From positions 327,800 through 391,799 of the forward strand of contig NZ_KB893326.1 of the NCBI RefSeq assembly GCF_000374045.1: a stretch of DNA of 64,000 nucleotides. Direction: 5' to 3'. The notes under the pieces are model-generated. The model worked only from the letters and a program-made list of their open reading frames with translations, was not told the DNA's origin and made no database searches. Every line of letters starts with the position of its first letter. Position 1 is the first letter of the stretch. Below, piece after piece: positions 1-64,000 of this stretch. The position numbers were made by a program, and so were the translations under genes. The DNA comes from Segetibacter koreensis DSM 18137 (GTDB lineage Bacteria > Bacteroidota > Bacteroidia > Chitinophagales > Chitinophagaceae).

Positions 1-1
1 T

Positions 2-151
2 GTGAGTGCCCATGTAACAGGGGGGCTTCAATTCGTTAACGGAATTTTTGTAAATGCAGGTTATCTCGGCAGTCTACGCAATCTGGCATCAGGAGATGGA
101 AAGTATAAAAATTATGGTTTTCAATTAACTCTTGGATACTTTTTAAAGTAG
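2..151 (+). CDS. C-terminal end of an outer-membrane beta-barrel protein (partial)
   Basis: The window opens inside a reading frame that is open from base 2 and stops at 149-151. The 49 visible residues alternate polar and hydrophobic positions and contain barrel-type turns (NAGYLGSLRN, GFQLTLGYFLK), ending in an aromatic-containing strand as outer-membrane barrels do. It is probably a small OmpA/PorT-like beta-barrel protein. The start lies outside the window, so family and size cannot be fixed. A clear intrinsic terminator follows 26 bases downstream, which separates it from the SusC operon. Confidence 0.55.
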   Translation: MSAHVTGGLQFVNGIFVNAGYLGSLRNLASGDGKYKNYGFQLTLGYFLK

Positions 152-177
152 TAAGTCTTTTTACTTAAGATTTGTAG

Positions 178-207
178 GAGGCCACCTTGAGAAGACGGCC
201 TCTTTTT
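178..207 (+). terminator. Intrinsic terminator of the first gene
   Basis: GAGGCC at 178-183 pairs perfectly with GGCCTC at 197-202 and is followed by five T residues. It lies just after the outer-membrane protein stop and reads rightwards. Confidence 0.8.
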
Positions 208-717
208 ATATTATTAATAGTGGCTGTCTTATCGGCAATTCAACCCTTCATTAATGGTCTAAGAACTCTATTTCAATACTCTTATCAAAAATTTCAAGTC
301 GCTTCTGTAAATAGTGTTTTCTTTTGCGCCGCTGTACTATGTATTCTTTCTAAAGTTGGATCATTAAAAATGATGATCTTTTATTATTGGTCGTACTTTA
401 TGATTAATAGACATGCGAGGGAAAAAAATTTATTTTAATAAAACCTGCCTCAAATAGTGTTAAGTAATCATTAAAATCGTTTATTTCGCAAATGATTAAT
501 AGCAGTAAAACTGTTAAAAATCTTTGTTGCTGTTGCAGCATTGTTGATTTTCATGCTGTCTTCGTTGTTTCATTGCTAACTAATTGCGAAACCAAATGTA
601 TTTATCCAGCAAAGCTCCTTCTTTTTATACTTTTTGCCTTCACATTCCTTTTGATATTAAAATTCTTGGTCAAGATAAATTTTTCACTCGGACCTATCAT
701 TCAAAATAAAACCTGTT
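208..717. other. Intergenic region upstream of the first SusC gene
   Basis: These 510 AT-rich bases hold no convincing gene. Two short open frames here (from a TTG inside the terminator, and at 492-731) lack a family resemblance, and the second runs into the SusC start. The promoter of the following locus should lie here, but I see no unambiguous consensus. Confidence 0.5.
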
Positions 718-3700
718 ATGAAATTAATTGAACACTTATCCTTTCTATGGAGAAAAAAAAGACTGCTTTTACCGGGCTTTCTGTTATTTTCTTTACATAC
801 TGTTTTCGCACAGTCTGGAACTAAAATACCTATTACCGGCACTATTGTAGACAGCGCCGGAGTTGGAATACCAACGGTGACCGTGACAGAAAAAGGAACT
901 AAAAATTCTACAGCAACCAGTACTACGGGTGGCTTTTCTATGAATATTGCTGGCCCACGGTCTGTTCTGGTAGTAACATCGGTTGGTTATGCTCCGCAAG
1001 AAGTACGGGTGGGCACACAAACCAGTTTAATAATCAGGCTGCAGCAAACCAGTGAGGCACTGGGTGAAGTAGTAGTTGTAGGTTATGGTACGCAAAAGAA
1101 AGGTTCGTTAACAGGATCAATTGCAACTGTAACCAGTAAAGATTTAGACCGTGTACATGGAGGTTCTACAGTTAGTACAGGGCTGGCTGGTAAACTGGCC
1201 GGAGTCACTTTTCGTATGCCGGAAGGCAGACCTGGTGCATCTGCAAATATCCAGATACGTAATATGGGTACTCCCTTATACGTTATCGATGGTATTCAAC
1301 AGGATGAAGGCCAGTTTAATAACCTTGCGCCGAATGACATTGAAAGCATTTCCGTTTTAAAAGATGCTTCGGCAGCTATTTATGGAGTTCGTGCCGCAAA
1401 CGGGGTAGTGGTGGTAACTACAAAAAAAGGTGCAACCGGCCGTAATACCATTAATATAGATGCTTATTCAGGCTGGCAAAACTGGTATCGTTTCCCCAAT
1501 GTAGTTAATAATTCATACGACTACATGCGATACCGCGCAGAGGCTGAAGTAAATACGAATGGCAGCACCAACATCACTCAATCTGAATTGGATAAGTACA
1601 AGGCGGGCACTGATCCCGCTTATAGAAGCTTTGATTGGCGTAAATATGTTCTTAGAAAAAATGCTCCGCAAAACTCGGTAAACATAAATATCAACGGAGG
1701 ATCAGATAAAGTTACTTATTACGTTTCTGCTACCAACTTGTTTCAAAATTCTATGTTGGGAAGAGAGTATAAATTTAACCGTTCAAATATTCAGTCAAAT
1801 GTAACAGCAAAGTTATCTAATCGGCTAAAGGTTGGTGTTGATATGAACGGACGGGTTGAGAGCAGGGAAAACCCAGGTGTGCCTGGGGGAGATGATTACT
1901 TTTTGGCAAGGTTTGCTGTATTAAGAAATACACCACTCGAAAGACCTTATGCTAATGATAATCCAAATTACCTGAATAACATTGGTCATACAGAAACAAA
2001 CTATGCTTTTCTTAATGAAAAAATTTCCGGTAAATTCCGCAGCGACTGGAGGGTTTTGCAAACTATTCTTCATGCAGACTATGAGATACCTGGAATCAAA
2101 GGGTTAACCTTAAGAGGAGCTTATTCTTACTACATAGCTGACGAGTTAGAAAATAACCAGGAGTACACGTATAATGCTTATACCTATAACCCTGATACTA
2201 AAAATTATGATATTACGGGAGGCAGCACCAACCCCTGGAGAGACCGTGAGCAGATTAAACAGATAAATACCAACGCGCAGCTTCAATTAAATTATAGCAA
2301 TACATTCGGTGAACATACCATAGGTGCTACAGTAGTTTCTGAAAGAATTAAAAATCATCGCACCAGGAACTGGCTTCACGCTTCACCTATTTCAAACAAC
2401 CTGCCTCTTATTTACTTCCCTACTATGGATCAATACCAGGACGAGGATAATACAGAGTCTCGTATAGGTTATATCGGTCGTGTAACTTATAATTATGCAA
2501 ACCGGTATTTCCTTGAAGCATCAGCACGTCGTGATGCCTCGTATCTGTTTGCGCCTGGTTTCCAGGTTGGTTATTTTCCCGGCGTTTCTGCAGGCTGGAG
2601 AATTACAGAAGAGCCTTTTATGAAACAATTGGTTGGTAATAAAAATATACTAAGCGATTTGAAATTAAGAGGTTCTTATGGTGTATTAGGAGATGATAGA
2701 AATCCTTCAAATGCCACTCTTCCTATCGTTACTCCTTATGCTTATCTCGAAGGATATAATTATAACCAGGGAACTGCTATTCTTGATGGAAATGCAGTAA
2801 CTGTTTCACGGGATAAAGGTGTACCTACAACGAGAATATCGTGGTCGAAAAGCAAGATAACAGATATAGGAATGGACTTTACCATGTTAAAAGGAAAGTT
2901 AAGCGGCTCTTTTGACTATTTCTATAGAAAGCGTACTGGTTTGCTTGGCAATAAAAATGATGTTTTGGTGCCTGTTGAAATTGGTTACAGTTTACCTCAG
3001 GAGAATATTAACAGCGATGCGCAGTACGGTGAAGAGATGTCTCTGGCGTATAACGGAAAAGTCGGCCAAGTAAATTTTAATGTCGGTGGAAATGTGTCGT
3101 ATACCCGTGCTAAATCCTTAAATTCTTATAATCCGCTTTTCTTTAATTCATGGGATCAATACCGTAATTCTACTGAGAACAGGTATTCGCATATTGACTG
3201 GGGCTTTATAACAGACGGACAATTTACATCGCAGGAACAGATTAACAATTATCCGGTAAATATTGATGGTAAAGGAAACCGTACATTAATTCCCGGCGAC
3301 CTTATCTACAGAGATGTAAATGGTGATGGTAAGATAGATAATTATGATGAGCGACCGATTGGCTTTGGCTATGGCACCCAACCAAACATAAACTTTGGCT
3401 TTACAATCGGGCTAATGTATAAAGATTTTGATTTTAATGCTGATTTCTCGGGAGGGGCAGGATATACCTGGTTTCAAAACTGGGAAACTCGCTGGGCTTT
3501 TCAGAATAACGGAAATTTAAATACCATTTTTGAAGATAGATGGCATCGGGCTGATCTTTTTGATGTAAACAGTGCCTGGATACCAGGCAAATATCCCGCA
3601 AACAGGGTAAACCCTGGGCATGGCCATAGTGATTATGGTGGTCCGGATGGTAACCATTGGAATTCTACGTTTTGGTTGCATAATGTTAAATATGTCAGGG

Positions 3701-3909
3701 CGAGAACTATACAGTTAGGATATAAATTGCCATCTGTTATTTTAAACAAGGTTAAAATACAAAAGGCAAGAGTGTATCTTAATGCATATAACATGTTCTC
3801 GTTCGATAATCTTAAGCAGTACGGTGTCGACCCCGAAGTTTCAGATGACAATGGCCTTCAGTTTCCTCAAAACAAAGTTGTTAACGTGGGCATCAATATC
3901 ACTTTTTAA
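718..3909 (+). CDS. SusC/RagA-family TonB-dependent outer-membrane transporter
   Basis: A 1063-residue SusC-type transporter. It has a Sec signal peptide ending near VFAQ (residue 32), then a carboxypeptidase-regulatory-like beta domain (about 36-105), a TonB-box/plug start at GEVVVVGYGTQKK (about residue 117 on), a plug domain with the usual YVIDGIQ and VLKDASAAIYG motifs (about 190-225), and a long barrel ending in NVGINITF. It imports glycan fragments across the outer membrane together with its SusD partner, which starts 26 bases downstream. Length and domain order are typical. Carbohydrate is the likely cargo because glycoside hydrolases follow, and the GH127-type enzyme suggests arabinose-containing glycans. 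Confidence 0.95.
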   Translation: MKLIEHLSFLWRKKRLLLPGFLLFSLHTVFAQSGTKIPITGTIVDSAGVGIPTVTVTEKGTKNSTATSTTGGFSMNIAGPRSVLVVTSVGYAPQEVRVGTQTSLIIRLQQTSEALGEVVVVGYGTQKKGSLTGSIATVTSKDLDRVHGGSTVSTGLAGKLAGVTFRMPEGRPGASANIQIRNMGTPLYVIDGIQQDEGQFNNLAPNDIESISVLKDASAAIYGVRAANGVVVVTTKKGATGRNTINIDAYSGWQNWYRFPNVVNNSYDYMRYRAEAEVNTNGSTNITQSELDKYKAGTDPAYRSFDWRKYVLRKNAPQNSVNININGGSDKVTYYVSATNLFQNSMLGREYKFNRSNIQSNVTAKLSNRLKVGVDMNGRVESRENPGVPGGDDYFLARFAVLRNTPLERPYANDNPNYLNNIGHTETNYAFLNEKISGKFRSDWRVLQTILHADYEIPGIKGLTLRGAYSYYIADELENNQEYTYNAYTYNPDTKNYDITGGSTNPWRDREQIKQINTNAQLQLNYSNTFGEHTIGATVVSERIKNHRTRNWLHASPISNNLPLIYFPTMDQYQDEDNTESRIGYIGRVTYNYANRYFLEASARRDASYLFAPGFQVGYFPGVSAGWRITEEPFMKQLVGNKNILSDLKLRGSYGVLGDDRNPSNATLPIVTPYAYLEGYNYNQGTAILDGNAVTVSRDKGVPTTRISWSKSKITDIGMDFTMLKGKLSGSFDYFYRKRTGLLGNKNDVLVPVEIGYSLPQENINSDAQYGEEMSLAYNGKVGQVNFNVGGNVSYTRAKSLNSYNPLFFNSWDQYRNSTENRYSHIDWGFITDGQFTSQEQINNYPVNIDGKGNRTLIPGDLIYRDVNGDGKIDNYDERPIGFGYGTQPNINFGFTIGLMYKDFDFNADFSGGAGYTWFQNWETRWAFQNNGNLNTIFEDRWHRADLFDVNSAWIPGKYPANRVNPGHGHSDYGGPDGNHWNSTFWLHNVKYVRARTIQLGYKLPSVILNKVKIQKARVYLNAYNMFSFDNLKQYGVDPEVSDDNGLQFPQNKVVNVGINITF

Positions 3910-3935
3910 AAAAATCCAGAGTATAAATTAATTCA

Positions 3936-5858
3936 ATGAAAAAGTTATTATTCATAACAATGTCTGGCCTCCTTCTGGGTGCATGGGGCTGCAAAAAAGA
4001 CAGTGAGTTTTTAGATATTCCTCCTATCCAGATTGTTCCTAATGAAGTTGCGTTTTCAGATCCTGCTCTCGTCTTATCTATATTAGGTGATCTTTATAAC
4101 AGGCAGGTAGATTTTACCAGCCTCGACGGATATTCAGATGGAACACCGGGTTGGAGAACTTTTACTGATTTTAGTGAGAGTTTTCCTTCAGAAAATGGAA
4201 GTAATTACATCGTGCAAAGAACAGGCTGGGGGTATGGAGAGTGGGCCACCTGGGATTATGCATATATACGTGATCTTAACCTCTTTATTCAAAGAGATAG
4301 TGCAGCAACACAACTGACAGAGTCTGATAAATCACGGTTTTTAGCAGAAGCCCGTTTTCTTCGGGCTAACTATTATTTCGAACTGGTAAAAAGGATGGGC
4401 GGTGTTCCCCTGATTACAAATCCTTTGCAGTATGATTATAAGGGTGACGCTACTTCCTTGCAGGTACCGAGAGCAAAAGAATCTGAGGTATATGATTTTA
4501 TAATCAGTGAAGCAGAAGCGATTAAAGACAAATTACCCGCAGACGCTAACGTAAAGTCAAGAGCAAGCAAAGCTGCAGCGCTGGCTATGGAAGCACGGGC
4601 TGCTTTATATGCAGCATCTATAGCAAAGTATGGAGCAAACACTCCCCAGGTATCGCTGCCGGGAGGTGAAGTTGGCATACCAGCAACTATGGCAAACGGT
4701 TATTATACTACTGCTTTAAAAGCTGCCCAGGAAATTATTAATGGCAATGCTGGACCTTATCAATTATATAAAGTCTTACCTGATCTTTCAGACAATTTTG
4801 CTGCTATCTTTTTAGATAAAAGCAGTGTTAACCAGGAGTCGATATTTATTGAGGATTTTAAAGTCGGAGGGAGAACGCACGGTTTCACAGTAAACGATCA
4901 GCCTTTTTCCATTTCAGATGAAAACGGTAGTTCAGATGCCGGCCGTTTGAATCCTTCATTAAACCTTGTACAATCCTTTGAAAGACTCGATAACACCTAT
5001 GTACCTATTCAAACTACAGATGTTTCTGGTAATCCTGTTTATTATGCAGATCAACTTGATGCTTTTGCAGCAAGAGATGCACGCCTTGCAGGTACTGTGC
5101 TTTTACCCAATGGTCTCTTCAAAGGTAAAAGAGTGGATATTTGGGCTGGTTACCAGTTAGCTGACGGAAGTATTATCAGCAGCGACAATTACGTAAACCA
5201 GAAGCCATTACCCGGCACAACCAATCCCGTGCAGGTTGTTGGTTCCGACGGTACGGTTAACGGCCTTGAAGCAAGATCGCAAAGCGGGTTTTATATCAGA
5301 AAATACCTTGATCCTACAATTGGTTCAGGAAGAAGAGGCAGAGGCAGCGAAGTGGCATTTATTCGTTACAGATACGCTGAAGTTTTATTGAATGCAGCAG
5401 AAGCTGCGTTCGAATTAGGTCAACCTGCTGTGGCGGCGGGTTATATGAACCAGGTACGCGCAAGGGCAGGATTAACTACACCGTTAGCTGTCACAGATAT
5501 TACATTCGACCGTATTGTTCATGAGCGTCGGGTTGAGTTGGCTTTTGAAGGTCATATCTTATTTGATATGAAGCGGTGGAGAATAGCACACATTGTGTGG
5601 GACGGTACACCAATGACTAAGGCTGATCTTGTTAGCAATATAGGCAAAGCTACCAAAAGAAATACGCAGCCCTGGGGTTTATGGTCTTATAAATATTACA
5701 ACCCGGGAAATCCGAATAACGGTAAATGGATTTTTAAGGAAGTTCTCCCTGCGGTTGTTACTGGTGCTAACAGGTTTCAATTCGGAAACTATTATTCTAC
5801 AATCAACGATAATATACGGGCAGCGAATCCTAAGATAGTAAGACAACCAAACCAATAA
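3936..5858 (+). CDS. SusD/RagB-family surface glycan-binding lipoprotein
   Basis: A 640-residue SusD-like lipoprotein. The signal peptide ends at Cys19 (GAWGC followed by KKDSEF); Trp at the -2 position is unusual for a lipobox but the Gly-Cys pair is intact. The N-terminal TPR-like region includes EARFLRANYYFELVKRMGGVPL (about 128-150), the hallmark SusD helix pair. The C-terminal region has RYAEVLLNAAEAAFELG and VHERRVELAFEGHILFDMKRW, both standard RagB/SusD signatures. It caps the SusC barrel at the cell surface and captures ligand. It is co-transcribed with the upstream SusC gene and precedes a DUF3823 lipoprotein, as is common in these loci. Confidence 0.95.
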   Translation: MKKLLFITMSGLLLGAWGCKKDSEFLDIPPIQIVPNEVAFSDPALVLSILGDLYNRQVDFTSLDGYSDGTPGWRTFTDFSESFPSENGSNYIVQRTGWGYGEWATWDYAYIRDLNLFIQRDSAATQLTESDKSRFLAEARFLRANYYFELVKRMGGVPLITNPLQYDYKGDATSLQVPRAKESEVYDFIISEAEAIKDKLPADANVKSRASKAAALAMEARAALYAASIAKYGANTPQVSLPGGEVGIPATMANGYYTTALKAAQEIINGNAGPYQLYKVLPDLSDNFAAIFLDKSSVNQESIFIEDFKVGGRTHGFTVNDQPFSISDENGSSDAGRLNPSLNLVQSFERLDNTYVPIQTTDVSGNPVYYADQLDAFAARDARLAGTVLLPNGLFKGKRVDIWAGYQLADGSIISSDNYVNQKPLPGTTNPVQVVGSDGTVNGLEARSQSGFYIRKYLDPTIGSGRRGRGSEVAFIRYRYAEVLLNAAEAAFELGQPAVAAGYMNQVRARAGLTTPLAVTDITFDRIVHERRVELAFEGHILFDMKRWRIAHIVWDGTPMTKADLVSNIGKATKRNTQPWGLWSYKYYNPGNPNNGKWIFKEVLPAVVTGANRFQFGNYYSTINDNIRAANPKIVRQPNQ

Positions 5859-5884
5859 GCTTTTCATTTATCAAATTGCTCATC

Positions 5885-6589
5885 ATGAAAATTAGATATT
5901 ATTATATTGTTTTAATAACGTTATCCATTGCAGTTATTTCATGTAAAAAAGATAACTACGACGCTCCTTCGTCTACCTTGAAAGGACGCCTCGTTTATAA
6001 GGGCGATTCAATTGGGGTCGAAAGAGACCAGGTGCCTTACGAACTATACCAATACGGTTTTGGTAAAGTTGGCGCCATTGCTTCTTCTTTTGCTCAGGAC
6101 GGTAGCTATTCTGCTCTTCTTTTCGACGGTGATTATAAGTTAATTATCCCTGGTGGTCAGGGCCCTTTTATGTGGAAGCAGACCGCTACAGGTGCGCCAG
6201 ATTCCCTGGCTATCACATTAAAAGGTAGCCAGACTTTAGACCTTGAGGTTACACCTTTTTATATGATCAGAAACCCTCAAATCACGGGTTCTGCAGGTAG
6301 TGTTTCAGCTTCTTTTAAAGTAGAAAAGATTGTCACTGATTCTGTAAATCAAAAAGATATAGAGAGAGTTTCGCTTTATATTAATAAAACACAGTTTGTT
6401 TCTGGCGGTGATAATATTGCAGCCATAGACCTGGGCGGGGCAGATATTGCTGATCCAAATAATATAACTTTAAATGTAACGGTACCGGCGATCGTACCCA
6501 CTCAAAATTATGTTTTTGGTCGTATTGGAGTTAAAATTGCCGGTGTTGAAGACATGATTTTTTCACCGGTTCAAAAGATTCAGTTTTAA
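5885..6589 (+). CDS. DUF3823-type surface lipoprotein of a Sus-like locus
   Basis: I start this gene at ATG 5885 (the frame is open from TTG 5876), giving 234 residues with a lipoprotein signal peptide ending at ISC-KKD (Cys20). The body resembles DUF3823 proteins: an N-terminal beta-sandwich (LKGRLVYKGDSIGV, then VPYELYQYGFG), a segment on the pattern FDGDYKLIIPGGQGPF, and a second Ig-like domain beginning near PFYMIRNPQ. Such proteins sit directly after SusD genes and are thought to be accessory surface glycan-binding proteins. The exact ligand is unknown. It is the last gene before a hairpin and 192 bases of spacer. Confidence 0.8.
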   Translation: MKIRYYYIVLITLSIAVISCKKDNYDAPSSTLKGRLVYKGDSIGVERDQVPYELYQYGFGKVGAIASSFAQDGSYSALLFDGDYKLIIPGGQGPFMWKQTATGAPDSLAITLKGSQTLDLEVTPFYMIRNPQITGSAGSVSASFKVEKIVTDSVNQKDIERVSLYINKTQFVSGGDNIAAIDLGGADIADPNNITLNVTVPAIVPTQNYVFGRIGVKIAGVEDMIFSPVQKIQF

Positions 6590-6698
6590 TATTTTTAATA
6601 CAATTATTATCTTTTAAAATTTAATAATTAAGTCTTACCTAACTCTTACACATAGTTGATTAGTAAAAGATTTTCAATATCTCCTTATCCTTATTTAG

Positions 6699-6747
6699 AA
6701 TTGAACGACCAGCAATTAAAAAAAATTTGCTTGTAGGTCGTTCAATT
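6699..6747. terminator. 12-bp perfect hairpin after the SusCD-DUF3823 genes
   Basis: AATTGAACGACC (6699-6710) is perfectly complementary to GGTCGTTCAATT (6736-6747) across a 25-base A-rich loop that carries a weaker inner AGCAA/TTGCT pairing. It probably separates transporter from enzyme transcription as a terminator or attenuator. There is no long T run, so a protein operator or RNA element is also possible. Confidence 0.55.
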
Positions 6748-6781
6748 TGCATATAGAACACAATTATTTACTAAACTAAAA

Positions 6782-8635
6782 ATGAAAGTGAAAAAATATT
6801 TATTGATTTCGTTAACCGTAGCCTTTTCTTCAGTTTATAGCGTTGCACAGCAATCAGCATGGAAGATCGCAGGAAACAAAATCGTAAGCCCCTGGGCAGA
6901 GAAAGTTAACCCGACAAGTCCTTTGGCAGAATATCCAAGACCTCAAATGGTTCGCAGCATTTGGAAGAATTTAAACGGCCTTTGGGATTACTCCGTTCTA
7001 CCAAAAACAGAGGCTATGCCATCGTCTTACCAGGGAAAGATCCTTGTTCCTTTTGCAGTTGAGTCTGCTTTATCAGGGGTTGGAAAAACAGTAGGGAAAG
7101 ACAGCTTGCTATGGTATAAGTCTACTTTTTCCGTCCCTTCATCTATGAAAGGAAAAAATGTGCTATTGCATTTTGGGGCAGTGGACTGGCAGACCGAGGT
7201 TTACCTTAACGGAAAAAAAGTTGGAACACATGAGGGAGGATATGATCCATTTACATTCGATATTACTTCAGCTATAAAAAAAGGGAATCAACAACTTGAA
7301 GTAAGAGTTTGGGATCCAACTGATGAGGGTCCTCAACCGCGCGGCAAGCAAGTGAAAAATCCTGAGGGAATATGGTACACACCCGTAACAGGAATATGGC
7401 AAACCGTTTGGATCGAAGCTGTTCCTAAAACCTATATTGCTTCTACAAAGCAAACTCCTGATATTGATAAGCAGACACTTACCGTGGCAGCTAATGTCGA
7501 AAACCTGCAAAGCGGAGACGTGGTGAAAGTTTCGGCATGGGATGGCATTAACAAAATTGCCGAACAATCAGCAGATGGAAGTGCACCTACTACATTGACT
7601 GTTAGTAATCCAAAACTTTGGTCACCGGAAAATCCTTTTTTATATGATTTAACCGTTTCTGTTGTACGAAAAGGAAAGGTGTTAGATGAGGTGAAAAGTT
7701 ATTTTGCCATGCGTAAAACTTCACTTGCGCCTGATGCAAACGGCATTCAAAGAATGATGTTGAACAATAAGTTTGTGTTTCAGTATGGCCCTTTGGACCA
7801 AGGTTGGTGGCCTGACGGATTGTATACGGCACCAACAGACGAAGCCCTCAAGTTTGACATTGAGAAAACCAAAGAAATGGGCTTCAACATGATAAGGAAG
7901 CACATTAAAGTAGAGCCGGCACGATGGTACAACTACTGTGACAAGTTAGGCATGGTGGTGTGGCAAGACATGCCGAGCGGTGACCTGGGTAACCAGTGGG
8001 AAAACCGACCCGGTGTTATTGATAGAGCTACAGACAAAGATCGAACACCCGAGTCTGAAAATTATTATCGTAAAGACTGGAATAATATTATCGACGCACT
8101 ATACAACTTTCCTTGTATTATAGTGTGGACGCCTTTTAATGAAGCCTGGGGCCAGTTTAAAACCGTAGAGATCACAAACTGGACTATGCAGAAAGATCCT
8201 TCAAGATTGGTAAACAGCGCAAGCGGGGGTAATTTTTATACTGTAGGACACATTGTTGACCTTCACAATTACCCTCATCCTGCAATGCCCCGTCCCGATC
8301 TTTTTGGATCGAAACAGGCCGTTGTTCTAGGCGAATTTGGCGGTTTAGGTTTGCCGCTCGAAGGTCACACCTGGATAGAAAAAGGTAACTGGGGATATAG
8401 AAAATTTTCAACGGCGGACAGTATGTTTACTACTTATACCTCCTACACAAAAAGGTTGGCAGAATTAATCAAACTGGGTTTATCAGCAGCAGTTTATACA
8501 CAGACGACTGATGTGGAAGTAGAAACAAACGGTTTTATGACCTATGACAGAAAGGTTATAAAGATGCCGCTTGATAAGTTAAAAGAAGTAAACAGTAGAC
8601 TATATGATCCGCAGCTAAGTGCTAAAAACCCTTAA
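6782..8635 (+). CDS. Glycoside hydrolase family 2 enzyme (beta-galactosidase-like)
   Basis: A 617-residue secreted GH2 enzyme with signal peptide to about residue 22 (VYSVAQQ). The N-terminal sugar-binding jelly roll (about 50-200; GLWDYSV, LLHFGAVDWQTEVYLNGKKVGTHEGGYDPF) and Ig-like middle domain precede a TIM barrel. The acid/base is the Glu of PFNEAWGQF (E454) and the nucleophile is probably the Glu of GEFGG (E518). GH2 members act on beta-galactosides, beta-glucuronides, beta-mannosides or alpha-L-arabinopyranosides; sequence alone does not decide which. The length is at the short end, with no extra C-terminal domain. The stop codon overlaps the next start (TAATG), which implies translational coupling to the GH43-like gene. 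Confidence 0.9.
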   Translation: MKVKKYLLISLTVAFSSVYSVAQQSAWKIAGNKIVSPWAEKVNPTSPLAEYPRPQMVRSIWKNLNGLWDYSVLPKTEAMPSSYQGKILVPFAVESALSGVGKTVGKDSLLWYKSTFSVPSSMKGKNVLLHFGAVDWQTEVYLNGKKVGTHEGGYDPFTFDITSAIKKGNQQLEVRVWDPTDEGPQPRGKQVKNPEGIWYTPVTGIWQTVWIEAVPKTYIASTKQTPDIDKQTLTVAANVENLQSGDVVKVSAWDGINKIAEQSADGSAPTTLTVSNPKLWSPENPFLYDLTVSVVRKGKVLDEVKSYFAMRKTSLAPDANGIQRMMLNNKFVFQYGPLDQGWWPDGLYTAPTDEALKFDIEKTKEMGFNMIRKHIKVEPARWYNYCDKLGMVVWQDMPSGDLGNQWENRPGVIDRATDKDRTPESENYYRKDWNNIIDALYNFPCIIVWTPFNEAWGQFKTVEITNWTMQKDPSRLVNSASGGNFYTVGHIVDLHNYPHPAMPRPDLFGSKQAVVLGEFGGLGLPLEGHTWIEKGNWGYRKFSTADSMFTTYTSYTKRLAELIKLGLSAAVYTQTTDVEVETNGFMTYDRKVIKMPLDKLKEVNSRLYDPQLSAKNP

Positions 8636-9693
8636 TGGAAAGAAAGATAATCCCCTTCAAAAATTGCTTAGCGGTATTAGTTGTTTTTATAATAAATATC
8701 GTAGAAACATCTGCGGGTATAGCACAAGATAGTCCCGTTTCCAGGGTTCATATTGCTCCCGCGCCATTATATCGCGATCCTGTAACCGATGGTGCCGCTG
8801 ATCCGGTTATTATATGGAACCGTCAGGAGAAATCGTGGTGGATGTTATATACACAAAGACGAGCGAATTTGGATGCTGCTGATGTCGCTTATTGTTACGG
8901 AACACCTATCGGCATTGCATCTTCGAAAGACAATGGGCAAACCTGGGTGTACAGAGGAACACTCAAGCTCGACTTCGACCCGGGTGTAAATACATTTTGG
9001 GCACCTGATGTTGTATACCACAACGGCGAGTATCATATGTTTGTGGTGTATATAGAGGGAGTTAGAAATCACTGGGGAGGGGTGAAGCGAATGGCTCATT
9101 ATACAGCAAAAAATTTATGGAATTGGAAGTTTCAGGGCTTTTTGAAGCTAACGTCGGAAAATGTAATTGATGCATCACTTTTCCAGATGCCTGATGGCAA
9201 ATGGAGGATGTGGTATAAGGACGAAGCTAAAGGAAGTGCGATTATGATGGCCGAAAGTAGTGATCTATATAAATGGAACATTAATACAACCCCTGCTATC
9301 GCTGGCGCACAGGAAGGTCCAAAAATATTTCATTTCGGAGAATACTACTGGATGCTAACAGATGAGTGGCACGGAATGAGGGTGTACAGATCAAAAGACT
9401 GCAATATTTGGGAAAAGCAGGGTGTAATACTGGAAGGGCCATCACAACGAGAAGAAGATACGCCAAGCGGGGCACACGGAGACGTTATTGTAGTTGATAA
9501 TAAAGCTTATGTTTTTTATTTCACTCATCCCGGCCGCAAATCACATTCTGAAGCTCCTTTGAATACTAACGGAGTTGTGCCCTACGGTCTGAGAAGATCG
9601 TCGATACAAGTGGCTTCATTACAAATAAAGAATGGTACTTTAGTAACAGACCGAAATAAGCCTTTTGATTTTTGGTTGAATAACTTGCAATAA
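8635..9693 (+). CDS. GH43-like five-bladed beta-propeller glycosidase
   Basis: A 352-residue secreted protein with a signal peptide to about residue 30 (TSAGIAQ). The repeated blades and three spaced carboxylates match the GH43/GH117 fold: D56 in GAADPVI (candidate base), D179 in VIDASLF (pKa modulator) and E227 in AQEGPKI (acid). Enzymes of this clan are often alpha-L-arabinofuranosidases or beta-xylosidases, but the family is broad and the exact activity is inferred only. The start overlaps the GH2 stop by one base, so the two enzymes are made together. The following GH127-type gene starts 64 bases later on the same strand. Confidence 0.75.
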   Translation: MERKIIPFKNCLAVLVVFIINIVETSAGIAQDSPVSRVHIAPAPLYRDPVTDGAADPVIIWNRQEKSWWMLYTQRRANLDAADVAYCYGTPIGIASSKDNGQTWVYRGTLKLDFDPGVNTFWAPDVVYHNGEYHMFVVYIEGVRNHWGGVKRMAHYTAKNLWNWKFQGFLKLTSENVIDASLFQMPDGKWRMWYKDEAKGSAIMMAESSDLYKWNINTTPAIAGAQEGPKIFHFGEYYWMLTDEWHGMRVYRSKDCNIWEKQGVILEGPSQREEDTPSGAHGDVIVVDNKAYVFYFTHPGRKSHSEAPLNTNGVVPYGLRRSSIQVASLQIKNGTLVTDRNKPFDFWLNNLQ

Positions 9694-9757
9694 GAACTGC
9701 TGTGGTGATATACTTTTGAGAAGTCCTCGGTAGTCCTCTCCATTAAAAAAATATCGA

Positions 9758-11833
9758 ATGAAAAAAATTATTTTCTGTTTTGCCTTTCTTTCTGTTTTAG
9801 GATTTAAAAATTCTGATGATCGAAGCGGTGATTTTATCGTTTCAAATGTTGACGTTCCGCCGACTTCATCTTCAAACAGTTTCTATGCCGGGAACAAAGC
9901 TCCATTAACTCCTTTGAAATTTATAAAGCTACCGGCAGGTTCCATAAAACCTCAGGGATGGATCTTGAAATACCTCGAATTGCAGCGGGATGGTTTAACT
10001 GGCAATCTTGGCGAAATAAGTGCATGGCTTGATAAAAAAAATAATGCATGGTTTAGCGGTAACGGTAAGGGTGATCATGGATGGGAAGAAGTGCCTTACT
10101 GGCTGAAAGGATATGGTGATTTGGGATATATTTTGCAGGATCAAAAAATTATTGCAGAAACTAAATTATGGCTCGATAAAGTATTTCAGAGTCAAACTCC
10201 TGACGGTTATTTTGGACCACATATTGTCGAAAATCAACACCAGGAAAATAAAGGCGAGACATACGACTTATGGCCCAATATGATCATGCTTTGGTGCATG
10301 CAATCTTATTACGAATACAGCAAGGATCCCCGTGTTATTCCTTTCATGACAAAATATTTTAAATGGGAGTCTAAATTGCCTGATGAAAAGTTTTTGAAGA
10401 TATACTGGGAGAACAGCAGGGGAGGAGACAATTTATACAGCGTCTATTGGTTGTATAATAGAACAGGTGATAAATTTTTACTTGATCTGGCCGAAAAAAT
10501 TCATCGTAATACTGCTAATTGGTCTCAAAAGAATAATTTACCAAACTGGCATAATGTAAATATTGCCCAATGTTTTCGCGAACCTGCTACCTACTATATG
10601 CAGGTTAAAGACACTGGTTTTCTCAATGCAACCTATAATGATTTCTACCTGGTAAGAAATATATACGGACAAGTGCCCGGTGGAATGTTTGGGGCAGACG
10701 AAAATGCACGAAAAGGTTATGACGATCCAAGGCAGGCAGTGGAGGTATGCGGCATGGTGGAGCAGATGGCTTCAGACGAAATATTAACCGGGATAACAGG
10801 CGACCCAATGTGGGCCGATAATTGTGAAAATGTTGCCTTCAATACTTATCCTGCAGCAGTAATGCCCGATTTTAAAGGTTTGCGTTACCTTACTGCACCA
10901 AATATGGCAATCAGCGACAGCCGTAACCATGCTCCGGGTATTCAAAATGAAGGTCCTTTTTTAATGATGAATCCTTTCAGCAGTCGTTGTTGTCAGCACA
11001 ATCATGCTCAAGGCTGGCCTTACTATGCAGAACATCTTTGGATGGCAACCCCTGATAATGGTATAGCTGCTATTTTGTATAACAGCAGTGAAGTAACGGC
11101 CAGGGTTGGTAAGGGAAAGGGACAAACTGTAACTTTAAAACAATACACAAATTATCCTTTTGATGACCATATAAAAATTGAAGTAAACACAAAAGGTGAC
11201 GGCAATTTTCCTTTATACTTACGTGTTCCGGGATGGTGCGAAAAGGCAAACGTTTCAGTAAACGGTAAAATAGCAAACGTTTCTCTTAAGCCAGGTTCTT
11301 ATGCACGCATAGAGAAGAAATGGAAGCAAGGCGACGTGGTGGAATTAATTCTGCCAATGCAATTAAAAAAAGAAACATGGGAAAAGAATAAAAACAGTGT
11401 TAGTATAAATTATGGTCCCCTAACATTCTCCTTGAAAATTGATGAATATTATCGCGTGGGTGATAATAAAAAGGTACAAGGTGATTCGAAATGGCAGGCA
11501 ACTGCCGATCCTTCTAAATGGCCTGCTTATGAAATCTATCCTGCAAGTATGTGGAATTATGGCCTTGTCGTTAATAATTCTCCACTAGACCAGCAATTTG
11601 AAATTATTAAAAAGCCTTGGCCAGCCAATAATTATCCGTTTACACCTGATGCAGTGCCACTTGCTCTAAAGGCAAAGGGAAAAATTATTCCTGAATGGAC
11701 GCTGGATAAATATGGCTTGTGCGATACTTTGCCACAAAGCCCGGTCTCTGTTACAACCAAAGAAGATCAGATAGAGCTGATCCCAATGGGGGCAGCGAGA
11801 TTACGCATTTCAGCATTACCGGTGGTTAACTAA
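9758..11833 (+). CDS. GH127/GH146-type beta-L-arabinofuranosidase (DUF1680)
   Basis: A 691-residue protein of the DUF1680 family, an (alpha/alpha)6 barrel with C-terminal beta domains. The N-terminal part has the family pattern KLPAGSIKPQGWILKYLELQ and EEVPYWLKGYGDLGY. The zinc-cysteine active site is complete: E329 and C331 in VEVCGMVEQ, and C411-C412 in SRCCQHN, matching the Glu-x-Cys and Cys-Cys pairs of the characterised beta-L-arabinofuranosidase. It should release L-arabinofuranose from beta-linked arabinans or glycoprotein side chains. The leader is weak (MKKIIFCFAFLSVLGF), but export is likely. It lies in the same run of enzymes as GH2 and the GH43-like protein. Confidence 0.88.
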   Translation: MKKIIFCFAFLSVLGFKNSDDRSGDFIVSNVDVPPTSSSNSFYAGNKAPLTPLKFIKLPAGSIKPQGWILKYLELQRDGLTGNLGEISAWLDKKNNAWFSGNGKGDHGWEEVPYWLKGYGDLGYILQDQKIIAETKLWLDKVFQSQTPDGYFGPHIVENQHQENKGETYDLWPNMIMLWCMQSYYEYSKDPRVIPFMTKYFKWESKLPDEKFLKIYWENSRGGDNLYSVYWLYNRTGDKFLLDLAEKIHRNTANWSQKNNLPNWHNVNIAQCFREPATYYMQVKDTGFLNATYNDFYLVRNIYGQVPGGMFGADENARKGYDDPRQAVEVCGMVEQMASDEILTGITGDPMWADNCENVAFNTYPAAVMPDFKGLRYLTAPNMAISDSRNHAPGIQNEGPFLMMNPFSSRCCQHNHAQGWPYYAEHLWMATPDNGIAAILYNSSEVTARVGKGKGQTVTLKQYTNYPFDDHIKIEVNTKGDGNFPLYLRVPGWCEKANVSVNGKIANVSLKPGSYARIEKKWKQGDVVELILPMQLKKETWEKNKNSVSINYGPLTFSLKIDEYYRVGDNKKVQGDSKWQATADPSKWPAYEIYPASMWNYGLVVNNSPLDQQFEIIKKPWPANNYPFTPDAVPLALKAKGKIIPEWTLDKYGLCDTLPQSPVSVTTKEDQIELIPMGAARLRISALPVVN

Positions 11834-11884
11834 GGTTTGTTGGACTCATTTTAAAGTATTATCGAAAACGCTAAATGAATTTTT

Positions 11885-14332
11885 ATGAAATTGTTGCAGT
11901 TTAGAAGAATTGCTTTTTGTTTGCTCGTTAGTCAGCAGGTTTTTGCACAGGTGGATAAAGCGCCTGCTTATCCTTTGATCAATCATGATCCGTATCTTAG
12001 TTTGTGGTCGTTCACTGATAAATTAAATAAATCGCCAACCAGACATTGGACAGGAACGGAACAGTCTATGATAGGAATGATAAAAGTGGATGGCAAGGTG
12101 TACCGTTTTCTGGGAAAGGAAGAAGAGCCGATGCAAACCATTCTGCCAGCAGCGGACGAAAAAGCATACGCTGCTAAATACACAGAAACAGAGCCGGCAG
12201 ACGGTTGGATGAGTGCAAATTACAATGATAGCAAATGGGAAACAGGAACCGCTCCGTTTAGTGATGATAAAACAAAAGCCAAAACTTTCTGGGGAAGTAA
12301 AGACATTTGGGTTAGAAGATCGTTTACGCTGAATAACGCGAATGTTCATCAGCTTTTTCTAAAGTTGCATCACGATGATAATGTCGAGGTTTATCTAAAT
12401 GGTGAAAAGGTTTATACATGCGATTGTTGGAATGGCAAAGTTGAAAATTTTCCTTTGGAAGATGCGGTTAAAACAAAGCTGAAGAAAGGACAAAATGTTC
12501 TTGCTATACATTGTGCAAATACAAAAGGAGGCGCTTGGTTAGATGCAGGCCTTGCTGATAAACCGGCACCAAAATCTTCTTCTGAAATACGACTTGCTGA
12601 GCAAAAAAGCGTAGATGTAAAAGCTACCCAAACAGCTTATACATTTACCTGTGGCGCCGTAGATCTTGCGGTCACTTTCACTTCGCCTTTAATTATGAGC
12701 GATCTTGATTTGCTGTCGCGTCCGGTATCTTATGTTTCTTTTAAAGTCCGTTCAAACGACAACAAACAACACAACGCGCAGGTGTACTTTGGTGCTTCAT
12801 CGGCTATAGCTGTTAATGAGCCATTTCAGACAGTGAAAGCGCAGGAATATACATCAGGCAATTTGAATATTTTAAAAGCCGGAACCATAGAACAACCGGT
12901 TTTACAGAAAAAAGGTGATAACCTTCGCATCGATTGGGGATACATGTACGTCGCAGCAACGAAGTCGGCAAACGCTGTGCAAAGTATCACTCCCGGACGC
13001 CCCGCTTTTTCTGCTGCAGCAACTCCTAAAAATTTAACCGGTAAAAATTTATGGTTAAATACCATCATTCCTTTTGGTAAAGTATTAGGTAAGGATAAAG
13101 AAAAAATGGTGATGTTGGGTTATGATGATCTTTATTCGATCCAATACTTTAAACAGAACTTGCAGCCATGGTGGAAAAAAAGTCGAGCAACAATTGAAAA
13201 GGAAATGGAAAATGCTTCAACAGAATATAGCTCTATACTTGCTAAATGTGATTCTGCAAATAAGACAGTTTATGATGATGCTGTAAAAGCGGGCGGCGAA
13301 GAATATGCAAAATTATGTGTGATGGCTTATCGTCAGTCTATTTCGGCTCATAAGCTCGTTAGAAGTCCAAAAGGGGAAATTTTATTTTTATCTAAAGAAA
13401 ATTTCAGTAATGGTTCTATCAATACGGTAGATGTCACATATCCTTCTGCACCATTATTCCTTGTATATAATCCTGATTTGTTAAAAGGAATGTTAAACGG
13501 AATATTCGAATACAGTGAAAGCGGAAGATGGACCAAACCTTTTCCTGCTCATGATCTCGGAACTTATCCGCTTGCAAATGGTCAGACATATGGAGAAGAT
13601 ATGCCGGTAGAGGAATGTGGAAACATGGTAATACTTACGGCAGCAATCGGTAAAGCCGAAGGTAATGCACAATATGCCCAAAAGCATTGGGAAACGATGA
13701 GTAAATGGGCAGACTTTTTAGTAAAAGAAGGTCTCGATCCTGCCAATCAATTATGTACCGATGATTTTGCAGGTCACCTTGCAAGAAATGCCAATCTATC
13801 TATAAAAGCAATAGTTGGCGTTGGTGGGTATGCTATGTTAGCAGACATGTTGGGAAAGAAAGATGTAGCTGAAAAATACCGTGGATTAGCTAAAGATATG
13901 ACTACAAAATGGCTGGGATTAGCAGATGCGGGAGATCATTATGCTTTGACTTTCAATGATAAGAACACCTGGAGCCAGAAATATAATATGGTTTGGGATA
14001 AATTGTTGGGTTTGAATTTATTTCCGCAGAAAGTATACGATGAAGAAGTTGCTTATTATTTAAGCAAACAAAATCAATTCGGGTTGCCTCTCGACAGCAG
14101 GAAGACTTACACAAAATCAGACTGGATCACGTGGACGGCTACGTTGGCTAAGAATGAAAGCGATTTTAAAAGCTTAATAGACCCGGTATATAAATATGCA
14201 ACAGAAACACCAACCCGGGTTCCGCTTAGTGATTGGCACGAAACGACCGATGGTAAGCAGGTCGGTTTCCAGGCGAGAAGTGTTGTAGGAGGATATTTTA
14301 TAAAGGAGCTTGAGAAAATGTGGATGAAGTAA
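11885..14332 (+). CDS. Glutaminase-A-like protein (DUF4964/DUF5127/DUF4965/DUF1793)
   Basis: An 815-residue secreted protein with signal peptide to about residue 22 (QQVFAQ). It begins with APAYPLINHDPYLSLWS and TRHWTGTEQSMIGMIKVDGK, the start of the fungal GtaA-like family, and carries the later motifs VMAYRQSISAHKL, EECGNMVIL and LWMK-type ending. Between about 120 and 225 lies a galactose-binding-like jelly roll (WVRRSFTL, LKLHHDDNVEVYLNGEKVY), as found in GH2 N-termini. The family name comes from a fungal glutaminase, but in Bacteroidota these genes cluster with glycosidases, so a carbohydrate-active role is at least as likely. It is the last gene of the locus, followed by a strong terminator. 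Confidence 0.8.
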   Translation: MKLLQFRRIAFCLLVSQQVFAQVDKAPAYPLINHDPYLSLWSFTDKLNKSPTRHWTGTEQSMIGMIKVDGKVYRFLGKEEEPMQTILPAADEKAYAAKYTETEPADGWMSANYNDSKWETGTAPFSDDKTKAKTFWGSKDIWVRRSFTLNNANVHQLFLKLHHDDNVEVYLNGEKVYTCDCWNGKVENFPLEDAVKTKLKKGQNVLAIHCANTKGGAWLDAGLADKPAPKSSSEIRLAEQKSVDVKATQTAYTFTCGAVDLAVTFTSPLIMSDLDLLSRPVSYVSFKVRSNDNKQHNAQVYFGASSAIAVNEPFQTVKAQEYTSGNLNILKAGTIEQPVLQKKGDNLRIDWGYMYVAATKSANAVQSITPGRPAFSAAATPKNLTGKNLWLNTIIPFGKVLGKDKEKMVMLGYDDLYSIQYFKQNLQPWWKKSRATIEKEMENASTEYSSILAKCDSANKTVYDDAVKAGGEEYAKLCVMAYRQSISAHKLVRSPKGEILFLSKENFSNGSINTVDVTYPSAPLFLVYNPDLLKGMLNGIFEYSESGRWTKPFPAHDLGTYPLANGQTYGEDMPVEECGNMVILTAAIGKAEGNAQYAQKHWETMSKWADFLVKEGLDPANQLCTDDFAGHLARNANLSIKAIVGVGGYAMLADMLGKKDVAEKYRGLAKDMTTKWLGLADAGDHYALTFNDKNTWSQKYNMVWDKLLGLNLFPQKVYDEEVAYYLSKQNQFGLPLDSRKTYTKSDWITWTATLAKNESDFKSLIDPVYKYATETPTRVPLSDWHETTDGKQVGFQARSVVGGYFIKELEKMWMK

Positions 14333-14358
14333 TCTTAAATGGTTCAGTAGAAACACAG

Positions 14359-14400
14359 GCTGCTATATCATAACCTTAGGTTATTTTATAGCAGCTTTTT
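14359..14400 (+). terminator. Intrinsic terminator closing the arabinan-type locus
   Basis: GCTGCTATA (14359-14367) pairs with TATAGCAGC (14387-14395), with a nested TAACCT/AGGTTA pairing in the loop and five T residues after the right arm. Confidence 0.88.
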
Positions 14401-14576
14401 GCAGCGGTAAATCCTCGTGTTTGTACAGCTCCTGCCTTGATGAAGATTTCCCGCTTTATAGATCTTTGACTTGCTCTATCCTTTATTACCGGCTTAGATA
14501 CTACAATTTATCGACTCATGCGTCTTTGACGTAAGTACTTAAGCTTACATAAGTTGGAATCGTTAGTTCTAAAAAT

Positions 14577-15122
14577 CTATACTTTAGTTACTATTAGTTT
14601 AGAAGGATGCGGTAGTTCCTGCACCGCCTTATTAATTATTTGACACCAGTAATCGGCCCTTTTTCTAATAAACGAAAAGTCTTTCATGCCATCTTTGTAC
14701 TCGTATAAAACGAGGTTGGCTTTTATTTGGCTGTCGACTAAAGTTACTTGTATTTGCAGCTTGCTTACCAGCTTATCAACCTGTACGGGTTTACCTTTTC
14801 TCTGTTCGTAAACATAAGTATCTTCAGTGGTTACGTTAACTGTGTTTATTTTCCATAAATCAATTAAAGCTGCTTCTTCTTTTTCCTGGCTTAAATTCAT
14901 ATAAAGGAGAACAAAGTTTGCCTCATCAAGTGCCAACAAATAATCGTTTATCGTTTCCTTTTCGCTTATTTCAAGCTTGTTTTTCCAAACGCAATCCGCA
15001 AATGCTGCTTTTTGCCGTGCAATTTTTTTATTGTTGCCTTTTCTATGCAATGATATAAATACGATAATGAAGAAGAATACTGTACATAAAATAATGGCAG
15101 CGATTAGTAGTGTTGAAGACAT
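14577..15122 (-). CDS. Membrane-anchored protein of unknown function, paralogue of 15701-16180
   Basis: A 181-residue protein with one N-terminal membrane helix (about 5-24) followed by a basic stretch (RKGNNKKIARQK), so the rest is probably cytoplasmic. I do not recognise a named family. The soluble part (LLALDEANFVLLYMN, LIDLWKINTVNV, RKRADYWCQIINKAV) lines up by eye with the 159-residue protein encoded at 15701-16180 (IALDVAKRKLLYAK, IINLNNLEKCTI, EAKAKKWETIVSKVL). A role is not inferable. Three minus-strand genes lie in a row here, separated by about 85 to 290 bases. Confidence 0.6.
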   Translation of the reverse strand: MSSTLLIAAIILCTVFFFIIVFISLHRKGNNKKIARQKAAFADCVWKNKLEISEKETINDYLLALDEANFVLLYMNLSQEKEEAALIDLWKINTVNVTTEDTYVYEQRKGKPVQVDKLVSKLQIQVTLVDSQIKANLVLYEYKDGMKDFSFIRKRADYWCQIINKAVQELPHPSKLIVTKV

Positions 15123-15412
15123 AATAATATTTTTTTCGGTAATTACCCAGTTTTGATAATAGAGTTTTTACAATGATTTTCTATTGAAAGAATTGGATAA
15201 AAATTGTTTATTTTGATAATGTTACCAGAAAGAATGATGACGGTAAATGGTTTCAACTTCTCATTAATTAATGCATATTGATTGAGCCAACTATCGCTAC
15301 AATAAACTACGCATCGTTACGGGTTTGCCTTATTTGAATAGTTAGCCATTCAAATGAGCCTAAAAAACATCTTCGTAATTCGAATTAATGTTTTCGGGAA
15401 ATTGAACAGCGT

Positions 15413-15616
15413 CTAACGACAGGAGTATTTACGTAAGGCGCCATGTCTTCTTATGACATTATAAATAGCAATAAGAAGTAATGGTAGTGTTATAACTAAT
15501 GTCGCATACCACTTTTCATTTTGAATAAATGCAATTTTTAAAATGAAAGCATTTATAAAAACAAGAAGCAGTATTATAGTACCACCTATAGAAGTTTTTT
15601 TTTCTTTATCTAACAT
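15413..15616 (-). CDS. Small two-helix membrane protein
   Basis: I start at the internal Met (15616) because it gives a compact 67-residue protein beginning MLDKEKKTSIGG; the open frame extends to 15667 without a better start. Two hydrophobic helices (GGTIILLLVFINAFILKIAF and WYATLVITLPLLLIAIY) are joined by a short charged loop, and the C-terminus is basic. No family is recognised. It lies between two apparently paralogous genes on the same strand. Confidence 0.5.
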   Translation of the reverse strand: MLDKEKKTSIGGTIILLLVFINAFILKIAFIQNEKWYATLVITLPLLLIAIYNVIRRHGALRKYSCR

Positions 15617-15700
15617 GATGATATTTTTTAGGCGTTTAAAAGGAGGTTGCACATTGGTGGAAAGCAACTGAGTTAAGAATTAACCTTCCATCATGGTGAA

Positions 15701-16180
15701 CTAAACGATTTTTATGCTATCTCTAATTTGAATGGGCAATACTTTAGAAACAATCGTTTCCCACTTTTTAGCTTTTGCCTCCAATTGTTCGATATTAACT
15801 TGTTGCTCCTTCCTGGCATCAAAGAAGGGAAGGGAAAGTGTACCTGAACCATTTTTAAAAACAAAATGTAAGAAGATGCTTTTTAAAAACTGATGTAGTT
15901 TTTTTGTCTTTAATTCTCCTGCGTTTATGCTGTGATATTCTTTTTTAATAGTACACTTTTCCAAATTGTTTAAATTAATAATTAAACATGATGAAGTATG
16001 AGGAGTAATTTTTGCATATAACAGCTTTCTTTTTGCAACATCTAACGCAATAACATTACCACCTACTTCCTCTTTGTTTGAAATATCGAAGCTTCTTCTT
16101 TTAGCAAGTTTTGTTATGTTCCACAGCCTTTTTATTCTGCTATTAAGATTCTTAGAAAAGGGCACTATAATCGTTGTCAT
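15701..16180 (-). CDS. Protein of unknown function, soluble paralogue of 14577-15122
   Basis: A 159-residue protein without a membrane helix or signal peptide. It is basic near the N-terminus (NSRIKRLWNITKLAKRR). The order of blocks (an ALD...LLY strand pair, an LNNL segment, a strand-rich middle ending in LPFFDARKE, and a C-terminal amphipathic helix with a conserved Trp) matches the protein at 14577-15122. The two are best read as an old duplication, one copy having gained or lost the membrane anchor. Function unknown. Confidence 0.6.
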   Translation of the reverse strand: MTTIIVPFSKNLNSRIKRLWNITKLAKRRSFDISNKEEVGGNVIALDVAKRKLLYAKITPHTSSCLIINLNNLEKCTIKKEYHSINAGELKTKKLHQFLKSIFLHFVFKNGSGTLSLPFFDARKEQQVNIEQLEAKAKKWETIVSKVLPIQIRDSIKIV

Positions 16181-16841
16181 CCTTTAGAATATTTTAATTT
16201 ATTGAATAATTATTTGAGCTCCCCGGCCCGCAGAAACAGTAATTTCTATAGCCGGAATAGTAATGAATTGGCGCCAAATAAATTTTGTAAGAGTAATTAA
16301 TGTATCAGTTATTAATGCTATTGTAATGATGCTTTTAGCAGCAAAACCTTTCGCTGGTTTCGAGATATAATAATTGAAACGTTGACGTAATAACTGAAAA
16401 GAAACAATGACTTCCCCGTGCCTCGAAGAATATAGTTAGGCCGGGGTTATAGTTTTAAAGGCTTTGAGGCTGGAGTAGTAATACATTGCTGAATTGAAAG
16501 GAAGAAATTCAGTAAATGAACAGGTAAAACAATCACGGGTATCGAGTACTAAGTGATACTTGTTTATTGTTGAAAAGTTTATATTTATTGCCTTACCTGG
16601 CATGAAACAAACATAATCAATTAAAACTAATAAAATGGTTAAAACGAGACATTTTATTTCCTAGTAATCGCACTTAACACATGGACTGCCTACAAATTTG
16701 TTTGTTTATCGAACTTCCACTAATCCTTCGATCAGGTATATTGCTATGGTGCAAAGTAGACTAGAGAATGAAAAATATCTCAAAGTTCTGTCTCTTAATT
16801 ATACCTTCATATTATAATAGTAAAAAAGTCATTATAGAACT
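16181..16841. other. 661-base spacer before the KAS III gene
   Basis: I see no gene with a start codon. One minus-strand frame (about 16198-16440) stays open for some 75 codons, ending in ITVSAGRGAQIIIQ, but it has no ATG and no recognised family; it may be a remnant. The last about 150 bases are AT-rich and should hold the promoter of the plus-strand gene at 16842. Confidence 0.4.
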
Positions 16842-17915
16842 ATGTTTCGATCAGTAATTACCGGAACCGGAAGTTATATTCCCACTGAAGTAAAAACAAA
16901 CTCACAATTCTTTTCTCAAACATTTTATACAGAAGAGAAGCAACAAATTAAACTTGACCCAAAAATAATTGTTGATAAACTGGAAAAAATAACCGGAATA
17001 GCTGAAAGGCGTTATGTTTCTGATAATCTGAAAACTTCAGATATAGCTACAATGGCGGCAAAGTTAGCTATCGAACACAGCGGAATAGATCCGGAAAGCC
17101 TGGATTTAATAATTGTTGCACAAAATTTCGGCGATATCATTAAAGGTACATTACAAAGTGATGCGGTACCAGCACTTGCCAGCAGGGTTAAACACAATTT
17201 AAAGATTAAAAATCCAAAATGTATTGGTTACGATATTTTGTTTGGTTGTCCCGGGTGGATACAAGGCATTATACACGCGGATGCTTTTTTCAAAGCGGGT
17301 ATAGCAACTAAAGCATTGGTAATAGGAGCAGAAACATTGTCGCGTATAATAGATGTATATGACAGAGATAGTATGATTTTTAGCGACGGTGCAGGTGCTT
17401 CAGTTATTGAATATAAAGAGGTACAGGAAAATGGAAGCGGTATTCTTTCTGCTTCCACCTTGAGTCATTGCGAAGAAGAAGTAGATTATATAAATATGGA
17501 TACTTCCTACTTTCCTGAACGCGATCCCACTTTACGTTATATGAAAATGAAAGGCAGAAAAGTGTATGAATATGCGTTAAAGAATGTGCCGCCAGCTATA
17601 AAAGAATGTATAGATAAAAGCAAGGTAAATATAGAAAATATTAAAAAAGTTTTTATACACCAGGCTAATGAGAAAATGGATGAGGCGATTATCCAGGCTT
17701 TATATAAACTGTACGGGTTTAAAGAGGCTCCAAAAGATATAATGCCCATGAGCATCGGTTATCTTGGCAATAGTTCTGTTGCTACAGTTCCGACTTTATT
17801 TGATCTTGTCTTGAAAGGGAAAGACGATCGACACTTTATACAAGAGGGAGATGTAATTGTTTTTGCATCTGTTGGTGCTGGTATGAATATAAATGCAGTT
17901 TGTTATAGGTTGTAA
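16842..17915 (+). CDS. Beta-ketoacyl-ACP synthase III-type condensing enzyme
   Basis: A 357-residue thiolase-fold enzyme of the FabH type. The catalytic triad is present and well spaced: C136 in LFGCPGW, H273 in FIHQANEKMDE and N310 in YLGNSSVATVPTL. The C-terminal glycine motif (ASVGAGMNINAVCYRL) is intact. It would condense an acyl-CoA primer with malonyl-ACP. It is slightly longer than housekeeping FabH (about 320-335), with an insertion near residues 20-50 (SQTFYTEEKQQIKLDPK), and has no fatty-acid genes next to it. That suggests a specialised KAS III, for example for a secondary metabolite or a branched primer, but this is inference. Confidence 0.85.
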   Translation: MFRSVITGTGSYIPTEVKTNSQFFSQTFYTEEKQQIKLDPKIIVDKLEKITGIAERRYVSDNLKTSDIATMAAKLAIEHSGIDPESLDLIIVAQNFGDIIKGTLQSDAVPALASRVKHNLKIKNPKCIGYDILFGCPGWIQGIIHADAFFKAGIATKALVIGAETLSRIIDVYDRDSMIFSDGAGASVIEYKEVQENGSGILSASTLSHCEEEVDYINMDTSYFPERDPTLRYMKMKGRKVYEYALKNVPPAIKECIDKSKVNIENIKKVFIHQANEKMDEAIIQALYKLYGFKEAPKDIMPMSIGYLGNSSVATVPTLFDLVLKGKDDRHFIQEGDVIVFASVGAGMNINAVCYRL

Positions 17916-18257
17916 AGCGAAATAAAGTGCATCGAAGCTTTTGAAGCCGTCAATTTATTACTTCGTTGCGCCTTTTCTTTTTAATTCTTTTAACCCCTTT
18001 TCTGCAACTTAAGTTTCTCAACATACACACCTACGATACCACTTCGTTATCTGTAAATTATAACCTTCAAGAGAGGATAATGTTGTTTGATAGCGATCAG
18101 TATTATGATATGCTGCTACGGTAAATTAACTATCGCTTATCTTTTTAACCTATTCCTTTTATCCACTTTGCTGCTTATATTGTGAATAGTTTTTTCACAG
18201 TTTTCCTGCTAGCAGCAAAATTTTCGCGGGTGATATTCAATCGAAACTAAAAACTGT
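17916..18257. other. 342-base spacer
   Basis: No open frame of note, no repeat, and no clear terminator hairpin were seen after the KAS III stop. The sequence is AT-rich and presumably includes the promoter of the small membrane protein gene at 18258. Confidence 0.4.
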
Positions 18258-18692
18258 ATGAGTTTAAGAATGATTAAAACCAGTGCTAAAACTTCAAAAT
18301 GGATTATCTATCTTATCCTGATAATTATTGGAGTAATCATAATTCTTCTTTGCAGTATAATACAGAATGTATCAGTACCTGTAAAGGGAGAATATTACTA
18401 TTCATCTTTTTTAAGAAACAACTATACTTTGCTCTCAAACGTCTACTTCTTTATTACCGGATTTTTACTTGGATATTATTACAAGCTTAATCCCTGGTAT
18501 TGCGGAATATGCCTGTTTTTGATTTTCCCATTAACATCAATAATAGAGGGAGTTGTTTTTAAGGGCAGCCACAACCTTATACCATTCGAATTTGTTTTTC
18601 ACTTTTTAATGGCTCTCCCAACTGTAATTGCAGTATATATTGGGAGATTTGTTAATAGAAAAGTTGCAAAACGAAAAGTGCAAGATGTATAA
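18258..18692 (+). CDS. Small four-helix membrane protein of unknown function
   Basis: A 144-residue protein with four predicted membrane helices (about 14-36, 60-78, 82-100 and 108-130) and a basic C-terminal tail (RKVAKRKVQDV). A later Met (MIKTSAKTSK, 18270) could equally be the start. No named family is recognised. It is followed directly by a frameshifted remnant of an unrelated gene. Confidence 0.55.
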   Translation: MSLRMIKTSAKTSKWIIYLILIIIGVIIILLCSIIQNVSVPVKGEYYYSSFLRNNYTLLSNVYFFITGFLLGYYYKLNPWYCGICLFLIFPLTSIIEGVVFKGSHNLIPFEFVFHFLMALPTVIAVYIGRFVNRKVAKRKVQDV

Positions 18693-18699
18693 ATAATAT

Positions 18700-18893
18700 A
18701 AGGCAGAATTAGCAGAACATGGAATCAAGAAGTTTGAGCCTGTCAAGGGATTTATTTTTCACTATGCTTCTGTTCAGGCAAAGGAAATTTTATTGTCAGG
18801 ACAATTATTAATGTCGAATCTCGGTAAATTTTAATGATCCTTTTGATTTTTTGGAATATAAAAATGAGTTTAAAACGAAACACTTTAAATTTC
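18700..18893 (+). pseudogene. Frameshifted DUF2971-family remnant
   Basis: Reading from 18700 gives FIFHYASVQAKEILLSGQLL and then SNLGKF before a stop at 18832-18834. One extra T (TTTT at 18829-18832) moves the continuation to the next frame, where NDPFDFLEYKNEFK follows. Together this is the DUF2971 N-terminal signature (tyrosine near the start, EILLSG, then KFNDPFD). There is no upstream ATG in frame and the rest of the domain is missing. The family is of unknown function and frequent in mobile DNA. It is a broken fragment next to the GH29 gene. Confidence 0.6.
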
Positions 18894-18950
18894 CGTTTTT
18901 TAATAAATTAAACCATCGAAAAGGTAAAAACTCACCTACGAGCCAATCAC

Positions 18951-21038
18951 ATGAATTATAAAAGTCTACTTTTAGCGTTTCTCCTGGTTGCTAGTTTACA
19001 TTTTTATGCATTTGGCCAGGTAAATGCGCCAAAGCCTTACGGACCTTTACCTTCTGAAAATCAAATGGCATGGCAGCAGATGGAATATTATGCTTTTGTG
19101 CATCTTTCCGTTAATACCTACACCGACATGGCTTGGGGAAATGGTAATGAAGACCCTAAAATATTCAATCCTACTTCGCTCGATTGCAGGCAATGGGCTC
19201 GTACTGCTAAGGAGGCTGGGATGAAGGGTATTATTCTTACAGCCAAACACCATAGCGGTTTTTGCTTATGGCCATCAAAGTATACCGAATACTCTGTAAA
19301 GAATTGTCCCTGGAAAAATGGTAAAGGCGATATTGTTCGAGAAATGTCAAACGCCTGTAAAGAATATGGATTGAAATTGGGTATTTATTTATCACCCTGG
19401 GATAGAAACAGGGCAGACTACGGAAAACCAGAATACATAACTTATTTCCGAAATCAGCTGAGGGAATTACTGACTAACTACGGAGATATTTTTGAAATCT
19501 GGTTTGATGGAGCTAATGGCGGCTCCGGCTATTATGGCGGTGCCAACGAAACACGTAAAATTGATCGTACAACCTACTATGATTGGGCGAATACTTACAA
19601 ACTTGTACGTGAATTACAACCCAAAATAGTCATCTGGAATGACGGCGGAGAAAGGGCTGACCTTCGATGGGTGGGAACTGAAGCAGGGTATGTTGGCGAA
19701 ACAAACTGGAGTTTATTAGATTCAACCGGCGATGTACCGGAAAACATGCTTCGATATGGATTAGAAAATGGTAATAAGTGGGTACCTGGTGAAGTAAACA
19801 CTTCCATCAGGCCTGAATGGTTTTATCATAAAAAAGAGGATAGTAAGGTAAAAACAGTACCGCAGTTGATGGAGATATACTACAACTCCATTGGTCGTAA
19901 TGCTACTTTGCTCTTAAACTTCCCGATCATGCCAAGTGGATTGATTCATCCAAAAGATGAAAAAGCAGTAATAGAATTTGGGCAAGCCGTAAGGGAAGCA
20001 TTTGCTGTAAATTTACTTAAAGGGGCTAAAGCAGAGAGTTCTGGTTTTCGGGGAAAAGATAAAAAATTTGGAGCAGACAAAGCCATTGACCAAAGCAACG
20101 AAACTTATTGGACCACTGACGATAATGTTAAAGCCGGCTCGTTGACAATGACCTTTACAAAGCCTGTTTCTTTCAATCGTTTTCTCGCACAGGAGTATAT
20201 AAAACTAGGACAGCGTGTAAAATCCTTTACAGTAGAAGCTTTTGCAGATGGAGCATGGAAAGAACTGGCCAAAGCAACCACCATTGGTTATAAACGTATT
20301 CTTCGCTTTCCCACGGTTAAGGCTACAAAGCTTCGCTTTACTGTTACCGATGCAAAAAGTTGCCCGCTTATTTCCAACATCGAAGTTTATAATGCTCCGC
20401 AAATATTGGCTCCGCCAACTTTAATTCGTGAGCGTTCGGGCGATGTGAGGATTATACCTGCAGACGCTGAATCGCAGTTATATTATACAATGAATGGCAG
20501 TACGCCTACGATTAAATCTTCAAAGTACAATGGCCCGATAAAAACGAATGATGGCAAAGTCGTCATGAAGACTATTGCTTATGATCCGAAAACGGGAAAG
20601 ACGAGTGCATTAACAGAAGAAAAGTTTGACATAGCCAGGAAGTCGTGGAAGATAATTGGCATTAGTGATGATAAATGTTATAATATACTCGATGGCAATC
20701 CTGGCACACAATGGTACCAGGATAATAGCAAGAAAATGCCAATTGACCTGGTCATTGATCTTGGTAAGATTGAAAACGTAAGTGGCTTCAAATACCTGCC
20801 TGACCAAAACTGGTGGGCTTCAGGTATCGTTACAAAATATGCATTCTTTGTTTCGTCGGATGGCGTTGAATGGACAAAAGCTGAAGAAGGTGAATTTGCG
20901 AATATTAAAAACAATCCTTTGTTACAATCGAAATCATTTGCACCCCGCAAGGCACGATATATAAAGTTGCAGGCTTTACAAAATACTCAATCCGACAACA
21001 AAATAGGGTATGCCGAGTTTGACATAATAACGCAATGA
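18951..21038 (+). CDS. GH29 alpha-L-fucosidase with C-terminal binding domains
   Basis: A 695-residue secreted enzyme with signal peptide to about residue 23 (FYAFGQ). The catalytic GH29 barrel (about 25-345) carries TAKHHSGFCLWPSKYT, LSPWDRN and the nucleophile Asp in EIWFDGANGG (D186). It is followed by an F5/8-type (CBM32-like) module (about 360-480), a chitobiase/hexosaminidase C-terminal-like segment (LYYTMNGSTPT, about 500-560) and a second discoidin-like module to the end. It removes terminal alpha-L-fucose from plant or glycoprotein glycans in the periplasm or outside the cell. It stands alone, without its own Sus pair, and converges with chrA. Confidence 0.9.
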   Translation: MNYKSLLLAFLLVASLHFYAFGQVNAPKPYGPLPSENQMAWQQMEYYAFVHLSVNTYTDMAWGNGNEDPKIFNPTSLDCRQWARTAKEAGMKGIILTAKHHSGFCLWPSKYTEYSVKNCPWKNGKGDIVREMSNACKEYGLKLGIYLSPWDRNRADYGKPEYITYFRNQLRELLTNYGDIFEIWFDGANGGSGYYGGANETRKIDRTTYYDWANTYKLVRELQPKIVIWNDGGERADLRWVGTEAGYVGETNWSLLDSTGDVPENMLRYGLENGNKWVPGEVNTSIRPEWFYHKKEDSKVKTVPQLMEIYYNSIGRNATLLLNFPIMPSGLIHPKDEKAVIEFGQAVREAFAVNLLKGAKAESSGFRGKDKKFGADKAIDQSNETYWTTDDNVKAGSLTMTFTKPVSFNRFLAQEYIKLGQRVKSFTVEAFADGAWKELAKATTIGYKRILRFPTVKATKLRFTVTDAKSCPLISNIEVYNAPQILAPPTLIRERSGDVRIIPADAESQLYYTMNGSTPTIKSSKYNGPIKTNDGKVVMKTIAYDPKTGKTSALTEEKFDIARKSWKIIGISDDKCYNILDGNPGTQWYQDNSKKMPIDLVIDLGKIENVSGFKYLPDQNWWASGIVTKYAFFVSSDGVEWTKAEEGEFANIKNNPLLQSKSFAPRKARYIKLQALQNTQSDNKIGYAEFDIITQ

Positions 21039-21221
21039 TGTAAACTTCTGCTACTTTATTCCATTCTGGCTGTTTCAATTTCCTTTCCGCAACAGATGTT
21101 TTAAAAATCGAAAAATTAATTATGAAGCATCGTTACCTTAGGGCAATCAAGCAAAAAAGAAATCGGAATAAATTAAGTTGGATTATTCGAATAAGCAAAA
21201 TGACAAATTGCCTTTAAAGGC

Positions 21222-21253
21222 AATAATATTAAAGGACTAGCTTTAATATTATT
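21222..21253. terminator. 13-bp perfect hairpin at the 3' end of chrA
   Basis: AATAATATTAAAG (21222-21234) and CTTTAATATTATT (21241-21253) are perfect inverted copies around a 6-base loop and overlap the chrA stop. It lies between two convergent genes and could stop transcription in both directions. A palindrome at 21207-21224 (ATTGCCTTTAAAGGCAAT) adjoins it. Confidence 0.6.
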
Positions 21254-22404
21254 CCTATGAGTGCTGCTACTAAAATGATGTAAGGTTCTTTTACCTTCAT
21301 TTTTAAGAGAATGACAATGGTCGCACTTGCGATTAAAGCAGTTGGAATGTCTTTTATTGTACGAGTAGCAATCACAATTACCGAACCTGCTAATGCTCCT
21401 ACAACGGCTGCTGTTATCCCATCCACAAAGGCTTTTATGCTGGGATGTTTGCCGTACTTGTGAAAGTAGGGGGCTGGAAGAATTGTAAATAAATAGCACG
21501 GTAAAAAAGTTGCTAACGCTGCCACTGTGGCTCCGGGAAAACCTGCTACCAGGTAACCAATAAAACCTACTGTAATTACCACAGGTCCAGGTGTTATCAT
21601 GGCTACTGCCACTGCATCTATAAATTCATGTTCGGTTAGCCATTTGTATTCTGTAACGACACCACCATGCAAAAAGGGAACAATTGCTAAACCACTTCCA
21701 AAAACAAACGCACCGGCCTTTGTAAAGAACCATGCTATTTTGCGAAAAGTGTCCAATTCATAATTTGAGAGCCCTATTTGAAATAGTAGTACTGAGTTTG
21801 CAACTAAAGACTTCTTGATCCATTTTGGTGGCGCTTTTGAGAACATATAAAATAATCCTGCTGCAACAAACATTAGCACTTCTTCCTGTTCTGTGATGAT
21901 AGTGACTACTGCCGCTACGATAAAAAATAACCAAAGAAGCCAATGTTGAGCAAAAGAATTTACATTAAATTTACTGATTGACTTCTCCGTGAGTTTGTAA
22001 CTGCTTATTATGATAATACCCACCACTGCTGCTCCTACGCCGTAAAACACGGCCTGCATCCATGGTAAGCCGCCAAATATTTTATAAGCCATGCCAATTA
22101 TTACTACCATAAAGAATGAAGGAAGCACAAATGCTAATCCACATAGGGTTGCGCCTAATGTTTTGTAGTGCACATATCCTAAATAGATGCCTAGCTGCGC
22201 TGCTAACGGGCCCGGCGCCAGTTGTGCTAGTGCTAATCCATCTTTGTATTCTTCATCCCTTATCCATTTTTTTTCTTCTACCAAATCCCTATGCATATAG
22301 CCTATTAATGCTACAGGACCACCAAAGCCTGCGTAGCCAAGTTTGAAAAAATATTGGACTAACTGTTTTAAAGTGTAGCAAGGTTGTAATGTCCTTTCCT
22401 CCAT
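21229..22404 (-). CDS. chrA: ChrA-family chromate ion transporter
   Basis: A 391-residue membrane protein made of two tandem CHR domains, the long form of ChrA. The first half has FFKLGYAGFGGPVALIGYM and LAQLAPGPLAAQLGIYLGY, the second FTKAGAFVFGSGLAIVPFL and ITPGPVVITVGFIGY, matching the repeated family motifs. It exports chromate (possibly also acting on sulfate) across the inner membrane. Upstream, 54 bases away on the same strand, is a ChrB-AraC fusion protein, so the two are probably one operon induced by chromate. A divergent DUF1259 gene lies beyond it. Confidence 0.9.
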   Translation of the reverse strand: MEERTLQPCYTLKQLVQYFFKLGYAGFGGPVALIGYMHRDLVEEKKWIRDEEYKDGLALAQLAPGPLAAQLGIYLGYVHYKTLGATLCGLAFVLPSFFMVVIIGMAYKIFGGLPWMQAVFYGVGAAVVGIIIISSYKLTEKSISKFNVNSFAQHWLLWLFFIVAAVVTIITEQEEVLMFVAAGLFYMFSKAPPKWIKKSLVANSVLLFQIGLSNYELDTFRKIAWFFTKAGAFVFGSGLAIVPFLHGGVVTEYKWLTEHEFIDAVAVAMITPGPVVITVGFIGYLVAGFPGATVAALATFLPCYLFTILPAPYFHKYGKHPSIKAFVDGITAAVVGALAGSVIVIATRTIKDIPTALIASATIVILLKMKVKEPYIILVAALIGIILKLVL

Positions 22405-22458
22405 GCTTGATTTTGTTCACAAAAGTGATAAAGAGAGAAGCATGTAAATAGAATGTAA

Positions 22459-23313
22459 TTAACCTTTTGTATCTACTTTACCTTTCGCTCTGTCTTTTTT
22501 ATAAGTTGATGGGTTTTTGCCGGTATGCTGTTTAAATATTCTTGTAAAGTGGCTTTGGTCTGAAAAACCTGTGAGGTAAGCGATTTCGGTAAGTGAGTAG
22601 TTATTTGTATCAATAAGTTCTATTGCTTTTTCAATTCTTAACTTTCTTATGTATTCACCAAATGATAGATTATTGAAGTGTTTTGAAAACTCTCTTGAGA
22701 GATAAGAAGGGTTGATGTCGAGGCTTTTTGAAATTTCTGTAAGGCTAAGGTTTGTATCAATTTGGTCTTGTATAATCCCTTTCAATTCTTTCACCCAATC
22801 AGGTGTTTTCTTTTGTGACGCCTTTTGCTTTATAAATTTGTTGAAAACGTCGATGAATAAATGGTCTACCGGGTTTTGTGTATGTTTCTCATTTTGAAGA
22901 TGTTTAGCCCAGCTATATAATGCATCATAAATAATCATTCCTTTTTGAAGCAGTTCATAATCATCCTTTGTATTGTATGCCAATCCTGCTGATATCGCCC
23001 ATAAGCCTGAGGCCTGGCTGGCAATATCTTGGCGGTCGGTGTCTGCACCTCTTACTATTACAGCTAAGGTTTTTATTGCAGTGTCTTCAATTTTGTGCTT
23101 TTCGACAATATAATCAAAAGTGCATTTATCTTCATAATGTGAGTATTCAACATCGGGAACATCGAAAGGGATTGCATCTAATGTTTTTGCTTGTTCGTTA
23201 ACCTTATCAGCCGGTACATAGATAAATTCGGCTTCTTGATCGATAAAGTTCTTTATTAGCCAGGGACAAGCAATACGGTCTATTTTTGGTCGTTCCCTTG
23301 TTATCCACTTCAT
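22459..23313 (-). CDS. ChrB-domain/AraC fusion regulator of chromate resistance
   Basis: A 284-residue protein with a ChrB-like N-terminal domain (residues 1-150: KWITRERPKIDRIACPWLIK, FIDQEAEFIYVPADKV, CTFDYIVEKH, IVRGADTD) fused to an AraC/XylS DNA-binding domain (about 185-275: two helix-turn-helices, with LTEISKSLDINPSYLSREF and LTEIAYLTGFSDQSHFTRIF). ChrB senses chromate in other bacteria but normally carries a different N-terminal module. Here the sensor is coupled to an AraC domain, which suggests it activates or represses chrA in response to chromate. It lies upstream of chrA on the same strand and divergent from DUF1259. Confidence 0.85.
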   Translation of the reverse strand: MKWITRERPKIDRIACPWLIKNFIDQEAEFIYVPADKVNEQAKTLDAIPFDVPDVEYSHYEDKCTFDYIVEKHKIEDTAIKTLAVIVRGADTDRQDIASQASGLWAISAGLAYNTKDDYELLQKGMIIYDALYSWAKHLQNEKHTQNPVDHLFIDVFNKFIKQKASQKKTPDWVKELKGIIQDQIDTNLSLTEISKSLDINPSYLSREFSKHFNNLSFGEYIRKLRIEKAIELIDTNNYSLTEIAYLTGFSDQSHFTRIFKQHTGKNPSTYKKDRAKGKVDTKG

Positions 23314-23492
23314 TCCTATATTTTAATACTAAAGTTCGTAAAGTAACAGTATGTAAAACAAAAATTACTTACGTAAAGAATATACTAAAGGTCAATTCTG
23401 TTCTATTTTATTGATAGTAAAAAGGCTACCATTGCTACATTTCATGATACCTTTTTAGTAATTTAACTTAAAAAATCTCAAATAAATAATTT

Positions 23493-24449
23493 ATGAATAG
23501 CGCAATGAAGCAGAAAAGAACAAGTGCTCTTTTTGGCTGTTTTTTAATATTAATGGGTCTAAGCCAGGTATCTATTGCCCAAAACAGAGGAAATTTAAAA
23601 ACCTTGGATACACTGGTGTTAGAAAAGGTGGTGGGTATAAAAGGAAAATCAAATAATGGAGAGTATAAGATCACAATCCCTCAAAATGACTTAGATGTAA
23701 AAGTAGATGGATTTAAAATCATCCCGGCGATGGGATTAGGAACGTGGGTAGCTTTTACGCCGACAAAAGATGGGGCAATGGTTATGGGCGACATTGTTGT
23801 TACCGAAACTGATTTAGGGCCAGTGCAACAGGAAATCATAAGGCAGGGTTTAACTAGCACTGCGATTCATAATCACTTTATCAGAAATCATCCAAACATT
23901 TTGTTTATGCATATTGACGGTTCAGGAAAGACTGAATTAATGGCTCAAAAAGCCAAAGCTGTTTTGAATAAGGTGAAAGAATTAAGAGGTGGTGACCCAT
24001 CGAAGGGCACAGCATCAAGTGAAGCTGTAACAAATACTTTGGACACTAAAAAGCTGGATGACATTTTCGGCTATAAAGCTGAAATGAGCAAAGGGGTTTA
24101 TAAATATACAATCGGGCGCCCTGATGTAAAACTTATGGAACATGGCGTACCTGTGACTACTTTTTTAGGTTTTAATACATGGGCCGCTTTCCAGGGTACA
24201 CCTGATAGAGCTGCCGTGGCCGGTGATTTTGTAATGCTTGAAAATGAAGTTGAACCGGTGCTGAAAGCCCTTGTTGAAAGCGGTATTGAAGTCGTTGCTC
24301 TACACAACCATATGGTACATGAGCAACCAAAGGTTTTCTTTTTACATTATTGGGGAATTGGACCTGCTGAACAGTTGGCAAAGGGACTAAAAGCAGCGAT
24401 TGATCAGACCGGAAAAAACGGACACAATGGAATGAAAATGGATATGTAA
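23493..24449 (+). CDS. DUF1259 (LppY/LpqO-like) secreted protein
   Basis: A 318-residue protein with a Sec signal peptide (to about residue 30, SQVSIAQ) and two tandem DUF1259 repeats (about 45-165 and 185-305). Each repeat contains a paired His motif: TAIHNHFIRNHP and ALHNHMVHEQPKV, with FLGFNTWAAFQG/MGLGTWVAFTP strands. The His pairs look metal-binding. The family is of unknown function and, as I recall, is often found near chromate transporters. Its promoter faces away from the ChrB-AraC gene across 179 bases, so shared control is plausible. Confidence 0.75.
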   Translation: MNSAMKQKRTSALFGCFLILMGLSQVSIAQNRGNLKTLDTLVLEKVVGIKGKSNNGEYKITIPQNDLDVKVDGFKIIPAMGLGTWVAFTPTKDGAMVMGDIVVTETDLGPVQQEIIRQGLTSTAIHNHFIRNHPNILFMHIDGSGKTELMAQKAKAVLNKVKELRGGDPSKGTASSEAVTNTLDTKKLDDIFGYKAEMSKGVYKYTIGRPDVKLMEHGVPVTTFLGFNTWAAFQGTPDRAAVAGDFVMLENEVEPVLKALVESGIEVVALHNHMVHEQPKVFFLHYWGIGPAEQLAKGLKAAIDQTGKNGHNGMKMDM

Positions 24450-24796
24450 TTTAATATCTGCTCAAAATTGTAAAAAGGATCTTTCCATTAGGAAAGGAAC
24501 ATGTTTTATCTGCATTACTCCCGTACAATGTCAACCTTTTCGACTGTAAATTTAACAAAGCTCCTTTACCACCTTTTACTGTGACTGTATATGTAACCAG
24601 TTATAGAATGAGAGATATCCCTTCAAACCTAAACATGGGTGTGCAGTAAGTTTATGCAGTGTTTGCTTATTGTGCAATAATAGGTAGGGAAAAATATAAA
24701 AAATGTAAAATGGTAGAAAGGTTGTTGAAACACTTGCCATTTTAATAAAAGCGGGCATCATTTCAAATAAGAAATTGATTTTGAACAATTCGTCCA
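24450..24796. other. 347-base spacer
   Basis: No convincing gene. A 73-codon minus-strand frame (24576-24797) has no family resemblance and is probably chance. No strong hairpin is seen. Confidence 0.4.
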
Positions 24797-25801
24797 ATGT
24801 TTTTGATTATGAGACTTATCCTTTTACAACTATTGATGATTACATGTTTTACAAGATGTAAGGATCAAGCAGATTTCGGTGTTGATAAGCTAAAGTTGGA
24901 AAGAAGAATAGAATTGCCTGCTGTATCCGGAAGGATCGACCACATGGCTCTCAATCTAAAAGATAAGATACTCTATGTGGCGGCGTTAGGAAATAACACT
25001 GTTGAAGTTATTGACTTACAAAAAGGGATTTTACTGCATAGCATTAATGGTGTGGAAGAGCCACAAGGGATAGCATATATACCAGAACAAAATGAAGTTG
25101 CTGTAGCTAGCGGTAATAATGGTGATTGTGCATTTTTTGATGCTTCTACATTTAAAAAGGTAGCTACCATCCATTTAGCTTCAGATGCTGATAATATCCG
25201 TTATGATGGAACCGAAAGAAAGATGTATGTAGGGTATGGTAATGGGGGCGTGGCATTAATAGACCCAGTAGCTCATCAACAAATTGGAAATGTAAAACTA
25301 GCTGCGCATCCTGAAAGTTTTCAATTAGATAAAAAGAACAATAAGTTATATGTTAACCTGCCCAATGACAATAGTATTTCGGTTATTGACTTAAAAAGTT
25401 TTAAAGTTATTGATACATGGAAAATAAGCAGACTTAGGGCAAATTTCTCTATGACTTTAGATACTGCTTCTAATCATGTTATTATAGGATTTCGGCACCC
25501 ACCTTTAATGGTTGTTTATGATAATAAAACGGGTAAAGAAATAACGCGGACTGACTTAGTGAGTGATGCGGATGATATTTTTTTTGATGCAGCTAAACAG
25601 CAAGTGTTAGCAAGTGGTGGCAGAGGGTATATAAATATCTTTCAAAAGGTTTCGGGTAATAGCTATAAGCGTGTATCAAATATCGCTACAAGGGATGGTG
25701 CAAGAACTTCTTATCTAATTCCTTCATTGAGAACCTTTGTTGTAGCGGAAAGGGCTGCAAGTGGTAAGAGTGCTGCGATAGCAGTCTATAAAATTCAGTG
25801 A
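24797..25801 (+). CDS. YncE-like beta-propeller protein
   Basis: A 334-residue exported protein. The start may be 24797 or the Met at 24809; both give a hydrophobic leader ending near ITCFTRCKDQ, possibly a lipoprotein with an imperfect lipobox. The body is a seven-bladed propeller of YVTN/YncE type: repeats such as LYVAALGNNTVEVIDLQKG, MYVGYGNGGVALIDP and LYVNLPNDNSISVIDLKSFK. Such proteins bind metals, DNA or protein partners in the periplasm; no catalytic motif is visible. It lies downstream of the DUF1259 gene and may belong to the chromate cluster, but the 347-base gap leaves that uncertain. Confidence 0.7.
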   Translation: MFLIMRLILLQLLMITCFTRCKDQADFGVDKLKLERRIELPAVSGRIDHMALNLKDKILYVAALGNNTVEVIDLQKGILLHSINGVEEPQGIAYIPEQNEVAVASGNNGDCAFFDASTFKKVATIHLASDADNIRYDGTERKMYVGYGNGGVALIDPVAHQQIGNVKLAAHPESFQLDKKNNKLYVNLPNDNSISVIDLKSFKVIDTWKISRLRANFSMTLDTASNHVIIGFRHPPLMVVYDNKTGKEITRTDLVSDADDIFFDAAKQQVLASGGRGYINIFQKVSGNSYKRVSNIATRDGARTSYLIPSLRTFVVAERAASGKSAAIAVYKIQ

Positions 25802-26026
25802 TTAGTTTTTAAAGTATTACTCTGAGGCCTGTACGGTGGAAGTGAGGCAATGCGACGGTGCAAAGTAAAAATTTCCGATGTTTATCTCGAGTGACAGCGT
25901 GCAACACACACGCAATCCCAATACTACGACAACTACCTATTCAAGGGGAATGGACAGAACAGACGTAATAAAAAGTATTCTCTCTCGATACTAAATATCC
26001 CGCTAATTTTTATCGTTATTAATTCT

Positions 26027-26774
26027 ATGAAAATTACTTCTTTTATTTCCGGTGTTGCTGCAGCGCTTTTGTCGAATTTCTTTCTTTTTCCGTTGATGGC
26101 TAATTTGCAAAAAAAAAAGTCGACTGTTCGTCTTTACAGAACGGCCGTTTCTATTCCTATCCAAAAAATTCAAATGAACGTTTTTAAGTGTACGTGAAAA
26201 TAACTTAGTGCATGAATACAATCTAGAAAAACGTGACAGCACTCTTTGGAAAATTGATTGGTCCAACGATTGTACTTATTCATTAAAATACATTTCCGGT
26301 AATACCCACATGGAACCCGAAATGGAAAGCTTTTTGAAAAAGCATAAAATGGTTTACCAGATAATTAATGTAACTAATGATTACTATGTTTATAATGGTT
26401 ACATAGACAAAATATCTCGAGATTTTATTCAATCTGACACGATGTGGCTACACGAAAAGACAAGTATTACAAATAACCTTCTATTTCAATCAATAGCTAA
26501 CGGCCAGACATTAAGAAAAGCACACTTTGGGGATACTTCGAAATATGCTGTGGTGTATGTTTACAGGACGGGAAAAGTAACTAATTCAATGGGTGAATAT
26601 TTTTTGTACTTTGATAACGAGCCAATGTGTGTGATGAAAAATAAGTCGGGCTATATGTTTAAACTGTTTAAAGAAGGCAATCATGTAAATCACAGCGATT
26701 GCAGCATGGCGAGTAAGCGGATAATTTTAGGAATTGCTAAAATAAGAGGCATGATTCTCTTTTATTTTTATTGA
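26027..26774 (+). pseudogene. Secreted lipoprotein-like gene broken by two homopolymer frameshifts
   Basis: ATG 26027 opens a signal peptide (SFISGVAAALLSNFFLFP). After a run of ten A (26109-26118) the sense continues in the next frame as VDCSSLQNGRFYSYPKNSNE, and after five T near 26191 it moves again to LSVRENNLVHEYNLEKRDS and runs to 26774. The joined product has the layout of small Bacteroidota lipoproteins (CxxxxNGxFxxY, then ENNLVHEY, then WSNDCTYSLKY), with a DUF2846-like second half (AVVYVYRTGKVTNSMGEYFL). Both shifts fall in homopolymers, so it is either a pseudogene or two sequencing errors. The intact 3' part alone is 188 codons. Confidence 0.6.
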
Positions 26775-26775
26775 T

Positions 26776-26812
26776 TTTTACGCTTAGTCCTTTGTAAGGA
26801 AGTGGCGTAAAA
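26776..26812. terminator. Hairpin after the frameshifted gene
   Basis: TTTTACGC (26776-26783) pairs with GCGTAAAA (26805-26812), with a nested TCCTT/AAGGA pairing. The T-rich side is on the left, so it suits a leftward as well as a rightward terminator. The next 277 bases before 27090 hold no recognisable feature. Confidence 0.55.
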
Positions 26813-27089
26813 CAATAACAAATTTTGTCTATTAGTCAGCCTGCCGATTTTTTTTGAGATGCTGTGTTTATTGATATTGTTTTTATTTTTTAAAGAGCCC
26901 CGCTGTCTCCGTATCCTTTATACACCTCATACTACTGCTGCACATGTGAGCGGAATGGTACATAGCAAGTAATAGTTGATTTTATAATTGCTGTTCACGC
27001 ATCAATTTTCTGGTCGTCATCTTCTGTTTTAAAAACGGACAATTTTTTTTTAGCTAATACGTTATCTTAAAATAACCAACCAAACCTCT

Positions 27090-29924
27090 ATGAGAACAAT
27101 TTTAGCTATTGTAACTATTGTATTTTTTTTTAATTTATCAGCCAAGGCTCAATTTTCAAATTATTATTCTGCCGGAAATTGGTCAGCTTCATCAACATCT
27201 AACGGAACAGTTGATTCTTCTAATAAGCCAACTAGTGTTAAAATAGTTGGAAGTGACGGTAATAAGGTCAATGCAATCACAAGTTTTACTATGCCCTCCC
27301 TTGCTACTGGTAGCTGGTCTTTTACCTGGAATTATTCTACTACTGATGATCCTAGTACAGATCAGGCATACGTTTCAATCAATGGCGTACGTAGTTTATT
27401 AACATCTGATGTAGGAGGGCAAATACAATCGGGTAACTATACCGGAGTAATTAATGCTGGTGATGTTTTTGGGTGGGGGATTGACGCAACCGATGATTGT
27501 TGCGGTAATGGTATCCTTACTATTTCAAATTTTGTTCCTCCTGGTGGAGTGTTGCAAAAAAGTACTAACGCAAACCTGTCTGCTCTTTCCCTTAGTGCTG
27601 CAACTTTAGCGCCTGCCTTTGCTTCAGCTACAACAGGTTACTCAGCTTCTGTTTCTAATACTACCAGTTCAATAACTGTTAAACCTACAGTTGCAGATGC
27701 AACAGCTACTGTTACAGTTAATGGGGTAGTAGTAACAAGCGGAAATGCTTCAGGAGCTATTGCATTAAATGTCGGAAGCAATACAATTACAACTGCAGTC
27801 ACAGCAGGGGATGGAACAACAACGAAGACGTACACCATTACTGTTACAAGGGCAGCATCCTCTAATGCCAACCTTTCTAATTTGTCTATAAGTAGTGGAA
27901 CCCTTACGCCCGTATTCGCAAGCGGAACAACTTCATATACTGCTTCAGTTGCAAATAGTATAACATCAGTTTCGCTTACACCTACAGTTGCAGATGCAAC
28001 AGCTACTGTTACAGTTAATGGGGTAGTAGTAACAAGCGGAAATGCTTCAGGAGCTATTGCATTAAATGTCGGAAGCAATACAATTACAACTGCAGTCACA
28101 GCAGGGGATGGAACAACAACGAAGACGTATACCATTACTGTTATAAGGGCAGCATCCTCTAATGCCAACCTTTCTAATTTGTCTATAAGCAGTGGAACAC
28201 TTGCGCCTGTCTTTACAAGTGGAACAACTTCATATACTGCTTCAGTTGCAAATAGTGTAACATCGCTTACGATAACTCCTACAGTTTCTGATGCAACAGC
28301 TACTGTTACAGTTAATGGGGTAGCGGTAACAAGCGGAAATGCTTCAGGAGCTATTGCATTGAATGTAGGAAGCAATACAATTACAACTGCAGTTACAGCA
28401 GGGGATGGAACAACAACGAAGACTTATACCATTACTGTTACAAGGGCAGCATCCTCTAATGCCAACCTTTCTAATTTGTCTATAAGTAGTGGAACCCTTA
28501 CGCCCATTTTCGCAAGCGGAACAACTTCATATACTGCTTCAGTTGCAAATAGTATAACATCGCTTACGATAACACCTACAGTTGCAGACGCAACAGCTAC
28601 TGTTACAGTAAATGAGACCGCAGTAACAAGCGGAAGTGCTTCATCAATTCCTTTAAGTGTTGGTAGCAATACAATTGCTGTAGTGGTCTCATCTCAGGAT
28701 GGAACTAAAAATACATACACGCTTACGATAACACGAGAAATAAGTACGCCATCTGTTCCAAATCTAACCAAAAGTACAGATTTAGGTATGAGCGATACAG
28801 ATAATATAACAAGTAACAGTACTCCTGTCTTTGTAGGATCTGCAGATCCTGATGCAACCATATTTTTGTATGACGGAAGCTTGGAAATTGGCTCTGCTAT
28901 AGCAGATAATTCTGGAGCTTGGGCTATAACTACGTCTGAACTTGGCGATGGAATTCATTTGATAACATCAAAAGCAACACTAAATGGATTGGAAAGTGAA
29001 TTGAGTAATGCATTGTCTGTGACAATTGATAAAGAGGCCCCAGCAGTAAATCTAATAAGCAGGCTAAATCCTGATACTACAACTACAACCGCAACAACAA
29101 TTGCTTATCGAATAACTTTTTCTGAAAAAGTAAGTGAAATCACTGTCAGTGATCTAACCTTAACAACTTCGGGTTTGGTTTCCGGTATTATATCTTCTGT
29201 ATCATCTGACACCGGAACCGTTATAGACGTAACAGTAAGTAATATAGAAGGCGAAGGTCAACTAGGTCTTAAAGTTAATGACAATACAGGCATTACAGAT
29301 ATAGCGGGAAATACAGCCTTAGGTAGCTATACAAACAGCGAAGAATATACGATAGTTGCGTCCAGCACACTGCCTGTTACGTTGACTGATTTTAAAGCTT
29401 ATGGAAAGGGAAATGAGGTGCAGGTTACATGGAAAGCTACCGCTGAAATCAACGTTAAAAGGTATGAAATTGAAAAAAGTGCAGGCGGGAGAAGTTTTAT
29501 GAAAGCGGGAGAAGTTTTATCACGCGAAAATGGTATCAGTACTATTTACAAATGGACAGATAATCATCCTGAGCATGGAAATAATTTCTATAAATTGAAA
29601 ATCATAGATAAGGATGGTACAGCAAAATATAGTGAGACTAGACTAGTTGTTTTCAATGATGATGCAAATTATCTAAAAGTTAACCCCAACCCTGTTACAG
29701 ACAAAACACTTAAACTTACAATGGGTAACATGGCACCAGGAAAGTACGAGTTGGCTTTATATGACAATAAAGGGCAAAGAGTGTTTAGTAGCTCAATTGA
29801 CCATAATGGTGAAAGTGCAGCCAAAATTATCCAGCTACCTACATTGCTAACAACAGGCATTTATAACCTTCATCTTTCTAACCATAATTTGGTAATAAAT
29901 AAAGTGATAATAATAATGAAATAA
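27090..29924 (+). CDS. Secreted cadherin-like repeat protein with type IX sorting domain
   Basis: A 944-residue exported protein: signal peptide (to about 20, SAKAQ), an N-terminal beta domain (about 21-155), four cadherin-like beta-sandwich repeats of 99 residues (about 159-551, each NANLS.LS.....TPT..A.ATVTVNG), a bacterial Ig-like domain (about 555-650), another Ig-like domain with the pattern [15 protein letters not shown] (about 651-755), a fibronectin-like segment ([21 protein letters not shown]) and a type A T9SS sorting domain ([13 protein letters not shown] to the end). It is likely a cell-surface or secreted adhesin or structural protein. No enzymatic motif is visible. A strong terminator follows. 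Confidence 0.85.
27564..28742 (+). repeat. Four tandem 297-bp coding repeats
   Basis: Units begin at about 27564, 27861, 28158 and 28455. The marker GGCAGCATCC at the unit ends occurs at 27851, 28148 and 28445, giving an exact 297-base (99-codon) period. Units 2-4 share long identical DNA stretches, unit 1 and the end of unit 4 have diverged. Near-identity at DNA level points to recent expansion or gene conversion. Confidence 0.9.
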
Positions 29925-29942
29925 CATTTTTTTAAAAGTTTG

Positions 29943-29976
29943 AAAAAGAGGATGTTTTAAAATACATCCTCTTTTT
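29943..29976 (+). terminator. Intrinsic terminator after the repeat protein
   Basis: AAAAGAGGATGT pairs with ACATCCTCTTTT around an 8-base AT-rich loop, and the right arm runs into six T residues. Confidence 0.88.
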
Positions 29977-30283
29977 TCAAAAATATTTCATTGTTTTTCC
30001 ATAATCGTCGGGAGTTTTAGAGTAGAATGTTCCAGGTTTTTTGATACCAGGCTATAGAGAATAAAAAAAATCTTTAGGTCATTGCTGTATAATTGTTTAC
30101 TTTTTTTAATGCTATTAAACGTACCCCATAAAGGCATAAATAGTCGTGTAAAAAGCTTTGCCGCAAAATAATGTGGCAGACGTAGGAATTACAATAATCT
30201 ATCTGAGTGGCGTTGGATAGTCAGCCTTCAAAAAAGAGAAAAGAACTTCATTTATCATTAATAAAAAATAAAAACGAGCAGGT
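29977..30283. other. Spacer before the PAS kinase gene
   Basis: About 307 bases, AT-rich, without an open frame of interest. It presumably carries the promoter of the histidine kinase gene at 30284; I see no clear consensus. Confidence 0.4.
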
Positions 30284-31561
30284 ATGTTTAATAAATTATT
30301 AAATGGACTGGTACCTGATTTTTTCGCGAAATATAAAAGAGTGGCTTTTGGAAACTTAAGGTTTTTAAAAGATGTAAATAATTATCACGTTGGTTTTCAA
30401 AAAGCTCGCCCTCTCGTAAGAGATGTTTGTGACAACGAGATACAGGAGTTGAAACTTAAATTAAGAAGTGAAGCAGATGATTTGAAGAAAGCACACAACG
30501 AATTTGGGAGAATTTTAAACAGTGTAAATCATGGCTTTTTTTCACGCAATATGATTATTAATAATTATACTTATTTGTCTCTTGCGTGCGAAAAAATATA
30601 CGGATATACTTCCGAAGAATTTTTTAAAAACAGTCGTCTTTGGTACGAAGTGATACTTCCTGAAGACAGAGGGGTTGTGGAAAAGGATGACGAGAGGCTT
30701 AATGAGAAAGAAGAAGTATACACACAATATCGCATAATTCGTAAAGACAAAAGTATACGATGGATTGAAGTGACGATAGTGCCATTTTTTAAAGATGAAA
30801 AGTTAATCAGGGTAGATGGTGTTGTAAACGACATAACTGAACGTAAACGGGTAGAGGCGGAACGAGAAATGTTGTTAAAAGAAATGACCAAAAACAATGC
30901 AGACCTCAAACAATTTTCTTATATTACTTCGCATAACCTGAGGTCGCCTTTATCTAACATAAGAGGTATTCTCAGCTTATTTGATTTTCCGCAGGAGGAT
31001 TTGCATAACCTGCAAATGTTGGAAATGCTGAAAGTTTCTGTTGAACAATTAAATAAAACTATTGATGATATTTCTCAGATATTAGTTATTAAAAATAATG
31101 TAAATCCACAACTTACAAGCATTAATTTAAAAGAGTTCTTCAACCAGGTAATTCAAATTTTTAGCAATGCATTAAATGAAATGGGAGGGGAAGTACTCAC
31201 AGATTTTAAATCTCCTTCTGTAGTCCTCAATAAAATCTATCTCGAAAGCATTTTTATTAATCTTATTTCAAATGCTATAAAGTATCATTCACCTGATCGA
31301 AAGCTTATAATAATTATAGAAAGCAGCTATGATGAAAACGGAAATTTTAAAATTAGGTTTAGTGATAATGGTACCGGCATAGATTTAAACCGACATAAGG
31401 ACAAGGTCTTCGGTTTGTACCAGCGATTTCATGAGAATATCGAGGGGCAAGGTTTGGGGTTGTTTATTATGAAATCGCAAATAGAAGCTATTGGGGGAAA
31501 AATAGTTATAGAAAGTGAACCGGGACAAGGAACACATTTCTTCCTGACATTCATTCAATAA
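30284..31561 (+). CDS. Cytoplasmic PAS-domain sensor histidine kinase
   Basis: A 425-residue kinase without membrane helices. An N-terminal coiled-coil-like stretch (about 45-75) leads to a PAS domain with PAC motif (about 78-190; ILNSVNHGFF, YGYTSEEFF, VDGVVNDITERK), then a dimerisation/phosphoacceptor helix with H217 in TSHNLRSPLSNI, and a HATPase domain (N box NLISNAIKYH, G1 FSDNGTGID, G2 GQGLGLFIMK). It senses an intracellular signal and autophosphorylates. No response regulator gene adjoins it, so its partner is unknown. The block at 33-38 kb with receivers lies 1.5 kb away. Confidence 0.9.
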   Translation: MFNKLLNGLVPDFFAKYKRVAFGNLRFLKDVNNYHVGFQKARPLVRDVCDNEIQELKLKLRSEADDLKKAHNEFGRILNSVNHGFFSRNMIINNYTYLSLACEKIYGYTSEEFFKNSRLWYEVILPEDRGVVEKDDERLNEKEEVYTQYRIIRKDKSIRWIEVTIVPFFKDEKLIRVDGVVNDITERKRVEAEREMLLKEMTKNNADLKQFSYITSHNLRSPLSNIRGILSLFDFPQEDLHNLQMLEMLKVSVEQLNKTIDDISQILVIKNNVNPQLTSINLKEFFNQVIQIFSNALNEMGGEVLTDFKSPSVVLNKIYLESIFINLISNAIKYHSPDRKLIIIIESSYDENGNFKIRFSDNGTGIDLNRHKDKVFGLYQRFHENIEGQGLGLFIMKSQIEAIGGKIVIESEPGQGTHFFLTFIQ

Positions 31562-31821
31562 TTCTTTGCTCTAATATCGTTTCCCGAAAAAGGTAGGCTT
31601 ATGCCCGCTGATAAAGGAGTGATGAGGCGTCGCTAATATCGGTTCATTTGCATCAAACTCTTCATCATTGACTTTCTTAAATTAATTGAATATGGAGAAA
31701 GCTTTTAGGCAACATTAATTATTTTCTACATTGTGTTCTTTACAGCATAAAACTACCTATCCGGGATAATATTTTTAATACTTAATGCCACTTTTTTTCC
31801 CGGGAGATGCTTTCAGAAATC

Positions 31822-32076
31822 TTATTGATTGTTTGTTTTTTTTACTGGCCATATTTCAGCTACGTTTCCATTGATTTCTTTTCCATCAGGAAATTTAAAG
31901 TCATAGTTTCCAACTACACACGCTTTGTCTGCTTGAATTATCATCGCCTTAACCTGCATAGATGTAAAGACTTTTGAAAATCGATTAATCACTTCAATAT
32001 AGCCTTGTTTCCCAATTACCGGTTCTGTCTTTGTCATTTCGCCACCTATGTATTGAAAGTCGTCTGCTATTGCACT
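31822..32076 (-). pseudogene. 5'-truncated NTF2/SnoaL-like gene stump
   Basis: The minus-strand frame reads KSAIADDFQYIGGEMTKTE and continues through GYIEVINRFSKVF and YDFKFPDGKEINGNVAEIW to a stop at 31822. This is the C-terminal two thirds of a small NTF2-like protein (SnoaL type: ADD followed by a central helix and a final strand). A Met at 32037 exists but the domain clearly extends upstream of it; the true N-terminus is absent. The frame ends abruptly where a kinase fragment begins on the other strand. Confidence 0.6.
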
Positions 32077-32331
32077 TTTGAACCGTTAGTTTCAGTTACC
32101 ACAAAAAGATCAGGTGAAGAAGTACAAATTCGGGTAAGAGACAATGGATTGGGTATTCCTCAAAAAGCAGTTGATAAAATTTTTCAACCCTTTTTTACGA
32201 CTAAACCGGCTGGACAAGGAACGGGTTTGGGCTTGTCATTAAGCTATGATATTATAAAAGCACACGGAGGAGAAATTAGAGTAAGCACTAAAGAAGGTGA
32301 AGGATCGGAGTTTATAATTCAATTGAATTAA
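32077..32331 (+). pseudogene. C-terminal stump of a histidine kinase
   Basis: From FEPLVSV (32077) to the stop at 32329-32331, the frame encodes only the end of a HATPase domain (RVRDNGLGIPQKAVDKIFQP, then GQGTGLGLSLSYDIIKAHGG). It matches the C-terminal end of the kinase at 33745-34806 almost residue for residue. The phosphoacceptor His, N box and start are missing. The frame extends back to 32005, but that part is antisense to the NTF2-like stump. It is a third, dead copy of the kinase family that follows. Confidence 0.8.
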
Positions 32332-32852
32332 TACGGAGGCGAGGGGTTTAAATTAAAAGATTTGACTGCTGTAACTGATTTAGCTTCAATAAAACCAAAG
32401 GAAGGCTCAATTTTATTGCTAAAGCGATAACTTACATAATCAACATAGTTGCCTGCACGGTTCTTACATTTCCTTGGTGTTAAGATATAATCTTCTGAGC
32501 CATCTACATTGTGCTCTTGCATAGTTAACAAATCCAGGTATAAATGTCCTTTTTCTAAATTCTTAAAGCGCCGCGCAGGTTGGTTTGTCATTGGTATTAA
32601 CGTTATTAAACTTCCCAATTGGTTTTGATCTTTATCCTTTGCATATCCTTCCAAAGAATAAATATTATCTTCTAATTGTACAAATGTGAAGTCAAAGTAT
32701 GAAAACTCCGGGTAAGTATTAAGAATGCCGCTTACTAAATTACCTTTTAGAGTTACAATCGAATATTTGTTTATTTCACCTTGTGCAAATGAGGTAATGA
32801 CTGCCAACAATAAAAGTACAGTAAGCCCTGTACTTGTTGTTTTTTTATTCAT
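32328..32852 (-). CDS. Secreted protein of unknown function
   Basis: A 174-residue protein with a Sec signal peptide (to about residue 23, ITSFAQ). The mature part is beta-rich (YSIVTLKGNLVSGIL, FTFVQLEDNIYSLEGYA, PRKCKNRAGNYVDYVSYRF) and has one Cys. No family is recognised. Its last four bases overlap the kinase stump on the opposite strand. The upstream region to 33077 is very AT-rich and is shared with the divergent signalling block. Confidence 0.6.
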   Translation of the reverse strand: MNKKTTSTGLTVLLLLAVITSFAQGEINKYSIVTLKGNLVSGILNTYPEFSYFDFTFVQLEDNIYSLEGYAKDKDQNQLGSLITLIPMTNQPARRFKNLEKGHLYLDLLTMQEHNVDGSEDYILTPRKCKNRAGNYVDYVSYRFSNKIEPSFGFIEAKSVTAVKSFNLNPSPPY

Positions 32853-33077
32853 AATAAGTATTTAAGGGTAAAACCTTTTGAAAAAAAACTGGTGATAGAA
32901 TATTTACTGTGCATTTTGTACACTTTAAAGTCATAGTAAAAAATGTATTTTTAATTGCAAATACAAAAACTATAAATAAAAATGTACCGAAACATTAAAA
33001 TTAAAAAAAATAACGGCTATTTTTCAAAATACTTGCAGATAAATCAATTATATTTTCAAAAGTTTTCGCCCTAGCTT

Positions 33078-33764
33078 ATGAAACTCTTAAACCTCCATGG
33101 GCTTTTTCAATTACTTTTAGACTGGTCTGAAGTTTGGGCGATAGTTATACCATTATTTATAGTATTAATAGTAAGAAGAAAGCAACCTTTTTTTCTCAAG
33201 CCTGTAATTGTATACTTATGGGCAGCTCTCATAATAAATGTATTAGCAGATCTAATTGCAGACTTCAAATCATTCTTACCACATTGGGCTCAAAGTAACA
33301 ATCCGTTATATAATATACATTCTATCGCCAGGTTTGTATGCTTCAGTTATTTTTTTATTTCAATTAAAAAATCTCAAATAACTTTTTTAAAAAAACTTAT
33401 CCCTTTCTTATTGGCTGTATTTACAATAATCAACTTTTCATTTTTTGAGAATTTTTTTAATCCTATACACCTTAGTGGCAATTTATTAACAATAGAATCG
33501 TATCTTTTACTTATCTACTGCATGCAGTATTATCTCTCGCAGTTGCGTGATGAAGTTGAGAGAATTTCAAGTGGAAAAGAGTTCTGGATAGTTACAGGGC
33601 TTAGTATTTATGTAGTAATTAATTTTTTTCTCTTCCTATTTTATGAACCAATGATAAAGGGAAGCCCGGCATTGGCAGCTCAAATGTGGAATGTTCACAA
33701 TATTGCTTACATCATTTTTTGTATTCTAATAGCTAAAGCGTTTTATGCAACTGATAGCAATTGA
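33078..33764 (+). CDS. Polytopic membrane protein, likely sensor partner of the following kinase
   Basis: A 228-residue protein with about seven hydrophobic segments and no long soluble domain. I do not recognise a named family, though the layout resembles seven-helix sensing modules. Its last 20 bases overlap the start of the histidine kinase gene at 33745 in another frame, so the two are translationally coupled. Because that kinase has only one membrane helix and no input domain, this protein may provide signal input. It is the first gene of the signalling block, preceded by a 225-base AT-rich spacer. Confidence 0.65.
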   Translation: MKLLNLHGLFQLLLDWSEVWAIVIPLFIVLIVRRKQPFFLKPVIVYLWAALIINVLADLIADFKSFLPHWAQSNNPLYNIHSIARFVCFSYFFISIKKSQITFLKKLIPFLLAVFTIINFSFFENFFNPIHLSGNLLTIESYLLLIYCMQYYLSQLRDEVERISSGKEFWIVTGLSIYVVINFFLFLFYEPMIKGSPALAAQMWNVHNIAYIIFCILIAKAFYATDSN

Positions 33765-34806
33765 TATTGAATATCGGGTTATAATAGGAATTTCCGCAAT
33801 GGTAATACTATTCACAAGTTTTCTTGTATCATTCGTAATTACTCAACGCAAGAAACTTCAATATCATAAAGATCTGAATTTGCTTCATGAAGAACAGAAA
33901 AAAATTCTTACCGAGCAAAATGACTTATTAGAAAAGGGCGTGCAGCAAAGAACTGCACAATTATTCAAACAAAAAGAGGAACTGCAGACTACACTTACTA
34001 ATCTTAGGGCAGCGCAAGCCCAGTTGATACAATCAGAGAAAATGGCATCGCTTGGAGAACTTGCAGCAGGCATTGCTCATGAAATTCAAAACCCTTTAAA
34101 TTTTGTAAATAACTTTTCAGAAGTGAGTGCAGAATTGATTGAAGAATTAAAAGTTGAAAGGTCAAAAGTAAGAAGCGAAAGAGATGAAAAACTGGAAAAT
34201 GAACTGCTTAATGACATTTTACACAATCTTAAAAAGATTTCATTTCATGGAAAACGTGCTGATTCGATAGTGAAAGGAATGCTGCAACATGCAAGAACAA
34301 GCACAGGGCAAAAAGAACCCACCAACATTAATGCACTGGTAAATGAAACTTTTAGTTTAAGCTATCACGGATTTCGTGCTAAAGACAAATCTTTTAATGC
34401 AATGATTGAAACACATTTTGATGAAAGCATAGGTACGATAGAAGTAATTCCTCAAGACATTGGAAGGGTGTTATTAAACATATTTAATAATGCTTTTTAT
34501 TCTGTATTAGAAAAAAAGAAACAAGTTAATGCAGCTTTTGAACCCCTGGTTTCAGTTAAGACAGAGAGAGCAGGTGCAAAAATACGAATATGCGTAAGAG
34601 ATAACGGTTTAGGGATTCCTCAAAAAGTAATTGATAAAATTTTTCAACCTTTCTTTACTACCAAGCCAACAGGGCAAGGAACCGGACTAGGGTTATCACT
34701 CAGTTATGATATTATAAAAGCTCATGGTGGAGACATAAAGGTAAATACCCAGGAAGAAGAATTTACTGAATTTATAATTCAATTGCCATTGAAACAGAAT
34801 GTATAA
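33745..34806 (+). CDS. Membrane-anchored histidine kinase
   Basis: A 353-residue kinase with one membrane helix (about 10-31), a coiled coil (about 35-95; LHEEQKKILTEQNDLLEKGVQ, QTTLTNLRAAQAQLIQSEKM) and a kinase core: H112 in AAGIAHEIQNPLNF, N box in LNIFNNAFYSV, G1 in RDNGLGIPQ, G2 in GQGTGLGLSLSYDI. It lacks a sensory domain of its own. It overlaps the upstream membrane-protein gene and lies 12 bases before the TPR kinase, whose catalytic part is closely similar. The HEIQNPLNFVNNFSEV motif is typical of this Bacteroidota kinase group. Confidence 0.9.
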   Translation: MQLIAIDIEYRVIIGISAMVILFTSFLVSFVITQRKKLQYHKDLNLLHEEQKKILTEQNDLLEKGVQQRTAQLFKQKEELQTTLTNLRAAQAQLIQSEKMASLGELAAGIAHEIQNPLNFVNNFSEVSAELIEELKVERSKVRSERDEKLENELLNDILHNLKKISFHGKRADSIVKGMLQHARTSTGQKEPTNINALVNETFSLSYHGFRAKDKSFNAMIETHFDESIGTIEVIPQDIGRVLLNIFNNAFYSVLEKKKQVNAAFEPLVSVKTERAGAKIRICVRDNGLGIPQKVIDKIFQPFFTTKPTGQGTGLGLSLSYDIIKAHGGDIKVNTQEEEFTEFIIQLPLKQNV

Positions 34807-34818
34807 ATTGTGATAGAA

Positions 34819-36795
34819 ATGAAAAGTATTACTGCTCTGGTTTTGCTCATTCTTTCTTTTAAAATTGTTACTGCACAGCAAATGCTTATTGACAGTTTGA
34901 AAAAAGAATTGAGTACGGCCAAGTCTGATACCAACCGTGTATTGCTGCTTGCAGAACTTACAAAAGCATATTACCTCTTTAAACCAGATACAGCGATAAT
35001 GCTTGGACAGCAGGCTTATAATCTTTCTGAAAGTCTACATTATATAAGAGGAGAAGCTTTGTCACTTAATCGCATTGCTTCTGCCTACAGCACATTAGGC
35101 GACTACGCGAAATCGTTAACCCTTTTTACTAAGGCACTTGCAATCAGCCGCGAATTAAACGACTCTATCGGTATTACGCAAGCATATAACAATATTGGCG
35201 ATACTTATCTTACCCAAAAGGATTACACTAAGGCACTGAGTTATTTCAAAAAAGCCAATGGTGCAATAACACCGGCATTAAAGCCCTATCCAAGAATGAT
35301 TTATTTATTGAACATAGGCGAATGTTATTTGCGGATGAAGCAGTATGACTCAGCAAAATTTTATTTACAAAACACGTACAAAAAAGTTAAGGAGTTGCAA
35401 TTTAATGATTTGTACGGCGATTTCGAGCGTGACCTGGGCGAACTGGAAGCTGCCAAGAATAACCAGGATACAGCGCTCGACCATTTTCGCAAAAGCGTCA
35501 AATACTACGAAGAAATAGAAGATCAGCAGCATCTTAGTATGGTGTATTATACCATGGCAGACGCTTATCATAGACAAGGTCTTAAAGATTCTTCGATACT
35601 TTTTGCTAAAAAAGCGCTTTCTACGGCCCAGGCCGGTTCTTACAATCAAGGTATTCTCGATGCCAGTAAAAAACTTTCTGATTATTACGCAGAAAGCGAC
35701 GCGGCAGAGGCATTCAGATATCTTAAGTTGGCGACGGCAGCAAAGGATAGTTTATTTAGCCAGGAAAAAGTAAAGCAACTGCTGTCAATATCATTTGAAG
35801 AAAAACAGCGTGAACGGGAGATTGAGGCTGCGCGTACTGAAAGCCGAAACCAGGTTAAAGTGTTTGCTTTATTAGGGATATTGGCAGCATTCTTATTGCT
35901 GGCCATTATTCTTTATAGAAACAACTGGCAGAAACAAAAGGCAAATAGTCTTCTGAAACAGCAAAAGCAGAAAATTGAAAATACTTTATCAGAGCTGAAA
36001 GTCACTCAAGCCCAATTAATTCAATCAGAAAAAATGGCGTCTCTCGGTGAACTTACTGCTGGTATTGCCCATGAAATACAAAATCCGCTCAATTTCGTGA
36101 ATAATTTTTCTGAAGTAAGTATCGAATTAGCGCAGGAATTGAAGGAGGAAATCAATAAAACGCAGTTGCCGGCAGAAGAAAAAGAAACAATTGAAACCCT
36201 GGTAAATGATATAGTACAAAATCAGGAAAAAATAAACTATCATGGCCAACGTGCCGATGCCATTGTCAAGGGAATGTTGCAACATTCACGAGCCAGCACA
36301 GGCAAGAAGGAACCTACAGATATTAATGCCTTAGTAGATGAATATTTAAGACTAAGCTACCATGGACTAAGGGCAAAGAACAAATCTTTCAACTCAAATA
36401 TGAAAGCAGAATATGATACTACACTTTCCAAAATAAATATAATACCGCAGGATGTGGGCAGAGTGATACTAAATATATTTAATAATGCTTTTTACTCGGT
36501 AGCTGAAAAAAGGAAACTTAAAGACAATACATACGAACCAACAGTTTGGGTTAGAACGAAAAACGAGGGTGATAAAGTTATTATCGTAATTAGAGATAAC
36601 GGCACAGGTATACCGAAGAAGGTGCTTGATAAAATTTACCAGCCTTTTTTTAGTACCAAGCCAACCGGGGGTGGAACTGGTCTTGGGTTATCTATCAGTT
36701 ATGATATTATTACAAAAGTTCACAAGGGACAGATACATGTGGAAACAAAAGAAGGAGAATTTGCAGAATTTATTATTACAATTCCTTATAATTAG
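34819..36795 (+). CDS. TPR-containing sensor histidine kinase
   Basis: I choose ATG 34819 (the frame is open from GTG 34810) because it gives a clean signal peptide, ITALVLLILSFKIVTAQQ. The 658-residue product has periplasmic tetratricopeptide repeats (about 40-300; ALSLNRIASAYSTLGDYAKS, AYNNIGDTYLTQKDYTKA), one membrane helix (about 343-362), a coiled coil, and a kinase core with H418 in TAGIAHEIQNPLNF, N box NIFNNAFYSV and G boxes DNGTGIPKK and GGGTGLGLSISYDI. The core is paralogous to that of the preceding kinase. TPRs probably sense periplasmic protein or peptide partners. Two receiver genes follow. Confidence 0.92.
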   Translation: MKSITALVLLILSFKIVTAQQMLIDSLKKELSTAKSDTNRVLLLAELTKAYYLFKPDTAIMLGQQAYNLSESLHYIRGEALSLNRIASAYSTLGDYAKSLTLFTKALAISRELNDSIGITQAYNNIGDTYLTQKDYTKALSYFKKANGAITPALKPYPRMIYLLNIGECYLRMKQYDSAKFYLQNTYKKVKELQFNDLYGDFERDLGELEAAKNNQDTALDHFRKSVKYYEEIEDQQHLSMVYYTMADAYHRQGLKDSSILFAKKALSTAQAGSYNQGILDASKKLSDYYAESDAAEAFRYLKLATAAKDSLFSQEKVKQLLSISFEEKQREREIEAARTESRNQVKVFALLGILAAFLLLAIILYRNNWQKQKANSLLKQQKQKIENTLSELKVTQAQLIQSEKMASLGELTAGIAHEIQNPLNFVNNFSEVSIELAQELKEEINKTQLPAEEKETIETLVNDIVQNQEKINYHGQRADAIVKGMLQHSRASTGKKEPTDINALVDEYLRLSYHGLRAKNKSFNSNMKAEYDTTLSKINIIPQDVGRVILNIFNNAFYSVAEKRKLKDNTYEPTVWVRTKNEGDKVIIVIRDNGTGIPKKVLDKIYQPFFSTKPTGGGTGLGLSISYDIITKVHKGQIHVETKEGEFAEFIITIPYN

Positions 36796-36827
36796 TTAAA
36801 TTAATACGTAAAAATAAATATCATTTA

Positions 36828-37202
36828 ATGAAGATTTTAGTCGTAGATGATGAGGCGGATATGCAAATGCTTTTTCAGCAACGTTTCCGTAAGGAGATAA
36901 AAAATCATATCGTTGACTTTGCTTTTGCAACCTCAGGCGAGGAAGCTTTAAATTATTTGCAAGTGCACTTTCACGAAGTGATACTAATTCTTTCTGATAT
37001 AAATATGCCTGGTATGAGTGGTTTTGAATTGCTAAAGGAGATAAAACGAAATTATTATAATCCACCTCCGGTAGTAATGATGATAACTGCTTACGGCGAC
37101 CAGGAAAACTATAACCAAGCAATGAGCCTTGGAGCAGATGATTTTTTGACCAAGCCGATTGATTTTAACCAGTTGAAAGAAAAGCTAAAAATAACCACTT
37201 GA
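36828..37202 (+). CDS. Single-domain response regulator
   Basis: A 124-residue stand-alone receiver. Acidic pair D7-D8, phosphoacceptor D57 in [11 protein letters not shown], conserved Thr in MMITAYGD and Lys in LTKPID are all present. It has no output domain, so it acts by protein contact or as a phosphate shuttle. Its stop codon overlaps the start of the receiver-cyclase gene by one base (TGATG), and the N-terminal sequences of the two receivers are similar, so they are probably a duplication. Confidence 0.93.
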
Positions 37203-38236
37203 TGACAAAGATATTAGTGGCAGATGACGAAACGGATCTGGAGTTACTTATAAAGCAGAAGTTTCGCCGTCAGATACGGGAGAAAAAATACGAGTTTTTC
37301 TTCGCGCTAAATGGAAATGATGCCCTCAGGCAACTTAGTGCAAACCCAGAAATAGAAATTTTACTGAGTGATATAAATATGCCTGAAGTAGACGGATTAA
37401 CGTTGTTAACTAAGCTTAGCGAAGTAAGTCCGTTGGTAAAAACTGTAATGGTATCAGCCTATGGAGATATGGAAAATATAAGAACAGCTATGAACCGCGG
37501 CGCTTTTGATTTTGTTTGTAAGCCCGTAAACTTTGAAGACCTTGAGCTTACTATTGAAAAGACCATTAAACATGTTAGCCAGATTCGGCAAACCTTGCAG
37601 GCAATAAAGGAAAATAATATTTTAAGAATGTATGTAGATGAAACAGTTTTAAATTTCATGGGTAGCAAAGAGTATGAAAGCACCCTTTTAGCTAATGAAA
37701 CGATTGAGGCAACAGTAGCGTTCATAGACATTTGTAGTTTTACCTCTATTAGTGAAACTCAACCTGCCAATGAGGTTGTAAATCTCCTCAACAACTATTT
37801 TGACGTAATGGTGAAAGAAATTATTGCACAAGATGGTTATATAGATAAATTTATTGGTGATGCTATTATGGCGGTTTTTCGTGGCGACTATCATCTTGAT
37901 CGTGCTATAGAAGCTAGTCTTGCAGTACGCAAACAAATTGAAAGTCTTCCTGATTATTCAGAAGGGTTTTCTGCAAAAGTATCTATAGGTATCAACAGTG
38001 GCGAAGTAATATGCGGCAATATCGGATCTGCCAACCTTAAGCGTCTTGATTATACAGTAATTGGTGATGTTGTTAACATAGCCCAAAGATTGCAGTCAGC
38101 AGCCCAGGCTAGTCAGATCATTATTACTGAAGGATCTTATAAAAAAATAAAAGAATCGTTCAATTGTCAAAAAGTAGGTGAGATCAGTTTAAAAAATAAA
38201 GCTGATCGAATGGTAGTGTACGAGGTTTTAAACTAA
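37202..38236 (+). CDS. Response regulator with class III adenylate cyclase output
   Basis: Starting at ATG 37202 (an upstream TTG at 37199 is less likely), 344 residues: receiver domain (1-120; D8-D9, phosphoacceptor D57 in [12 protein letters not shown]107), a helical linker, and a class III nucleotide cyclase domain (about 168-344). Metal-binding D176 (FIDICSF) and D220 (FIGDAIM), base-selecting K216 and T285 (the Lys plus Asp/Thr pair of adenylate cyclases), and transition-state N292 and R296 (NIAQRL) are all there. It should make cAMP when phosphorylated by the kinases upstream. A cyclic-nucleotide-binding protein is encoded 0.6 kb away. Confidence 0.93.
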
Positions 38237-38280
38237 GAATAGCATCTCCTCATAACTGGAAGAATTAATTATTTCCACCA

Positions 38281-38865
38281 ATGCTTTTATTTGTCAACAT
38301 CAAACAGCATGTAATAGATAAACTGGAAAAAGGATTATCACCAGATCTGACATATCATAATGTTACACATACTTTAGACGTGTTGGAGCAAGCTGTTGAT
38401 ATTGCAAAATATGAAGGCATAAAAAATGAAAATGATTTATTGCTTTTGAAAATAGGAGCGTTATATCATGATGTCGGATTTTTGAACGTCTACACAGGTC
38501 ATGAAAAAGTAAGTTGTGAAATTGCATACAAAGAACTGCTTGGTTTTGGGTATTCTGAAGATCAGATAAATACAATATGTGGAATAATAAAAGCTACTAA
38601 AGTGCCACAAAGACCCAAAACTATATTAGAGAAAATAATTTGTGATGCAGATTTGGATTATTTAGGTAGAGATGACTTTTTTAAAATTGGGGAGGGCTTA
38701 TACAAAGAGTTTCTCTATCAAAGAATTGTTTCTGACAGCAGAAGCTGGAATTTTCTTCAAGTCAGCTTTCTAAAAAGGCATCATTATTTTACTGAAACTA
38801 CAAAACAACGCAGGCAAAAACAAAAAAAAATACATTTAGAAATACTAAAATCAAAATTATATTAA
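38281..38865 (+). CDS. HD-domain metal-dependent phosphohydrolase
   Basis: A 194-residue protein of the HD superfamily with the metal ligands in order: H26/H30 region (LTYHNVTHTLDVLE), the HD pair in ALYHDVGFLN, GHE, and CDADLDYLGRDDF. Such proteins hydrolyse nucleotides or cyclic nucleotides. It has no signal peptide. It is 44 bases downstream of the receiver-cyclase, and a role in degrading the messenger made there is possible but unproven. Its last nine bases overlap the cNMP-binding gene on the opposite strand. Confidence 0.8.
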   Translation: MLLFVNIKQHVIDKLEKGLSPDLTYHNVTHTLDVLEQAVDIAKYEGIKNENDLLLLKIGALYHDVGFLNVYTGHEKVSCEIAYKELLGFGYSEDQINTICGIIKATKVPQRPKTILEKIICDADLDYLGRDDFFKIGEGLYKEFLYQRIVSDSRSWNFLQVSFLKRHHYFTETTKQRRQKQKKIHLEILKSKLY

Positions 38866-39303
38866 AGGATTTGTGTTTGCCATAGTCGTGCTTTTTTTAT
38901 TAATAATCCGAAGCCGTCTGCATAAGGTTTTTAATATTCCTTTTAATATGTCTGCATTATTCATTATAATCTCATAAAAAGGTTCCTGTTCCAGTTTTAG
39001 AAGTATACTTTCCTCTGCGATAGTTGCACTTGCTGAACGGGTTTCAGAATCAAGTATTGATAATTCGCCCACTATTTCATTTTCACCCAATAAAGCCAAT
39101 ACATGTTCACCATCATGTATTTTTACTGAACCGCTGTAAATAAAATACATGCAGTTTCCCGTATCGCCTTTAGAGAATACAAGCTTACCTTCTTCAAGGT
39201 ATATTTCTTCAAGTATTGCCGCTAATTCTATCAAATCACTTTCAGGTGTATTTTGAAATATTTCACATGATTTCAAAACCAAAACCTTTTCTATCAACAA
39301 CAT
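38857..39303 (-). CDS. Stand-alone cyclic-nucleotide-binding domain protein
   Basis: A 148-residue CRP-type beta-roll without a DNA-binding domain. It has KLVFSKGDTGNCMYFIYSGSV, the phosphate-binding cassette GENEIVGELSILDSETRSASA with the Glu and Arg that contact the cyclic phosphate and ribose, and a C-terminal helix (LKGILKTLCRRLRIINKK). It lies 5 bases after the NTT/MFS-like gene, on the same strand, so the two are one transcript. In some relatives of that transporter I believe a cNMP domain is fused at the C-terminus; here it is a separate subunit. It would bind cAMP and regulate the membrane partner. Confidence 0.88.
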   Translation of the reverse strand: MLLIEKVLVLKSCEIFQNTPESDLIELAAILEEIYLEEGKLVFSKGDTGNCMYFIYSGSVKIHDGEHVLALLGENEIVGELSILDSETRSASATIAEESILLKLEQEPFYEIIMNNADILKGILKTLCRRLRIINKKSTTMANTNPLI

Positions 39304-39308
39304 TCTAA

Positions 39309-42053
39309 TTATTTTAGCATGGTTAATACGTAATTTCTCGTTTCATTAAATAAATGGTTCTCTTTGGAGATGTTTTCGTTAAGAACGTTTACCAGTAATT
39401 CATTTTTTCTCAGTTTTGGAAGCATATAACATGCTACCGACCTTGTCCACTCGCTAAAGTTAACTTTATTTCCTTTTAAGATTTCTGCAATTATTACATT
39501 CACTCTTGAATTGTCGGTTTTTGTTGTTATCAAATCTTTATGCTTCACATCATCCATCAGTTCAACAATATAGTTAAGTTGGGTAAAATGTTTTTTGGGA
39601 ATAATAAGTTCCAATACTTCTATCGAGTTAGATATTTTTGTTGTATTTCCCAACTCCATTAACCTGATAACCCTGTCAATTTTTTCACGATCGTACAACA
39701 AAGCACAAGCTTTAAGCACTACCTGTAAATCTCTACGTATTTCCATCAAAATTGCTTCTTGCAAAAGCAGCATATTTTTGTTGTTGAGCAGCTCATGATA
39801 GTAGTTTACTTTGCACCTGCTTTGCTCTGTTCTTTCAGCAATTTTATCCTCCAGCACTGCAAATGCGCCCGGCTTCAAAACAGATTTTTTCAGCCACAAT
39901 GCTTCGATTATCTCGTTACAATAAAGCTTTTTTGTTATTAGCGCATCTATTAAAAAATCTGTTGAGCTGTCACCTTTAATATTTCCTGCCGTTTTAATAA
40001 TTGATAGTAATAATTCCCCGGAAAAATTTTTACTTTCCCAGTTTTGCTTTTGAAAAAAGATGTCGCCATAATATAAAATCGATCGACGCAGAGAAGGGTA
40101 AGCGTGTTTGTTGATAGCTAATTCTACAACATCTGGTAATAATTCGGTGTTTTTAGTTTTACCTGCTGCTTCTATCGCTTTTTTGTACACTACCGGGTTA
40201 TCGCCTTCAAGTAAAGTTCGAAGCAGATCGGTATAGTTTTCACATGGACATTCCATAACGATACTTAGCGTCAGTAGTTTTTCTTCCGTGCTTCCCACGG
40301 CCCATTGTCTTAATCTTTCTATAACCAACTGTTCGCTCTGATCATCATTTCTTTTTAGCAAACCCACAATGGCTGCTCTCTGCTGGCTCACTTCTAAAGA
40401 GTCTATAGATAAAATCTGTTCATCAATGTCTGTTTCGTTATTTAAATAATAATACGTTTTAACTAGTTGTGGTTTTATGGTTTCATCAGTGTTTCCCGTC
40501 AGCTGTTGCTTTAATAAAGGCAGGGCGCTGGTCATATTATTTGCTATTATTCGGGTTAAAATGTATTCTTTTACTTCATTTGCCTCGCTTTGCAGATTTT
40601 TAATCAAAAGCTTATAAACGTCAGTATACCCAGATCTCTCCAATAAGTTTAGAGAATGAATGACTTCGAGAGGTTTTTTACTTTCTGTTTTTTTAAGAAG
40701 AATATTAGTAACAACAGAATCATCAAGAAACAATTCGGCCCCCGTAAAATAACCTTTTTTCAAAGACGCGACCAAAGTGTTCAGGTATTCTTTTTTAATA
40801 ATAAAGATTGTGAGTGTCCACAACAGTAAAAAAACAACTAATAGTTCCGCTACAAACAAAATAGGTAACTCGTTATTTTTTTGCAGGTAAATCACTAAAA
40901 AAACTCCGACTCCGAGCAAAGCAAAAGGCATTGTATGCCCTTTTGCGACAAGATGCCCTCTTAACCTGTCATGTGGCTTCAGAGGTTGAAACAGGATAAA
41001 GAAGACAGGCTCTTGTAGGGTTGATCGCAATATTTCTGTAAGCAAAACCATAAATCCGAAAACATACAGGTGGGAAAAAAAATGATCACCCGAAATAATG
41101 ATAAAAACGGCAATTGATAAAAGTAAAAACGGCGTTACCAATAAAGCATTCGTTAGCCCCATGCGCGAAATCATTCGGCTGCTGAATAAGAGTTTGATAG
41201 AAATGGCGAGCAGACGACCAATTGCAAAAAATACGGCAATAAAGGTTGCCATCTCCGTATCGTGGTGAAACTTTATTTTAATATCTGACAAAAAAGTAAA
41301 ATCGATAAACGAAAAAACAATGTAAGATATTAATGACAGAAGTGCGATAAAGAGTACGAGTCGATTGTTAAATAATTTGCTTAGAAATCCAGACGCAACT
41401 TTATCATGCAAATGCTCATTTATATGTGAGGATGCATTAGGATCATCATCAGTAAGAAAACTGCTGTTTTTAAACTTATTAAGAAGGTACCATGCAACAA
41501 AAAAAGAACCAATAGACACCCAAAGTAAATTATTGACTCCTATAAAAGGAACCAGGGCGGTCACAGAAAAATAGCCCAGCATTTTAGCAGGAATGTCTCC
41601 GGCCCCCACAATAGAAAATAAGCGCTTGCTCTCTCTTACATTAAAAAGAATAGAGGCCATGCCCCAAAACGCATAACCGACAAGCATATATATGAGCATA
41701 TACCAGCTGGCGATTATAAGAGGTAATTGCTGAAACGGCAGCACAGTGAGTAATATCCAGAAAAGAAGAATCGAAAAGCCTGAAAATAAAATGACAATTC
41801 CTAAAAGGGTAGGTGAAGACAATTTTTCATCTAAATAGCTGTAGATGCGGTTAAAAATAAGCAACAGGCATGCTGATAAAATATAGGCAACCGGTAATGT
41901 TTTTATGTCGTACGCAGATAAGAACATCGCCAGAGAAGATGTAAACAAAAAAGCGGTGGCTACCCCAAGAAAAAACTGGATAGTAAAAAGCTTTCTTACC
42001 ACAACTGATTCATGAGGCTTAATGTTGAGAAGTTGCAGGAGCTTGTAATACAT
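39309..42053 (-). CDS. NTT/MFS-like membrane protein with cytosolic HEAT repeats
   Basis: A 914-residue protein. Residues 1-410 form about 12 membrane helices, with a segment ESKRLFSIVGAGDIPAKMLGY that matches the family motif of ATP/ADP-translocase-like (NTT) MFS proteins. Residues about 440-914 are alpha-helical HEAT-type repeats (VIHSLNLLERSGYTDVYKLL, YKKAIEAAGKTKNTELLPDV, and others). The substrate is unknown; nucleotide exchange is only a family guess, since free-living bacteria have homologues. The HEAT part is a plausible docking surface for the cNMP-binding protein encoded 5 bases downstream. The gene faces the two-component block and converges with it. Confidence 0.8.
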   Translation of the reverse strand: MYYKLLQLLNIKPHESVVVRKLFTIQFFLGVATAFLFTSSLAMFLSAYDIKTLPVAYILSACLLLIFNRIYSYLDEKLSSPTLLGIVILFSGFSILLFWILLTVLPFQQLPLIIASWYMLIYMLVGYAFWGMASILFNVRESKRLFSIVGAGDIPAKMLGYFSVTALVPFIGVNNLLWVSIGSFFVAWYLLNKFKNSSFLTDDDPNASSHINEHLHDKVASGFLSKLFNNRLVLFIALLSLISYIVFSFIDFTFLSDIKIKFHHDTEMATFIAVFFAIGRLLAISIKLLFSSRMISRMGLTNALLVTPFLLLSIAVFIIISGDHFFSHLYVFGFMVLLTEILRSTLQEPVFFILFQPLKPHDRLRGHLVAKGHTMPFALLGVGVFLVIYLQKNNELPILFVAELLVVFLLLWTLTIFIIKKEYLNTLVASLKKGYFTGAELFLDDSVVTNILLKKTESKKPLEVIHSLNLLERSGYTDVYKLLIKNLQSEANEVKEYILTRIIANNMTSALPLLKQQLTGNTDETIKPQLVKTYYYLNNETDIDEQILSIDSLEVSQQRAAIVGLLKRNDDQSEQLVIERLRQWAVGSTEEKLLTLSIVMECPCENYTDLLRTLLEGDNPVVYKKAIEAAGKTKNTELLPDVVELAINKHAYPSLRRSILYYGDIFFQKQNWESKNFSGELLLSIIKTAGNIKGDSSTDFLIDALITKKLYCNEIIEALWLKKSVLKPGAFAVLEDKIAERTEQSRCKVNYYHELLNNKNMLLLQEAILMEIRRDLQVVLKACALLYDREKIDRVIRLMELGNTTKISNSIEVLELIIPKKHFTQLNYIVELMDDVKHKDLITTKTDNSRVNVIIAEILKGNKVNFSEWTRSVACYMLPKLRKNELLVNVLNENISKENHLFNETRNYVLTMLK

Positions 42054-42777
42054 GTTTCGTTCTTCTTAGGCTAAATATAAAAGTAATTTGTTAAATTAAA
42101 TACTATTTGATACTATGGGCGCAGGGATAGCGATAATTATAAAAGTGATTTTCTTAAGAAAGCATCAAGAAGGCCAATTATCTTTCCCAACTATGCTTAA
42201 TATTACTTAAGCCCGGATTTGGTTATATTAAGTTAATACTGGTTCGCATGTAACCGAATCTGTCGCAAATATTTGAAGAAGCTTGATATAAATTGATGGG
42301 CTAAAAACGAAAGCCCGTAAAGATTGAGTTTAACGAGCTTTTTTTTTAAAAAAATACCATCTATGTCGGGACGACAAGACGCCCCGATTAACTCAATTAT
42401 TTAAAACTGAATTAATTGTAATAAGTTACTAATTCCTGTTCACCTTCTTGTTCACTAGTTCATAGCCTTTTTTAGTCCACTAATTTTAACTAGTGAATTT
42501 TGTTCCGTTTGTTAAAATTAATAAGGAATTATGAGCCCGTTTGCCTCCGCAGCCTTAAAATTGCTGAAAGATATTTTTTTGTCTTAGTTGATAGTTTTTA
42601 TACAGGAAATTAATTTACCTTATATCCCTCTGTTGTAGTCACTATCAAAAGAACGTTTAGCTACATACGTAGCCAGCCAAAGAACAAACGTTTTGTAACA
42701 ACCTCCCTTAGCAGCTTTAACAGAGGGTGATCTACCGTAGAAAGTAGTTGGAGATTTGCAAAAAGGCCTTTCCTTTG
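42054..42777. other. Gene-poor region with hairpins
   Basis: About 720 bases without a convincing gene. A hairpin at 42310-42345 (AAAGCCCGT against ACGAGCTTT, one mismatch, then nine T residues) looks like a rightward intrinsic terminator although no gene lies to its left on that strand. A second imperfect hairpin lies at 42366-42387 (TCGGGACG against CGCCCCGA). The region may be the residue of an excised element. Confidence 0.45.
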
Positions 42778-42810
42778 ATGATACTTTTCGTATTGCATAT
42801 CCAAACCCCT

Positions 42811-43199
42811 GCCTGTTTCTTTACCTATCGAAGTAGCAGTGGATTTAATGCAGTTTGCATTTTTAATTCCGATGAAAGCATTAAGGCTATTATTGAACAC
42901 GACGAACAGCCTATGCGGGCGTAAGAGTTCTCATTCGGTTGCTTCAGGATATTATAGTAGGAGACAATACTATTTCTAATGGGTCTGATATATTTGGCAT
43001 AACTACAGGCTTTCTAATACAAAGGGCAATTATCTCTGTTTCGCAAATTATATTTGACGGCAGATCTTTACCTGTAAGACTTGACGGATTTGATAGTGAT
43101 AGTTACTTAGGTTTATACGTAGAGTGTTCAAATTTACGGAGTTTTCAATCTAATACTCGCTGGCACAAAACTGTTCGTCGACTCAGCCTTCAGGCGTAA
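42811..43199 (+). pseudogene. traM: Remnant of a conjugative-transposon TraM gene
   Basis: One frame reads GFNAVCIFNSDESIKAIIEH and on to DEQPMRA, ending at a stop at 42922-42924. A second frame overlaps it from 42918: VRVLIRLLQDIIVGDNTISN, then GFLIQRAIISVSQIIFDGRS, then LPVRLDGFDSDSYLGLYVEC, to 43199. Joined by one frameshift, the order matches the C-terminal part of Bacteroidetes TraM (A-I-E/Q, RLLxDI, xxNGS, QRxxIxVxxI, LPVxLDxFDxDGxxGLYV). The N-terminal half and all other tra genes are absent, so this is a decayed piece of an integrated element. Confidence 0.62.
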
Positions 43200-43460
43200 A
43201 ATTATTAATAACTTTAAGGGGCAAATAGTTCTAACGATCACGGGCAATGTTTTTTCCTTTATCTTGTTTAAAATCCTTCACTGGCTTTTATTGGTAGTTT
43301 TTTCTTTTCAGGTTTGAATACTTTGTAATCAGTTAACTTGGTATAGAGAGAAAGTTTGGTAAAATTTAATGAATTAAGATTGAACGATAAGTTTTTCAGT
43401 TAAGTTCATAGAAAGAGTAAGATTGAAGAATGAATCTCTAAACTTTCTTTTAAACCGTTA
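43200..43460. other. Spacer with a minus-strand coding remnant
   Basis: A minus-strand frame open over 43268-43399 (43 codons) ends in LTDYKVFKPEKKKLPIKASE-GF and stop. It looks protein-like but has no start and no recognised family. The rest contains nothing identified. Confidence 0.35.
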
Positions 43461-43478
43461 AACAAATTTACATTTGTT
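43461..43478 (+). promoter_or_regulatory. Palindrome with TAnnTTTG motif before the dehydrogenase gene
   Basis: AACAAATTTACATTTGTT is an inverted repeat (AACAAAT/ATTTGTT) that contains TACATTTG (43469-43476), fitting the Bacteroidota -7 consensus TAnnTTTG. It lies 32 bases before ATG 43508. It may combine promoter and operator; the -33 TTTG element is not obvious. Confidence 0.5.
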
Positions 43479-43507
43479 AAATTCTTTTATTTTAAAAACT
43501 TCACCCT

Positions 43508-45094
43508 ATGATTTCGGGATATAACTTCATCGGCTTTGATAAGAGAGCTTCAGGAGAAAAGAAGGTAGCTGCTTTCAGTACCGTGTTAAAAAATAATTTG
43601 CCGGGTGAATTTTCTGTAGCAACAGAAAAGGAAATTCAGGAAGCGGTTGCAAAAGCAACAACAGCTTTTGAAATTTACCAGCGAACATCTTTCGCAGAAA
43701 GAGCCGAATTTTTAGATACTATTGCAGATGAAATTATACAATTGGGCGATGCATTAATTGAACGCGCTCATTTAGAAAGTGGTTTGCCCGAAGCTCGGAT
43801 AACCGGCGAACGAGGACGTACAGTTGGACAATTAAAATTGTTCGCTGCCCTTTTACGTGAAGGCTCTTTTGTGGAAGCCATCATTGACACAGCCTTACCT
43901 GATCGCAAGCCTTTGCCTCGTTCCGATCTGCGGCGAATGATGCTTCCCATTGGTCCTGTGGCGGTTTTTGGTGCGAGCAATTTTCCCTTGGCATTTTCAA
44001 CTGCCGGTGGCGATACCGCTTCTGCCCTTGCGGCAGGTTGCCCCGTTGTTGTAAAAGCACACGGCTCACACCTTGGAACAAATCAGCTGGTAGCATCAGC
44101 CATCATTAGGGCTGCTGAAAAATGTAATATGCCTGATGGTGTGTTTTCTTCTGTGATAGGTGCAGGTTCACAACCTGGGCAACAATTGGTGAAGAATCCG
44201 CAAATAAAAGCTGTTGGCTTTACCGGTTCTTTTAGTGGTGGGATGTCACTGTTTAAGGCTGCTATCAATGAAAGAGAAGAACCCATCCCGGTATATGCAG
44301 AAATGAGTAGCATTAACCCGGTACTCGTTCTTCCGAATAAGATAAAACAAGACTGCGATACAATAGCTTCACAAATCAGTGCGTCTATCACGCTCGGTGT
44401 TGGACAGTTTTGCACCAACCCGGGATTGCTATTTGTTATAAAGGATGAAAATACAGACTCGTTCATCCAGAGACTGGCACAGGCATTACAACAAGTACCT
44501 GCTGCAACCATGTTGAATGAATCCATTTGTGCTGCTTACCACGAAGAACGCCGGCAACTTTTATCGCAGCAAGGTGTAACTGCCGTTCTGCATGGCGATG
44601 ATGCAAAAAATGATTTCAAAGGAATCGCTTCACTTGCAGAAACTTCATCAGAAAATTTCAGGCAAAACAATGCATTACAGAATGAAGTGTTTGGCCCTAC
44701 TTCTTTAATAGTGGTTTGTGATAATGAAGCGGATTTAAAGAACACGTTGCAAGCTTTGAAGGGACAACTAACAGCATCGATTATTGGAACGGTAGATGAC
44801 CTCAAACAATTTAAAAACTGCGCAGATGTTTTAGTACAAAAGGTTGGAAGAGTGATTTACAACGGACTGCCAACAGGGGTGGAAGTATCTCATGCCATGA
44901 TGCATGGCGGACCATTTCCTGCTACCACGTTTGCTCACTTTACTTCAGTGGGCACAGAAGCGATTAAACGTTTTTTGCGCCCGGTATGTTACCAGGATTG
45001 CCCGCACGAATTTTTGCCTGATGGGTTGAAAGATGAAAATCCACTTCACATTATGCGAAAAGTGAACGGGGAGTTTACAAGAGATGCAATGTAG
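43508..45094 (+). CDS. Alpha-ketoglutarate semialdehyde (2,5-dioxovalerate) dehydrogenase
   Basis: A 528-residue NAD(P)+-dependent aldehyde dehydrogenase of the KGSADH type. The N-terminal pattern ISGYNFIGFDKRASG, the insertion PDRKPLPRSDLRRMMLPIGP, nucleotide site FTGSFSGG, catalytic E265 in YAEMSSINP and C302 in GQFCTNPG all fit. It oxidises alpha-ketoglutarate semialdehyde to alpha-ketoglutarate, the last step of oxidative pentose and hexuronate breakdown (Weimberg-type pathway). The two dehydratases that would feed it are encoded at 58344 and 60092. It stands alone on the plus strand with its own putative promoter, opposite a minus-strand sugar-acid block. Confidence 0.9.
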   Translation: MISGYNFIGFDKRASGEKKVAAFSTVLKNNLPGEFSVATEKEIQEAVAKATTAFEIYQRTSFAERAEFLDTIADEIIQLGDALIERAHLESGLPEARITGERGRTVGQLKLFAALLREGSFVEAIIDTALPDRKPLPRSDLRRMMLPIGPVAVFGASNFPLAFSTAGGDTASALAAGCPVVVKAHGSHLGTNQLVASAIIRAAEKCNMPDGVFSSVIGAGSQPGQQLVKNPQIKAVGFTGSFSGGMSLFKAAINEREEPIPVYAEMSSINPVLVLPNKIKQDCDTIASQISASITLGVGQFCTNPGLLFVIKDENTDSFIQRLAQALQQVPAATMLNESICAAYHEERRQLLSQQGVTAVLHGDDAKNDFKGIASLAETSSENFRQNNALQNEVFGPTSLIVVCDNEADLKNTLQALKGQLTASIIGTVDDLKQFKNCADVLVQKVGRVIYNGLPTGVEVSHAMMHGGPFPATTFAHFTSVGTEAIKRFLRPVCYQDCPHEFLPDGLKDENPLHIMRKVNGEFTRDAM

Positions 45095-45185
45095 CAATAA
45101 AGTCAGGATGGAAAGTATCAACAATACTAAACTCTTATAAAAAAAGATAACATTAAGGCCGTCAAACAAAAGACATTCCTTCTGA

Positions 45186-45377
45186 TTACTGGTTGACATC
45201 AACGGTAGCATTTTTTGCTGTTTGGATATCTTTTGCCACATCCGGCCGAAGCTTTTCCCAATGAAACGTCAGGCGCTTGTTTTCTTCAGAACGAAGTCCG
45301 TTTTGTTCGCTGTAGTGAACAAGTGGTGTTTCTTTATAAAACACATTTGACCTACGGGCAGTGCGGTAGACAAACAA
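45186..45377 (-). other. Open frame after the first RraA-like gene, possible gene remnant
   Basis: The 63-codon frame continues in register directly after the RraA-like stop (45387-45389) and reads protein-like (ETPLVHYSEQNGLRSEENKR, then LTFHWEKLRPDVAKDIQ). There is no ATG at its head and no family is recognised. It may be the C-terminus of a lost gene joined here by deletion. It could also be chance. Confidence 0.3.
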
Positions 45378-45386
45378 TCGCTCAGC

Positions 45387-46301
45387 TTACCAGGTTCTTT
45401 TACTCATAACGTCGTCCAATTCTGCATGGCTCATCTTGCCCAATTCAGGATGTTTCCCGAGCCAATTAAAAAATGCTGTTTTGATTTCATCCGTCCACTG
45501 GTTGTCTATCTGGCCGGTTGTGTATTTGCCCGCACGCAACATTTCAAAGCCAAACTGGTCTTTCCTGATCACAAACTCGGCTGTACTCATAACCTGTTCT
45601 GCCATATGCGCCGACACAAAAAGCACACCTTCTTTTGTCGCAATCACCAAATCGCCGGGAAGGACAACCGCGTTGCCTATACGAATGGGTGTATTGAGGC
45701 CCATCAGAACCATTTCTTCAGTAAACGAGGGATGAAAATCACGAACGAACGCATTGAACCCTTTGATTTTACTAACCTCGAGTAAATCCCTTGCAGCGCC
45801 ATCAAATACTAATCCATTCCCTGAGATGGCATAAATAGAATTGGCTAACGTTGCACCCATGATATCGCCGCCACTGATCTTTCCAAAAGCGTCGGCGACG
45901 TACAAATCACCTTTGGTAAGAATATCAATCGGCCACAAATTGGTATTACCTGTTCTACCCTGTTTAGCGCCTCTGTCTTTAATGTTTTTTTCCAAGTCGG
46001 GCCGGCTGGGGAGGTAAATAGCAGTAACGACGCGACCGGTCATGATTGAATCATTCACCATTTTCCAGCCGCCCTCAAACTGGTTTAGATAACCTTCATT
46101 TTTCAATACTGTCCACGCATCATCGATATAAATTTTTTTAGCTCTTTCCAGAATATCATCCGGCAGCTTGGGCCGGCCATCGTCAAATCGTTGTCCCTTC
46201 CATGCGGCCGTTAGAAAAGTCAATTCTTCTTTTGAAATGATTTGTGCCGATGCCGGAGCCACGAAAGAAAATACATAAGGAGAAGAATAGAACTGCAACA
46301 C
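45387..46301 (-). CDS. RraA-like aldolase/decarboxylase-type protein, leader frameshifted
   Basis: A 304-codon frame beginning at a GTG (46301). From about residue 20 it is a RraA-family protein with an N-terminal extension: SKEELTFLTAAWKGQRFDDG, then VVTAIYLPSRPD, GDLYVADAFG and the Arg-Asp catalytic pair in DGAARD. A better start, ATG 46311, opens a Sec leader (TSVAVLFFSLCIFF) in another frame, and one base shift near 46270 would join it to VAPASAQIISKEE. So the leader is frameshifted, and export is doubtful unless the sequence has an error. RraA-type enzymes cleave 4-hydroxy-2-ketoacids or decarboxylate oxaloacetate. The paralogue at 48544 has an intact leader. Confidence 0.7.
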   Translation of the reverse strand: MLQFYSSPYVFSFVAPASAQIISKEELTFLTAAWKGQRFDDGRPKLPDDILERAKKIYIDDAWTVLKNEGYLNQFEGGWKMVNDSIMTGRVVTAIYLPSRPDLEKNIKDRGAKQGRTGNTNLWPIDILTKGDLYVADAFGKISGGDIMGATLANSIYAISGNGLVFDGAARDLLEVSKIKGFNAFVRDFHPSFTEEMVLMGLNTPIRIGNAVVLPGDLVIATKEGVLFVSAHMAEQVMSTAEFVIRKDQFGFEMLRAGKYTTGQIDNQWTDEIKTAFFNWLGKHPELGKMSHAELDDVMSKRTW

Positions 46302-46405
46302 TTGTTTTCATGCATTGGTATGTTTAAGATGATGGTTTGCTGAAAATGAAACAGCAACCGAATACCGTTTAATTTTCATTGTCAGTTTTTGTGTTAGTCA
46401 CTTTC

Positions 46406-46915
46406 CTATAAAAAGGTAAACGGATTGGAAGCAATGTATGTGATCTCTACGTCGGGTATCATTGGTTGCAGCCAGTGTGCTGCGTATTCCATTCCCGCTT
46501 CTTCACTAACGGCGTGGCTCAATACGAGTAACGATGTTTTTTGTCCCATAGCTAAACCATCCCTTACTCTTTCTACGGTTTCCCATTCCCTGGTTTCACC
46601 ACTAAGAATAAGATCCGGTTGCATTTGTTGAATAACTGGTATTTGTGCCTTTGGATCCATGTAGCCGAATGCCAGGTAAATGGTTGTGCAGGGTGGCTTC
46701 AAATCGCCTACTATGCGTACGGTGGAAATACCTAATCTTTTCTTTGCCAATTCCGCTATCAATTTTATCGTCATCGGCTGGGGTAATGTCAGCAGCCGCG
46801 GTGTTAGCGGGTTGTAATATTTTTCCCAACCTAACTTCATTAAGTTGCCCATCGCAATGCCATCGGGTTTGTGGGCAGGCCAATTGTCGTGAAATACAAA
46901 ATCGCTATTTGGCGC
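46406..46915 (-). pseudogene. C-terminal half of a Nif3-like metal-centre protein
   Basis: The frame is open from just after a stop at 46916 and carries FVFHDNWPAHKPDGIAMGNL, YLAFGYMDPKAQIPVIQ, DLILSGETREWETVE and LSHAVSEEAGMEYAAHWLQP, the C-terminal region of the Nif3 family (dinuclear metal hydrolase fold, usually about 250 residues or more). The N-terminal half is missing. Met 46852 is only an internal start. It is in the same frame as, and directly joined to, the GntP stump upstream. Confidence 0.72.
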
Positions 46916-47122
46916 TTATGGCTCGAGACAAATAATCAATGCTAAACCACATAATGTGCTGTCAACGCCCTTTTCGATGGATATCAATTCAGCCGATGGT
47001 TCCATGCCCATAAGAAACCCGGTTAAAACCGAAACGATCAACAGCGATAAAAAAGGACTGACTTTTTTCGCAGTTAAAAAAATCTGCACGCCAATGGCAA
47101 GAAAGAGAATGAGTAATGGCAT
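46916..47122 (-). pseudogene. N-terminal stump of a GntP-family permease
   Basis: 68 residues beginning MPLLILFLAIGVQIFLTAKK, then SPFLSLLIVSVLTGFLMGME and LCGLALIICLEP, and then a stop. These are the first two membrane segments of a gluconate:H+ symporter (GntP) protein; the full family has about 440 residues and 12-14 helices. The rest is gone, and Nif3-like coding follows without a gap. It probably once imported a sugar acid for the surrounding enzymes. Confidence 0.72.
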
Positions 47123-47227
47123 CGTTTAAATTTAAATGGAGGCCCTTTATGCCCAAAGAAAAAAGTCAAAATTCAAAAGACATACTACGTCGAGATCCGG
47201 CTTTTAAATTTTGACCTGGTTGAAAAT

Positions 47228-48505
47228 TTAAGCAAAGAATGGTACTCCCGGGGTAGCGTATTTTTTTAAACCTTCTTCATTGATCTCTACCCCAATCCCG
47301 GGCTTGTCTGATACCACCAAAAATCCCTTCTCGATAAAAGGCTTATCATATTTGACGATCTCTTTCCACCTTAGATCTGTATCACTTTCGCTTTGCCATT
47401 CAAGAATATGGAAGTTAGGGACTGATGCGCAAACATGAGCGGATGCCATTGCTCCTAAGAACGAACCAACCATGTGGGGTGAAAAAGGTGTGTAATAAGC
47501 ATTGGCAAGGTTGGCTATGCGTTGTCCTTCGCCAAGCCCACCACATTTTTGAAGATCAGGCATGATAATATCAATGGCGCCTTCCGATAACAAACGAGTG
47601 TATCCGTAAGTGAGGTAAAAATTTTCGCCGCCACAAATTGGTGTGCTTGTTTCCTGTGTAATGGTTTTATAGGCCTCAACGTTGTCAGCCGGAACCGGTT
47701 CTTCCAGCCACATCAGGTTTAAAGGCTCCATCACTTTTGCTACCTTTCTTCCGGTAGGTGCATCATACCGTCCGTGCATGTCCACGCAAATATCAATATG
47801 GGGACCTACTTCCTTTCGAACAGCTGCAATAGAATTATACATTCTTTCTACTTCGGCGTTGCTCGCAGTCCAGTTCCACTTGTCGTATTTGTTCGGATCG
47901 TTTGCTTCGTCAATATCAAATTTTACGGCTGTATATCCTTTGTCAACTGCAACCCTGGCCACTTTCGCATAATCTTCCGGTTTCGGATTGCGGACTTCGT
48001 ATAGCTGGGTATCACAATAAACCCTTACTTTATCTCGAAACTTTCCGCCTAATAATTGATAAACAGGCAAGCCTAATGCTTTTCCAGTCAAATCCCATAA
48101 GGCAGCATCAAAAGCACTTAAAACAGCCACATACATACCTGATTGGGCTCCTCCAAAGAAAGCCTGTTTACGGAATTGCTCGAAAATGACATTTGGACCC
48201 AGAGGACTTCTTCCCTTGAGTTGATTACCGAGCCGTTGAACTAAATAGTAGGTTCCACCTATGGCATCCACAGCTTCACCATACCCCACGAGGTCCTGGT
48301 TCGTCATAATTTTTACGAAGAGGCCTCCCCCTGAAAAGGCGCATTTTACGTCGGTAATTTTTAAATCTGATGGCGGAGATGCCATTGGTGTTTTCTCAAT
48401 AGCGGTTTCAAGTCCTTTACCAAAGGAGGCAAATGGCGCAAAAGGGGCGATGGCAGCCGCTAAAGCCGTTTTAGATAAAAAAGATCTTCTTGATGATTGT
48501 GACAT
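47228..48505 (-). CDS. Tat-exported enolase-superfamily sugar-acid dehydratase
   Basis: A 425-residue protein with a twin-arginine leader (SSRRSFLSKTALAAAIAPFA). The enolase fold has capping domain (about 48-150) and barrel (about 165-400) with metal ligands D242 in CVDMHGRYD, E268 or E269 in LEEPVPADN and E294 in GGENFYLTY. H244 of the DxHGR motif and H344 in SPHMVGS are the candidate acid/base residues, the pattern of D-galactonate/D-mannonate-type dehydratases. It should dehydrate an aldonic acid to a 2-keto-3-deoxy acid. Export to the periplasm is unusual for this step. Flanked by two RraA-like genes and truncated GntP/Nif3. Confidence 0.85.
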   Translation of the reverse strand: MSQSSRRSFLSKTALAAAIAPFAPFASFGKGLETAIEKTPMASPPSDLKITDVKCAFSGGGLFVKIMTNQDLVGYGEAVDAIGGTYYLVQRLGNQLKGRSPLGPNVIFEQFRKQAFFGGAQSGMYVAVLSAFDAALWDLTGKALGLPVYQLLGGKFRDKVRVYCDTQLYEVRNPKPEDYAKVARVAVDKGYTAVKFDIDEANDPNKYDKWNWTASNAEVERMYNSIAAVRKEVGPHIDICVDMHGRYDAPTGRKVAKVMEPLNLMWLEEPVPADNVEAYKTITQETSTPICGGENFYLTYGYTRLLSEGAIDIIMPDLQKCGGLGEGQRIANLANAYYTPFSPHMVGSFLGAMASAHVCASVPNFHILEWQSESDTDLRWKEIVKYDKPFIEKGFLVVSDKPGIGVEINEEGLKKYATPGVPFFA

Positions 48506-48543
48506 ACAGTTCGGTTTAAATGTTGTAAAATGTGTTAAAAATG

Positions 48544-49482
48544 TTACCAGGTACGTTCTTTCAGGAGTTCCTGTATTTGTTCTTTAGGCACAGGCAATTC
48601 GTTAATGTGGTCATTTAGCCATTTAGAGAAATCTTTTTCAATTTCATCCGACCATTTGGCATCTATCTGGCCGGCGGTGTATTTACCTTCCCGCAAACGT
48701 AGATGGCCGAACATATCCCGCAGCCTTACAATCTCGGATGTCTTTACCACTTTCTCTGCAAGTTGTGCCGGAATAAAGGTGACGACACCCATCTTCCCTA
48801 ACACCACATCACCCGGCATCACCGTTACGTTACGGATTCGTGTGGGTTGATTGATGCCGATGATCATCGTGTTTAAATCGCCGGGAGGATTGTGGTAAGA
48901 CGGATCATAACTGGTGTAATAGGAGGTAAAGCCACCAATTTCTTTCAGGCCTTCAACGTCCCGCAAAGCACCATCGTAAACAATGCCATTCCCGGTTTTG
49001 GCATAAATCGCATTGCCCACGTTGTCGCCAATGGTAGGGCCATTTTTATGTGCCCCAAATTGGTCGGCGACATACACATCGCCTTTCACGAGAAGGTCAA
49101 CCGGCCAGGTGTTCTGCCCTCTTTTCCCCGCAGCTTTTCCACGGTCATCAATAGCCTTCCATACGTCCGGACGCGCGGGCATAAACGTAGCGGTAACAGC
49201 GCGTCCCACCAACACACTGTCGGGGTTTATGACTTGCCAGCCTTCCGCTACCTGGTAACCATAGCCGGCATTCTTCATCACCGCCCACGCTTCTTCCACG
49301 CTGACTGATTTCATGCGCTTGAGAATATTATCAGGCACTTTTGGCCTGCCGTCAGGAAAGCGTTCCCCTTTCCATTCCTGCGTTAAAAAAACCAGTTCTT
49401 GCCTGGAGATCTGCTGACTTTTTAATGGCTGATGAAACGCAAAACCAACCAGCAAGAATAAAAAGAGTTTTCGTGTAAACAT
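48544..49482 (-). CDS. Secreted RraA-like aldolase-type protein
   Basis: A 312-residue paralogue of the protein at 45387, with an intact Sec leader (LFLFLLVGFAFHQPLKSQQ). Motifs: LTQEWKGERFPDGRPKVPDN, GDVYVADQFGAHKN, GNAIYAKTGNGIVYD and the Arg174-Asp175 pair in GALRD, the metal/pyruvate-enolate site of RraA/HMG aldolase proteins. The N-terminal helical extension (about 25-85) and C-terminal tail (to LKERTW) are longer than in plain RraA (about 160). A periplasmic aldolase on 4-hydroxy-2-ketoacids, working after the enolase-type dehydratase 38 bases downstream, is plausible. Confidence 0.82.
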   Translation of the reverse strand: MFTRKLFLFLLVGFAFHQPLKSQQISRQELVFLTQEWKGERFPDGRPKVPDNILKRMKSVSVEEAWAVMKNAGYGYQVAEGWQVINPDSVLVGRAVTATFMPARPDVWKAIDDRGKAAGKRGQNTWPVDLLVKGDVYVADQFGAHKNGPTIGDNVGNAIYAKTGNGIVYDGALRDVEGLKEIGGFTSYYTSYDPSYHNPPGDLNTMIIGINQPTRIRNVTVMPGDVVLGKMGVVTFIPAQLAEKVVKTSEIVRLRDMFGHLRLREGKYTAGQIDAKWSDEIEKDFSKWLNDHINELPVPKEQIQELLKERTW

Positions 49483-49523
49483 GAGATTAAAAGTTTTAAG
49501 TGATTATGTATTCAAAGTCTTTG

Positions 49524-50666
49524 TTAGCTTACCCGTGCAATGTCTATATCGGTCTTTTCTTCTTTCGTGTCTGCCATCTCTTCTTTGGGCAAGCGGTTGT
49601 GCCACCAGCTCGATAAAAAAGAACCTGTTACATTCATCATCGGGCCAAAAATGGCTGGGGCGAGGCCGGCAGTGGCCAACTTGCCCATTGTTAAAGCAAG
49701 CCCCGAAGCCAGACCCGCGTTTTGCATACCCACTTCCAAAGCAATCGTTCTGCAATCCTTTTCGGCAAATTTTAAGAGGCGTGCTGACCAATATCCAAGG
49801 AAAAAACCCGCAATGTTGTGGATAAAGGTTGCGATCACCAGAAGGACGCCAACCTGTAATAAATTATTTCTTCCTGCCGCTGTGATCACAACCAATATCA
49901 GTGCTATTCCGACCATGGAAAGTATAGGCATTGCTTTGTCGAGCCAACCAAATTTCCCTCGCACGAGATAATGGAAAATCAACCCGGCCGCAATGGGGAT
50001 GATCACGATTTTTGTGATGTCCCACATCATGTCAAGGAAGTGAATTTCCACAAAACTTCCAGCTAATAAGCGCATTAACAAGGGCGTTAAAAACGGTGCA
50101 AGCAAGGTGGAGACAGTCGTTACCGAAACAGAGAGTGCGAGGTTTGCCCGGGCCAGATACGACATGACGTTCGAAGCTAAACCACTGGGACAGCAACCGA
50201 CTAAAATAATTCCTGCAGCAATCTCACCGGGAAAATGGAACAAGGTGGCTACCGTAAAACCAATTAATGGCATAAGGGTGTAATGGCAAACAATGCCTAC
50301 AATAATACCTTTTGGCATACGCAGCACTTGTGCAAAATCCTTCAGGCTCAATTCCGTTCCCATGCCAAACATGATAATCTGTAGCAAGGGAACAATAAGG
50401 GCTGAAAGCTTGAAGGCTCCGACGGTTTTGAAGTGTTGCGGATAATACATAGCAAGGCTTACCACACCGAGAATAATGACGGTATATGATAAGCCACGGA
50501 GCATTTTGTTGCCCCTAAATGCGACGGCAAGACTTGTAAAAGCCAACATCAGCAACCAGCCGGACCAATCATGCAGCCCACCTATTGTCATTGCCAGATA
50601 AGCCAGTAAAAAAACCGAGGCGAGGATATAAAAGATGAAATAAACAGATCGCTTTGTTGTTGCCAT
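49524..50666 (-). CDS. Bile acid:sodium symporter (BASS) family transporter
   Basis: A 380-residue membrane protein with about 10 helices. The core pattern is FGMGTELSLKDFAQVL, LVGCCPSGLASNVMSYLARAN (cross-over helix) and ALEVGMQNAGLASGLAL (second cross-over), all diagnostic of BASS. Outside bile acids, members carry pyruvate, ketopantoate and other small acids. Given its neighbours it probably imports a ketoacid made in the periplasm, but this is inferred. It is 41 bases upstream of the RraA-like gene. The short acidic C-terminal tail is unremarkable. Confidence 0.88.
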   Translation of the reverse strand: MATTKRSVYFIFYILASVFLLAYLAMTIGGLHDWSGWLLMLAFTSLAVAFRGNKMLRGLSYTVIILGVVSLAMYYPQHFKTVGAFKLSALIVPLLQIIMFGMGTELSLKDFAQVLRMPKGIIVGIVCHYTLMPLIGFTVATLFHFPGEIAAGIILVGCCPSGLASNVMSYLARANLALSVSVTTVSTLLAPFLTPLLMRLLAGSFVEIHFLDMMWDITKIVIIPIAAGLIFHYLVRGKFGWLDKAMPILSMVGIALILVVITAAGRNNLLQVGVLLVIATFIHNIAGFFLGYWSARLLKFAEKDCRTIALEVGMQNAGLASGLALTMGKLATAGLAPAIFGPMMNVTGSFLSSWWHNRLPKEEMADTKEEKTDIDIARVS

Positions 50667-50914
50667 AAACAGATTTACATTTAAAAAAAGAAAGAAATTG
50701 AATAGCGGGAAACAGTATTAAATACCGCTATTGCGGATTAATATTCATCAAATGCACGCGCAGTCGTAGGAACGAAATAGCTCTTGCCAGGGGTTGAACG
50801 GGTGTGTTAGCAGCAAGTGTAGGGTTTTTCTTTTCATTTAACTGGTTAATTTTTGCGTGAAAACATCTGGCTTTATTTCATTTTATTATACAATAGTCTG
50901 GTAGTAGGTATTAC

Positions 50915-52432
50915 TTATGGATCTGCTACTGCAGACAAGGCTTCAAATTCATCAAATAGTTTTCTACTCAGGTTTTCGAAGATGGCGTAATACTTAAGGT
51001 AGACGTTGTGGTTATTTTTGTTTGGTTTAAATGCATCGGGCAGTACGATAGACTTTGCTGCATCGTCGAGGTTTTGATAGATACCAATTTCGGTAGCGCT
51101 TAATAAATATGCCCCCAGGCTGACTGTGTTGGCATTGGGGCTGACGCTTACCGGTTTGTTGAAAATGTCAGCAATGAGTTGTGTGCAAAAAGGGATCGTA
51201 GCAAAGCTTCCGTTTACAGAAATGCGTTTGATATCCCGGTGCTCCTGCAACAAATTTTCAATGCTGTACATCTCATACAAAATGCCTTCAATTGTTGCCC
51301 TTGTAAAATGTTTTCTTTCATGATTAATGTTTATTCCAAAAAAGACACCTCTTGCATTGGCATTCCAAATTGGCGCTCGTTCTCCCAGAAGATAGGGTAA
51401 AAAAAGCAAGCCTTCCGAACCCGCGTCGACAGTTACTGCTTCCGCGATTAGATCATCCATGCAGCTCTCAAGATCATAAGCGTTTTTGAAGTCACCGAAT
51501 TGTTTCGCAAACCATTCGAACGCTTTCCCGCCATTATTGGAAGGACCTCCGGAAATATAATACTGCTCATCCAGAATATAATTAAAGAGACGGCAATTTT
51601 TGTCCTGTAATGCCCGCTGTCCCACCACCCTTACCGCGGCACTATCCTCAATGGTAACGGTTGCTTTACCATCATCCCATACACCCGCGCCCAGGGTGGC
51701 AAAACAACCATCGCTGGAACCTACCAAAATTTTTGTTTCTTGATTTAAGCCAAGTGAAATTTGGTATTGTGACAGAAGCTTTCCTGGTGAATAAAAGATA
51801 GGTACCAATTCAGGAAGCTGGTCGACTGTAATGCCGGCATAGTCAAGTGCAGTCGGATCCCATTTCTTGTTATGAATATTCATAAGTCCTGTCGCGGACC
51901 CAATACTGTAATCAATCACATAAGCACCAGTGAGTTGTTGTATGATGTAACCTTTAATTGAAAGAAATTTATAGGTCTGCTTAAACCTTTCCTTGTCCTG
52001 ATTTTTCAGCCACGCTATTTTTATCAGGGGCGACATGGGATGTATCGGCGTTCCGGTTGCGTGGTAAATTATTTCTGCCAGGGGTGAATTGCGTAAGACC
52101 TGTGCTTCTTTTTTCCCCCGGTTGTCAGCCCAGGTAATGGCATTTCCCAGCGGCACACCATTTTTGTCAATTGCCAGCACGCTGTGCATGGAAGCACTGA
52201 AGCAAATGGACAAAATCTTGTATTTTTTCGGATGGATCTTTTCGCTGAGAAAATTCTTTAGCACATACAGCATGGTAATAAAGATTTGCTCAGGATCCTG
52301 CTCGCTGTAATCCGGGTTTGGATGAAATGTAGGATAAGAACCGTTGGCAAACCCGATTGTATTTCCCTTCAGATCGAATGCATAAACCCGAACCGCATTT
52401 GTTCCCAACTCGATGCTAATGATACATTCCAT
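50915..52432 (-). CDS. FGGY-family sugar kinase, gluconokinase-like, with unusual phosphate motif
   Basis: A 505-residue kinase of the FGGY family, closest in layout to the Gram-positive-type gluconokinase (ISIELGTNAVRVYAFD, WADNRGKKEA, FLSIKGYIIQQLTG, catalytic-base region SSDGCFATLGAG with D241). The motif that binds the ATP beta-gamma phosphates usually reads GTSGA; here residues 262-266 are EDSAA. The first motif has Asn where GTT/GTS is usual. ATP use may be reduced or altered. It lies between the AraC regulator and the BASS gene, 248 bases from the latter, on the same strand. Confidence 0.82.
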   Translation of the reverse strand: MECIISIELGTNAVRVYAFDLKGNTIGFANGSYPTFHPNPDYSEQDPEQIFITMLYVLKNFLSEKIHPKKYKILSICFSASMHSVLAIDKNGVPLGNAITWADNRGKKEAQVLRNSPLAEIIYHATGTPIHPMSPLIKIAWLKNQDKERFKQTYKFLSIKGYIIQQLTGAYVIDYSIGSATGLMNIHNKKWDPTALDYAGITVDQLPELVPIFYSPGKLLSQYQISLGLNQETKILVGSSDGCFATLGAGVWDDGKATVTIEDSAAVRVVGQRALQDKNCRLFNYILDEQYYISGGPSNNGGKAFEWFAKQFGDFKNAYDLESCMDDLIAEAVTVDAGSEGLLFLPYLLGERAPIWNANARGVFFGININHERKHFTRATIEGILYEMYSIENLLQEHRDIKRISVNGSFATIPFCTQLIADIFNKPVSVSPNANTVSLGAYLLSATEIGIYQNLDDAAKSIVLPDAFKPNKNNHNVYLKYYAIFENLSRKLFDEFEALSAVADP

Positions 52433-52448
52433 AATATAAATTTTAGCT

Positions 52449-53330
52449 CTAGGAAATATTTTTTTTTCTGAACTCGCTCGGCGTATAGCCGGTCAATTTT
52501 TTAAAAGTGGTGGAAAAATGTTGTGACGAATAAAAGCCGGTATCTAACGCAATGTCTGTTACATTCAGATCAGGCTTCTTTAATAATTTGATCGCTTCTG
52601 AAATTCGGATGTTGATCAGATAATTAAGTGGTGAAAAGCCGGAATAGCTTTTTACTCTTTCATTGAACAACGTCGTTCCCATACCTACCGTAGCCGCCAT
52701 TTCTTCTACTGTCCATTGATGAGAAAGGTCTTCGCGAAGCTTTTGTTCTAGTTGCAAAAAGTTTTTTGAAAAATCCCTGCCTGAATTAGTTTGCCTGGTT
52801 AACCGCCTGGTAATGATGATGAGCAACTCGTCCAGGAGTTGGTTTACTCTTGTATGATAGCCAATTTCGTGGTTAAACAATTCGCTTTGTAAAGAGACAA
52901 ATATCCTGCTCGCTTCGCTAAGTCGTTCCAGTACAACAGACTTGTTCAACAAGAGAATTTTACCGATCATTTGTGTTTCATTTTCTGACAAACGACTCCA
53001 GTTTCCAAATTGCATTTTTCCGTTTTCCGGCTTTTGTGCATTAATATGTATCCATGAAAGCGTACCAATTTCCAAAAAGCCTTTTGTGCCGCCAAATCTT
53101 TCATTTGGAAGAATAAACGCAATATCACCGGGATACAAAATGTATTGTCGTTCGTGAATGTTCCATTCAAACTTACCATCCATGATATAATAAATGCGAA
53201 TGTTGTCTACTGTTGTGTCAGGCAATGAATCCAATTGAATAGAAATGTTCTTTTTAACGCCGAATTCAATGATATGCGGAAACATTTGCAATTCCCGGGA
53301 GCACCCCTGTTGAAGAACAAACTGATTCAT
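52449..53330 (-). CDS. AraC-family transcriptional regulator
   Basis: A 293-residue regulator with an N-terminal cupin-like ligand domain (about 20-130; YYIMDGKFEWNIHERQYILYPGD) and two helix-turn-helices in the C-terminal AraC domain (about 195-290; VEEMAATVGMGTTLFNERV and VTDIALDTGFYSSQHFSTTF). It is the first gene of the minus-strand sugar-acid block, 16 bases before the kinase, and divergent from the second SusC gene across 218 bases. It most likely controls both sides in response to a sugar or sugar acid. Confidence 0.9.
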   Translation of the reverse strand: MNQFVLQQGCSRELQMFPHIIEFGVKKNISIQLDSLPDTTVDNIRIYYIMDGKFEWNIHERQYILYPGDIAFILPNERFGGTKGFLEIGTLSWIHINAQKPENGKMQFGNWSRLSENETQMIGKILLLNKSVVLERLSEASRIFVSLQSELFNHEIGYHTRVNQLLDELLIIITRRLTRQTNSGRDFSKNFLQLEQKLREDLSHQWTVEEMAATVGMGTTLFNERVKSYSGFSPLNYLINIRISEAIKLLKKPDLNVTDIALDTGFYSSQHFSTTFKKLTGYTPSEFRKKNIS

Positions 53331-53548
53331 GCAAGCTCGTTTTTAGTTATGGCGTAGGTACTAGAGTCAATTGTATTCCCTCAAGGGCATAAAGAAATAA
53401 CATTTATTGAATTGTCTCGTACAAAATTCAACAGTGTTTTATATTGGAAGTTTTTGTTATTGACTCTCAATTATTTTGATTTCAATTTAATACATCGACG
53501 AAATCAAAATCGATCCCTTTTAATCTCTTCATCTAACATTTTGCCATT

Positions 53549-56500
53549 ATGAAAAGACGTGCAAAGACGTGTTTACGAACACGCTTTATTAAACTGCCTC
53601 TTTCCCTGTTCTTTTTCTCTTTTATTACAGCTACCCATGCGCAAACAGTATCCGGAAAGGTAGCGGATGAAAACCGGAATAACATTTCGGGCGTTTCTGT
53701 TACCGTGAAAGGCAGCTCTGTTGGTACTACCACTGACCCTGGCGGGCAATACACCATCAAGGCAGGGTCGAATGCGACGTTGGTTTTTAGCAATGTTGGC
53801 TATGCCACTCAGGAAGTGCCGGTAAACGGGCGCAAACAGGTAAACGTCACCCTAACCTCTTCCGCCGAAAACCTTGCAGCGGTGGTGGTTACAGCATTGG
53901 GCATTACAAAACAATCAAGAGGGTTAGGCTATGCTGCTTCCACCGTAAAACCGGAAGAACTTACTGTGAACCGCACAGCCAATCCCATTAATGCCCTCGA
54001 AGGCAAGGTAGCGGGTGTCAACATTTCCAGCCTTGGTACCGGTCCTGGTGGATCTTCCAAAATTCGTATTCGGGGGCAATCATCGATTAATGGTGGTGGC
54101 AGCCCGCTGATTGTCATCAATGGCGTTCCTGTTGATAACAGCAATTTTAACGGAAACACCGTCGGTGTAGCAGGGGGTGGCGTTTATGCGGATGGTGGAG
54201 ATGGCTTGGCAAGCATCAATCCTGACGACATCGAAAGCATGACGGTTTTAAAAGGTGCTCCCGCGGCTGCTTTGTATGGTTATCGAGCACAGAATGGTGT
54301 CATCATGATCACCACAAAAACAAAAGGCAGAGGTAGAGGCATTGGCGTAACCCTTAATACAAATTACACCAATGAAACGCCTTTAGATTTTACCGATTAC
54401 CAAAAAGTATATGGGCAGGGTGAAAACGGCAAACGTCCGCTCACTCCGAATCCCACATCCGGCGAATGGTCTTTTGGTGAAAAATTTCAGCCAGGCATGA
54501 CCCAAATATTATTTGATAGCCTGGTTGTTCCATATCAGCCCCAGGGCAGCCGCATTAAAGAGTTCTACAGGCACGGACAGAATATTTCGAATACCATAAC
54601 CATGGAAACATCAGGGGAAAATGGAGGCTTGCACCTCTCCTTCAACAATACGGATAACTGGGGTATCATGCCAAATAACAAGGTAAACCGTAAGGTCGTG
54701 AACCTTGGATTTAATTATAACCTTTCAAAGCAGTTTAGCTTTACGGGTAATATAAATTATTCAAAGGAGTTTAATCAAAATCCGCCGAACATAGGGAACC
54801 AGGATAATTCCATACCCACCACATTAATGGCTTTAGCCAATTCAATGCCATTGAGCGTCTTGGATGCCAACAAGTACAATCCGCAAGGCAACGAATATAT
54901 TTGGTCAAGGTTTATGAACCGTACCAATCCGTACTGGGTTTTAGCCGAACAATTTCACAACATCAAAAGGGACAGAATTTTTGGCAATCTGTCTGCCAAG
55001 TACAACCTTCTTCCCTGGTGGTGGATCCAGGGCCGTGTTGGACAGGATTTCTATTCCCGCGATGAAGACGTTAATAATTTCCCCACCGGCCATGCATCAA
55101 GACCCCCGGCTCAAGCTGGTTTCTTCAATGGAGTTTACACACAGGAAAACCGCCGATTCCGGGAAACTAATTTGGATTTCCTGACCAGTGCCACCAAAAC
55201 GTTCGGCAATTTTGAAGTCAACCTTACTGCAGGTGGTAACCAAATGCGCAGGCGCTTTGATATCAACAATGTACAGGTAACCGATTTTGTGGTAAGAGGC
55301 CTTTATACCGTTCAAAACGGAAGAGCAAAAAATCCTGTCTACACGATTGATGAAAAAGGTGTCAACTCGATTTATGGTTCCACTGATCTTTCATGGAATA
55401 AAACGTTGTATCTGACCGGCACCATCAGGAAGGATTGGTTTTCAACTTTGTCGAAAGAAAACAATGGTGTTGTTTATCCTTCTGTTTCTGGCTCGTACGT
55501 TTTTACCGAAACATTACACAATGCTTTACCCTGGCTTAACTTCGGTAAGGTACGTTTAGGATACGCTGAAGTGGGCAGTGATGCCGATGTGAACGCTTAT
55601 TCTGACCAGTTATTTTACACCGTAAATTCCAACACGATTAACAATCCATCAGGTACAGCCGTTACGGTTGGCAGCAGCGGAGCGGTCTTACCAAACAGGA
55701 ATTTACGACCAATGAGAATAAAGGAGACCGAAATAGGAATTGAATTAAAAATGTTTAAAAACAGGGTAAATTTTGATGCTGCGGTCTACCAAAAGCTCAC
55801 GATAGACCAGATTGTTCCGGTACAAATCTCAGATGCCTCCAGTTTTACCAGTACCCTGATCAACAGTGGGGAGAGTCAAAACAAAGGCTTTGAGGCGCTG
55901 TTGAATTTGAACCTAATCCAGCAAAAAACTTTTAGATGGGACTTTACGGCCAACACGGCTTACAACATAACCCGGGTAAATAAAATTACGACAGATAAGC
56001 CGGGCGAAAAGTTTACGACAGGCTCCAATCCATTTAATGGCGAGGTGAGGCTTGTGGTCGGTCAGGAAATCGGACAGATTGCTGGCTATGGTTATGCAAG
56101 AGATGTCAAAGGCAACATGATCTTTCAATCGAACGGCGTGCCGCAAAGAACGGCAGATTTTCTCTTGTTTGGCAGCGGCTTACCCAAATGGACGGGTGGC
56201 TTCTTAAATGCCTTCACATTCAAAGGCATTAGTCTCTCCATCTTAATTGATTACAAGTTGGGTAATAAAATGCTTTCCGGTACCAACTTCAATGCGGTTC
56301 GCCACGGACTTCATAAAATGACGCTCGAAGGAAGAGAAGGCGGTGTGGTGGGTAATGGCGTCAATAGCGCAGGCGATCAAAATACAGTAGTTGCACCCGT
56401 TCAAACATATTGGGAACACCTGCGATCACAACAGATTATTGAACCTGTCATCTATAATGGGGGCTATTGGAAGCTACGCCAAATTAGTTTGGGATATGAT

Positions 56501-56704
56501 TTTACCAAATACCTTCCGGGCAAATGGCCGGTGAAAGGCGTTAAACTTGATTTGGTGGCGAACAATGTTTGGATCATCAAAAAATGGGTTGACAACATTG
56601 ATCCGGAATCGGTTGGTTATGGCACGGATGCTATGGTCGGCATGGAATCTCCAGGCTTGCCAACGACCAGGGGAGTAGGTGTTAACTTAAATATTAAATT
56701 TTAA
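53549..56704 (+). CDS. SusC/RagA-family TonB-dependent outer-membrane transporter
   Basis: A 1051-residue SusC-type protein: signal peptide (to about 32, TATHAQ), carboxypeptidase-regulatory-like domain (about 33-110), plug beginning AAVVVTALGITKQSR with SPLIVINGVPVDN and VLKGAPAAALYGYRAQNGVIMI, and a barrel ending in GVNLNIKF. The LGITKQSRGLGYA variant and the partner SusD place it in a different SusC branch from the one at 718. It probably imports an oligosaccharide or sugar acid for the downstream dehydratases. It is divergent from the AraC gene. Confidence 0.95.
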   Translation: MKRRAKTCLRTRFIKLPLSLFFFSFITATHAQTVSGKVADENRNNISGVSVTVKGSSVGTTTDPGGQYTIKAGSNATLVFSNVGYATQEVPVNGRKQVNVTLTSSAENLAAVVVTALGITKQSRGLGYAASTVKPEELTVNRTANPINALEGKVAGVNISSLGTGPGGSSKIRIRGQSSINGGGSPLIVINGVPVDNSNFNGNTVGVAGGGVYADGGDGLASINPDDIESMTVLKGAPAAALYGYRAQNGVIMITTKTKGRGRGIGVTLNTNYTNETPLDFTDYQKVYGQGENGKRPLTPNPTSGEWSFGEKFQPGMTQILFDSLVVPYQPQGSRIKEFYRHGQNISNTITMETSGENGGLHLSFNNTDNWGIMPNNKVNRKVVNLGFNYNLSKQFSFTGNINYSKEFNQNPPNIGNQDNSIPTTLMALANSMPLSVLDANKYNPQGNEYIWSRFMNRTNPYWVLAEQFHNIKRDRIFGNLSAKYNLLPWWWIQGRVGQDFYSRDEDVNNFPTGHASRPPAQAGFFNGVYTQENRRFRETNLDFLTSATKTFGNFEVNLTAGGNQMRRRFDINNVQVTDFVVRGLYTVQNGRAKNPVYTIDEKGVNSIYGSTDLSWNKTLYLTGTIRKDWFSTLSKENNGVVYPSVSGSYVFTETLHNALPWLNFGKVRLGYAEVGSDADVNAYSDQLFYTVNSNTINNPSGTAVTVGSSGAVLPNRNLRPMRIKETEIGIELKMFKNRVNFDAAVYQKLTIDQIVPVQISDASSFTSTLINSGESQNKGFEALLNLNLIQQKTFRWDFTANTAYNITRVNKITTDKPGEKFTTGSNPFNGEVRLVVGQEIGQIAGYGYARDVKGNMIFQSNGVPQRTADFLLFGSGLPKWTGGFLNAFTFKGISLSILIDYKLGNKMLSGTNFNAVRHGLHKMTLEGREGGVVGNGVNSAGDQNTVVAPVQTYWEHLRSQQIIEPVIYNGGYWKLRQISLGYDFTKYLPGKWPVKGVKLDLVANNVWIIKKWVDNIDPESVGYGTDAMVGMESPGLPTTRGVGVNLNIKF

Positions 56705-56714
56705 GCAGTTAGTC

Positions 56715-58253
56715 ATGAAAAAAATATTAAATTATTGTTTGTTGGCCGTGCCTTTATTAACGGCTGTTTCTTGTACGAAAGGTTTGGAGGAACTCAATAA
56801 AAACAAAATAAGTCCCACTTCGCTCGATCCTGCCCTCTTGTTGAACAATGCCGTCATCAACACTTCGTATCCAACCAGAACGGTACTTTTTGATATGGGA
56901 ATTGTACAACAATTGGTTACGCCCAATGGCGGTGTATTGGCAGGGGCCAATTTCAACCAGGATAGCCGGGATGTAACCAATCCTCCTCTCTGGGCGGTTT
57001 ATTATCAAAACGTCGTTAAGTATACGAATGACGTCATTGTCCGCACAAAAGATTTGCCTGCCAGAAGTAACCTTTATAACATGGCTCGTATATGGCAATC
57101 ATACGCTTTTATGATTCTTACTGACGAATATGGAGCCATTCCATTTACTGAAGGGGGTGCTGGTTTAACCGACCAGTTGCTTTTTCCGAAATATGATAAA
57201 CAGGAGGATATATATACAAAGATCATTCAGGAGTTGACTGAGGCATCTGCTGCATTAGATGCACCTGGCCAGGCAGAAACATCAGACGTTTTGTATGGTG
57301 GAAGTGTAGACCAATGGAAGAAACTTGGGTATTCTTTGTTGCTAAGAGCTGGTATGCGGCTTAGCAAAGTGGACCCGGCAAAAGCACAGGCGACCGTGAA
57401 GGCAGCTTTGGCAGGTGGCGTTATTTTGCAGAATGCTGACAATGCGATCATGCGCCACGATGCAAATTATACTTCACCTATCGGCAATATGCTTAATGGA
57501 ACAGAGGCTGCTAATTTTTACCTTGTAGAAGCATTTGTGGATACGTTAAAAAATAACAATGACCCGCGTTTGTCTTCTATTGCCATCCGCTACAAAGGAG
57601 CCACTTCAGGACCTGAACAAACCCCTGCAATCGGCACAACAAATCCTGTGGACCAAATTGGAATGCCAATGGGATATGATAATGGGACCATTGGCGCAAA
57701 AGCTTCTGCGGATGGCCTTGCCAGCTTTTACGATTATAGCCAGGTAGACAGGCGGCGGATGGTAAAGAACACGGCACCTATCTTTTTTGTAACAGCGGCA
57801 CAAACACAATTACTGCTCTCCGAAGCATGGTATAGAGGATGGATAACCGACGGTACAGCAGCGCAATATTTTGCAGACGGGATTAAAGCAAATATGGATC
57901 AAATGGCTTCTTATGACCCTGGTTCGGCTATTTCCGCATTGGACAGAGATACTTATGTAACAAATCATCCTTTGCAACCTGGAAGGGAATTGGAACAGAT
58001 TAATACCCAGTATTGGATCGCTTCCTTCTTAAACGGCCCTGAAGCTTTTGCCAACTTCAGAAGAAGCGGCTATCCTGCTTTGCCACCTAATCCTTACGGC
58101 CAGCCAAACAACCCGGATGTACCCAACGGTACTTTCATCAGGAGATTAACCTATCCCACCTCTGAGCTCTCTGTCAACGCAAGCAACGTTAACGCGGCTA
58201 TCGAAGAGCAGGGACCAGATAAATTAAGCACACGGGTTTGGTGGGATAAATAA
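56715..58253 (+). CDS. SusD-like surface nutrient-binding lipoprotein (second SusD type)
   Basis: A 512-residue lipoprotein: leader MKKILNYCLLAVPLLTAVSC with Cys20, then GLEELNKNKISPTSL. The layout (LLNNAVINTSYPTRTVLFDMG, SYAFMILTDEYGAIPFTEG, QDKQEDIYTKIIQEL-like segment, LLRAGMRLSKVDPAKA) fits the SusD-like_2 family, which is shorter than classical SusD. It starts 10 bases after the SusC gene. It binds ligand at the surface. An intrinsic terminator follows it, partly separating it from the dehydratase genes. Confidence 0.92.
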   Translation: MKKILNYCLLAVPLLTAVSCTKGLEELNKNKISPTSLDPALLLNNAVINTSYPTRTVLFDMGIVQQLVTPNGGVLAGANFNQDSRDVTNPPLWAVYYQNVVKYTNDVIVRTKDLPARSNLYNMARIWQSYAFMILTDEYGAIPFTEGGAGLTDQLLFPKYDKQEDIYTKIIQELTEASAALDAPGQAETSDVLYGGSVDQWKKLGYSLLLRAGMRLSKVDPAKAQATVKAALAGGVILQNADNAIMRHDANYTSPIGNMLNGTEAANFYLVEAFVDTLKNNNDPRLSSIAIRYKGATSGPEQTPAIGTTNPVDQIGMPMGYDNGTIGAKASADGLASFYDYSQVDRRRMVKNTAPIFFVTAAQTQLLLSEAWYRGWITDGTAAQYFADGIKANMDQMASYDPGSAISALDRDTYVTNHPLQPGRELEQINTQYWIASFLNGPEAFANFRRSGYPALPPNPYGQPNNPDVPNGTFIRRLTYPTSELSVNASNVNAAIEEQGPDKLSTRVWWDK

Positions 58254-58282
58254 AGAATTTTTAAAAGCAGCATACATAAAAG

Positions 58283-58312
58283 AAAGGCTTTTTACAACAA
58301 CAGGCCTTTTTA
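58283..58312 (+). terminator. Terminator between SusD and the dehydratase gene
   Basis: AAAGGC (58283-58288) pairs with GCCTTT (58304-58309) around a T-rich loop, followed by TT. It is short, so partial read-through to the IlvD/Edd gene is likely. Confidence 0.6.
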
Positions 58313-58343
58313 AGCAAAAGAGGCTCAGTCAAAAAAAACAATT

Positions 58344-60065
58344 ATGTCATCTGAAAGGAAGCTTAAAAGCCATGACTGGTTCGGGAAAAATGACAAGATG
58401 GGTTTTGTGCATCGTTCCTGGCTGCGCAACCAGGGCTATCCCGATGATTATTTTAAGGGACGGCCGGTCATTGGGATTTGCAACACCTGGAGTGAGCTTA
58501 CACCTTGCAACGGACACTTGCGCGACTTCGCAGAAGTGGTAAAACGCGGTGTTATTGATGCCGGAGGGTTTCCCCTGGAGTTCCCGGTTACCTCTTTGGG
58601 TGAAACCATCATGCGACCAACGACCATGCTATTTCGCAATCTTGCAGCGATGGATACCGAAGAAATCATCCGTGCCAACCCGATTGATGGCGTAGTGTTA
58701 CTAACTGGCTGTGATAAAACAACACCCTCCACGCTAATGGGTGCCTGCAGCGTTGATCTTCCAACCATTGTGGTTCCCGGAGGTCCGATGCTGAACGGGC
58801 GTTTCAAAGGCGAATGCCTGGGCAGCGGTTCCTTCAACTGGATGGTAAAAGAAAAAATGTTGGTCGAGAATTATACCGAAGCTGACATCCTCGAGGCAGA
58901 AATCGGCGTGGCCCGCAGTGCAGGACATTGCATGACCATGGGAACTGCTTCCACCATGGCCTGTATGGTAGAGGCGCTCGGTTTAACGTTACCTGGTGCC
59001 GCAGCCATTCCTGCAGTTGATTCAAGGAAGAAAGTGATGGCGCAATTGAGCGGCCGTCGCATTGTGGAAATGGTGAAGGAAGATATGAAACTTTCGAAGA
59101 TTCTTACCCGACAGGCATTTGAGAACTCTATTGTGGTGAATGCGGGCATTGGCGGTTCCACCAATTTTATTCTTCATCTGTTAGCTATTGCGGGAAGAAT
59201 TGGAGTTGATCTTAAATTGGAGGATTTCGATGACATTGGCAGCAAGATCCCCCTGTTGGTCAATCTTAAACCTTCCGGTAAATACCTGATGGAAGATTTC
59301 TTTTATGCAGGGGGATTGCCGGTTGTTATCAAGGAATTGAAAAAATTCCTGCACAATGAGGCCATCACGGTAAACGGAAAAACCATCGGTGAAAACAACA
59401 GCTTGCCTGTTTGTTACAATCAGGACGTAATTGCAACGCTAGACAAGCCGCTGCAGGAACACGCCGGCATTGCCGTGCTAAAGGGAAATTTGTGCGAGAA
59501 AGGTGCTGTCATCAAACCATCAGCTGCCACAAAACAGTTAATGAAGCATCGGGGACGTGCGGTGGTATTTGAAACGATCGAAGACTACCATGTAAGAATT
59601 GACAATGAAGAACTGGACATTGACGAAAACTCTGTGATCGTCCTTAAAGGCGTGGGTCCGGTAGGTTATCCCGGCATGCCGGAAGTAGGCAATGTGGACC
59701 TGCCGGAAAAATTGTTGCGCAAAGGTGTAAGAGACATGATCCGCATCTCGGATGGAAGAATGAGCGGCACGGCGGCAGGCACAGTGGTCCTGCATGTCGC
59801 CCCAGAATCGGCTATTGGAGGAACATTGGCATTGGTGAAAGACGGCGACATGATTGAATTGGATGTGGAGAAGCGACGATTGCACCTGGATGTGAGTGAA
59901 GATGAATTGCAAAAAAGAAGAAAGGAATGGGTGGCTCCGAAACTAATGGCGACAAGGGGTTATGTGAAGATTTACATTGACCATGTGCAGCAGGCAAACC
60001 TCGGGGTTGACCTGGATGTTTTAAACAGCGGCTCCGGCAGTGAAGTGACAAGAGATTTGCATTAA
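58344..60065 (+). CDS. IlvD/Edd-family pentonate (L-arabinonate/D-xylonate) dehydratase
   Basis: A 573-residue cytoplasmic dehydratase. The Fe-S ligands are C55 (TPCNGH), C123 (LTGCDKTTP) and C196 (AGHCMTMGTAS); their spacing of 68 and 73 equals that I recall for the Rhizobium L-arabinonate dehydratase, as does the total length. The C-terminal half has GGSTNFILH and ISDGRMSGTAAGTVVLH. It converts a pentonate to a 2-keto-3-deoxypentonate. A sugar-acid enzyme is much likelier than the branched-chain enzyme, because the FAH-type dehydratase follows 26 bases later and the semialdehyde dehydrogenase is encoded at 43508. Confidence 0.9.
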   Translation: MSSERKLKSHDWFGKNDKMGFVHRSWLRNQGYPDDYFKGRPVIGICNTWSELTPCNGHLRDFAEVVKRGVIDAGGFPLEFPVTSLGETIMRPTTMLFRNLAAMDTEEIIRANPIDGVVLLTGCDKTTPSTLMGACSVDLPTIVVPGGPMLNGRFKGECLGSGSFNWMVKEKMLVENYTEADILEAEIGVARSAGHCMTMGTASTMACMVEALGLTLPGAAAIPAVDSRKKVMAQLSGRRIVEMVKEDMKLSKILTRQAFENSIVVNAGIGGSTNFILHLLAIAGRIGVDLKLEDFDDIGSKIPLLVNLKPSGKYLMEDFFYAGGLPVVIKELKKFLHNEAITVNGKTIGENNSLPVCYNQDVIATLDKPLQEHAGIAVLKGNLCEKGAVIKPSAATKQLMKHRGRAVVFETIEDYHVRIDNEELDIDENSVIVLKGVGPVGYPGMPEVGNVDLPEKLLRKGVRDMIRISDGRMSGTAAGTVVLHVAPESAIGGTLALVKDGDMIELDVEKRRLHLDVSEDELQKRRKEWVAPKLMATRGYVKIYIDHVQQANLGVDLDVLNSGSGSEVTRDLH

Positions 60066-60091
60066 TCTAATTATACACTAAAATAGAAAGT

Positions 60092-60919
60092 ATGAATATT
60101 TACAGGACCGGGAAAGAAATTGTAATAGAAAATGACGGGAAATTCTATTCAGTGAAGGATCAAATCTGGGATGAATTCATCAATGATGATCATCTTTTTG
60201 AAAAAGTACAGAAAATAGCAGCTAGTCAATCGCCAAATGAAGACAAGTCAATAAGCGGAGTTCTTGCTCCGATAGGTAATCAGGAATTATGGGCTTGCGG
60301 TGTTACTTATTTTCGAAGCAAAATCGGCAGGCAGGAAGAAAGCAAAGACGCGGGCGGTGGCGATTTTTATGCACGAGTGTACGAAGCGGAGCGGCCGGAA
60401 GTGTTTTTCAAGGCTACCTCGCACCGCGTAGTCGGTCCAAACGATAAAGTCAGAATCAGGAAAGATTCTACCTGGGATGTTCCGGAACCTGAACTTACCC
60501 TGGTAGTGACATCATCCGGAAAAATTGTTGGCTATACTATTGGTAACGACATGAGTAGCCGCAGTATTGAAGGAGAAAATCCTTTGTATTTGCCCCAGGC
60601 AAAAACCTATGATGGCTGTGCTGCCGTTGGTCCCTGCATTTTTGTAACGGAACAACGGTTGGATAATAACACTAACATTCACCTGGAAATTAACCGGAAT
60701 GGGTCAACTGTTTATGAAGGAAAGATTGCCGTCAATCAGATGAAAAGAACGCCCGAGGAATTGGTGTCATTTGTTTTTCGTGAATGTTCTTTTCCTTACG
60801 GCTGTCTCATCATGACAGGAACCGGCATTGTACCCGAACATGATTTCACACTAAAAAGTGGAGATGAAATCAAAATTTCCATTGATGGGATTGGAACTCT
60901 GGTAAATGAAGTGATGTAA
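60092..60919 (+). CDS. FAH-family 2-keto-3-deoxypentonate dehydratase
   Basis: A 275-residue fumarylacetoacetate-hydrolase-fold protein. The motif [18 protein letters not shown] matches the branch that contains 2-keto-3-deoxy-D-arabinonate dehydratase and XylX-type enzymes. Metal ligands E132 and E134 (VPEPELT) and D153 (IGNDMSS) are present, with [11 protein letters not shown] near the active site. It should turn 2-keto-3-deoxypentonate into alpha-ketoglutarate semialdehyde, the substrate of the enzyme at 43508. It is translated with the IlvD/Edd gene as one operon. An acylpyruvase role is possible but less likely here. Confidence 0.87.
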
Positions 60920-61083
60920 TATTTTTTTCTGAATTGAATCCTGCAATTTTTGAACGAACCTTAAATAATACATGATAAAATTTCAGAAATAGATTCTAAA
61001 AGTTAAGTTTTATCAGTAGGCCAGCAATAAACTTTTTGACCATAATTGTGACTTGTTATAAAACTGAATATCTAACCATATAA

Positions 61084-62202
<1,119 letters not shown>

Positions 62203-62332
62203 TTTCATTAAGAAGGCTGTATAGCGCCTTTGTTTATCGATGAGAGATAATAAATGGATAAACTAAAAGAATAACATTATCAACAAAATTTATATAAAGC
62301 GCTGATAAGTTATCAAGTGGAAAATTAAAAAA

Positions 62333-62985
62333 ATGATCAATTTTAAAATCCATTTATTGGTGTTGCTAATATTCGGTTATATAGGTCAAGTTGGAGCCCA
62401 AACGCCTATGATTAGGCAGGATTTTACAAAGGTAGGTGCTAGTGTTAGTACTATGTTGTATGGCTTGATGACAGAAGAAATCAACCATTCTTATGATGGC
62501 GATTTATACGGGGAACTGAAGCGCAACCGGATATTTAAGGACAATAAAAATCGGAAGGGATGGAGGTCTGTAAAGAATGATTCGGCTGCGAAATCGAGTA
62601 TAGAACTCGCTTCTGAAGAACAAGTTGCTTGTGACGAACGTGGTCTTGCCAACAACGGTGCACTCTCCAGGTGCTTACGCCTAACAATAGAGAAAGCTGT
62701 TGGCAGAGTAGGCATAGCCAATGAAGGATATTGCGGAATTCCCATAAAGCCTTCCACCGCATACAGAGCATCTTTTTACATAAAGGGAACGGACCGAAGG
62801 GAACCTTTCCGTTATCGCTGGGAGCCAAAACCCACCACGCCACTGCTACCGGTTACTGGAAACAATACCCCCGACCTATTACTATTGCCGTAGAAAGCAA
62901 GGATGGAAAAACTCTTTATCCGTCAGGTATGATTACCCATTACGGATTTTATCTTCATCCCAATTTAAATAGAAACCGGATATAA
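62333..62985 (+). pseudogene. Truncated, frameshifted GH51-like alpha-L-arabinofuranosidase
   Basis: The first frame (62333-62893) has a signal peptide and the GH51 start: YGLMTEEINHSYDGDLYGEL and RNRIFKDNKNRKGW, then VGRVGIANEGYCGIPIKPST. After FYIKG (near 62786) the sense moves to another frame (NGPKGTFPLSLGAKTHHATA, then ITIAVESKDGKTLYPSG) and ends at 62983-62985. The catalytic barrel, about 400 residues, is missing. An arabinofuranosidase would have fitted the pentonate enzymes next to it. It is a dead gene, or an assembly fault. Confidence 0.68.
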
Positions 62986-63013
62986 TAATTACATTTACAG
63001 TAATTCTAACGAT

Positions 63014-63628
63014 ATGACAAATTCTAAAAAAATTCTGATACTTACGGGCGATGCCGGTGAGTGCTTTGAAATTCTTTTTGCTTGCCACCGTTTTAGGGAG
63101 GCAGGTTACCAACCGGTAATTGCCGCTCCTTCAGTTAAGCGGTTGAATTTAGTAATGCATGATTTTGAACCCGGCTGGGATACATATGTAGAGCGCCCGG
63201 GTTATATACTTCCATCTGATATATCATTCGACGATGTTGATACAGATGATTATTTAGCAGTACTTTTAATTGGAGGCCGGGCTCCGGAATTTTTACGCAA
63301 TGACCGACGGGTTATAAACATCGTTAAAGCCTTTTTTGAGAGCAATAAATATGTTTTCGCCATTTGTCACGGAATCCAGATTTTGGTAACGGCGGGATTG
63401 GTAGATAAAAGAAAAATTGTTTGTTACGAACATGTAAAATTTGAAGTAGAATCTTGTGGCGGCATTTACCTCGATGATGAAGAGGCCGTTCAGGATGGTA
63501 CAATAGTAACGGGTAAAACGTGGCAATCGCAACCTGAATTTTACCGGATTGTTTTTAAATGTCTAAACGAAGTTGAAGAAGCTCAACATCAGCCTTCAAA
63601 GAGGGCCAACGTTACTGTTACAGCTTAA
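63014..63628 (+). CDS. DJ-1/PfpI-family protein
   Basis: A 204-residue class I glutamine-amidotransferase-like protein with nucleophile C118 in FAICHGIQILV and the upstream Glu in GDAGECFEI. The motif LLIGGRAPEFLRND and the GKTWQSQPEFYRIV end fit the PfpI/ThiJ group. Members are glyoxalases, hydratases or chaperone-like proteases; the exact activity is open. It has no signal peptide. It follows the GH51 remnant by 28 bases and precedes the hydrolase gene at 63731. Confidence 0.8.
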   Translation: MTNSKKILILTGDAGECFEILFACHRFREAGYQPVIAAPSVKRLNLVMHDFEPGWDTYVERPGYILPSDISFDDVDTDDYLAVLLIGGRAPEFLRNDRRVINIVKAFFESNKYVFAICHGIQILVTAGLVDKRKIVCYEHVKFEVESCGGIYLDDEEAVQDGTIVTGKTWQSQPEFYRIVFKCLNEVEEAQHQPSKRANVTVTA

Positions 63629-63730
63629 GTAGAAGATCCTTTAGATTTCATAACGAAGGGCTTTACCTTTCTTAGGTTTATTTCATAGTGAGCAAAAAAG
63701 TTGTTACAGGCAGACACTTATTAAACCCTC

Positions 63731-64000
63731 ATGCTGATTTATAAAAATTACGACCAGGAAGCTTTGGACCGGCAATATAATAACCGTTTAAAGGTTCCTG
63801 GTTTTGCTGCTCACCTCGATCGATGGGAATTGCTTAGCCGCGAAACTGAAAAAATGTTTCATTGTTGTAAAGATCTTCGCTATGGCCAACTTCCCCGCGA
63901 ACGACTCGATATATACCCTTCGTCTTTCCCAAACGCTACAACTTTGGTTTTTATACATGGAGGCTACTGGCACATGTTTGATAAAGAATCTTTTCAATTT
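63731..64000 (+). CDS. Alpha/beta-hydrolase, kynurenine-formamidase-like (partial)
   Basis: Only the first 90 codons are inside the window, from ATG 63731. The sequence LIYKNYDQEALDRQYNNRL, ERLDIYPSSFPNATTLVF and the oxyanion motif IHGGYWHMFDK fit alpha/beta hydrolases near kynurenine formamidase. The nucleophile lies beyond the end. It is on the same strand as the DJ-1 gene, 102 bases away. Confidence 0.72.
   Translation, partial: MLIYKNYDQEALDRQYNNRLKVPGFAAHLDRWELLSRETEKMFHCCKDLRYGQLPRERLDIYPSSFPNATTLVFIHGGYWHMFDKESFQF

Follow-up and report, generated by a model that had tools for sequence, protein, structure and literature searches.

A gene cluster at positions 33,078 to 42,053 of a 64,000-nucleotide stretch of Segetibacter koreensis DSM 18137 DNA (the window) probably encodes a dedicated cAMP signaling cassette that combines sensing, cAMP synthesis, a membrane protein gated by a cNMP-binding protein, and turnover by an HD-domain hydrolase; we put the probability of this reading at roughly 60%. 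By computation, class III cyclases, including the receiver-linked type encoded in the window, are recurrently associated with a triad of genes for the HD hydrolase (HD), an NTT-fold membrane protein with HEAT repeats (NTT-HEAT), and the cNMP-binding protein (CNBD); this triad is frequent in the host's family; and intact cNMP-binding residues go with the possession of a cyclase.

Judging from their families, the sensor kinases would phosphorylate the receivers, and the receiver-cyclase would respond by converting ATP to cAMP. The small CNBD would bind cAMP while docked on the HEAT-repeat tail of NTT-HEAT, a placement suggested by the natural fusions that carry a CNBD at the HEAT end, and the cAMP-bound CNBD may then alter the transport activity of NTT-HEAT. 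The HD protein would terminate the signal, most likely by hydrolyzing cAMP. If true, Bacteroidota would possess a make-sense-break cAMP circuit whose direct target is a membrane transporter.

Organization of the locus

Open reading frame and domain searches bore out the eight genes and the domains given by the first-pass annotation. On the plus strand, a 228-aa membrane protein that matches no family (33078..33764; membrane nature read from the sequence) is followed by a histidine kinase (33745..34806) with (i) a HATPase_c domain (6e-21), (ii) a HisKA score of 23.0 bits, under the 26.9 cut-off, and (iii) a single N-terminal membrane helix, likewise read from the sequence. Next come a TPR-containing histidine kinase (34810..36795), a stand-alone receiver (REC; 36828..37202), a receiver-class III adenylate cyclase (REC-cyclase; from ATG 37202 or TTG 37199 to 38236), and the HD hydrolase (38281..38865; HD match 2e-10). 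The minus strand carries the stand-alone, 148-aa CNBD (38857..39303; cNMP_binding 3e-19, no HTH) and NTT-HEAT (39309..42053), which has an NTT-fold (MFS-type) membrane domain and C-terminal HEAT repeats. As annotated, the HD and CNBD genes converge with an overlap of 9 bases, and 5 bases separate CNBD from NTT-HEAT. Of the three overlaps previously counted on the plus strand, two were seen there, namely 20 bases between the membrane protein and the histidine kinase and a TGATG coupling of REC to REC-cyclase; the third is the convergent CNBD/HD overlap. In a congener (L103), a 57% homologue of the 228-aa membrane protein is encoded first in the cluster that contains the REC-cyclase.

The REC-cyclase combines a Response_reg domain (3e-20) with a Guanylate_cyc domain (1e-26). 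With ATG 37202 taken as the start, its catalytic residues had been listed correctly as D176, K216, D220, T285, N292, and R296; all 81/81 aligned REC-cyclases retain every one of these, as well as the receiver Asp, Ser, and Lys. We take these residues to have the usual class III roles, comprising two metal Asp residues, a Lys/Thr adenine pair, and an Asn/Arg pair; given these intact adenylate-type residues, the enzyme is predicted to make cAMP from ATP. While it resembles other receiver-class III adenylate cyclases in joining REC to a catalytic domain with all residues, it differs from them in being followed by an HD gene and in facing a CNBD/NTT-HEAT pair. Of 60 other host-family neighbourhoods, 58 have a REC gene immediately upstream of the REC-cyclase, and one of the two exceptions is a neighbourhood that starts at the cyclase itself. 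The window genome has two class III cyclases, the REC-cyclase and an atypical one.

Cyclic nucleotide-binding residues of the CNBD

The phosphate-binding cassette (PBC) of the CNBD is intact (GELSILDSETRSA), with the conserved Glu and Arg that presumably serve in cAMP binding, and among the seven CNBD proteins above the cut-off in the window genome, this one alone has the PBC. The claim that it lacks a DNA-binding domain held: the domain search of the 148-aa protein returned cNMP_binding alone and no CRP/FNR-type C-terminal DNA-binding domain. Non-CRP cNMP effectors include Pat, the mycobacterial CNBD-acetyltransferase; the CNBD matched its family, NF058543, at 40 bits, far under the 460-bit cut-off. 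As in Pat, the CNBD would serve as an allosteric module outside transcription; unlike in Pat, it is a separate chain, and its partner is a membrane transporter-like protein.

Among genomes whose cyclases were counted, a cyclase is present in 51/51 where the PBC is intact, whereas four of the five genomes with an eroded PBC are without one (Fisher 1.4e-5, intact versus eroded); a genome was scored as lacking a cyclase when PF00211 gave no match at E ≤ 1e-8. These 51 + 5 genomes are not fully independent, as G166 and G218 belong to one genus and L237 and L240 look near-identical, and the count omits CNBD proteins of 352 aa (L057, L258) and 207 aa (L197, L198) that lie away from NTT. At 17 NTT-like loci with a missing or eroded CNBD, neither a cyclase nor an HD gene was found in the fetched DNA. 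L195 gave two matches to the cyclase queries; its REC-cyclase match spans query positions 1-132, which is the receiver, and the PF00211 matches of its genome sit on other contigs.

The HD hydrolase

The chances that the HD protein is a cAMP phosphodiesterase are, in our estimate, even; if it is, a family of HD-type cAMP phosphodiesterases is predicted. Its metal-site residues (H26, H30, H63, D64, D122, and D124) are conserved at 1.00 across 137 sequences, and its fold and invariant H, HD, and D residues are shared with YpgQ (5dqw), 2pq7, and class I cNMP phosphodiesterases, although its sequence similarity to all of these is weak. By neither profile nor Foldseek search were known cNMP phosphodiesterases its closest relatives: the profile search placed HD hydrolases first, with class I phosphodiesterases at E 0.2-0.9 only, and the best Foldseek matches were 2pq7 and YpgQ with ADP (5dqw), both nucleotide-pyrophosphohydrolase-like, with phosphodiesterase catalytic domains ranking lower. 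These rankings favor a competing reading, for which we see a substantial but less than even chance, in which the HD protein is a YpgQ-like nucleotide pyrophosphohydrolase acting on transported or substrate nucleotides, and the module serves nucleotide economy with cAMP as a mere readout. The same reading gains from the absence of HD beside several modules linked to a REC-cyclase. However, HD genes also neighbor cyclases without any NTT, in TPR-cyclase/HD/YitT loci and as GAF-cyclase/HD pairs, HD is fused to a cyclase in one relative (L180), and it was not found beside NTT in 5/5 loci with an eroded CNBD; all of these speak against the pyrophosphohydrolase reading.

We extended the survey to the best 80 of 230 homologous loci, all retrieved with a single peptide pattern and ordered by their similarity to the window, with flanks of up to 10 kb fetched around NTT-HEAT. 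HD occurs in 62 of these best 80 loci and was not found in the fetched flanks of the other 18. The HD-less loci include those of Spirosoma, Arsenicibacter, and Flavobacterium, where the CNBD is intact and a REC-cyclase is often present, which indicates that HD is not an obligate part. Literature searches on HD-type bacterial cAMP phosphodiesterases, Bacteroidetes receiver-cyclases, and YitT-DUF2179 gave no useful lead.

The NTT-HEAT membrane protein

The NTT/MFS-like identity with HEAT repeats, as first annotated, is backed by profile and fold, though Pfam makes no NTT call. NTT-HEAT matches Chlamydia NTT1 (9j3n) by profile at E 1e-12, and its top five PDB matches in Foldseek are all NTTs; no TLC-type Pfam match was found at E ≤ 1 in 10 members. 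At the C terminus, HEAT_2 scores 5.5e-6 and 27.0 bits, slightly under the 27.7 cut-off; at E ≤ 1, HEAT_2 is also recognized in nine of 10 homologues, and the structure model has helical repeats. The membrane half thus shares fold and profile homology with the canonical NTT ATP/ADP translocators (Chlamydia NTT1, 9j3n/9j3o; AtNTT1, 9j3j/9j3l/9j3m), from which the window protein differs in its HEAT tail, its CNBD partner, and its diverged NTT signature residues; it is a putative transporter of unassigned substrate.

The diverged signature, the lack of TLC matches, the unassigned substrate, and the protein-binding nature of HEAT repeats would also suit a membrane-anchored receptor or scaffold instead of a gated transporter; cAMP relay and CNBD binding would then be as we propose, with the HEAT tail relaying the cNMP signal to further proteins. 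We regard this as unlikely, given that the nearest folds are NTTs and that many charged or polar residues of the membrane domain are invariant over 24-34 homologues, which fits retained transport. Still less probable is that the membrane protein moves cAMP or supplies ATP to the cyclase, with the CNBD as a feedback load sensor. The NTT fold and the titles of solved NTTs as ATP/ADP translocators speak for it, but some NTT-HEAT-CNBD fusions occur without a nearby cyclase, and a cyclase located in the cytosol does not depend on imported ATP.

Operons of NTT-HEAT with cNBD, and NTT-HEAT-cNBD fusions, were published in 2017 (Major et al., PMC5381601), whose main text describes HEAT repeats as protein-binding and already suggests that adenylate cyclase-derived cAMP could adjust NTT uptake. 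The window module shares the traits described there, with an NTT-type membrane domain, HEAT repeats, and a cNBD a few bases away, just as the published systems have cNBDs adjacent at several nucleotides or fused. In a word search of that main text, "cyclase" appears once, in the cAMP suggestion, and "kinase", "phosphodiesterase", "two-component", and "synteny" do not appear; what the present analysis adds is the genomic linkage of the module to cyclases and HD, together with the comparison of binding residues. Our literature search found no printed report of a linkage of cyclase and HD to NTT-HEAT, PMC5381601 being the one paper that fits. If our reading is true, it would give a function to NTT-HEAT fusions, the domain interplay of which is called unknown in that text.

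Linkage of the triad to class III cyclases

Six of 38 host-family NTT loci (L010, L060, and L063-L066) were excluded for short contigs or want of a CNBD. In the 32 NTT-HEAT neighbourhoods retained, HD is present in 27 (18 of 20 genera), and the CNBD is adjacent in 27 and fused in five. HD had been grouped with the REC-cyclase half of the locus, where it is indeed present, but it travels more with the transporter half.

Among 33 family genomes, 18 have a class III cyclase within 12 kb of the module, where 0.87 would be expected, and eight have one within 3 kb, where 0.29 would be; both limits were chosen after the neighbourhoods were viewed, positions were transcribed by hand, and G097, G110, G131, and the cyclase-less G166 and G218 are outside the 33. 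In family genomes with a single cyclase, that cyclase lies within 12 kb of the module in seven of 10. These data support the inferred link between the two halves as far as class III cyclases in general recur at the triad, whereas the nearby cyclase in the family is usually of another type than REC-cyclase, and several architectures are represented. The idea that REC-cyclase always partners NTT-HEAT proved too simple, as in the host family it is mostly elsewhere: NTT is present in 0/60 of the other family neighbourhoods fetched around a REC-cyclase (66 in all, with short contigs among them), and the REC-cyclase and module are on different contigs in congeners G098 and G267. The REC-cyclase tree requires at least three linkage changes. 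The cyclase near the triad also differs by congener, being the REC-cyclase in the window, a HAMP cyclase beside HD in G267, and a cyclase in a 687-aa frame about 12 kb away, just beyond the 12 kb limit, in G098; that the triad has such different cyclases nearby from one congener to the next weakens the notion of a conserved block that is merely inherited and has no function.

More tentatively, and with odds well short of even, we suggest that Bacteroidota use a self-contained, modular cAMP cassette in which the class III cyclase is interchangeable, the HD protein is a cAMP phosphodiesterase of a new family, and the membrane effector can be swapped (CNBD/NTT-HEAT or YitT-DUF2179), and through which cAMP would act on membrane transport directly, not via a CRP-type regulator.

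Among the best 80 of the 230 loci, a cNBD is present in 78 (fused in 26), any class III cyclase in 42, and a REC-cyclase in 19, the last two counts including tblastn finds. No cyclase was found within the fetched flanks of 38 of these best 80 loci, 22 of which have nearly full flanks, and a cyclase is present elsewhere in 15 of 16 tested genomes of such loci. The link proposed in the first-pass annotation would have been refuted had the two halves not occurred together elsewhere; they do, and in window order in two other genera: HK-REC-REC-cyclase-HD (HK, histidine kinase) converging on NTT-HEAT-CNBD, with the CNBD fused, recurs in Dyadobacter (L267, L271, L274, and L286, with the REC-cyclase of L286 located by tblastn) and in Siphonobacter (L263 and L277). 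We reject, as very improbable, a chance rearrangement without functional meaning; the window's REC-cyclase is alone in being NTT-linked among the host family's fetched neighbourhoods, which would fit chance, but the linkage statistics, the recurrence of the same order in other genera, and the PBC/cyclase correlation all stand against it. Such recurring pairings in related bacteria suggest that cAMP may act directly on NTT-HEAT. A same-strand arrangement, HK-REC-REC-cyclase-NTT-HEAT-CNBD with HD converging, occurs in three Rufibacter loci and one Sabulibacter locus (L214-L217).

Genes and residues of the locus

An ORF check of the window, together with family searches, confirmed the positions and domains that the first-pass annotation had assigned to eight genes. 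On the plus strand these encode a membrane protein, a histidine kinase, a TPR kinase, a receiver, a receiver-class III adenylate cyclase (REC-cyclase; 37202-38236), and an HD protein (38281-38865); converging on the HD gene from the minus strand are a cNMP-binding domain protein (CNBD; 38857-39303) and a putative nucleotide transporter with HEAT repeats (NTT-HEAT; 39309-42053). The cyclase does carry the complete catalytic set claimed for it, and both these residues and the complete phosphorylation residues of its receiver are invariant in 81/81 aligned REC-cyclases. The CNBD is a bare domain of 148 aa, with the phosphate-binding cassette (PBC) GELSILDSETRSA.

While a Pfam search gave no NTT call for the minus-strand membrane protein, a profile of its membrane half (24 sequences) matched NTT1 of Chlamydia (1e-12) and of Arabidopsis (1e-6). 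With the NTT-HEAT model (mean pLDDT 83.8, pTM 0.66) as query, Foldseek ranked the five NTT structures in its first five places; the remainder of the protein consists of HEAT repeats. Major et al. 2017 (PMC5381601) describe NTT-HEAT proteins, cNBD genes that lie several nucleotides from theirs, and proteins combining all three domains, and propose that NTT uptake could be tuned by cAMP from a cyclase. Among open-licence PMC papers, we found nothing on linkage of a cyclase or HD protein to NTT-HEAT/CNBD; as far as we found, the novelty is therefore that this known effector architecture is set in a cyclase-HD circuit for the first time.

Just upstream of the cluster, a 108-aa ORF (32005-32331) comprises a C-terminal HATPase remnant with 78% identity to the histidine kinase at 33745-34806, and is probably its truncated duplicate. 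Also upstream, a large protein with repeated units (27090-29924) appears by eye to be cadherin-like, with a T9SS-type C-terminus.

Linkage of cyclases to NTT-HEAT and CNBD

The first-pass annotation had tied the REC-cyclase half to the NTT-HEAT-CNBD half, with co-occurrence in other genomes as the check; for the REC-cyclase itself, this was not seen elsewhere in the Chitinophagaceae but was seen outside the family. NTT-HEAT-like proteins occur in 38/294 family genomes and a near-full-length REC-cyclase in 66/294 of the same set (by row count). Of the 66 other REC-cyclase neighbourhoods (65 full-length and one partial), 60 were fetched; a stand-alone receiver lies directly upstream of the cyclase in 58 of these, and NTT is absent from all 60, some of which are short contigs; in two congeners, REC-cyclase and NTT-HEAT lie on different contigs. 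Among the 32 of 38 family NTT-HEAT loci used (6 were left out), 27 have a separate CNBD gene next to NTT-HEAT and the remaining 5 encode it as a fusion. The HD gene neighbours NTT-HEAT in 27/32 (18/20 genera), which places it mainly with the transporter half.

Other class III cyclases recur in the family beside the triad of HD, NTT-HEAT, and CNBD. Membrane cyclases of 420 aa lie 10-14 bases from NTT-HEAT in L035, L036, and L039 (two genera) or converge on the CNBD in L041 (a third genus), and a HAMP cyclase adjoins HD in a congener (L037). When all matches to the class III profile PF00211 in family NTT genomes were considered, a cyclase lay within 12 kb of NTT-HEAT in 18/33 genomes (0.87 expected, and never more than 8 over a million simulated sets); for a 3-kb limit, the count was 8/33 (0.29 expected). 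These simulations assume independent genomes, although the real ones are related; those with linkage cover 13/21 genera. In single-cyclase genomes, the sole cyclase is within 12 kb in 7/10.

In the same four loci of three genera (L035, L036, L039, and L041), a block of an FAD amine-oxidase-like protein, a small membrane protein (DUF6989 in L036), and the membrane cyclase adjoins the triad, and perhaps constitutes a different sensory input. TPR cyclases near the triad accompany a giant secreted S8-peptidase-like protein in L034, L038, L043, L047, L051, and others, a pairing seen in many NTT loci. This protein, with Peptidase_S8 and T9SS sorting domains, is found in L051 (2283-7877, minus strand) and 13 further NTT loci, and spans about 1,800-2,500 aa where uncut; the L051 copy also matches MBG and contains a stretch of SLRGIV repeats.

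Outside the family, an NTT-HEAT-like protein was present in 36/395 genomes of a phylum-wide sample, from which 20 regions (19 genomes) were fetched. NTT-HEAT-CNBD converges at 11 bases on a 348-aa REC-cyclase in G362 (L191), lies about 5 kb from one in G535 (L188), and adjoins a cyclase and HD in G450 (L190); three regions with an intact CNBD (L189, L192, and L193) had no cyclase in the fetched DNA. Among the best 80 of 230 NTT-HEAT loci in the GTDB collection, the fetched flanks contain HD in 62, any class III cyclase in 42, and a REC-cyclase in 19. The order of the window (same-strand kinase, receiver, REC-cyclase, and HD genes that converge on NTT-HEAT-CNBD) recurs in 4/5 Dyadobacter (L267, L271, L274, and L286, the L286 REC-cyclase being recovered by tblastn; the fifth contig stops just beyond the gene) and 2/2 Siphonobacter (L263 and L277). 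In 3/4 Rufibacter and in Sabulibacter (L214-L217), kinase, receiver, REC-cyclase, NTT-HEAT, and CNBD share one strand with HD converging, and kinase, receiver, and REC-cyclase lie within 10 kb in 3/3 Emticicia, 4/8 Spirosoma, Arsenicibacter, and one Flavobacterium. No REC-cyclase was found in the fetched flanks of four Larkinella, four Pontibacter, Runella, and Adhaeribacter loci.

In the REC-cyclase tree, the window protein groups with unlinked family members in a supported four-member set, and the remaining NTT-linked REC-cyclases belong to another clade. At least three changes in linkage are required; therefore, either the linkage arose repeatedly or its loss was very frequent, and repeated gain, if so, would argue for function.

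Correlation of the CNBD cassette with cyclases

Cyclases were present in all 51 cyclase-counted genomes with an intact PBC (31 family, 5 phylum sample, and 15 collection) and absent from 4/5 with an eroded PBC (G166, G218, G339, G548, and G679, Pontibacter ruber), giving a Fisher value of 1.4e-5 that ignores kinship and reflects about three independent losses. The five eroded-PBC loci also gave no HD; its absence is not confined to them (18 of the best 80 of 230 loci) and extends to intact-PBC loci of Spirosoma, Arsenicibacter, and Flavobacterium, often with a REC-cyclase. Neither cyclase nor HD was found in the fetched DNA of 17 NTT-like loci with a missing or eroded CNBD; CNBD-less genomes have cyclases elsewhere in 10/12 counted.

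The window genome contains seven proteins above the CNBD family cut-off, only the CNBD of this locus with a PBC, and two class III cyclases. In the second (L296 2779-3855, minus strand; 358 aa, with membrane helices by eye), Gln replaces the purine-specifying (here adenine) Lys, and Thr is missing from the partner position. Since this cyclase is atypical and the other six CNBD proteins lack a PBC, the typical cyclase lies about 0.6 kb from the genome's only typical cNMP receptor.

Proposed relay and the role of HD

The data establish which genes and residues are present, that the linkage recurs, that fusions occur naturally, and that intact binding residues correlate with cyclases; all four steps of the most likely mechanism are inferred. 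The kinases would phosphorylate the receivers and the REC-cyclase would produce cAMP; the CNBD, on the HEAT tail, would bind cAMP and alter the NTT-fold protein, with HD removing cAMP. A real functional tie of the cyclase to CNBD/NTT-HEAT is likely (probability about 0.85), and we lean towards the relay in this form; the chances that HD is a phosphodiesterase are roughly even.

Across 137 HD sequences, the metal site and several further residues do not vary (a 31-sequence alignment was also used). Its very confident model (pLDDT 97.9) is nearest to solved HD hydrolases, among them ADP-bound YpgQ; the phosphodiesterase domains of human cNMP enzymes rank lower (among 50 matches listed, their query-length TM reaches 0.74), and the HD profile reaches class I phosphodiesterases at E 0.2-0.9 only. 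Beyond NTT loci, HD occurs near cyclases together with a YitT-DUF2179 membrane protein, to which it may be fused, or near GAF cyclases, though some HD loci have neither in the neighbourhood. HD, YitT, or HD-YitT lies ≤3 genes downstream of REC-cyclase in 17/60 family neighbourhoods, and a single 1,865-aa protein (L180 9663-15260, minus strand) has the order Pkinase-AAA-GAF-class III cyclase-HD, with HD behind the cyclase domain. Because HD keeps company with cyclases, including this fusion, a role in cAMP turnover is favoured, with cAMP a possible substrate.

L113 (8081-9541, minus strand) and similar loci encode a protein that joins HD to YitT membrane and DUF2179 domains, immediately downstream of a REC-cyclase; we speculate that DUF2179 could be another cyclic-nucleotide receptor.
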